NCBI RefSeq assembly: GCF_004137855.1
Contig: NZ_QBKB01000002.1
Coordinates: 258,981-292,080 of the forward strand
DNA: 33,100 nucleotides
From: Methanohalophilus profundi
GTDB lineage: Archaea > Halobacteriota > Methanosarcinia > Methanosarcinales > Methanosarcinaceae
Direction of reading: 5' to 3'
In this document: piece by piece, positions 1 to 33,100 of the stretch
How positions within the stretch are numbered: position 1 is the first letter of the stretch
Layout: each line of letters begins with the position of its first letter
Notes under the pieces: generated by a model
Database searches by the model: none
What the model was told of the DNA's origin: nothing
The model's input: the letters and a program-made list of their open reading frames with translations, nothing else
Program-made: the position numbers and the translations under genes

Positions 1-281
1 CGGAAGGGGACTCCTGTTTTACGAGTTGAACATGAATCCTTTACGGGTCTATTGCGTGCGGTCTTCACCTGATGGAGGAACTGGTTAGTCGTGCGGATCT
101 GGGAGATCTTCCGGAGTCGGATTTTGATCATCTGGCCCTGGATATAAAAAGGGCTTATAGCAGGCTTGTTATAGAATGGCTGGCTTACATGAAGTATTTA
201 AAGCACAAACACCTAATCTTTTCTCTGGCAATGCGAACCAATCCTTTTGATACAAAGAGCTCTGCAGTGGTCCATTCATGA
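1..281 (+). pseudogene. C-terminal end of an unrecognised protein, frame-broken and cut by the window edge
   Basis: Two overlapping reading frames look like one coding stretch. Frame 1 is open from the window edge to a TGA at 70-72. A second frame starts with ATG at 72 and runs 69 residues to a TGA at 279-281. The joined sequence would read through ...LLRAVFT into MEELVSRADLGDL and end near SLAMRTNPFD. The second part is hydrophilic with an amphipathic helix-like stretch. The simplest reading is the tail of a larger protein with a one-base indel near 65-72. I do not recognise the family with any confidence. A standalone 69-residue gene is the alternative, but I see no convincing ribosome binding site for it. 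Confidence 0.35.
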
Positions 282-329
282 AGTGCCTGTATTTAGCTTC
301 CAGTTACGGGTAAATAAAGAGAGAAAAAA

Positions 330-1518
330 ATGAGAATTCTATCAGGAAAGCACCCATCCAGACAACTTACCCTTTTATTCCTGGGGACCTTCTGTGTTTT
401 CCTGGCCCTTTTATCTTTTATTCCCCTGCTGCCACCCATAGCTGCAGAACTAAACATCTCCCGCTCAAACCTAGGTTGGGTGGCGGGAATTTTCATGATA
501 TGTATGGCATTTTTCCAGATTCCCTTTGGCATGATGTCAGACAGGTTGGGAAGAAAGCCCATGATAATCGGCGGTATATTCATTTTTTCCAGCGGATTAT
601 TTGTGACTTCCTTTGCTGATTCCCTTCTCAGCCTCCTGGGGGCACGTGCTATTTCAGGAATTGGGGCTGCAATCTTTTTTTTCGACCTCGTTCACGATGA
701 TTGGTGACCTTTATGAATTAAAGGAGAGGGGAAGGGCAATGGGTATAATAGCCATTGCTGTGGGATTGGGTACGATTTCCGGATATATAGCCGGGGGTAC
801 ACTGGGAGGAGAATACGGATGGCGACTTGTCTTCAGGGCACTTTCATTGATTGTTTTTCTTGTATGTGCTGTCTTTTTCCTGCTGGAAGAGACTGCTCCT
901 AAATATCGGGAAAGCACCCATTTCCTGAAACTTATGAGCCTGTCCCTCAATCTTTTCAAGACCCGCACCATCGTATATGTGACCTTTATAGCTATGTTCT
1001 GCAACATGGCTTCCATCGGTGCCACCTACGTACTGCCCTTCTTCGCCCAGGACCAGGGTATATCTACATCAACTACCGGTTTATTGTTCGTACCGTTTGC
1101 AGCGGTCAGTTCGATAAGTGCTTCAGGTTGTGGCAAATGCTCCGATACAATCGGCCGGAAAAAACCTCTGGTCGCAGTCACATTTGTGGCAGCGGTCGCT
1201 TTAATCCTGTTCTGCAGGATGCCAGTGGGCCCGCTGTCAATCGCCCTGAATTTTGCCCTGGTGGGCTTGTGTTTCAGTCCGGTTGTAACACTTACCTCAA
1301 CCATCCTCGTAGACGAGGTTGTACGTACCGATTCAAGCATACTGGGAACCACGATGAGTACGTTCAATATGATTCGCTGGCTCGGTGCAGCGCTGGGTCC
1401 GGTGATTGCAGGTTTGATGCTGGACCAGTACGGTGCACGTGCCTCGCTGCTGGTGCTGGCAGTGCTTGTGACGGCGGCGTTCGTGCTGGCGGTGGGATTG
1501 AGGGAGAAGTGGGAGTGA
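330..1518 (+). CDS. MFS transporter (drug/solute efflux type), split by a +1 slip in a T8 run
   Basis: This is a major facilitator superfamily permease that would move a small solute across the cytoplasmic membrane by proton exchange; the substrate cannot be told. The first frame (330-707) has the N-terminal helices and the MFS loop 2-3 signature (GMMSDRLGRKPM). The second frame (entered near 683, ending 1518) continues with GDLYELKERGRAMG, the second-half motif CSDTIGRKKPL and further helices. The two frames join at a run of eight T at 675-682; with seven T the product is about 395 residues, the usual MFS length. The start ATG at 330 sits just after an AGAGAG-rich stretch. A T-tailed hairpin follows at 1546-1569. 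The +1 may be a sequencing error or a true slippage site. The family is certain, the function of the allele is not. Confidence 0.85.
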
Positions 1519-1545
1519 AGGGCTGGTGAAGTTAATGTGAACTTG

Positions 1546-1569
1546 AAAGCAAACATATGTGTGCTTTTT
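1546..1569 (+). terminator. Hairpin plus T run after the MFS gene
   Basis: AAAGCA at 1546-1551 pairs with TGCTTT at 1562-1567 and is followed by T up to 1569. It lies 28 bases after the MFS stop codon and fits a transcription terminator. Confidence 0.5.
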
Positions 1570-1710
1570 GAATCATAATGATACAATTTTGCTTTGTTTT
1601 TCCAGGTAAAGTAATATATATGTTGCTTCCCTTACATCAGGAGAAGATATCCTAATTTGGAAAAGATGGTAATCTCCTCTATGTCAGGTTTTTATCTTTT
1701 TTCATTGCTT

Positions 1711-2079
1711 TCAGGAATCTACGTAATATGTTACTGTCTTCTTAAACTCATGTATGTCAATTGGTTTAGAAATATACCCAACACAACCGGCATTGATGAA
1801 TTTGTTCTCATCTCCTCTCATTGCATGTGCTGTAAGTGCTACTACAGGTATGTTTTTTGAATTCTCCGATTTTTTGAGATGGTTTAAAACTTCAATTCCG
1901 TCCATTTTGGGCAACTGTATATCCAGCAAGATCAAATCAAAATTACTGTTTTCATTAACGATATCAAGAGCTTCTGATCCATCTTCAGCCTGTTCGACTT
2001 CATAACCATATGATTCAAGAAGGTCTACAGTAAGTTCCATATTCATTGGATTATCTTCAACAACCAGTACTTTTGTCAT
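1711..2079 (-). CDS. Stand-alone response regulator receiver (CheY-like)
   Basis: A 122-residue single-domain receiver that takes a phosphoryl group from a histidine kinase. All key residues are visible: the acidic pair E8-D9, the phospho-acceptor D53 in LLDIQLPKMDG, T83 in ALTA and K105 in SKP. There is no output domain, so it must act by protein contact or as a relay. It lies 25 bases downstream of a histidine kinase on the same strand, which makes that kinase the obvious partner. Domain architecture of kinase followed by a lone receiver is common in methanogens. Start ATG at 2079 with the usual MTKVLVVEDN opening. Confidence 0.93.
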   Translation of the reverse strand: MTKVLVVEDNPMNMELTVDLLESYGYEVEQAEDGSEALDIVNENSNFDLILLDIQLPKMDGIEVLNHLKKSENSKNIPVVALTAHAMRGDENKFINAGCVGYISKPIDIHEFKKTVTYYVDS

Positions 2080-2104
2080 TTACTTCACATCCTATAAGTT
2101 TGTG

Positions 2105-3946
2105 TTATTTCAACGGGACAGTGAACGTAAAGGTACTTCCCTTTCCAACTTCACTCTCAATCCAGATCTCTCCATCATGCATCTCCACGTACTTCTTCAC
2201 CAGAGCAAGACCCAATCCTGTTCCTTCATACTCTTTATTAGAAAACGAACCTGCCTGTATGAAAGGGTCAAAAATTTCTTCTTGTAATTCTGGGTTTATA
2301 CCAATTCCATCATCAATAACAGATACATACAATTCTTTATCATCAAAGGATCCCTTTAGCCATACATTTCCATTTGCTGGAGTATACTTTATCGCATTGC
2401 TAAGTAAATTGTAGATAATTGCTTTTAGTTTTATTTTATCGATACACATTTCAAAACTATCAGGTGAAATATCAATTTCAAGATGGATATTCTTTTCCTT
2501 TGCCAGCTGCTTGACAAAAATACTCGTCTCTTTTATCAATGCAGACACATTAGTCATTTCAGGTTCCAGTTCGATTTTACCTGATTCAACTCTTGATAGA
2601 TCAAGAACACCATTAATTAATTCCAGTAAGTGTTCTCCACTATTTTCTACATTTGAAATATACTTGTGCTGCTTTTCATTTAGTTCTCCAAATTGTTCTC
2701 CACTCAAAACCTGAGAAAAACCAATTATGGAATTAAGAGGTGTACGCAATTCATGACTCATATTTGCAAGGAATTCAGATTTGGTACGATTTGCTTCCTG
2801 CGCTGAAAGTTTTGCTTTGATAATTGCGTCTTCAAATTTCTTCTGTTCACTAATATCTCGCGAGACACCAAATATAACATTCTTTCCTTCCCATGTACCA
2901 TGTGTTATTTTAGTTTCGACAGGTATTATATTTCCCTTGCAATCAATAAGAGGTACATGACATGAATCCTTTTGACCTTTTATCATAGCCTCAACAATGG
3001 TATGGGCTTCATCTCTTCTTTCAGGAGGATGTACATCAAGAATATACATTGATTTCAATTCATCAGATGTATATCCTAATTTCAATTCAACCTTTTTATT
3101 TGTAGCAATGATATTCCCATTCATATCCAAAATAAACACAAAATCGTTTAAATTGTTATAAAATTGAATGAGTTCTCTTCTTTGCCTCTTTGTTCTGTCA
3201 TATATTTTTTTGCGTTGATCTATATCTTCATGTACACCAAGAGCTCGATGAGGAATACCTTTTTTGTCAACTTCAAACGTCTTGCCTTTTCCAGAGATCC
3301 ATTTCCATGTCCCGTCCTTACATTTCAGGCGAAACTCTTCCTCATAGGGTTGGGCATTCTCAACACATTTCTGAATACGCGGAAGAACGCTTTTTTTATC
3401 CTCGGGATGCATCAAACCGGCCCACGTATCTCGATTCATGGGAAGTTCTCCAGGTTCATATCCCAGCATAGTGTAATATCTTGGACTGAAATATATTTCA
3501 TCTGTATCCAGGTTCCAATCCCAAAAACCATGGTCTGCTGAATCCATGGCTAATTCAAGCCGTTCTTTTATTTCCTCAAGTTGTTTTTGTGTCTTTTTCA
3601 TATCAGTAATATCACTGAAAATAGTTGTAAATTTACCTTTTTGGGAAGAGGCTACAGATATAGTAAAATGTTTATTCATTGGTGGGAAATAAGTTTCAAA
3701 TTTAGTTGCTCTACCAGTTTTTGCAACTTGAGAATATACATCAATATAAGGAGGTTTTTCGCATCCATATATGTCTGAAGCACGTTTACCAATTACATTT
3801 TCCTTACTTAAACCCAGTATCTTTTCATAAGCGGGATTCAAACCAGTGATAATATAATCTTCAGGAAGACCTTCTTCATCATATATCATTTCGTGAAAAC
3901 AGATTCCTTCCTCTACAATTTGTATCAAATCATCCATATATACCAC
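2105..3946 (-). CDS. Multi-PAS sensor histidine kinase
   Basis: A 613-residue kinase with no membrane segment seen, so probably a cytoplasmic sensor. Three PAS domains cover about residues 1-120, 125-250 (a PAS_3 type with WDWNLDTDEIYFSPR and a PAC end) and 260-370. The HisKA domain carries the phospho-acceptor H398 in MSHELRTPLNS. The HATPase domain has the N box (LLSNAIKYTP), G1 (DDGIGI), F box (IFDPF) and G2 (GTGLGLALV). The ligand cannot be told. The receiver gene follows 25 bases downstream and is the likely phosphotransfer partner. The C-terminal kinase core closely resembles that of the divergent kinase at 4495-7230 (for example KKYVEMHDGEIW against KKYVEMHDGEVW), so the two look like paralogues. 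Confidence 0.93.
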   Translation of the reverse strand: MVYMDDLIQIVEEGICFHEMIYDEEGLPEDYIITGLNPAYEKILGLSKENVIGKRASDIYGCEKPPYIDVYSQVAKTGRATKFETYFPPMNKHFTISVASSQKGKFTTIFSDITDMKKTQKQLEEIKERLELAMDSADHGFWDWNLDTDEIYFSPRYYTMLGYEPGELPMNRDTWAGLMHPEDKKSVLPRIQKCVENAQPYEEEFRLKCKDGTWKWISGKGKTFEVDKKGIPHRALGVHEDIDQRKKIYDRTKRQRRELIQFYNNLNDFVFILDMNGNIIATNKKVELKLGYTSDELKSMYILDVHPPERRDEAHTIVEAMIKGQKDSCHVPLIDCKGNIIPVETKITHGTWEGKNVIFGVSRDISEQKKFEDAIIKAKLSAQEANRTKSEFLANMSHELRTPLNSIIGFSQVLSGEQFGELNEKQHKYISNVENSGEHLLELINGVLDLSRVESGKIELEPEMTNVSALIKETSIFVKQLAKEKNIHLEIDISPDSFEMCIDKIKLKAIIYNLLSNAIKYTPANGNVWLKGSFDDKELYVSVIDDGIGINPELQEEIFDPFIQAGSFSNKEYEGTGLGLALVKKYVEMHDGEIWIESEVGKGSTFTFTVPLK

Positions 3947-4491
3947 TTTCTGTTATGACAACATAACACTGATTATGTGGCTTATAGCAACAACAAACGC
4001 TTATCAGTATTACTGTGCAAAATAATTATACTTCTATAACCTTTATTTCTTTAAGACTGTATATATTATAAACATTTCGATTTGAATAATTTCTGATGTA
4101 TATGATACCGATACAGGTCAGCACATTAGAGTTTATGATGCATTGCCAACTTTAATTACGTATATTTTCTAAATTTTATCAGTTTCTCTAATAATTCAAT
4201 CTTATCCAAAGTATTTGTATATCTAAAAGAATTAGATCAAATATGTCATTATGGCTGTTTCTAAAGATTCAGGATCATTATAGGATGTTTCTCCATATCT
4301 GAGGAAAATGCATTTACATTTGCCTTTATTTGATCACACTTATTAACCATTTATAGGATTAAATTGTCAGCATTAATTTCATCAATTTTTCTATGAGAAA
4401 TATTAATATAAGGACTAGTGCAATATCTTAAATAGGATAGTTTCTAAATATAATTACTAGTGTATCATTTTAATATTTTGTTGAGCATGAT
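3947..4491. other. AT-rich divergent intergenic region between two histidine kinases
   Basis: 545 bases without a gene. A perfect palindrome lies at 3951-3968, next to the left kinase start. TATA-like stretches include one on the minus strand near 4061-4075. The heptamer ACTAGTG occurs twice, at 4414-4420 and 4456-4462, ahead of the right kinase. I see no conserved RNA structure or coding sequence. Confidence 0.5.
3951..3968. promoter_or_regulatory. Palindrome just upstream of the histidine kinase start
   Basis: TGTTATG (3951-3957), spacer ACAA, CATAACA (3962-3968): a perfect 7-base inverted repeat ending five bases upstream of the kinase ATG at 3946. It could be an operator or a hairpin in the mRNA leader that covers the start region. 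Function is inferred from position only. Confidence 0.35.
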
Positions 4492-4494
4492 TTG

Positions 4495-7230
4495 ATGATT
4501 GGTGCTGAATTATTTGATTTATGGGAAGATACTATTGCAATACTTTCTCCAGACGGAGTCATTTCTTATACTAATAAAAACTGGAAACAGTTTGCCCAAG
4601 ATAATGGCTTGAATCCAGATGAATGCGATGAAGGAACTAATTACCTTAAAGTATGTGATGAAGCAAGAGGCCAAAATTCTAATGAAGCTTCTATTGCATC
4701 AGAAGGAATCAGGGAGGTAATATCTGGAAAAAAGTCAATATTCAAAATCGAGTATCCCTGTCACAGTCCAGGTGAAAGACGCTGGTTTTTACTGAAAGTG
4801 ACACCTCTTTCAAAAGAATCACCCACAAATGTCCTGCTGCAGCACATAGATATAACTGGGCGCAAACTTGCTGAAGAAGAAACAATAAGAAGTAAAGATA
4901 AATTCAGGGACATCTTTTCAGAATCTCCTATACCCATTGAAATTTACAATTCTGAAGGACACTTAACCGATGCCAATACTTCCTACTTAAAACTTTTTGG
5001 TATATCTGATGTTGCAGAGGTACAAAGTTTCAATCTTTTTGATGACCCCAATTTACCTGCTGATGCAAGAGAACAGTTGCTTGCAGGTGAAACGGTTGAG
5101 TATGAAAACACTTTTGATTTTGAACTGGTCAAAAAACTAGACTTGTATAATACAAGTCGTTCAGGTACTATCTATGTAAATGTGAAAATATCTGCATTGT
5201 GTATGACTGGTTATTTGGTCCACGTTCAAGATATTACCAAACAGAAAAAACATGAAGAGAAAATAAAGTTGTTCAAAACCATTTTTGATAATGCAAATTC
5301 TGGAAATGCAATTACTGATCTTGATGGAAATATCAAGTATGTAAACGATTGTTTTGCAAAAAACCATGGGTTTGAACCTGACGAACTAATCGGGCAAAAT
5401 TTGTCTATTTTTCATAATGAAGAACAGATGACAGATGTAAGCAGTATTAATAAATCATTATTGGAAGATGGCTACTATACCAATGTTGAAGTCTGGCATA
5501 CTCACAGAAATGGCACAACTTTTCCAATGTTGATGACTGGTATAATTATAGAAGATGAACTACAGAATCCTCAGTTTATTGCTGCTACAGCTATTGATAT
5601 CACTGAAATGAAAGATAAAGAATACAAATTGCGTGAAAGTGAAGCCAAATTCAGAAGCTATATAAACAACGCTCCAGATGGCATTTTTGTTGCTGATGAG
5701 AATGGTTACTATATAGATGTCAACAATGCTGCCTGTGATATTACAGGTTATTCAAAGAACGAATTAATTGGAATGCACCTACTGGATCTACTGCCACCTG
5801 ATGTTCATAAATATGTAATTAATAAATTTGAAGATGTAAAAAATAAAGGAAAAGCAGATATTGAAATCCCATATTTGACTAAAGATGGGGATAAAAGATG
5901 GTGGAGGGTTACAGCTGCTGCTTTATCCGAAAACAGGATAATTGGGTTTGTTGAAGACATAACTCAACATCAGAAAAATTTGCAAAGACTAGACTATCTC
6001 ACCGATACATTGCGTTGCATACGTGATGTGAATCAGATAATTGTCAAAGAAAGCAATTCTTATGACTTATTACAGAAAATTTGTGACAACTTAACCAAAT
6101 ATAATACTTATGCTGCCGCCTGGATAGGCATTTTTGATGAAAACAATAAAATTAATATGATTACTGAAAGTGGTTACAGCAATAAATTTGATGATTTCCT
6201 TGAATATACCAAAACGAATATGCCACATTGTGCTCAATGTGCTTTAGAGGCCAGTGATTATATAATCATAGAAAATCCCGAAAAAGAATGTAGTGGATGC
6301 CCATTGCATAATGAATATGGAAGGGAAGATGTCTTTGTATCAAAAATTGAGTATGGCAATAAGGTATACGGTACAATTGCACTAACAATACCTGAAGATT
6401 ATGTAAGTGATGAAGAGATTATTGATCTATCCAGGGAAGTTGTTGATGACATTTCCTTTTCACTTTATAATCTGGAACTGGAAGCACTCCGACAAACTGC
6501 AAAAGAATCTTTACTTGAAGGCAAACTTGTGGCTGAAGAAGCCAATCGTACCAAATCGGAATTTCTTGCCAATATGAGTCATGAATTGCGTACACCTCTA
6601 AACTCAGTTATCGGGTTTTCTCAGGTGCTGGAAGAGAATGCCTCCAATCATCTGGACGATAAAGAAATCAAATATGTATCTAATGTTCTAAAAAGTGGAG
6701 ACTATTTGTTAGAGTTGATTAACGATATTCTTGACATTTCAAAAGTCGAATCTGGTAATATGGATTATGTGCCTGAATCTGTAAATATTGAAGAAATAAT
6801 CGATGGTACAATTACGCTTGTGAGCCCTATGGCAAAAAAGAAAGCAATTGATTTACATGTCAGTTTTAAGCATGAATATCCAGATATGCAGGCTGACAGG
6901 ATGAAATTCAAAGAAATCATGTATAACCTGCTTAGCAACGCAATAAAATTCACACCTGAAAAGGGTGAAGTCCAGGTTACTACAAAAATTATCGATGAAA
7001 AACTTCATGTCTCTGTTTCAGATACAGGCATTGGAATCCCTGAAGGAAAGTTCAAGAGCATCTTTGACCCTTTCGAACAAGTCGATTCATCTGCTAACAG
7101 AAAATTTGGTGGTACGGGCCTGGGACTTTCCCTGGTGAAGAAATACGTGGAGATGCATGATGGAGAGGTCTGGGTCGAAAGTGAAATAGGAAAAGGAAGT
7201 ACCTTTACGTTCACTGTCCCTCTTGTTTAA
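4495..7230 (+). CDS. Large PAS/GAF sensor histidine kinase with paired CxxC motifs
   Basis: A kinase of about 911 residues with no membrane segment seen. Order: four PAS domains (about 8-125, 130-248, 255-375 and 380-495), a GAF-like domain (about 505-655), HisKA with H696 in MSHELRTPLNS, and a HATPase domain with LLSNAIKFTP, DTGIGIP, IFDPFEQ and GTGLGLSLV. The GAF-like domain has two CxxC pairs (C579/C582 in HCAQC and C599/C602 in CSGC), which could bind a metal or cluster or act as a redox switch; this is inference. A TTG at 4492 precedes the ATG at 4495; the ATG is preferred although no clear ribosome binding site is seen. The gene is divergent from a closely related kinase with a receiver, so it may use the same receiver. 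Confidence 0.93.
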   Translation: MIGAELFDLWEDTIAILSPDGVISYTNKNWKQFAQDNGLNPDECDEGTNYLKVCDEARGQNSNEASIASEGIREVISGKKSIFKIEYPCHSPGERRWFLLKVTPLSKESPTNVLLQHIDITGRKLAEEETIRSKDKFRDIFSESPIPIEIYNSEGHLTDANTSYLKLFGISDVAEVQSFNLFDDPNLPADAREQLLAGETVEYENTFDFELVKKLDLYNTSRSGTIYVNVKISALCMTGYLVHVQDITKQKKHEEKIKLFKTIFDNANSGNAITDLDGNIKYVNDCFAKNHGFEPDELIGQNLSIFHNEEQMTDVSSINKSLLEDGYYTNVEVWHTHRNGTTFPMLMTGIIIEDELQNPQFIAATAIDITEMKDKEYKLRESEAKFRSYINNAPDGIFVADENGYYIDVNNAACDITGYSKNELIGMHLLDLLPPDVHKYVINKFEDVKNKGKADIEIPYLTKDGDKRWWRVTAAALSENRIIGFVEDITQHQKNLQRLDYLTDTLRCIRDVNQIIVKESNSYDLLQKICDNLTKYNTYAAAWIGIFDENNKINMITESGYSNKFDDFLEYTKTNMPHCAQCALEASDYIIIENPEKECSGCPLHNEYGREDVFVSKIEYGNKVYGTIALTIPEDYVSDEEIIDLSREVVDDISFSLYNLELEALRQTAKESLLEGKLVAEEANRTKSEFLANMSHELRTPLNSVIGFSQVLEENASNHLDDKEIKYVSNVLKSGDYLLELINDILDISKVESGNMDYVPESVNIEEIIDGTITLVSPMAKKKAIDLHVSFKHEYPDMQADRMKFKEIMYNLLSNAIKFTPEKGEVQVTTKIIDEKLHVSVSDTGIGIPEGKFKSIFDPFEQVDSSANRKFGGTGLGLSLVKKYVEMHDGEVWVESEIGKGSTFTFTVPLV

Positions 7231-7263
7231 TGGAAAAGTGTTTCTCTGGTAACGATTGCTATT

Positions 7264-7614
7264 TTAGCGTTTTGCCGAATACCATGATGCCAAAAATAAT
7301 ACAATAGATGACATAAACAAAAGACAGATCAAACCCACTATTTGGTAATTCATTTCCTGTTTTGAGTTGCTATTTGTTGAATTTGATTTGTTATTTTGAA
7401 TTATGTATTCTTTCTCTCCCATACTATCCATGATAATATTGGCAATTATGCTTTTATCAAATGAGTTTGAGATTTCATTACAGTTATATTTAAGTTCTTT
7501 TTGTGGATTTTCATCTTCAAAATCTTTATTATTGCCAAAATTTATGAATAAATGAGAACTTACGATAATTACTGTAGCCACAATAATCACAAAAATCATA
7601 AAATTGGCTTTCAT
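7264..7614 (-). CDS. Small protein with two membrane helices, unknown
   Basis: 116 residues. One hydrophobic helix is at the N-terminus (about 5-24, possibly a signal anchor) and one near the C-terminus (about 90-110), with a polar, Asn/Ser/Lys-rich stretch of about 65 residues between them, probably outside the cell. I do not recognise a family. The gene is convergent with the histidine kinase that ends 33 bases away, and its 5' side opens onto the long gene-free region. Base composition matches the AT-rich surroundings. Confidence 0.6.
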   Translation of the reverse strand: MKANFMIFVIIVATVIIVSSHLFINFGNNKDFEDENPQKELKYNCNEISNSFDKSIIANIIMDSMGEKEYIIQNNKSNSTNSNSKQEMNYQIVGLICLLFMSSIVLFLASWYSAKR

Positions 7615-7932
7615 TCAATCACTTTTGCAGTCAATTCGATAGCTGAGAATATGTTATAAAGAATATTTATATTTATATTTTATATAAATGTACACATATT
7701 ATGATGTGTATCTATATATGTAACATATATAGGCTCTATAGGTCTTCTTTATTTATTCAAATTAAGAAAATTATCAAGTATTGTGTATATACACTTTTGC
7801 ATACAAAAAAGATGTAATTGTAAAATATGATTGTTAATTATTTAAACTGATCAGACTTTATAATTTATTCCATGGGAAAATACCCCATGAGGCCTTTACA
7901 TTATTTCTTCTGTAATTCCAATCATCGTATAA

Positions 7933-8003
7933 TTCATAGGAATACAGTAATATTCGCCAAATACTTTCACTTTTCTTTAGATTATTGGTTTAATTCCTAT
8001 GAA
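7933..8003. repeat. 11-base perfect inverted repeat with 49-base loop
   Basis: TTCATAGGAAT at 7933-7943 is the exact reverse complement of ATTCCTATGAA at 7993-8003. Between them CCAA (7957-7960) can pair with TTGG (7985-7988). It could be an RNA stem, an operator pair or the ends of a small mobile relic. No TATA box at the right distance is obvious. Confidence 0.4.
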
Positions 8004-8090
8004 ATTTACTAACAATTATTCATCTAGTAATCCCGTTTTATAAAATTACCAAAAGAGGTTTACTATATAACTTCGTGCATATAAAAAATG

Positions 8091-8098
8091 TTATATAT
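8091..8098 (+). promoter_or_regulatory. TATA box for the candidate small RNA
   Basis: TTATATAT centred near 8094. The usual archaeal spacing of about 26 bases puts the transcription start at about 8120, exactly the first base of the long stem described next. Confidence 0.5.
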
Positions 8099-8119
8099 CA
8101 TAATTCACATAATTTACTA

Positions 8120-8332
8120 TGGTGGGCAAGATGAAAAGCAGCTTTCATATCGTACCACCACCATACTACCAAACTGCTTTTTTTACGATGTCTTGCCCAT
8201 CACAGTGATTCTCGGATACAATTAGCATATCCAGACATATCAAAATGGAATTGATTAACTGAAAGTATTTCCTTTTTGCAGGTTCGTCTTCTGGCCAAAA
8301 CACTTTACACCATGCATTTCTACTTTTTTTTT
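8120..8332 (+). ncRNA. Candidate structured small RNA (unnamed)
   Basis: The stem 8120-8131 (TGGTGGGCAAGA) pairs with 8191-8202 (TCTTGCCCATCA), 12 pairs with one G-U. Inside it AAAAGCAG (8134-8141) pairs with CTGCTTTT (8174-8181). The apical loop is C-rich (ACCACCACCA at 8154-8163) and unpaired in this fold. A second small hairpin GGATA/TATCC lies at 8214-8232. A run of nine T at 8324-8332 is a likely terminator. The start fits a TATA box at 8091. The island is richer in GC than its flanks, as structured RNAs in AT-rich archaea tend to be. The loop could pair with G-rich ribosome binding sites, and CCACC (8155-8159) can also pair with the 5' GGTGG (8121-8125), giving an alternative fold. No known family recognised; the 3' end is uncertain. 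Confidence 0.5.
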
Positions 8333-8465
8333 ATTTAAGAGTCAGTGAGCAATTAATGTTAAGATCAAGGATATAAAAATTGAAAATACAACTCCCTAAA
8401 TCCAAAACCTGTCGCTATGCTTAATAAATTAGAAAATCAAATGTTGGAATTGGAGATGAACAAAG

Positions 8466-8750
8466 ATGAAACATGGGGAGTTTTATAAGAATAATGAGAC
8501 TGGCAAAGTTGGGAAGATTGTAGAAACAAATCCACTGGCAATTTTCTTAAAAATGGATGGTAATTTTGTCGAATTTGAGAGGGATATATTTTTGGATTAT
8601 TGGTCCAGAGTCGAGGGAGAGTCGGAATACGAATTGGAACTCACTTTGTTATATGATGAAATATGCCAGATCGCAGACAAGCAGAATGTGGACACTAAAA
8701 AATTAATCGCCGATCTAAATCGCCTGTCTACAAAACAAAATCCTGCTTAA
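8466..8750 (+). CDS. Small conserved-looking soluble protein, unknown
   Basis: 94 residues, acidic, no membrane segment. The first half (about 1-50) reads like a small beta-rich fold with an alternating hydrophobic pattern (GKVGKIVET, LAIFLKM), the second half is helical (ELELTLLYDEICQIADK). GGAG at 8452-8455 is a good ribosome binding site ten bases before ATG 8466. The stop is followed by a T7 run (8751-8757) that may end the transcript. I do not recognise a family. It lies about 130 bases after the candidate small RNA's T run, so it probably has its own promoter. Confidence 0.6.
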   Translation: MKHGEFYKNNETGKVGKIVETNPLAIFLKMDGNFVEFERDIFLDYWSRVEGESEYELELTLLYDEICQIADKQNVDTKKLIADLNRLSTKQNPA

Positions 8751-8812
8751 TTTTTTTGAATCGGTCGTTAATCAGTTCTTTTGATGGCAATTGGTCGATT
8801 GAATGTCCAATT

Positions 8813-9348
8813 TCAATTTTCACAATTGTCCAGTGTATAGCGCAGGGGTTTATGGTCAACCCCCTTTACATTTGTAGGCCCTTCATTTTTCATACCGATT
8901 TTTATTGCAACTTTCCTGGAAGCAATGTTGTCCTCATGTGAAAAAGCGATGAATTGCTTACAATCCAGTTTGCGGCAAGCGTGATGCAAGAAGATCTGGA
9001 TAGCCTCGGTTGCAAATCCCCGGTTCCAGTGTTTTGGTAAAATGGACCAGTAAACCTGCTAAGCTCCTTTATCCGGGTCAGGAAGCATTCCAACAGAACC
9101 AACAAATTCATCGCTGTTCTTTTTTGCAACAGTATAGGCGTAGACCTGATCGGGTTCATCGTAGTTTTCCATCGTTTTATGGAAAACCTGCGAGTATCTT
9201 TATAGGATGCAGGTTTTTGACTGAAGAAAAAATATTTTGTAGCTTCATCATTTGAAATAAAACTGTAAAAACCAGCAAAATCTTTCTCCTGCAGCGGCCT
9301 TATAACAAGCCTTTTGGATTCTATGATTTCATGTATTCTTGCTGGCAT
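8813..9348 (-). CDS. GNAT N-acetyltransferase (RimJ/RimL type) with a frameshift and an in-frame TAG
   Basis: This acetyltransferase would move an acetyl group from acetyl-CoA to an amine, perhaps a protein N-terminus. The first frame from ATG 9348 (a second ATG lies at 9360) gives MPARIHEIIESKRLVIRPL and TKYFFFSQKPASYKDTRR. Near 9179-9183 the frame shifts by one base; the next frame reads HKTMENYDEPDQVYAY and EFVGSVGMLPDPDKGA. There it meets TAG (9061-9059 on the minus strand), and the same frame continues with QVYWSILPKHWNRGFATEA, the acetyl-CoA binding region, then NIASRKVAIKIGM and a TGA at 8815-8813. Whole length would be about 178 residues, normal for the family. The TAG may encode pyrrolysine or be a nonsense mutation; with a frameshift as well, decay is possible. 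Confidence 0.75.
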
Positions 9349-9466
9349 GGGTATACACATGGTTCAAAGACTTATGTGTTTTACCGTTGCTAATATCAAA
9401 GAAAATTATGTTTGAATGTTTGAAATTTGGCGAAAAACTAATGAAACAGATTATTGATTATATCAC

Positions 9467-10029
9467 ATGAGCTTTGATAACCCTGGTTTTTTTGAAAAGT
9501 TGCGAATGGAAGTGCTCTGGAACCGTCTGGGAAGTTTCCGCTATAAGCAATATATTCAGGGTCTACAGTTGAAAGGCGATGAAAATATTCTGGATTTTGG
9601 ATGCGGAGGAGGAGCGGCTTCAAAGCATATAGCAAACGCCCTTTCAGACAGCGGCAAACTGGTTTGCATTGACACCTCTGCTTTCTGGCTGGAGAAAGCA
9701 AAAAACGGATGAAGGACTTTTCCAACGTTGAGTTTGTCTGTGAAAGAATTGAGGATGCAAACCTGCCTGATAATTATTTTGATTCCGTTTTCATTCATTT
9801 TGTCCTCCATGATATTGAGGAAAAAAACAGGCAGGAAATAATAAATTCCCTTGCAGGCAAACTTAAGAAAAACGGTCTTATTTACATCAGGGAACCAACC
9901 AAGCATGATCATGGTATGTCCCCTGTAGAAATAGTAGAACACATGAAAAAAGCAGGTCTTTCAGAACTTTCCGGCAGGCATGGGGAGTATTTCAGGTGGC
10001 CACATTATACCGGTGTTTTCCGTAAGTAA
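9467..10029 (+). CDS. SAM-dependent class I methyltransferase, split by a -1 slip in an A6 run
   Basis: A small Rossmann-fold methyltransferase of about 187 residues if repaired; the substrate is unknown. Frame 1 from ATG 9467 contains the SAM-binding motif I (ENILDFGCGGG) and motif II (KLVCIDTS). It stops at TGA 9710-9712 right after an A run at 9700-9705. One additional A gives EKAKKRMKDFSNVEF and continues in the second frame with FDSVFIHFVLHDIEE (motif IV region) and GLIYIREPTK. The gene ends at TAA 10027-10029 and a 7-base hairpin follows. The indel is probably technical because both halves are well preserved. Confidence 0.82.
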
Positions 10030-10042
10030 AAAGTAAATTTAC

Positions 10043-10067
10043 GCCTGTGATATGAAAATACACAGGC
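10043..10067. terminator. Hairpin between convergent genes
   Basis: GCCTGTG at 10043-10049 pairs with CACAGGC at 10061-10067. It lies between the ends of the methyltransferase (10029) and flavoprotein (10083) genes. There is no long T run on either side, so a termination role is only likely. Confidence 0.35.
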
Positions 10068-10082
10068 AGGAATGTTCGGGAA

Positions 10083-10640
10083 TCAGTCGAGCATTTCTTT
10101 TCCGGCAGTTTTTGCCTCGCCCATTAATTCAGTGTTCTCTTTCACTGCTCCTGGCTCGTAGTATCCGGCACCAAGCAATGTATTCTTGATTTCCATTCCG
10201 AAAAACTGGTTCATCAGCCCTCCAAATTCTTCAAAAACCGGTTTGTACTGATTCTTTTCGGGGAACCCCTGAGAACCCACCAATACAAGTTTTTTACCGG
10301 CATTGATACGCGGAGAGAAATCCGGGTTAATCAGGGAATAGAACCTGTCTATGAATGAGCGTGCCTGTCCGGTAAATTGGCCGAAATAAATGGGTGAGCC
10401 AAAAACAATACCATCAGCATCAATGATCGCATCCAGGGCTTTTTCCATATCATCATCGAGTTTGCATCTTTCATGGACTTTACAGTAGCCACATGCCTGA
10501 CATCCCGTAAAATCCATCGCATTGATATTGAATTTCCTTACATCAGCACCGTTTTTGGAGGCACCGTCAAGGACTTGCTGTACAAGTACATCTGTATTCC
10601 CATCTTTACGTGGGCTTCCTACAAAACCTACAACTTTCAT
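10083..10640 (-). CDS. Iron-sulfur flavoprotein (Isf family, NADPH-dependent FMN reductase fold)
   Basis: 185 residues with a flavodoxin-like fold. The FMN phosphate loop is visible as GSPRKDGNTD (8-17). The compact cysteine motif CxxCxxCx5C (C47, C50, C53, C59 in CQACGYCKVHERC) binds a [4Fe-4S] cluster in the archaeal iron-sulfur flavoproteins, which move electrons from ferredoxin to FMN and have been linked to oxygen and peroxide detoxification in Methanosarcina. FGSPIYFGQFTGQ is the conserved flavin isoalloxazine region. ATG at 10640 opens with MKVVGFVGSP. An inverted repeat with a central TATA-like stretch lies upstream at 10706-10749 in the divergent promoter region. Confidence 0.92.
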   Translation of the reverse strand: MKVVGFVGSPRKDGNTDVLVQQVLDGASKNGADVRKFNINAMDFTGCQACGYCKVHERCKLDDDMEKALDAIIDADGIVFGSPIYFGQFTGQARSFIDRFYSLINPDFSPRINAGKKLVLVGSQGFPEKNQYKPVFEEFGGLMNQFFGMEIKNTLLGAGYYEPGAVKENTELMGEAKTAGKEMLD

Positions 10641-10705
10641 TGTTCCACATCCATCTGGCTTTAATAATTATTTTCAGTTTCTTTTAGAAACATTATGTGA
10701 TGTGT

Positions 10706-10749
10706 AAGTATGTGTTTATATACTTAAGTGTTTATTCATGCACATACTT
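10706..10749. promoter_or_regulatory. Inverted repeat around a TATA element in a divergent promoter
   Basis: AAGTATGTG (10706-10714) and CACATACTT (10741-10749) are exact reverse complements. Between them are TTTATATACTT and the palindrome ACTTAAGT (10722-10729). The site sits between the iron-sulfur flavoprotein (minus) and the GerW-like gene (plus). It looks like an operator overlapping a TATA box; the regulator is unknown. Confidence 0.45.
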
Positions 10750-10864
10750 CTGTTTAATATGTAACTATAAGTTTTTCATCTCCAGAAAATGCTGGATTAT
10801 CTTTTTAAATAACAATACCCATCTTATTATATCAATAAAATATCAAATATCAGGGAGTGTCAAT

Positions 10865-11271
10865 ATGGGAGTAGAAGATGTAATGAAAGAGGTCTCTGAG
10901 GAACTTGAGAGACTTGTCAGTACGAAAACCGTTGTAGGGGAAGCGATGGAAGCAGGTGGAAAAACTATCATACCCATCAGCAAAGTATCCTTTGGCTTTG
11001 GTAGTGGTGGCGGTGAAGATAGTAAAAGTGCAACCGAATCGAGCTTTGGTGGCGGCGGCGGTGCAGGTGCAAAATAGATCCTGTTGCATTTCTTGTTATA
11101 TCTGAAGAAGACGTAAAATTGTTACGTGTATCCGGCAAAGGCGATATTGATAAGGTCATTGAAGCAGTTCCGGAACTAATCGGGAAATTCAAAGGAATGA
11201 AAGGGAAAAAGCATGCCTCTGACAGACCTGAAGAAGTAAAAGAAGAGTCAGATAAAGAGGAAAAAGATTAA
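10865..11271 (+). CDS. ytfJ: GerW/YtfJ-family protein, split by a -1 slip in an A4 run
   Basis: A protein of about 135 residues of the Spore_YtfJ (GerW) family. The first frame gives MGVEDVMKEVSEELERLVST, VVGEAMEAGGKTIIPISKVS and the glycine-rich GFGSGGG and FGGGGGAGAK, all typical of the family. It stops at TAG 11075-11077; adding one A to the run 11071-11074 gives AKIDPVAFLVISEEDVKLL, the family's C-terminal part, and a charged tail ending at TAA 11269-11271. This TAG is therefore a frameshift product, not a candidate amber codon. GGGAGTG at 10853-10859 is a good ribosome binding site. The gene next to it encodes DUF2953 (YtfI in Bacillus), and the ytfI-ytfJ pairing known from Firmicutes supports both calls. 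Confidence 0.85.
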
Positions 11272-11313
11272 CCTGTTTCCATTAGGAGACGGGCAATTTA
11301 AGTATCCGGGTCT

Positions 11314-11922
11314 ATGTGGCCTATGATTATTTTTTCTGTACTTTTGCTGCTTTTGGTAGTGGCAATTTTATTCTTTTTTGTCGCATTTGATGTAACATTC
11401 AGGTTTACATTAGAAAAAAACAGTTACAAAACAAACCTGAAAATAACCTAGTTGGGAATCTCCAGAAATATCAAACCTTCCAGCAATAAAAAAAATGAAC
11501 AACAAGAGGATGAAATTAAAACAGAACGTTCGGTAAAACACAATCCAACTATTGTAAATGATCTTTCATCGTACTCTTCTATTTTCTTTGAGATCAAAAA
11601 TCCCCTCTTCAGGTTTGTATCAGACATCTTAAAAGCTATCCATTTTCGTTCTCTTTCTCTTGATATGAGATATGGTTTTGATGATCCCGCATATACAGGC
11701 ATTCTGTGTGGGTTTTTACATGCGGCTCTTGGAATAGTTAAGTGCAGTTGCCCTCAATGCAATTATCAGATTGTTCCCTGTTTTAATAATGAAATTTTAG
11801 AAATAGATGCCTCTGGAAGTTTTCATATCAGGCTGTACAGATTTATACCGGGTATACTACGGTTCATGTCCAGAAAGGTTGTGATCAAAAACCTGTGGAT
11901 ATCTTTGAGGAATAAATATTAA
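11314..11922 (+). CDS. ytfI: DUF2953 (YtfI-like) membrane protein with an in-frame TAG at codon 46
   Basis: 203 codons. The start ATG 11314 leads into a strong membrane helix (MIIFSVLLLLLVVAILFFF). TAG at 11449-11451 lies between NLKIT and LGISRNIK, and the frame stays open to TAA at 11920-11922. The part after TAG has the DUF2953 features: a long charged linker, then LSLDMRYGFDDPAYTGILCG, LGIVKCSCPQCNYQIVPCF and a second hydrophobic region. DUF2953 proteins commonly have Trp-Leu-Gly/Phe at this place, so TAG may stand for TGG, or be read as pyrrolysine. No frameshift is needed. The neighbour is the ytfJ-like gene 42 bases upstream; the two are probably co-transcribed. Function of the family is unknown. 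Confidence 0.72.
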
Positions 11923-12074
11923 CCCATTAAATGTGAAAATTTAAGCGGCATATTTATCATTCCACAGGACACATTATTTTGTAATGGACATTAAGGGATT
12001 TTATAAACAGAGTGTAAGACCCCTATGTCTTTAGCATCGCATTAAATCGGAGGTTTAATGGGAGTTTCCTTTCT

Positions 12075-12197
12075 TTAAAATGAAACATAGGGGATGTAAG
12101 CGTCCATTATCCCTGATTTTCGTATATATTCTAATGCCGTTTCCATGCTAATATTTTCAATGGTACTACAAAAATATCCATCATTCCATGCCACACC
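12075..12197 (-). pseudogene. tnpA: TnpA (Y1 transposase) C-terminal relic
   Basis: Reading the minus strand from 12197, after a TAA, gives GVAWNDGYFCSTIENIS and then METALEYIRKSG and MDAYIPYVSF before TAA at 12077-12075. The pattern WxDGYFxSTxxxxSxExxxxYIxxxG is the C-terminal end of IS200/IS605 Y1 transposases. Only about 40 codons remain, without the HUH motif or the catalytic tyrosine. It is divergent from tnpB, as in IS605 itself. Confidence 0.8.
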
Positions 12198-12210
12198 TTA
12201 TTAACTTAAA

Positions 12211-12220
12211 CTATAAATAC
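12211..12220 (+). promoter_or_regulatory. TATA box for tnpB
   Basis: CTATAAATAC centred about 29 bases before the tnpB ATG at 12244. The usual archaeal spacing puts the transcript start within a few bases of the ATG, so tnpB mRNA is probably leaderless, which fits the missing ribosome binding site. Confidence 0.4.
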
Positions 12221-12243
12221 AGTTAACTTTAATATATATTTGA

Positions 12244-13365
12244 ATGTTAAGTGCCTACAAATATAGAATGTATCCTACAAAAGAGCAGGAAGAGAAGTTC
12301 TTTCAACACTTCGGTGCATGTAGATTCATCTATAATTGGGCTTTAGAACAGAAAACCAAATCCTATGAACAGGATGGAAAATCAATCTCAAGGTTTGACC
12401 TGAACAAAGGGATTACAATATTAAAGAGAGACGGAGAGCACGAATGGCTCAAAGACGTTAATTCTCAGTCATTGCAGGGTGCTACTCTCAATCTCGATAA
12501 TGCCTTTACACGATTTTTCAGAGAGAAAAAGAGTTTTCCTAAGTTTATATCAAAGAAAAACCCAGTACAGGCATACAATGTTCCTCAGAATTACAATGTT
12601 GATTTTGAGAATAATAAGATATACCTTCCGAAAATAGGAAATGTTAAGACTATTTTACACCGCCACTATGGAGATGGAGACCTGAAAACCGCTACAGTAT
12701 CACGCACATCTACCGGAAAATACTACATTAGTATTCTTGTAGATAATGGTCTGGAAACCCCGAAAAAATCGGATTTTTCACAAAACGATACTGTGGGTAT
12801 AGATGTAGGTATCAAGGACTTTGCCATCACGTCAAATGGTAAGAAAATCGATAATCCAAGACACCTTAAAAACTCAATGAAGCGTCTTAAAGTTCTATCA
12901 AAACGCCTCTCTCGAAAACAGAATGGGTCAAAAAATAGAAAAAAAGCACGTCAAAAAATAGCCAAAATCCATGAAAAAATAAGCAACCAAAGACACGATT
13001 TCCAGCATAAGGTTTCGACAAAGCTCATTAGTGAGAACCAAGCAGTAGCATTAGAAACTCTTAATGTGTCCGGTATGCTCAAAAACCACAATCTTGCCCA
13101 ACATATAGCCGATGCATCGTGGTCTTCTTTCGTATCTAAACTCGAATACAAAGCAGAATGGTACGGAAAAACAATTCTTCGTATCGGACAGTTTGAGCCA
13201 AGTACGAAAATCTGTAATGTATGCGGGTATCATAACAAAAACATTACACTTGCAGACCGTAAATGGCAATGTCCTGATTGTGGTACATCCCATGACAGAG
13301 ATGTCAATGCTGCAATCAACATTAAGAAGTTTGCCTTAAATAAACAGAATTTGATAGGTATTTGA
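12244..13365 (+). CDS. tnpB: TnpB, RNA-guided RuvC nuclease of the IS605/IS1341 group
   Basis: 373 residues, full length. TnpB is the ancestor-type relative of Cas12; with an omega RNA made from the element's right end it cuts DNA next to a short target motif. The RuvC residues are visible: D187 in GIDVGIKDFAI, E271 in LETLNVSGM and the Asp of HDRDVNAAINI (D351/D353). The zinc ribbon is C324-C327 and C343-C346 (CNVCG, CPDCG). The N-terminal YKYRMYPTKEQEEKFFQHFG is the usual helix-turn-helix-like opening. All catalytic residues are kept although the partner tnpA is destroyed. The right-end hairpins directly after the stop fit an omega RNA. Confidence 0.95.
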   Translation: MLSAYKYRMYPTKEQEEKFFQHFGACRFIYNWALEQKTKSYEQDGKSISRFDLNKGITILKRDGEHEWLKDVNSQSLQGATLNLDNAFTRFFREKKSFPKFISKKNPVQAYNVPQNYNVDFENNKIYLPKIGNVKTILHRHYGDGDLKTATVSRTSTGKYYISILVDNGLETPKKSDFSQNDTVGIDVGIKDFAITSNGKKIDNPRHLKNSMKRLKVLSKRLSRKQNGSKNRKKARQKIAKIHEKISNQRHDFQHKVSTKLISENQAVALETLNVSGMLKNHNLAQHIADASWSSFVSKLEYKAEWYGKTILRIGQFEPSTKICNVCGYHNKNITLADRKWQCPDCGTSHDRDVNAAINIKKFALNKQNLIGI

Positions 13366-13461
13366 AGCACCGTAGGAACTACGGGGAGAGCCTGTGGACT
13401 TGTGAACATAAGTTCAAAGAATGAAACAGGAAGCACCATGCGTAAGCGTGGTGTAGTTCAC
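13366..13461 (+). ncRNA. Right end of the IS element and 3' part of the presumed omega RNA
   Basis: Starting at the tnpB stop codon are CCGTAG-GAA-CTACGG (13370-13384), TGAAC-ATAA-GTTCA (about 13402-13415) and CACCATGC-GTAA-GCGTGGTG (13434-13453), then AGTTCAC. Known omega RNAs overlap the tnpB 3' end and finish at the element's right end, with the guide taken from the flanking DNA. Here the guide would be the first bases after about 13461, which run into the start of the HdrD-like gene. RNA boundaries are inferred. Confidence 0.55.
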
Positions 13462-13486
13462 AACAGAAGATATTCAGAGGTAGCTT

Positions 13487-14563
13487 ATGATAAATTTACA
13501 GGAACTTGCAGATTCATGTATCGAATGTAACAAATGTCTTGATGTATGTCCCGTTACAAAAGTTATGGGTAATGATTCTTTCACACCCCGGGCTAAAATA
13601 TCCCTGCTTGACCGTATTGAAGCAGGGAAAGAACTTACAGAAGACGAAATGAACAATGTGTATCTTTCGACACGTTGTGGGGCCTGTGATGATGTATGTC
13701 CCGTCGATATTCCCATCACCGATATAATTCAGAGGGAAAGACAACTGCTCGCAGAGCAGGGCAGGGAACCGGAGAAAACCGGAAAGATCTGTCAGAACAT
13801 TCTTGTAAATAATGTGCCGGGACACATGAATGATTCCCATCGTTTTGACTGGGTAACCAATGACCTGGAAATCGCTGAAAAGTCAGAAATTGCTTACATG
13901 GGTGGCTGCTGGGTATCCTTTGCTCAGCCGGAGATTGCACGTTCAACGATACAATTACTGAATGCTGCAGATATCAGACCCATGTTACTTGAAGAGGAAA
14001 AATGCTGTGGCCTTTTCCTGATTGACAACGGCCATCTGGATGAAGCTGCAGAACATGCACGTAAATATGTGGATTACATCGAATCACAGGGAATAAAAAA
14101 ACTGGTAGTCTCATGTCCGGGATGTTACGAGGTTATCGGGAAAGAGTATGCAAAACTAGGCAGAAAACCGGAATTCGAAGTGGTATTTTCTCTTGACCTC
14201 TTCAGTGAGCTTGTCAGTAAAGGCAGACTGCAGCCACGTAAGACCACGGGTACGGTTTCTCTGAGGGATGCATGTCCCATGAGGAAAGAAAAGAATGTTC
14301 CCAGACAATTGATTTCAGCGATGGGTTATTCCATAGAAGAACTGTTTGAAGGTACGGTTTGTTGTGGTGCCCCTGCCGGTGTCAAACCTAATTTCCCGGA
14401 AATATCCGGTAAAATAGCAAATCTAACCCTTGAAAATCTTCAGGAAGGCAATACACTGGTAAGTTACTGTCCCTTTTGCCAGTATCATCTGGAAAGTGTT
14501 TCAGGAGAGCTAAAACCAGCGATAAAAGACATCTCTACGTTACTTGCAGAACAAACACTTTAA
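13487..14563 (+). CDS. HdrD-like iron-sulfur protein with two CCG domains
   Basis: 358 residues related to heterodisulfide reductase subunit D and to GlpC/LutA-type proteins; it probably moves electrons to a disulfide, quinone or methanophenazine partner. The N-terminal ferredoxin motif is C11-C14-C17-C21 (CIECNKCLDVCP). The second motif reads STRCGACDDVCP, with serine (S61) where a first cysteine is expected, leaving C64, C67 and C71. Two CCG (cysteine-rich) domains follow: CCGLFLIDNG with CPGCYEV, and CCGAPAGV with CPFCQYH. AGAGGT at 13476-13481 is a good ribosome binding site for ATG 13487. The IS right end lies directly upstream, so the element may have replaced the native promoter. The exact partner is unknown. 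Confidence 0.88.
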   Translation: MINLQELADSCIECNKCLDVCPVTKVMGNDSFTPRAKISLLDRIEAGKELTEDEMNNVYLSTRCGACDDVCPVDIPITDIIQRERQLLAEQGREPEKTGKICQNILVNNVPGHMNDSHRFDWVTNDLEIAEKSEIAYMGGCWVSFAQPEIARSTIQLLNAADIRPMLLEEEKCCGLFLIDNGHLDEAAEHARKYVDYIESQGIKKLVVSCPGCYEVIGKEYAKLGRKPEFEVVFSLDLFSELVSKGRLQPRKTTGTVSLRDACPMRKEKNVPRQLISAMGYSIEELFEGTVCCGAPAGVKPNFPEISGKIANLTLENLQEGNTLVSYCPFCQYHLESVSGELKPAIKDISTLLAEQTL

Positions 14564-14565
14564 AA

Positions 14566-15998
14566 TCATTCAATCTGTAAGATTTTCAGCATATTGGTCC
14601 CTCCCGGTTTACCGGGAGACTGGCCTTCTGTGAAAACTATAAGATCACCAACCGATGCTATCTGATTTCCTTTCAGCAACGTAGAGGCAGTTTGTTCCCA
14701 GCTGCCACCTTTATTCGGGGAATATATAGGATAAACCCCATATGAAAGGGCAAGGGTTTCACATATTTCCTGTCTTCTACTCATAGCGAATATCCAGCAA
14801 TCGGGTTTAAATCGGGAAATCCTGCGTGGAGTCTGGCCGGAAATGGTGGGTGTTACAGTGTGCTCTACTTTCAAACGTTTGATGGCCTGGTAAACCTGCA
14901 GGGCAATAACATCACTAACTGACATGGTAAGTTCATCGATGCCCTTTGTGAGCAATTCAGTTCCCCAGCCAGTTTCATTCCTCCATTTTTCGGTACTTGA
15001 AGCGATTCCAGTCATCATTAACACAGTTTCAATCGGGTATTTTCCGACTGCCGTTTCCCCGGATAACATCAGGGCATCTGTTCCGTCAAGTATTGCATTG
15101 GACACATCAGTGGCCTCTGCACGTGTCGGACGAATATTTTCTGTCATTGACTCAAGCATATGTGTTGCGGTAATGACAGGTTTACCCCGCAGATTTGCCT
15201 TATGTATAATCTCTTTTTGCAAAACCGGTACTTGCTGGATCGGGGTTTCCACTCCCAGATCCCCTCTTGCAAGCATTATGGCATCGGTATGCTCAAGAAT
15301 ATCATCTATGTTTTGTACAGCTTCTTCCCTTTCTATTTTTGCCACAACATAAATAGACTCACCATGCTGCTGGGCAAATTTCGCAACTTTTCAATATCAG
15401 ATGCACTTTCTACAAACGAGAGACTGAATATGTTTATTCCTTCATCCAGGGCAAACTTCATGAATCTCAGGTCATCATCAGTAACAGCATCCAGAAAGAT
15501 CCGGGAGCCTGGCAAATTCACTCCTTTGTGGGATGTGAGATAACCCCCGATTTCAACCTTGCATTCCACCCCTTTATCGGTATTACCCAGACATCTAAGC
15601 TGGATAAAACCATCATTGAGAAATACATTGCTTCCCGGGCTTACACTCTCATAAAGCCTTTTGTAATTTACCGGTATGATGTTTTTCCCACCTTCTATAT
15701 CCAGAGGGGTAAGATAAACAGTATCTCCCTTTTCAAGAGTTAAAGGTTCATTTTCCAGGTCTCCAACCCTTATTCTGGGGCCCGGCAGGTCGGCAAGAAT
15801 GGCCACAGTTACTCCCAGTTCAGTTGATAAACTACGGATCCTGTGAATAACTTCCCTGTGTTTTTCCAGATCACCATGAGAAAAATTAATCCTGGCTACA
15901 TTCATCCCCTTAAGTATCAATTGCCTGAGTACGGGTTTAGGACTGGAAGCCGGGCCAATCGTGCATACAATTTTGGTACGGTGATCTGGTAATTTCAT
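14566..15998 (-). CDS. pyk: Pyruvate kinase, split by a one-base deletion near 15380
   Basis: Converts phosphoenolpyruvate and ADP to pyruvate and ATP, the last step of glycolysis. The first frame from ATG 15998 opens with MKLPDHRTKIVCTIGPAS and has MNVARINFSHGD and VAILADLPGPRIR. It breaks at a short T run (15379-15381, plus strand). One more base gives KLRKFAQQHGESIYVVAKIE, then DAIMLARGDLGVE, the signature KPVITATHMLESM, and RPTRAEATDVSNAILDGTDALMLSGETA. Repaired length is about 477 residues, normal for the family. The gene follows the acidic small protein and the Asn-synthetase/Dph6 fusion on the same strand, with a gap of 34 bases. The lesion is probably technical, since both halves are highly conserved. 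Confidence 0.92.
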
Positions 15999-16032
15999 AT
16001 TTATACTCGTGTGTTTGTAAGGAAGCCAATAA

Positions 16033-16218
16033 TTACTCTTCTTCCTTTTTGGATGTGGTGCTCTTGCACCATTCTTTCATCTCGCGGTCAGCTTCTGTTG
16101 TTTCCTCTTCATCACCGCTTACAAGTTCACACCAGTCGTCTATTTCCTCTTCAGCAGTTTCCTCCGGCTCTTCTTCCTTTTTCTTAATCGATTTTGGTTC
16201 ATTTGATGGTGTAGGCAT
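16033..16218 (-). CDS. Tiny acidic protein with two Trp-Cys motifs, unknown
   Basis: 61 residues from ATG 16218 (MPTPSNEPKS). GGGAGTGA just upstream is a strong ribosome binding site and sets this start, although the frame stays open further upstream. The protein is very rich in Glu and Lys and has two similar elements, DDWCELVSGDEEE and KEWCKS. It has no hydrophobic core and may be disordered, or fold with a partner or metal. The start is four bases after the stop of the Asn-synthetase/Dph6 fusion, so translation is likely coupled. I do not know a family. Confidence 0.75.
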   Translation of the reverse strand: MPTPSNEPKSIKKKEEEPEETAEEEIDDWCELVSGDEEETTEADREMKEWCKSTTSKKEEE

Positions 16219-16222
16219 ATAA

Positions 16223-18295
16223 TCACTCCCTTTGTGTCCTGTCCTTTTGTACAAGTATAGCATCCTCGATATTAAGGCGTGCAGTATACTCATCAATATC
16301 TATGATCGTGCTCTTTTTTATTTCTATTCTTTTGGAGTATAGGGGACAGTCAAGAACGAAACTTTCAAATTCTCCTCCTTCTCCGGCGACATTCAGCCCG
16401 ATTTTATCGTTTAGTTTTACCAGTTCATCGATCTCTTTTTTGGTAATTTCCTTACCCAGCCACTTGCTGCTTAAACCATAAGCTGCGATGCTACTGAATA
16501 GAAAATGAAATTTTCCTTCCAGCAATTTGTGCATTTCTTCTTCCTGGTCCATATGCCAGAGGGGTGAATACACATGCATTCCGAGTTCTGAACAGATGCC
16601 TTCTATTCGCTCTTTCTGGTAAGTTGAATACAGGGCACCGGTTATAACTCCTTCGATACCATATTCTTTCTTTGCCTTCTCGATTGCTTTTTTCAAATCA
16701 TCAAGCTCAACTTCCTTTTCCCCTGCTGTCTCCTGTTCAATAAGGGGGATTCCCATGGCTTCGGATTGCAGGGATGCCATATTGATGTTGGGTGTATGGA
16801 ACATATAGGAATCCGGATTTTTGCTTTTTACTGTGATCAGGCATTTGATCGGATATCCTGCCTCTTCCATTTTGTACATCGCGAAGTGACAATCTTTTCC
16901 CGAACTGAACAGTACTCCAAGTTTTGGTTTGTAGTTTTTTTCCATGTTCTTCAGATAATCCGTTTTATTTTTATAACCAGCTCGTTTTGCAAGTTTTTCG
17001 ATAGCCCTGTCAAACTTGCTCCCATACTGGGCAGCCTTTTTATTCCTGAGTGCAAACTCTGCAGGAATTCCGGCCCTTTCAGCCACCTGGCGCAGTATCA
17101 TTTTATTGCCTTTTTCATTAAGCTTAAGGGTAGCAGGGATTCCCAGAGCGTATTCTGCAACATGCCTGTTCAGGAAAGGGGAGCGTAAGTCCAGCTCCAG
17201 TTCGGATGCAATCAATCCATCCCTGTAGGTATCTTCCACATGGATATTTAATGTATCTTTCAGGCATTCATTGTTCAGGTCAGTTGCTTTTTTGTGCCTG
17301 TTATAGCCACCGAACATTTCATCTGCCCCGCTACCCGTGAAAAGAACGTTGATCCTATCCTCTTTTGCTGCCCGGGCTGCTATATAGGTTGGCAGGGCAA
17401 CCCCCACCATGGGTACACTTGTAGTTTCTATCAAGGGAACGATTTTTTTCAGGATTTCTTCTGTCTCCTCAAGAGATACTTCTATAACTTTCAGAGGCAA
17501 CTCCAGCTTGTTTGCTATTTTTCGTGCATGCTGTACATCGGGTGCCTGGATTTCATTTTCAAGTCCTGCTACATAGCAACAGATATCTTGCTTGCTATAT
17601 TTTTTACAAAGCATGCTTACAAGTGTGGAATCCACACCTCCGGAAAACAAAATTCCTATCCTAGAAGGGGGAAGACACCTGCTTACAGATTCCCCAAGCA
17701 GCCGATATAATTGTTCTATGATTTCCTCAGGTTGTTTTGTTGCAGGTTCAACAGATGGTTTTAGTTCATAGTTACTGTATGTATGTAATGTCCCCTCTTC
17801 TGTATCATAACTAAGGGTACTTCGAGGGTCAACTTTTTCAATATTATAGTAACCAGTCATTTCAAGATATTTCTTTTCGGATGCAACCGCAAAACCATCT
17901 TCTGTAGAATACCAGAGAGATTTCACTCCTAACACATCAGTTGCACAGGTAATCCAATGATTGCCTCTTGCTATGAAGGCAAGGCCACCAATTAAGTCTC
18001 TCTTAAAATCTTCGATATACAGTCCTGGATCTTGCATTTCCCCATTTTCATCTTTCAGGAGAGTGTCCAGTTTCTCTGCAAGAACATGTGATTTACTTTC
18101 ACATAAACCACTATCTACAATCGTGATAGCTGATTTTTTATTTCCATTTGTATTGCATTTTCCCTGTATTTTAATTAATAAATGATTTGCAGTGGGCATT
18201 ATAATTTCAGTTTGTCCTTTCCCGATTTTATTAATGATGTTATTTTTTGTTGCAATACTCATATGGGGGTTGAATATTGAAATTAGCTTTTGCAT
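16223..18295 (-). CDS. Fusion of asparagine-synthetase-like protein and Dph6 (diphthine-ammonia ligase) ATP-pyrophosphatase
   Basis: About 690 residues from ATG 18295. The first part resembles class II asparagine synthetase: a degenerate glutaminase half (DVLGVKSLWYS, FAVASEKKYL) without the N-terminal Cys nucleophile, then a PP-loop (LFSGGVDSTL, about 216-225) and TGSGADEMFGGY. The last 225 residues are a Dph6/DUF71 domain with a second PP-loop (LFSSGKDCHF, about 462-471), VKSKNPDSYMFHTPN and GEGGEFESFVLDCP. Dph6 amidates diphthine on elongation factor 2. The product would use free ammonia, or glutamine through another protein. The frame is open up to a TTG at 18415, but a minus-strand TATA box at 18417-18426 puts the transcript start near 18395, below that TTG; ATG 18295 or 18292 is preferred. 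Confidence 0.88.
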   Translation of the reverse strand: MQKLISIFNPHMSIATKNNIINKIGKGQTEIIMPTANHLLIKIQGKCNTNGNKKSAITIVDSGLCESKSHVLAEKLDTLLKDENGEMQDPGLYIEDFKRDLIGGLAFIARGNHWITCATDVLGVKSLWYSTEDGFAVASEKKYLEMTGYYNIEKVDPRSTLSYDTEEGTLHTYSNYELKPSVEPATKQPEEIIEQLYRLLGESVSRCLPPSRIGILFSGGVDSTLVSMLCKKYSKQDICCYVAGLENEIQAPDVQHARKIANKLELPLKVIEVSLEETEEILKKIVPLIETTSVPMVGVALPTYIAARAAKEDRINVLFTGSGADEMFGGYNRHKKATDLNNECLKDTLNIHVEDTYRDGLIASELELDLRSPFLNRHVAEYALGIPATLKLNEKGNKMILRQVAERAGIPAEFALRNKKAAQYGSKFDRAIEKLAKRAGYKNKTDYLKNMEKNYKPKLGVLFSSGKDCHFAMYKMEEAGYPIKCLITVKSKNPDSYMFHTPNINMASLQSEAMGIPLIEQETAGEKEVELDDLKKAIEKAKKEYGIEGVITGALYSTYQKERIEGICSELGMHVYSPLWHMDQEEEMHKLLEGKFHFLFSSIAAYGLSSKWLGKEITKKEIDELVKLNDKIGLNVAGEGGEFESFVLDCPLYSKRIEIKKSTIIDIDEYTARLNIEDAILVQKDRTQRE

Positions 18296-18416
18296 CATGT
18301 AAATTAATACCTGTCCGTTTATTATTCCTTGTCCCTGTAAATTGTAACTATTTTCATTGTTTATCGTGTTTTCAGTTTTGTATTTTGTTACATATCCAAA
18401 CAGTTTCTTCTCCAAT

Positions 18417-18426
18417 TATTTATATA
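18417..18426 (-). promoter_or_regulatory. TATA box for the Asn-synthetase/Dph6 operon
   Basis: The minus strand reads TATATAAATA. The predicted transcript start is near 18395, giving a leader of about 100 bases to ATG 18295. Confidence 0.45.
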
Positions 18427-18488
18427 CTTCTTCTAACAAATGAAATCTACAGAGATAATAATAGCAATCAGATATGTTTGCAGAGTTT

Positions 18489-18500
18489 TGGTACTATAAA
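18489..18500 (+). promoter_or_regulatory. TATA box for the sugar-phosphatase operon
   Basis: GTACTATAAATG, with TATAAA centred near 18495-18498. The predicted transcript start lies near 18518-18522, giving a very short leader that may hold only the GGGAGTG ribosome binding site before ATG 18529. Confidence 0.4.
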
Positions 18501-18528
18501 TGTGATACCTGTGTGGGAGTGTTCAAAA

Positions 18529-19353
18529 ATGGAATATATTATTTTTACAGATCTTGATGGTACGTTGATTGATCATGATACATATTCATACGAAGCTGCC
18601 CTTGATGCAATAAAATTGATTGATCAAAAGGATATTCCCCTTATTTTCTGTACCAGTAAAACCCGCGCTGAAATAGAGGATTATGTTAAGGAACTAAATA
18701 TTCATCATCCTTTTATTTCTGAAAACGGGGGGGCGATCTTTATCCCCCGTGGCTATTTCAATATAGACTTTGAGTATACGAGTGAAAATGAGGATTATGA
18801 AATAATTGAACTTGGAACCCGGTATGAAGAGCTTCGCAGGGTACTTTCGATTATTCGAGATTGTACCTCTCTTCCAATTACTGGTTTTGGTGACCTGAAC
18901 GCTGAAGAGGTAAGTGAGGATACGGGTCTTGGCATTGAATCTGCAACCCTTGCCAAAAAAAGGGAATATGATGAAGCCTTTAAAATGGGAGATGATTCAG
19001 GAACAGAACTGCTCAAAGAGCATATTCTTGCACAGGGGTTAAATTTCACCAGAGGCGGAAGATACTGGCATTTGATGGGCGATAATGACAAAGGAATGGC
19101 AGTTTCGATATTAACTGAATTATACAGGAAAATTCATCCCTCTGTGGTAAGTGTGGGATTGGGAGATAGCCAGAACGATCTGCTCATGTTACAGACGGTG
19201 GATGTGGCTTTCCTTGTCCAGAAACCAGATGGTAAACATGATCCGGCGATTAAGGATGATGATATAATCAGGGTTGAAGGGATAGGCCCTGTTGGATGGA
19301 ACCGTGCAATTCTTAAATTAATCGGATCTAATGAGAACAGAGATACAGTTTGA
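18529..19353 (+). CDS. HAD-IIB phosphatase, mannosyl-3-phosphoglycerate phosphatase-like
   Basis: 274 residues from ATG 18529, chosen because GGGAGTG sits at 18515-18521 and the protein then begins with the catalytic motif. HAD motif I is DLDGTL with nucleophile D8 and acid D10. Motif II is CTSKTRAEI. The IIB cap and SENGGAIFIP, RGGRYWHLMG and the metal-binding VGLGDSQNDLLML follow, all typical of MpgP-like enzymes. Such enzymes remove phosphate from mannosyl- or glucosyl-3-phosphoglycerate to give the compatible solutes mannosylglycerate or glucosylglycerate. No synthase is in the window, so the substrate is not fixed. It heads an operon with an unknown protein (23-base gap) and a GH15-like glycosidase. 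Confidence 0.88.
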   Translation: MEYIIFTDLDGTLIDHDTYSYEAALDAIKLIDQKDIPLIFCTSKTRAEIEDYVKELNIHHPFISENGGAIFIPRGYFNIDFEYTSENEDYEIIELGTRYEELRRVLSIIRDCTSLPITGFGDLNAEEVSEDTGLGIESATLAKKREYDEAFKMGDDSGTELLKEHILAQGLNFTRGGRYWHLMGDNDKGMAVSILTELYRKIHPSVVSVGLGDSQNDLLMLQTVDVAFLVQKPDGKHDPAIKDDDIIRVEGIGPVGWNRAILKLIGSNENRDTV

Positions 19354-19376
19354 TCTTAAAATAAGGGGGAATTATT

Positions 19377-19907
19377 GTGATACGACTTGAAAATATGCTT
19401 CCCAAGGCTTTTCTTGTGGGCATTATAGAAATGGTGGATTTGGTAGGGCCGGAGAAGACTTACCACTGGATCGAATCCATTGGTTATAGGCTTGCTGAGA
19501 TTGAAGGTCCAGGATTTGAGGGTGCACGGGATGACAATATAAACTATTTGCCTGTATGCCCATTTGGCAATGACTTTGTAGAGTTTATAGAAATATACGG
19601 GGAAAGGCCAGAAGAATACCAGAAACTAATCGATTTTGTCAAGGATCAGAAAGAGCAATCTGATGAAGGATGGAATTATCCTGCGCTTTCCAGTGCTTTG
19701 GGGATATTGCATCACAGCTACAGTAAAAAACGTGCTGAACTGGCAGGTGCCAAACTCCTTAATCTGGGTAGCAAATCACCTGTAAGTGAAACAAAAGAAT
19801 ATAATGAGCAGGCTATTGCAAGGTCCGGTATCTCAAAGGATGAAGTTTCCGGCTATCTTGATAAATCGTTTTCCGTATTTAAAATCGAATATCCTGAAGA
19901 GGAGTGA
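19377..19907 (+). CDS. Unknown protein of the sugar-phosphatase/glycosidase operon
   Basis: 176 residues, soluble, acidic. GTG 19377 is chosen because AAGGGGGA precedes it by about seven bases; an ATG seven codons in is the alternative. The N-terminal half has LPKAFLVGIIEMVDLVGPEKTY-like helical content and a VCPFGNDFVEF segment; the second half is charged and helical. I do not recognise the family. It overlaps or nearly abuts the next gene and has a short gap from the phosphatase, so it belongs to the same unit. The pattern of one small unknown between two sugar enzymes suggests a regulator or accessory protein, which is a guess. Confidence 0.7.
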   Translation: MIRLENMLPKAFLVGIIEMVDLVGPEKTYHWIESIGYRLAEIEGPGFEGARDDNINYLPVCPFGNDFVEFIEIYGERPEEYQKLIDFVKDQKEQSDEGWNYPALSSALGILHHSYSKKRAELAGAKLLNLGSKSPVSETKEYNEQAIARSGISKDEVSGYLDKSFSVFKIEYPEEE

Positions 19908-19912
19908 TCCTA

Positions 19913-21136
19913 TTGAATTATCTGGAAGCTCACAGGCTTTATGAAAACAGTGTCAAGATTCTCAGTGAAAATCAGCATGAAAAGGGTGGATTTTATGCAA
20001 GTCCTCCCGGTACAAGATATCCTTTCATTTATCCCAGGGATCATTCGATGGATATCCTTGGTGCAATAGATGCTGACCTTATGGACCAGGCTCGCAAAGG
20101 GCTCGAATTTATGTTGAATGCGCAAAAGCCTCTGGGTGAGTTTTCCCAGCGGTATGATATAGACGGCAATGATGCAAGTTACAAGGATTTGCAGATAGAC
20201 GGAAACGGTCTTATCCTTTATGCACTGGGGAAGTATTTTGAGGCCACAGGTGGCTCATTTTTTGATAAGATGGCTGATAAGAAGTTCATCGAAGAATACT
20301 GGCCTGTTGTCGAAAAAGCAGTTGGTTTTATTCTGATGAATAAAAATGAAGAAGTTGACCTTATTCATACAGTTAACAGTATTCATGAATATCCGGCTTA
20401 TGAGCATGGTTTTGAGATTTATGCCAACTGTGCATGCTGTGCGGGTGTATTGGAAGCTGTGAAGATGGGCGAGGCACTGGGCAAGGACGTCTCAAATTGG
20501 AAGGAAGAAGGAGGAAAGGTCAGGAATGCCATCATGACACGTCTCTACAGTCCACGCAGACGTTCATTTATAAAATGTATCCGTGTGAAGGATAAGAGCA
20601 GTAATCCAATAGGTTATGATGCATTTGCATCCAGTGTTATTGATGTGGATGCTGTGGAATATGCACCTGCTTATTTCGGCCTTCTCCCGGATTCAGATGT
20701 CAAGATAAAGTCTACTGTAAAACGAATTCATGATAATTTATGGGATAAGGAAATTGGCGGCCTGAACCGTTACCCTGAACACTGGGATCGGAATAATGGT
20801 GGCTATGGTCCATGGTGCCACTTTACCTGTGAACTTGCAAACCATTTCATAAATATTGATGAAAAAGAAATGGCTGAAATGTACCTGGAATGGGTTGTTG
20901 ATATGGCTCATGAGTACCAGTTGCCTGAACATATATCAACCATAGAACGGTTTGAGATGTGGCTGGAGGATTATACCAATGCCAAAATTCTCAGGGACAG
21001 CAAGATGAAGATGATAGAACACGTCCGTGCTCATCCCAAGTGGAATGATGGCCTTGCGTATGTCACCATTCCACTGATCTGGCCTCATGCCGAATATATC
21101 CGGACCTATAAAAATTACATGAATAAGTACGGCTGA
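19913..21136 (+). CDS. GH15-like (six-hairpin) glycosidase
   Basis: About 407 residues of an alpha/alpha barrel glycosidase related to glucoamylases and trehalases. Visible features are FIYPRDHSMDILGA near the N-terminus, YKDLQIDGNGLILYALGKYF, HTVNSIHEYPAYEHGFEIY, and near the end GGYGPWCHFTCELANHF and LPEHIS. The Asp and Glu residues in these stretches are candidate catalytic acids. There is no signal peptide, so it acts on an internal sugar, which fits a compatible-solute or storage-sugar role. TTG 19913 is chosen since GAGGAGTGA lies eight bases upstream; GTG 19904, overlapping the previous stop, is the alternative. Last gene of the operon; a T-rich stretch at 21137-21148 follows. Confidence 0.82.
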   Translation: MNYLEAHRLYENSVKILSENQHEKGGFYASPPGTRYPFIYPRDHSMDILGAIDADLMDQARKGLEFMLNAQKPLGEFSQRYDIDGNDASYKDLQIDGNGLILYALGKYFEATGGSFFDKMADKKFIEEYWPVVEKAVGFILMNKNEEVDLIHTVNSIHEYPAYEHGFEIYANCACCAGVLEAVKMGEALGKDVSNWKEEGGKVRNAIMTRLYSPRRRSFIKCIRVKDKSSNPIGYDAFASSVIDVDAVEYAPAYFGLLPDSDVKIKSTVKRIHDNLWDKEIGGLNRYPEHWDRNNGGYGPWCHFTCELANHFINIDEKEMAEMYLEWVVDMAHEYQLPEHISTIERFEMWLEDYTNAKILRDSKMKMIEHVRAHPKWNDGLAYVTIPLIWPHAEYIRTYKNYMNKYG

Positions 21137-21156
21137 TTTTTTTATTTTCTGGCAAT

Positions 21157-21191
21157 TTGCTGCGAAGCCGCAATTTATCGGCCCGCAGCAA
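21157..21191. terminator. Strong hairpin between the convergent glycosidase and Rubisco genes
   Basis: TTGCTGCG (21157-21164) pairs with CGCAGCAA (21184-21191), and inside it GCCG (21167-21170) pairs with CGGC (21179-21182). A T-rich stretch precedes it on the plus strand. It probably ends or protects one or both transcripts. Confidence 0.5.
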
Positions 21192-21227
21192 TTGCATGCA
21201 CAGTACGTCCTTTTCAATTCTATGATA

Positions 21228-22651
21228 TCATTTTTCCGGGAAGAATTCAATAGCCTGGGCAAGTTCCCTGTGATTTTTGGAGTAATCCGTGATATCAATT
21301 TCCTGCAGATAGGCATCACATGCCTGTACCAGTGCTTTGGCTCCTGAGCGGGTTCCTTCCGGATGGGCATGTACTCCTGAGCCCATGGTCGTGATGAAAT
21401 CAACATTACCCATTACATCGATGAAGGGCTTCAGCCTGACGGGGTTCAATCCTCCGGAAACAATGGGACAACATTTTTTCATGCCTCTCCAGCTATCTTT
21501 TTCCAGTATGACATGATGGGCTATGTCTTCATTCACAAGCTCTATAGCATCCTTATCCGTTTCCATGATCTTGGCCCAGCTCTGGTCGAAGAAATGACCG
21601 TGTGAACTCAGGTACTGAATACCGTGGGCTGCAACTACATCTTCCTCAGGAGTTCCTTTCATTTTTCCGACTCCTGCGGTACCTGTATGGATGCCGGAGG
21701 CGCCTGCCAGACGTGCGAATTTAGACAGTACAAGCACGAAAAACCAATTGGATTTTCCGGGCGTGTGAAGGCGCCGTGGGCTGCCCTGTGGAAATGCAGG
21801 AAAACATCGGGATACCTCCTCCTGATGGTCTGAACAGCCATCCATCCGGCTGTTATACCGTCGATGAGGAAAGCATAACTTCCGGGCTCAAATCCTGCAT
21901 TCCTGATCATTTCGCAGCGCTCTATCATGGTGTCAAAGTCCGGTGCAGAGACATTGAATGAATGCACCTTTTTCTTCCCGGTTTCCTTTACTGCTTTGTC
22001 CATGGCTTCTTGAACGTGCTTTACCATCTTGTCGTAGGGACAGAAGTCCTGGTTTGCCTGTGGTTCATCATTCTTGACAAAATCCCCGCCACCTGCCCAG
22101 AAGTCATAGCAGACTTCGGCATATTCAGCAGAGGTCAACCCCATCTTGGGTTTCACGATGGTACCGAGAATTGGCCTGTCGTAAACTCCAAGGTAACTGC
22201 GCATGTCATCGACTGTGAAACCGGGCCCGTCATATTGTTCAAGCATTGAGGGAGGGAACCAGACATCCAGCAGTTTAAGGGCAGATATCTCTTTCATTCC
22301 AAGGACGTTTCCCACGATGTAGGTCAGGATGTTCTGTACATTGCCTCCCCGGTCAAAAAGTCTCCAGGGATAGGCTATCCACACAAGTTCCCTTTCCAGA
22401 TCCATCTGGTAGACCAGGGCATTCATGACCTTTGAGAACTTCGTCTCGGTATTTACCCTGAAATTCGTACCCGTTGATGATTCCGCTGCGATTTCAGCTG
22501 CTGCCTGTAGCATATTCATTTCCCCTCCGGGAACTAGCCTGAAAACCGTAAGCAGGTATTCACCGTTGGTCGGGTCGGGCAATTCGAGATTTACATAACC
22601 TTGCTGTTTGGGATTTAATGACTGGACTAAATCTTCAATAGTTGAGCTCAT
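21228..22651 (-). CDS. rbcL: Form II/III Rubisco large subunit (M. burtonii type), split by a one-base deletion near 21738
   Basis: Fixes CO2 on ribulose-1,5-bisphosphate; in archaea it usually serves nucleoside (AMP) breakdown with AMP phosphorylase and ribose-1,5-bisphosphate isomerase. Catalytic residues seen: K167 and K169 (GTIVKPKMGL), the carbamylated K193 with D195 and E196 (GGGDFVKNDE), HFHRAAHGAF, and after the break SGIHTGTAGVGKM. The repaired length of about 474 residues and the extra stretch around KDAIELVNEDIAHHVILEKD match the Methanococcoides burtonii enzyme with its assembly-domain insertion, rather than the shorter form III. One base is missing after GGTTTTTC (plus strand near 21737-21739). 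No ribosome binding site is seen at ATG 22651; the transcript may be leaderless or nearly so. Confidence 0.94.
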
Positions 22652-22706
22652 GATAAGAATAACAGTTTGTAATGTATTTTAGTTTTTGGAAAGATTGCAT
22701 TTGAAC

Positions 22707-22723
22707 AACAAGTAAAACTTGTT
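22707..22723. other. Small hairpin upstream of Rubisco
   Basis: AACAAGT (22707-22713), loop AAA, ACTTGTT (22717-22723). It lies between the membrane protein stop and the Rubisco start, next to a second palindrome, and may be a terminator part or operator. Confidence 0.4.
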
Positions 22724-22725
22724 TC

Positions 22726-22743
22726 ATGCTAAAATTTTAGCAT
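22726..22743. other. 18-base perfect palindrome at the end of the membrane protein gene
   Basis: ATGCTAAAATTTTAGCAT at 22726-22743 touches the stop codon of the upstream gene. It may separate transcription of the membrane protein from Rubisco, or bind a regulator. Confidence 0.4.
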
Positions 22744-23162
22744 CATCCCATTGTTTCCCAGACTGTGGCCATTACAACTCCAAACACTGGATAACTGATC
22801 AAACCTGTAAGCACATTTGAGATGTAAAAACCGGCAGGGTAAAGCATAGAGATGTAAATAACAAAAAGGCCTGGAATAGTATAGATCAATACAACCATCA
22901 GGCCGAAGGTAATTCCCCTTTTAGTTGTTGGTTCCTCAAGAACCGGATTGATAATATCAAAGAGAATCGCTGCGGCAAAGGTGAAAACAAAGGGATAGGC
23001 AAAAAACAGCATCATCAGAGGATCATCTGCAGGACGCATTCCGCCGACCTCCAACATATTGAATGGTGCGATTGCATTAACAAGTATCTGAAACACAAAA
23101 CCTGCGACGGTAAGGATTAATCCTCCGGCAAATGCTGAAACTATGATCTTCTTCCAGTTCAT
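22743..23162 (-). CDS. Membrane protein with four helices, unknown
   Basis: 139 residues with four predicted membrane helices: about 7-28, 49-68 (MMLFFAYPFVFTFAAAILFD), 83-105 (TFGLMVVLIYTIPGLFVIY) and 112-134. A short loop GGMRPADDP lies between helices one and two. It begins MNWKKIIVSAFAGGLIL, with positive residues before the first helix, so the N-terminus is inside. No family is recognised. It lies upstream of Rubisco on the same strand but two inverted repeats separate them. Confidence 0.7.
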   Translation of the reverse strand: MNWKKIIVSAFAGGLILTVAGFVFQILVNAIAPFNMLEVGGMRPADDPLMMLFFAYPFVFTFAAAILFDIINPVLEEPTTKRGITFGLMVVLIYTIPGLFVIYISMLYPAGFYISNVLTGLISYPVFGVVMATVWETMG

Positions 23163-23275
23163 TTGTTATCCCTTGTATTCGAATGAAATCTATGTAAAAT
23201 AATTTGCAATATAATGGTATAAAATTGTTGCTTTTTTGTCACGAAATCAGAAGCGTGTTCAATCTCTAAGTCTTT

Positions 23276-26931
<3,656 letters not shown>

Positions 26932-26935
<4 letters not shown>

Positions 26936-27348
26936 TTATTATTTTCCCGGACGCTTCTTTTTTCAAGTTCATCAAGTCTGTCCGATAGGCCCTGCAATTT
27001 ACTGTCAATACCTTTGATGTCTTCATGTACTTCTATCACACGGTTATACATCGGACTGCGTGCATCCTTTACTGCCTGCTCCTGGGAGAATTTTTGTTTA
27101 CTGGGAATGATATAAACATAGGCAAACCACATACCTGTGAAAGCCACGAGAAACAGGGCTATTACAAAGAATAAATAGTGAGGAAAGAGAGTGCGTATGA
27201 AAGAATCCCCCTCGCTGTAATATTGTAATCTGGTGATCATCAGGAAGTTCATCAAGGAGAATAGGAACATTGTTTCTCCTACAAGTACAAGTAATCCGCC
27301 CAATTTTGTGGACATGCTTTTTTGTTGTGGTAATATTTTATCGAACAT
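26932..27348 (-). CDS. Membrane protein with C-terminal coiled coil, unknown
   Basis: 138 residues. Two membrane helices (about 17-38 and 58-80) are followed by a cytoplasmic tail whose last 50 residues are strongly helical and heptad-like (VHEDIKGIDSKLQGLSDRLDELEKR). First gene of the operon with the phosphoesterase and the Lhr helicase, joined by an ATGA overlap. It could tether or assemble partners at the membrane; this is inference. No family name recognised. Confidence 0.72.
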
Positions 27349-27499
27349 AATCCATTTCTCCCTTAGTAATAATGATGCCTTTTATATGATTATTTTTTCA
27401 GAAAGTAGAAACCTGACTATTATCATTTTTCCTGATTGTATATTTGACTATTGAGCATAATATTGTACCGAATTGATAGACCTTATCATTGATTCACTT

Positions 27500-27881
27500 A
27501 TTATCCAAAGGCACCAATCTTTGGTTATGAGAAAGAAAATAATTGTTATCAACTGGTAGAATCCAGAATAGAGGAAGAACTTGGCAGGGCCCCTGAAACA
27601 TATGGACTGGCTGCATATGATGCTCTCTGGCTGGCTACATTCGTGGATCTAGATTGCAGTGCCTGAGAATGATGAAAGCATAAAACTGGCAATGAATACC
27701 CTTTTTCGATACTTACTTTGGTGTCACCGGCTGGACAAAACTCGATGAAAATGGTGACAGGGTACACTGGGATTACGACATCTGGACAATCAGTGAAAAC
27801 GATGGAAATTACGAATGGAAACGTGATGCTAGGTATCACGTTGACCCCGGAGAAGAAGGTGAATTGATGTACGTTGAATAA
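27500..27881 (+). pseudogene. Relic of an ABC-type branched-chain amino acid-like binding protein
   Basis: Only the C-terminal third remains. Reading frames in order: PKAPIFGYEKENN and RIEEELGRAPETYGLAAYDA, LWLATFVDLD; then, after a shift near 27641-27660, VPENDESIKLAMNTLF; then, after an extra T in the run 27702-27706, FDTYFGVTGWTKLDENGDR, HWDYDIWTIS and GELMYVE, ending at TAA 27879-27881. PETYGLAAYDALWL is the typical type 1 periplasmic binding protein (Peripla_BP_6) signature. The N-terminus, signal peptide and partner transport genes are absent. A TGA just upstream marks the broken 5' side. Confidence 0.75.
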
Positions 27882-28001
27882 AAGTGGTGTCTCTCACCAC
27901 ACATTTTCTTTTTTACATTTCTATAAAATTGTTTTCTCCCATTTCTAATTTGTCGAAAACCTTATATTTTATTGTGGTCCACTTAGGTGAATATCTTTTA
28001 T

Positions 28002-28075
28002 GGGCCCGTAGTCTAGCCGGTTATGACGTCGCCTTCACACGGCGGAGATCCTGGATTCGAATTCCAGCGGGCCCA
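28002..28075 (+). tRNA. tRNA-Val (anticodon CAC)
   Basis: A 74-base cloverleaf. The acceptor arms GGGCCCG (28002-28008) and CGGGCCC (28068-28074) pair fully, with discriminator A at 28075. The D arm contains AGTCTAGCCGGTTATGAC. The anticodon loop TTCACAC gives CAC at 28036-28038, closed by CGCC/GGCG. The T arm has CTGGATTCGAATTCCAG. No CCA is encoded and no intron is seen. An AT-rich box (CTTATATTTT at 27961-27970) lies upstream. Confidence 0.95.
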
Positions 28076-28083
28076 TTGAATTC

Positions 28084-28734
28084 TCAATACTCCCTTTCCC
28101 CAAATATAGCCGAACCCACACGTACCATTGTAGCTCCTTCCTCGATGGCTACCATGTAGTCATTGGACATTCCCATTGACAATTCCTGAATATCGATATT
28201 GCCGCGGTTTTCCTGTTTCATTTCATCAAAACGGGCTTTCATCTTTTGGAAATAGGGACGGGTTTGTTCGGCAGGGACAAAAGGAGGGATGCACATCAGG
28301 CCTTCCACGCGGATATTTTGAAGGGAGCGGATTTCGTTTATCACTTCTTTGATACTGTCCAGCCTGAAACCATTTTTCTGTGGCTCATTGCCTATGTTTA
28401 CCTGAAGGAAGACCCTTTGTACCTTATCGATATCCCCGGCTCTACCATCAATATTATTTACTACTTTCAGGGAGTCGACTGACTGGATAACATCAAAAAA
28501 CTCAACAGCCTTTTTGACTTTATTTGTCTGCAGGTGACCTATCAAATGTGTCTCACAGGGCAGGATTTCCTCGCGTTTATCTTCATATTCCTGAACCCGG
28601 TTCTCTCCGATTATGGCAGCCCCGGCCTGGATGGCTTCGTTTATCCTTTCAGGTTCAATAGTCTTGGTGACACAAATTAGTGTCCTGTCACCGATTTCCT
28701 CGAAAATTTTCTTGATATTCTCATCGACTGGCAT
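28084..28734 (-). CDS. YggS-family pyridoxal phosphate protein (PLP homeostasis)
   Basis: 216 residues. A single-domain PLP-binding TIM barrel like the N-terminal part of alanine racemase; the family balances PLP and amino/keto acid pools and has no proven enzyme activity. K24 in CVTKT is the PLP lysine. Other signatures are IIGENRVQEYEDK, HLIGHLQTNKVKK, LMCIPPF and LSMGMSNDYMVAIEEGATMVRVG, then GSAIFGERE. Start ATG 28734 (MPVDENI). It is convergent with tRNA-Val, ending nine bases from it. Confidence 0.93.
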   Translation of the reverse strand: MPVDENIKKIFEEIGDRTLICVTKTIEPERINEAIQAGAAIIGENRVQEYEDKREEILPCETHLIGHLQTNKVKKAVEFFDVIQSVDSLKVVNNIDGRAGDIDKVQRVFLQVNIGNEPQKNGFRLDSIKEVINEIRSLQNIRVEGLMCIPPFVPAEQTRPYFQKMKARFDEMKQENRGNIDIQELSMGMSNDYMVAIEEGATMVRVGSAIFGEREY

Positions 28735-28752
28735 TGATGTCCCCGTGATGCT

Positions 28753-28980
28753 TTATTCAAAATTTGGTCTATTTAAATCATTCTGATTGTGAATTTTATT
28801 TTCATTTTCCTTATATTTCTCTTCAATTCCATCGAGGTTTGGGACTGAATAAGTATAGAAAGCATCCGTGGCAGATGCCGTTAACCTGAATTTGCTTATG
28901 ATTTCGCAACCTTCAACCCCAATTATCCTATAAACCTGCCGCAAAGTTAGGGAGTGAATGGAAGGCTTTTTGCAGTACAT
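28753..28980 (-). CDS. Small open frame upstream of the YggS-like gene, doubtful
   Basis: 75 codons, ending 18 bases before the YggS-like start. The first half (MYCKKPSIHSLTLRQVYRII and FRLTASATDAFYTYSV) has a plausible amino acid mix, the tail is charged and Asn-rich. No ribosome binding site or family is recognised. It may be a real leader gene, the relic of a longer one, or chance. Confidence 0.3.
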   Translation of the reverse strand: MYCKKPSIHSLTLRQVYRIIGVEGCEIISKFRLTASATDAFYTYSVPNLDGIEEKYKENENKIHNQNDLNRPNFE

Positions 28981-29244
28981 TAGTCACTGCCCGGCCCCTG
29001 ATGCGGTGAGCTATTAAATAGATCAAAAATTGCTGAATCTTTCATATGTAGCAATAAGAACAATCAATAAAATTTTTATACTCTACTTCTTCTTTTTGAA
29101 AGTACTTTGATAAACCCACAGGAAAAATTATCATTCATTAGTACCAACATATTTTCGGCATATAATTATCAGACTTGCAGCTATTGACAATTTGAGGAGG
29201 AGATGTTTGCCTCTTATGCAAGGGAAATTTTACGGAGGAAGGCA

Positions 29245-30036
29245 ATGAAGGATGCATTAAAAAAACTGAGAGAAACAAAACCATTGGTTCATCATATTAC
29301 CAACTGGGTTACAATTTATGACTGTGCAAATATAACAAGGGCTTTTGGTGCTCTTCCCGTAATGGCTCATGCTGTAGAAGAATGTGCTGATATGACCAAG
29401 ATTTCCTCTGCCCTTGTACTTAATATCGGAACCCTGACGTCTGAACTTATTGAATCCATGATAATTTCCGCAAAGGCTGCAAACGAAAAACAAATTCCTG
29501 TGGTACTCGATATAGTAGGGGTAGGGGCAACCCAATTCAGAAACCAAATGACTGCAAAGATCCTTGATAGTGCTCATGTTGATATCATTAAAGGTAACTA
29601 TTCTGAGATTGCAAAACTGGCAGGTGAAAATGCCCGTACAAAAGGAGTTGAAGCAACTTCTATCAATGCTGATCCCTTCTGGCTTGCAAAGAATTTGGCC
29701 ATCTCAAGATCATGTACTGTTGTGATGACCGGCAGAGAAGATATAGTCAGTGATGGTTCAAGGATATTTTCCATTAAAAATGGTCATGCAGAAATGGGTT
29801 CAATTGTGGGCACCGGTTGCATGGCTGCTTCAATAATTGGTTCATTTGCAGCCCGGAACGATGATTTCGTTGATGCAGCAATAGATGCTTTGTCTTTCTT
29901 TGGGGTTGCCGGGGAACTTGCGGCGGCTAAGTCAACCGGCAGCGGTAGTTTCAAGATGCATTTATATGATGAAGTATCCGGGCTTACTGATGAAAAAGCG
30001 GAACCTATGACTAATGTTGAGAGTATTGAAGGCTGA
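29245..30036 (+). CDS. thiM: Hydroxyethylthiazole kinase
   Basis: 263 residues. Phosphorylates 4-methyl-5-(2-hydroxyethyl)thiazole with ATP for thiamine salvage. ATG 29245 is chosen since GGAGGA at 29234-29239 precedes it by five bases; ATG 29203 in the same frame has its G-rich stretch too close. The family features are [59 protein letters not shown] and the anion-hole motif VGTGCMAAS with C192. It is followed 11 bases later by thiE, so the two form one operon that joins salvaged thiazole to the pyrimidine moiety. A TATA-like CATATAATTA lies near 29158-29167. No TPP riboswitch was seen in the leader. Confidence 0.93.
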
Positions 30037-30047
30037 ATTATAGATTT

Positions 30048-30740
30048 ATGAGGATTCCATTTATGCCATTCTGGAAATCTTTGCTTAATGATATCGATTT
30101 CTATCTTGTGACAGATTCCGGCTTATCCAGGAAAGGTACATTGTCCGATGTGAAATGTGCAGTTGCGGCCGGGTGTAAGATTGTTCAGTATCGTGAGAAA
30201 GACAAGACTACAAAAGAGATGATCGAAGAGGCTATCCTGATCAGGAGAATATGTGGGGATAATGCCATCTTTCTGGTAAATGACCGTATCGATGTAGCCC
30301 TGGCTGCAGGAGCTGATGGAGTGCATATCGGACAGGACGATATGCCGATTGATCTGGCACGAAATATTCTGGGTGAAAATAAGATAATCGGCCTTACAGT
30401 CCATGATACAGATGAAGCAATCGAGGCAGAAAGATAGGGGGCTGATTACGTAGGTTTCAGTCCTGTTTTTGACACTACTACCAAAAAAGATGCAGGTATG
30501 GGTGTTGGACCTGAAAGGATTCAGGCGATGAAAACTATAATTGATATTCCGATTGTTGCCATAGGAGGCATCAATAAAGACAACTGTGTTTCAGTTGTTG
30601 AAAACGGGGCCGATAGTCTGGTTGCTATTTCAGCAATCGTTTGCAGTGATAATGTCAGGAGAGAAACAGAGGATTTCATTGCAACTATCCGCAAAATAAA
30701 GCAAAATCCCCTAAACAGAGTTAATGTAAAGGGAAAATGA
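30048..30740 (+). CDS. thiE: Thiamine phosphate synthase with an in-frame TAG at codon 130
   Basis: Couples hydroxymethylpyrimidine diphosphate with thiazole phosphate to make thiamine phosphate. The frame from ATG 30048 reads [53 protein letters not shown] and [16 protein letters not shown], then TAG at 30435-30437. The very same frame goes on with [33 protein letters not shown] and [11 protein letters not shown] to TGA 30738-30740. With TAG read as one residue the length is 230, normal for ThiE. No frameshift is needed. In Bacillus ThiE the matching residue is an Asp in AEEDGADYVG; the position varies in the family, so pyrrolysine there could be tolerated. If TAG stops translation the product lacks part of the active site. 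Confidence 0.9.
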
Positions 30741-30796
30741 AATTGGATTATATGGAATCCTCAAAGGCATATTTTGCGAATAATAGAGCACCTTGT

Positions 30797-31282
30797 TCAT
30801 CTATCCAGTAACATCCTTCTTTCAATTGGATAATGGGCTGTAGCTGCGTTTATAAGTTCTTCGGCTGTACTTTCTTTAAAAGAGTGGACTTCAACCCGTA
30901 CACCAATAGCTTTCAGGTGGTTTATCAGATCGACAAAATCGCCATCTCCACTAACAAGCACAATGGTATCTACTTTGGGTGCAATTGAAATCGCATCAAT
31001 TGCGATCCCCATGTCCCAATCTCCTTTGGTGGAACCATCAGGTCTTACCTTCAGGGCCTTGCTTTTTATTTCCCATCCAATTGAACCAATAAAACTCTTA
31101 AAACCTGACTGGTCGATATCCGGTGCTTCGACAAGATAGGCTATTGCCCTTGTCAATTTTCTTTCCATTACGACAGCACGTAAAAGTTTTTCGTAATCAA
31201 GTCTTCCGTAATGGATATTTCTGGCAGAATAAAACATATTCTGCACGTCTACAAAAACCGCTAATTTTTGGCTGCTAAACAT
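30797..31282 (-). CDS. NYN-domain (LabA/DUF88-like) nuclease
   Basis: 161 residues. A PIN-like metal-dependent RNase fold. The conserved acidic residues are visible in VFVDVQNMFYSA (D12, N15), KGDWDMGIAIDAI and VLVSGDGDFVDLI. GVRVEVHSFKESTAEELINAA is the usual C-terminal part. Single gene on the minus strand, with no partner to suggest a target; a role in RNA turnover is inferred from the family. ATG at 31282. Confidence 0.88.
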   Translation of the reverse strand: MFSSQKLAVFVDVQNMFYSARNIHYGRLDYEKLLRAVVMERKLTRAIAYLVEAPDIDQSGFKSFIGSIGWEIKSKALKVRPDGSTKGDWDMGIAIDAISIAPKVDTIVLVSGDGDFVDLINHLKAIGVRVEVHSFKESTAEELINAATAHYPIERRMLLDR

Positions 31283-31477
31283 GGATTACCTATAATATTT
31301 TATGTCTAATTATTTATTATCTTTCATTCTGTTTTGGAGTAATATTTTTACTGTTTTTTATGTTTCATAATATAAAAAACAAAGGTTCAAATTTATTTGT
31401 TGTGTACCATTGGTTATTACCTGTAGTTCTGAAGATTTATACATATAGACGACTGTATAATAGATTAAGGATAAAAC

Positions 31478-31774
31478 ATGTTGAATACAAGTCTTAATTG
31501 GGGTAAAGGTATGCATATTGTAACTATTCAGCCTGCCAGAATCGGCATGAGATATGTACTGGAAGGTTCACTTTTTACAGTATTACTGATTACAATAGCC
31601 AAGTATTTTTTTGCCTTTTACCTATCTTATGGCAATATAACCACAGTTTACGGAGCCATAGGTTCCATAATTGGATTTTTGCTCTGGGTATATTTTTCAT
31701 TCATAGCAGTGACCTTTGTAGCGGAGATGACCAATGTACGCTCAAAGAGTGCCAACAGTAACAAATCTGCTTAA
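31478..31774 (+). pseudogene. C-terminal piece of a YihY/BrkB-family membrane protein
   Basis: 98 codons. RIGMRYVLEGSLFTVLLITIA and TVYGAIGSIIGFLLWVYFSF followed by FVAEM match the last third of the YihY (virulence factor BrkB) membrane proteins, which are about 280-300 residues. Three helices remain and the first two thirds are missing. Upstream DNA shows no continuation in another frame, so this is a truncation, not an indel. The ATG at 31478 may still allow expression of a fragment. Confidence 0.65.
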
Positions 31775-31803
31775 AAAAAGAGATAGCAAGATGCTTGCTA
31801 TCT
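31773..31803 (-). terminator. 10-base perfect hairpin with T run on the minus strand
   Basis: AGATAGCAAG (31781-31790), loop ATG, CTTGCTATCT (31794-31803). On the minus strand the hairpin is followed by CTCTTTTTTT, so it ends the transcript of the gene at 31809-32129; it may also serve the plus strand. Confidence 0.65.
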
Positions 31804-31808
31804 GAAAA

Positions 31809-32129
31809 TCAGATGTAATCATACTTTTTCAGGATATTTTGCAAATCCATTATCAGGTCACCGCTTTTTTTGGCATCTTCTATTTCCTGAAGTAACAGCT
31901 GTATCAATTTATCCGCATCCTGGCATTTTTTGTAATACTCGGGATCCAGAAGGACGTCTTCAGGAATTTTTTTGCTTTTAACTACCCTGTGCAAATCATT
32001 TGTGTATATTATAGTCTGGTCGCAATAAATTCTTAAGAATCGTGCATTGCTTCCTTCTACTTTTTTATATATTGTCCTGATCTTGCCAGAAGCCAGGTAT
32101 TTACCCTCTTTTACTTTTATCCATACCAT
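31809..32129 (-). CDS. Small basic protein, unknown
   Basis: 106 residues from ATG 32129 (MVWIKVKEGKYLASGKIRTI); GTG 32153 is an alternative start in the same frame. The first half looks like a small beta-barrel or strand-rich fold with many Lys and Arg, the second half is helical and acidic (DADKLIQLLLQEIEDAKKSG). No membrane segment. I do not recognise the family. A well-formed terminator follows the stop. Confidence 0.6.
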   Translation of the reverse strand: MVWIKVKEGKYLASGKIRTIYKKVEGSNARFLRIYCDQTIIYTNDLHRVVKSKKIPEDVLLDPEYYKKCQDADKLIQLLLQEIEDAKKSGDLIMDLQNILKKYDYI

Positions 32130-32200
32130 GTTGATGAACCCTGAACGGTACACATAATTTCAACTAAATATAGTTTTTTAAGAATCATTAATAATGAAAA

Positions 32201-32470
32201 ATGGCTTTTTGGCAGCTCCTTTACAGTGCAAATTAGGAATCTTCTGCGGTATCACTGAAAAGCTGGAATATAAAATATGAAGGTGACAAAGATACTTACA
32301 CATTCTCATCTTTTACGCTGGAAGCAGGGGATATAGTTACTTTATACACAGAGGAAATCACCGATTCTACTATAAAACTATACTGTGGTAGCGGAAGAAC
32401 GATTTGGAATAAAGATGAAGATACTGCAAGTCTTTATGTTATTTATGGAAAAATTATGGATGTAATTTAG
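32201..32470 (+). pseudogene. Lamin-tail-domain (LTD) relic
   Basis: The frame 32237-32470 reads SSAVSLKSWNIKYEGDKDTY, FSSFTLEAGDIVTLYT, GSGRTIWNKDEDTASLYV and ends in MDVI and TAG. SLxxWxIxxEGDxxTYxFxSFTLxAGDxVTxYT with xxIWNxDxDTAxLY is the signature of LTD, a beta-sandwich domain often repeated in archaeal surface and extracellular proteins. An in-frame TAG lies at 32234-32236, and 11 further codons reach ATG 32201. No signal peptide or other domain remains, so this is most likely a leftover of a larger gene. AT-rich DNA without other features flanks it. Confidence 0.55.
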
Positions 32471-32614
32471 TTATATCTTGAATTAAGTCGAAAAGCCATA
32501 AATTATGAAACAAATTATTACTCACACAGTTAATTTATATTTATTACAATACTATTCCTTCTTCTTATTATAAATTAGAAAAATATTTATACTCGTTTTT
32601 CATTTTAAACATAT

Positions 32615-32941
32615 ATGGAACAAAAGGAAAAAAAAGCAGATGAGTCATATTGCAGTAGTTGTGGAGAAATTATAAAAACGGAAGCAGAAATTTGTCCACA
32701 TTGTGGAGTTAGACAAAAAAAGTCCTCATCATTACACGGAGAAAAAAATAAAATTGTTGCTGCTTTATTAGCTATTTTATTAGGAGGAATAGGTGCACAC
32801 AAATTTTATTTAGGCAAAATTGTTGAGGGATTATTGTACCTATGTTTGTGCTGGACGTTCATCCCTGCTCTTGTTGGTCTCATCGAAGGACTGATATACT
32901 TATCGAAATCAGATGAAGATTTTGAAGAACAATACGGATGA
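32615..32941 (+). CDS. Zinc-ribbon plus TM2-domain membrane protein
   Basis: 108 residues. A zinc ribbon with C13-C16 and C27-C30 (CSSC, CPHC) is followed by a TM2 domain: a first helix (VAALLAILLGGIGAHKFYLG), the conserved GAHKFYLGK turn, and a second helix (LLYLCLCWTFIPALVGLIEG) with the terminal segment LSKSDEDFEEQYG. Function of TM2 proteins in archaea is unknown. The ATG at 32615 follows a stretch with no clear ribosome binding site; a TATA-like AATATTTATAC lies about 30 bases upstream, so the mRNA may be leaderless. Confidence 0.88.
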   Translation: MEQKEKKADESYCSSCGEIIKTEAEICPHCGVRQKKSSSLHGEKNKIVAALLAILLGGIGAHKFYLGKIVEGLLYLCLCWTFIPALVGLIEGLIYLSKSDEDFEEQYG

Positions 32942-33100
32942 GTAACAATATTTGTTTTTAGTTGCATGCAAAAAAAATCATATATTCTGAGATGAAAGAA
33001 GGAGTCAAATTAACATCAAAATATATTTTATCCCATCATCAGCCCCATGAATACTATAAATGTTATCATTGTTCGTTTTTTGGGCGCCATGTTTTTTTTT

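Follow-up and report, generated by a model that had tools for sequence, protein, structure and literature searches.

In the methylamine methyltransferases MtmB, MtbB and MttB, an in-frame UAG codon is read as pyrrolysine (Pyl), a residue that is functional and conserved in these enzymes. Within the genus Methanohalophilus, mass spectrometry showed Pyl at the UAG position of MttB from M. portucalensis FDF1 (PMC4928046). In-frame amber codons have also been reported in other proteins. In Candidatus Methanomethylophilus alvus, in which TAG accounts for 1.6% of stop use, Borrel et al. described sixteen in-frame-amber proteins beyond the methylamine methyltransferases, half of which have amber-free homologues, and argued that a new in-frame amber codon arising in a Pyl-suppressing cell would be a stable mutation (2014, PMC4153887). 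Neutral amber codons that arise by a single mutation are discussed by Have et al. (2013, PMC3639795), in whose text the word DUF2953 is absent, and Spring et al. proposed Pyl at a UAG codon in the citrate synthase of M. mahii (2010, PMC3017947).

The capture of a stray UAG codon by Pyl is already described, and the DUF2953 gene analysed here, which lies in a 33,100-nucleotide stretch of Methanohalophilus DNA (the window), adds another case. It resembles those of Ca. M. alvus in that the amber codon lies in a non-methyltransferase protein and, as in half of them, homologues lack it. It differs from them in belonging to another archaeal order, in that DUF2953 is absent from the accessible rows of the published table (PMC4153887) and in that the ancestral codon, TGG, can be read directly from close congeners. 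With the M. mahii citrate synthase, it shares the genus and an amber codon in a non-methyltransferase gene, although the gene is a different one. Unlike in the methylamine methyltransferases, Pyl would replace Trp here, in the protein of one genome only. Kivenson et al. are reported to have described, in Science in 2025, an archaeal code in which every TAG denotes Pyl, which could cover the DUF2953 gene as well. On its own, the gene is a further example of a stray amber codon in a salt-loving methanogen that uses Pyl. Its value is that of a worked case, with the ancestral codon given by near relatives, a nearly invariant site and TAG in core genes of congeners such as that of RuBisCO. It also makes a plain prediction for the proteomics of cultured Methanohalophilus strains, and it warns that standard annotation would truncate TAG-containing genes of this kind.

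Origin of the TAG codon in the DUF2953 gene

The gene occupies positions 11314..11922 of the forward strand and, when read through the TAG, encodes a DUF2953 membrane protein in 202 codons followed by TAA. A preliminary description of this DNA had noted a single in-frame TAG in one frame, no frameshift and DUF2953 features that persist beyond the TAG, all of which hold up. Translation of the frame yields exactly one internal stop, the TAG at codon 46 (11449..11451). The alignment to the orthologue in the congener genome G003 is free of gaps, and the orthologues in two further congeners, G004 and G001, are equal in length, which rules out a frameshift within the gene. A chance open reading frame (ORF) is likewise ruled out, because orthologues span the entire frame in these three nearest congeners. 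Downstream of the TAG, the Pfam model for DUF2953 (PF11167) matches with a score of 48.4 bits (cut-off, 22; E = 9.9e-13), above the gathering score for family membership. The in-frame TAG is thus flanked on both sides by homologous coding sequence, the pattern by which pyrrolysine-containing proteins are recognized in sequence. In a fold model (mean pLDDT of 72.8, pTM of 0.48), residue 46 is predicted to lie between the strands 37–44 and 49–53, after a helix formed by residues 2–22.

The genome of the window (G000; 1.83 Mb in four contigs, with an estimated completeness of 89.98%) was compared with those of its relatives, including G003 (2.08 Mb in one contig). G003, G004 and G001 encode the same 202 residues with identities of 97, 94 and 90%, respectively, and all three have TGG at codon 46; G007 has TTC and G006 has TTG. 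DUF2953 matches were found in 65 other genomes, and in the best 29 loci, which were fetched and aligned, site 46 is Trp in 27, Phe in one and Leu in one. The expectation that homologues carry Trp–Leu at this point was accurate for Trp, but the residue that follows is Leu in only about half of these loci (15 of 29; Met in 7 and others in 7). Given TGG in the three nearest congeners and Trp in 27 of the 29 loci, the TAG is most simply read as a private change from TGG, a single G-to-A substitution on the G000 branch alone. As explanations, the preliminary description had proposed either mutation of TGG or a pyrrolysine site, and it had named TGG in all sister strains, combined with a lack of expression in this one, as an observation that would count against its reading. 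At the level of species, TGG is what the three nearest congeners have; a TGG-to-TAG mutation is upheld and decoding by Pyl is plausible, whereas selection of the site for Pyl is not supported.

Two other codons of the gene are private to G000 with respect to G003, G004 and G001, namely, 144 (R144C) and 171 (R171H). Together with codon 46 (W46stop), all three private changes are nonsynonymous and run from GC to AT, and none is synonymous. Codon 46 aside, the gene differs between G000 and G003 by six nonsynonymous and two synonymous changes, which corresponds to a dN/dS of about 0.8, a value that is based on few changes.

Use of UAG in Methanohalophilus

G000 has the genes of a Pyl-decoding organism. 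PylS was found with a score of 370 bits (cut-off, 178), as were a tRNA-Pyl with the anticodon CTA and PylB, and the likely start of pylC adjoins pylB. MtmB of this genome contains one in-frame TAG.

To what extent UAG acts as a stop codon was assessed by comparing G000 with G003, over 980 kb of each, and with 180 kb of G004 and 77 kb of G001. When 493 TAA or TGA terminators of coding-like G003 ORFs were aligned with G000, 487 were TAA or TGA (with 21 swaps between the two), six were sense codons and none was TAG. Between G003 and G004, none of 110 terminators was TAG. Among the G003 ORFs of at least 100 codons, 12 of 871 end in TAG. Four of these, namely, the genes for DinB, MtbB and a wHTH protein and an ORF judged by eye to be sulfotransferase-like, remain open past the TAG for roughly 100 codons or more; pylB terminates at its TAG, an ABC-transporter-like ORF appears to be broken and four look antisense or due to chance. 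The remaining two, of 301 and 169 codons, may have true TAG stops. The tetranucleotide CTAG is under-represented, at 0.24 to 0.43 of expectation; its avoidance may partly explain why TAG is rare but leaves TAG inside genes unexplained.

In the reverse comparison, with G000 ORFs as the reference, TAG ends aligned with TAG in 13 cases and with sense codons in four, and one TAA end aligned with TAG. Of the 14 G000 ends that face TAG in G003, two belong to MtbB and pylB, and five are antisense or unclear. The other seven have gapped alignments, and the main G003 ORF on that strand extends further, to a TAA or TGA, as would be expected if the G000 ORFs were frameshifted. Indels in G000 inflate the number of its TAG-ended ORFs (46 of 908, compared with the 12 of 871 in G003).

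TAG codons are found inside conserved genes of the congeners. The RuBisCO large chain of G004 (M. euhalobius; L056:417-1838, contig C18) has TAG at codon 371, where G003 (Glu371) and G000 encode Glu. A rubredoxin–TPP enzyme of G001 has TAG at codon 398, which is Glu in G003 and G004, and DinB of G003 has TAG where G000 encodes Gln. Many of the TAG-containing frames listed are antisense shadows of real genes; those used here are GNAT, MtbB, ThiE and a malic-enzyme-like and a UDP-sugar-dehydrogenase-like gene, the last two named by eye. In the malic-enzyme-like gene, TAG stands against AAA in G003, a difference of two bases.

The window itself contains two further real genes with an in-frame TAG. 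The first encodes a GNAT acetyltransferase (8813..9360, reverse strand; one base short near 9183) with the TAG at 9059-9061. Eight genomes were searched, and TAG occupies the identical codon in six of the seven with a match (G000, G001, G003, G004, G006 and G007); the seventh, the more distant G005, has Tyr. On these sequences, the GNAT gene is a better candidate than the DUF2953 gene for a maintained pyrrolysine site. The second encodes thiamine-phosphate synthase (ThiE; 30048..30740, forward strand) with TAG at codon 130 (30435-30437), within the span of the Pfam TMP-TENI match. The site is Lys in congeners, encoded by AAA in G003 and G001 and by AAG in G004.

Taken together, the terminators, the GNAT codon shared across the genus and the TAG codons in core genes fit a genus in which most UAG codons would be translated. 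Because the Pyl system is present and the genus appears to treat UAG mostly as sense, Pyl insertion is the most likely fate of codon 46 in the DUF2953 gene. We therefore favour, with a probability of about 0.55, a reading in which UAG46 is translated as a tolerated, near-neutral replacement of Trp by Pyl and is not a dedicated site. A recent G-to-A change would have converted the Trp46 codon to TAG in one Methanohalophilus lineage; Pyl-tRNA would decode UAG46 in competition with the release factor; and the full-length product would carry Pyl in place of Trp46, between two strands past the membrane helix. The replacement would be tolerated or slightly harmful, with no selection for a pyrrolysine function. 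The TAG itself, its descent from TGG, the Pyl genes and the TAG codons in conserved genes of congeners are observed, whereas we infer that the base is correct, that codon 46 is translated and that the product works. The Phe and Leu found at the site in two relatives favour tolerance, and the otherwise near invariance of Trp weighs against it.

A broader proposal, which we regard as speculative and rather doubtful, is that Methanohalophilus has in effect reassigned UAG to Pyl. Codons for Lys, Glu, Gln, Tyr or Trp could then drift to UAG without truncation of the protein, as the DUF2953 gene would exemplify, while the UAG that closes pylB at the start of pylC would remain a regulated stop that tunes Pyl synthesis by its own read-through. 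If every TAG in the genome denoted Pyl, TAG would be unused as a terminator. In the 980 kb compared from each of G000 and G003, TAG replaces none of the 493 terminators in G000, yet all eight genus genomes have TAG as the terminator of pylB, and two G003 ORFs are ambiguous.

Assembly accuracy, stray stops and rival readings of codon 46

Although improbable, an error in the base itself is the foremost rival to Pyl insertion: the true codon would be TGG and the assembly consensus would be wrong at 11450. The assembly is rich in indels. Of 518 coding-like genes compared with G003, 158 carry indels of a single base or of odd length in G000, 339 in total; the corresponding comparison of G004 with G003 gives 31 in 16 of 116. 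Because one-base indels occur in the G000 orthologues of ribosomal protein S10, a PAN-like AAA ATPase, the DNA primase large subunit, pyruvate kinase and a PurF-like enzyme, most of the G000 indels are taken to be assembly errors. Examples within the window are found near 9183, 9700, 11071, 15381, 18498 and 21738. The gene for a CDGSH protein shows a clean change from sense to TAA that may have arisen as a substitution error, and the direction and nonsynonymous nature of all three private changes in the DUF2953 gene would also suit base errors.

Substitutions present a different picture. With G004 as the outgroup, the ratio of nonsynonymous to synonymous changes is 157:602 on the G000 branch and 112:461 on the G003 branch; with G001 as the outgroup, the ratios are 94:289 and 71:284, respectively. 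The G000 branch thus has at most a slight nonsynonymous excess, which suggests that substitution errors are few. A methylation-linked error at CCWGG was also considered and rejected, since G000, which lost 9 of 54 such sites, shows no excess over G003, which lost 8 of 53. Moreover, the TAG codons of ThiE and the malic-enzyme-like gene each lie two bases from the AAA of G003 and are unlikely to be single errors.

Errors or gene decay should yield TAA and TGA as well as TAG among stray in-frame stops, and the share of TAG expected is 0.39 from the observed mutational spectrum or 0.32 if changes are uniform. A rule-based count was made over all pairs of the four genomes, restricted to coding-like genes and to stops that lie away from indels, with 60 or more codons before them and 30 or more after them. 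G000 has two TAG and one TAA, and the other three genomes have four TAG, two TAA and two TGA. Stray stops are therefore not confined to TAG (six TAG, three TAA and two TGA), and the excess of TAG, 6 of 11, is not significant (P = 0.22; 0.11 under the uniform expectation). With a distance of at least 30 codons from the start, G000 has three TAG, two TAA and one TGA, and the others have four TAG, three TAA and two TGA; 7 of 15 is again not a significant excess (P = 0.35; 0.18 uniform). The ORFs 142570, 325838 and 88535, which account for four of the non-TAG rows, have no Pfam match and may not be genes; one TAG row (75502) likewise lacks a match. The type of stop gives no support to the case for TAG as a sense codon.

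Without filtering, the comparison of G003 with G000 gives 26 internal stops (14 TAA, 7 TAG and 5 TGA). A filter applied by hand removed eleven that lie upstream of the true start (five by alignment and six by codon position), six in the last five codons and three beside an indel. It also restored the DUF2953 gene, which had earlier been lost to a third-position filter, to give five TAG and two TAA in G000. With four hand-picked TAG codons from other genomes, the count became 9 of 11 (P = 0.005). We set this figure aside as biased, because two of the four had been picked as TAG-ended ORFs and the six TAA- or TGA-ended ORFs aligned with sense codons were handled differently.

The lack of a TAG excess in the rule-based count would also agree with loss of function, in which the TAG would be a true nonsense mutation and the DUF2953 gene, or the ytfJ–DUF2953 pair, would be decaying in this lineage. 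We consider this distinctly less probable than a base error. The upstream neighbour is a YtfJ/GerW-like gene (10862..11271, forward strand, with the start placed according to how long the G003 orthologue is), and the Pfam model Spore_YtfJ (PF09579) matches at 10697-11074. Near 11071, it lacks one base that G003, G004 and G001 have, which would suit decay of the pair. This deletion, however, is one among hundreds of similar indels and is probably an error. The dN/dS of the DUF2953 gene, on its few changes, and its three nonsynonymous private changes out of three also speak for loss of function, and citrate synthase provides a cautionary precedent in the genus: it has a TAG in G007, and of the seven genus genomes that gave a match, four match it only over a C-terminal piece. 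On the other side, the DUF2953 gene has no other stop or indel, and UAG is decodable in this organism and sense-like in the genus.

A pyrrolysine site selected for function in the DUF2953 protein is very improbable: the organism's capacity to insert Pyl is all that speaks for it, and a TAG conserved across relatives, as such a site would show, was not found, the change being private to one genome and the relatives having large hydrophobic residues (Trp, Phe or Leu) at the position.

UAG codons of citrate synthase and pylB

The citrate synthase gene varies across the genus. A full-length match is present in G003, G005 and G007, the last with one TAG, and only the C-terminal piece was found in G000, G001, G004 and G006; G002 gave no match. 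Judging by the amber codon in its citrate synthase, G007 is probably M. mahii. The published UAG in the citrate synthase of that species may represent early decay.

The terminator of pylB is TAG in all eight genus genomes, with the likely start of pylC one base later. In four other members of the family, pylB ends in TAG, again beside a likely pylC start (G008 and G009), in TGA (G011) or in TAA (G012). Reading through the TAG would add 39 codons before a TAA, and this distance is identical in all eight genus genomes. The 39-codon extension overlaps pylC in a different frame, and its conservation may reflect only that of pylC. The pylB TAG is thus a possible point of read-through control over pyrrolysine synthesis, or it may simply be a consequence of the overlap with pylC.

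Follow-up and report, generated by a model that had tools for sequence, protein, structure and literature searches.

Pyrrolysine is a derivative of lysine. A 2025 study is said to have described archaea with a 'Pyl code' in which all TAG codons are pyrrolysine; TAG would be a routine sense codon there, as is proposed here for Methanohalophilus. In the methylamine methyltransferases encoded by mtmB, mtbB and mttB, UAG is decoded as pyrrolysine by the same machinery, and their TAG is conserved and functional, whereas the TAG in the gene of thiamine phosphate synthase (ThiE) described here is private to one genome and lies in a predicted loop. In the genus Methanohalophilus, a pyrrolysine tRNA was reported in a comparative study (PMC6491703), and pyrrolysine was measured by mass spectrometry at residue 334 of M. 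portucalensis MttB (PMC4928046).

The tRNA-His guanylyltransferase Thg1 of Methanosarcina acetivorans is, like ThiE, an ordinary enzyme with a lone in-frame amber codon that is confined to one species, and its pyrrolysine is reported to have arisen in one species and not to be essential (PMC2933860). The ThiE candidate differs in that it is known solely from an error-laden sequence, with pyrrolysine as a prediction. In 'Candidatus Methanomethylophilus alvus', for which pyrrolysine proteins have also been predicted, TAG stop use is likewise low (1.6%) and in-frame TAG occurs in ordinary genes, half of which are reported to have relatives without TAG (PMC4153887). That organism belongs to a different order, and in Methanohalophilus TAG closes 3 of 435 shared gene ends. 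The sequence-only reading of the thiE locus had stated that few pyrrolysine proteins are described beyond the methyltransferases. This holds for proteins shown experimentally, but dozens have been predicted (PMC4153887, PMC1242214).

The window, that is, the whole stretch of 33,100 nucleotides analyzed here, corresponds to G000:C2:258981-292080 in the genome of Methanohalophilus profundi (G000; 1.83 Mb, 4 contigs, 89.98% complete). The thiE frame runs on the plus strand from the ATG at 30048 to the TGA that ends at 30740, and codon 130 of its 230 codons is TAG (30435-30437). Inspection of the frame revealed no defect besides this codon. When TAG was read as Lys, TMP-TENI (PF02581) covered the whole of ThiE (profile positions 1-180 of 180; 202.3 bits; cut-off, 27) and the ThiE model TIGR00693 matched with 195.4 bits (cut-off, 145.1). 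Frame and profile matches agree with the earlier description of a frame broken by one TAG only, with family sequence on both sides. In the genome profile search, thiE was the sole ThiE of G000 above the family cut-off, the runner-up (19.5 bits) falling under it. The AlphaFold model of ThiE with Lys at position 130 had a mean pLDDT of 88.8, and its best match in the PDB was 1xi3 (TM 0.83/0.94). By curated-model match and predicted fold, the gene at 30048-30740 qualifies as ThiE. On its 5' side it is adjoined by thiM, the hydroxyethylthiazole kinase gene (29203..30036, plus strand), an open frame of 277 codons that matched PF02110 with 270.5 bits and NF006830 with 334.2 bits (cut-off, 180), and a gene for an NYN-domain protein (30797..31282, minus strand; PF01936, 122.2 bits) is convergent with it.

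To compare codon 130 among relatives, we used eight Methanohalophilus genomes (G000 to G007, G000 being the genome studied), of which we take G001 to be M. euhalobius WG-1MB, G002 M. halophilus, G004 M. mahii, G005 M. portucalensis FDF-1 and G006 Methanohalophilus sp. RSK. ThiE is present in seven of the eight; the ThiE search of these genomes found none in G003, where there was only a weak match of 35% identity. The six sister thiE genes are free of stops, and codon 130 is AAA in G002, G004, G005, G006 and G007 and AAG in G001 (M. euhalobius). The alignment of sister strains at this codon, which had been proposed as a check, gives Lys in all six sisters with ThiE. TAG is one base apart from AAG and two from AAA. 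Both the TAG and the sister codons are direct observations, and the TAG is not conserved among ThiE orthologues but private to G000 (one of the seven genus ThiE genes). Among the 79 loci found by protein search (including the G001 and G006 genes again), no ThiE locus aligning at codon 130 has a stop there. In relatives with at least 60% identity the position holds S, K, N, A, M, L, D, Q or R, while the GADY directly after it is nearly constant; P. furiosus ThiE (1xi3) likewise has Lys at the matching site. In the AlphaFold model, residue 130 is the first loop residue after helix 121-129 and ahead of strand 134-137, and in TIM barrels the helix-to-strand loops sit on the face opposite the active site. 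Alignment and model indicate that codon 130 is a variable loop site. Besides the TAG, thiE of G000 has 5 nonsynonymous and 6 synonymous changes of its own.

The pyrrolysine machinery is found in the genome. In all eight genus genomes pylS scored above the cut-off, and in G000 ARAGORN placed tRNA-Pyl adjoining pylS; tRNA-Pyl and PylS are thus observed directly. They are followed by three open frames in the order expected for pylB, pylC and pylD, which we presume them to be from this order and their sequence. The search for pylTSBCD was positive for pylS and pylT, with pylB, pylC and pylD as presumed genes, and the objection that the genome might lack pylS or pylT fails, because both occur in G000. 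The G000 frames which we take to be mtbB and mttB, judging from length and sequence, carry TAG, and one mttB was also supported by PF06253. The frame taken as mtmB (G000:C2:441843-442916) holds a run of 100 N. At L119:9320-9442 (G000:C2:829320), pylB ends with TAG one base ahead of the pylC start, and a 39-codon in-frame extension past this TAG is kept in G000, G004, G005 and G006; in other Methanosarcinaceae, TAG is known as the pylB stop (PMC2933860).

We then compared gene ends. Among 435 gene pairs with common ends in G000 and G005, 432 close with TGA or TAA in both genomes. TAG is seen in the other three: at mtbB, where it is the pyrrolysine codon, at pylB in both genomes, and in a G000 gene that has an N close to its end. 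Between G004 and G005, the 117 pairs include one TAG end, on the G005 side. Between G004 and G000, TAG was found in three of 114 pairs, two of which are 119-codon ORFs (G004:C1 562148-562507 and 696710-697069), each 100% identical to a G000 ORF and perhaps part of a mobile element. Among the ORFs flanking other ThiE loci, TAG is the stop of 1 of 65 (Methanosarcina), 3 of 61 (Methanolobus) and 5 of 53 (all others). The published share of TAG among stops is 4-5% in Methanosarcina, next to the figure given above for 'Ca. M. alvus' (PMC4153887). Since TAG ends so few of the compared genes, UAG is nearly without stop duty in Methanohalophilus, and in good part also in its relatives.

The quality of the G000 sequence bears on how the TAG is read. 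In the whole-gene comparison, which left out matches with <80% identity, genes with <70% coverage and a further 13 and 16 genes with non-coding-looking differences, 54 of 502 G000 genes compared with G005 were frameshifted (60 frameshifts in total). In the reverse comparison, 7 of 526 G005 genes were frameshifted, and between G004 and G005 the numbers were 0 of 112 genes and, in the other direction, 1 of 113. All 19 inspected breaks in G000 were 1-base indels, many of them in homopolymers. We annotated 20 frameshifted genes (for 4 of them, nothing matched at the chosen thresholds), and the set includes MCM helicase, primase PriL, HdrA2, PAN, formylmethanofuran dehydrogenase B and aspartate kinase. 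A methanogen can hardly do without MCM, PriL, HdrA2 and formylmethanofuran dehydrogenase B, and the frameshifts in G000 are most simply read as errors. In 74 intact genes polarized by G004, nonsynonymous substitutions of their own numbered 336 for G000 and 244 for G005, and synonymous ones were about equal at 1051 and 1088, a pattern compatible both with base errors and with their absence. Runs of N and isolated N bases also occur in the assembly, one of them directly past the window. A substitution error in thiE is thus possible, because the G000 sequence is rich in errors. In G000:C2 280001-1480000 about 1 in 9 compared genes is frameshifted relative to G005; since replication genes are among them, other findings of broken genes in G000 deserve distrust. 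The cofD gene, stop-free in all seven sisters, has a broken frame in G000 (G000:C2:1396782-1397620) and also contains a TAG in frame.

Interior stops were counted in two ways. Random single substitutions into G005 genes gave an expected TAG share among stops of 0.33-0.38. The whole-gene comparison with G005 found 2 TAG, 6 TAA and 1 TGA inside G000 genes, showing no TAG excess; the two TAGs are those of thiE and of malic enzyme Lys199. Of the seven TAA/TGA stops, five lie no more than 60 codons from the ORF start, and so may precede the true start, and one belongs to a gene that is frameshifted twice. The malic enzyme TAG (codon 199, G000:C2:660335, L210) is AAA in G001, G005 and G006 and AAG in G004, a second Lys-to-TAG change in G000 of the same kind as that in thiE; two of the eight genomes have no match to this gene. 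A second scan covered 1.2 Mb of G000 and collected all stops with 60-codon coding-like frames on both sides, giving 122 candidates. Sisters settled 54 of them: 49 have a stop in the sister too (46 TAA/TGA, and 3 TAG in mtbB-like genes), and the remaining 5 are a sense codon in the sister (2 TAG and 3 TAA). The other 68 comprised 12 TAG and 56 TAA/TGA candidates, of which 10 TAG (two mttB being left out) and a random 30 TAA/TGA were examined with Pfam for a single domain match across the stop with at least 15 residues on each side. Such a match spanned the stop in 7 of 10 TAG candidates versus 0 of 30 TAA/TGA candidates, while a Pfam match of any kind was present in 9 of 10 and 22 of 30, respectively. 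These further in-frame TAGs are observed directly. The interior stops of G000 in the tested set total 9 TAG versus 3 TAA (p 0.003-0.01 against a share of 0.33-0.38). With 40-codon flanks, two further non-TAG stops were added (9 TAG versus 5 others, p 0.015-0.04), and if two more among the 26 remaining TAA/TGA candidates were counted (9 of 16), p would be 0.04-0.10. The TAG excess in G000 depends on the counting method. It favors the view that TAG is tolerated rather than simply erroneous, though for thiE itself it is no proof. A base-calling artifact at a methylation motif was considered and set aside, as no obvious motif is common to the 12 TAG contexts examined.

The cleaner sisters show no TAG excess in their smaller counts. 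The sister-settled interior stops were 1 TAG and 2 TGA in G005 and 1 TAG, 1 TAA and 1 TGA in G004, which besides has the TAG of a photolyase-related protein and a TAA at codon 16 of a gene. Since the TAA/TGA controls there are three cases only, a TAG excess is not claimed for either genome. In the whole-gene comparison, no interior TAG was found among 526 G005 genes. A single Pfam match enclosed the TAG for 3 of the 5 remaining candidates in G005 (PAS, an integrase below the cut-off, and DUF7289) and for neither of the two in G004; 3 of 12 TAA/TGA candidates of G004 were tried with Pfam and gave no match. In G004, the DUF255 thioredoxin protein (L189, G004:C1:570411) has a 681-codon frame with one TAG (Q in G005), and the photolyase-related protein (G004:C1:691230) has 501 codons with one TAG (W in G005), both frames being otherwise open. 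Other members of the genus lack these two genes or have damaged copies: the photolyase-related protein has no match in 5 of 8 genomes, and in G000 and G001 only a remnant of the DUF255 gene is left. The residues replaced in G004, Q and W, led us to reject the idea that sense-to-TAG changes affect Lys so that a Lys-like residue is selected. A TAG at position 1616902 of G005 was discarded as evidence, its ORF looking antisense. An ORF at G005:C1:1302588, which by a motif looks like DNA polymerase IV, has an interior TAG; in G000 this site is Q and is preceded, at a distance of a few codons, by a TAA.

It was proposed that thiamine synthesis may depend on the pyrrolysine system or be tuned by read-through. 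Thiamine synthesis need not depend on pyrrolysine, because ThiN, the alternative, second thiamine phosphate synthase domain, is open in all eight genus genomes; together with the failure to find ThiE in G003, this speaks against dependence. Tuning fares no better: of seven ThiE genes one has the TAG, the Rfam search found no element up to E 1 within 28500-31400 and no PYLIS-type structure, and UAG decoding is in any case reported not to require PYLIS (PMC2933860). From 30430 onward, a stretch of 101 bases folds somewhat better than its shuffled versions (z -2.32; 5 of 200 as good), and with Rfam empty, a PYLIS-like signal in thiE was rejected. Since a total loss of ThiE would be tolerable too with ThiN open throughout, there is no case for dependence or tuning. 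The remaining proposal, that full-length ThiE is made by reading UAG, stays plausible, given the machinery and the TAG excess in G000.

The reading we favor, at about even odds, is that the TAG is a real base and represents a near-neutral replacement of Lys by pyrrolysine, with full-length protein being made. A recent AAG-to-TAG change would have struck a variable surface loop of ThiE, and UAG, nearly without a stop role in the genus, would be read by tRNA-Pyl so that pyrrolysine is inserted. The outcome would be ThiE of full length, perhaps accompanied by a truncated form. The change would be near neutral and need no special signal, as the loop would lie on the barrel face opposite the catalytic one and ThiN would yield the same product. 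On the other hand, the codon may be a sequencing or assembly error in an ordinary gene whose true codon is AAG (or AAA) for Lys. This main rival is possible, but we hold it to be doubtful. With 54 of 502 genes frameshifted, single bases in G000 are suspect; the 1-base indels, many in homopolymers, hit genes as hardly dispensable as MCM, PriL, HdrA2 and formylmethanofuran dehydrogenase B; cofD is broken and has a TAG in G000 alone; the assembly has N runs; and the M. euhalobius AAG is a single base from TAG. However, the visible errors are mainly indels, and substitution errors would predict about two TAA/TGA per TAG, while the tested interior stops were 9 TAG to 3-5 TAA/TGA. The TAG contexts share no obvious motif, and the rest of thiE is free of defects.

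If the base is real, the TAG could also act as a nonsense mutation, leaving a 129-residue fragment, with ThiN substituting for the lost ThiE. ThiN in all eight genomes and the G003 result indicate that the genus tolerates such a loss, and the other TAG genes (malic enzyme, photolyase-related protein and DUF255) look dispensable. We nevertheless consider this unlikely: thiE has no second defect and few changes of its own, and with tRNA-Pyl and PylS present, complete loss is improbable, an introduced reporter UAG in M. acetivorans being reported as decoded at 20-30%, with most product terminated at the amber codon (PMC2933860). Least probable is a programmed read-through in which the thiE UAG couples thiamine synthesis to growth on methylamine. 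The folding of the bases from 30430 would fit it, as would Acetohalobium, where the meaning of UAG is reported to vary with substrate (PMC4153887, PMC8211752), but the TAG in a single ThiE gene, the empty Rfam search and the ThiN bypass all stand against it. Returning to the replacement of Lys by pyrrolysine, ThiE is probably still produced despite the TAG, because in this genus UAG is decoded as pyrrolysine and very seldom terminates a gene, although a base error is possible given the poor sequence. We infer that the base is correct, that pyrrolysine is inserted and that ThiE is functional; if the base is right, a working ThiE with pyrrolysine at position 130, made at a fraction of the normal yield, is the likeliest outcome.

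An error-laden genome can mimic recoding, and the thiE case illustrates this equally well. If the pyrrolysine reading is true, gene callers would split such TAG-bearing genes in two, and ThiE would be a further ordinary enzyme that gained pyrrolysine by drift. Somewhat more tentatively, UAG may have become a nearly dedicated pyrrolysine codon in the genus Methanohalophilus, its stop role all but dropped, with pyrrolysine drifting into ordinary enzymes (ThiE, malic enzyme, a metallo-beta-lactamase-fold protein, DUF255 and the photolyase-related protein), so that part of everyday metabolism would be built with 21 amino acids. Cultured Methanohalophilus, in which mass spectrometry has found pyrrolysine in a methyltransferase (PMC4928046), would then be well suited to probing the extent to which a stop codon may turn into a sense codon.
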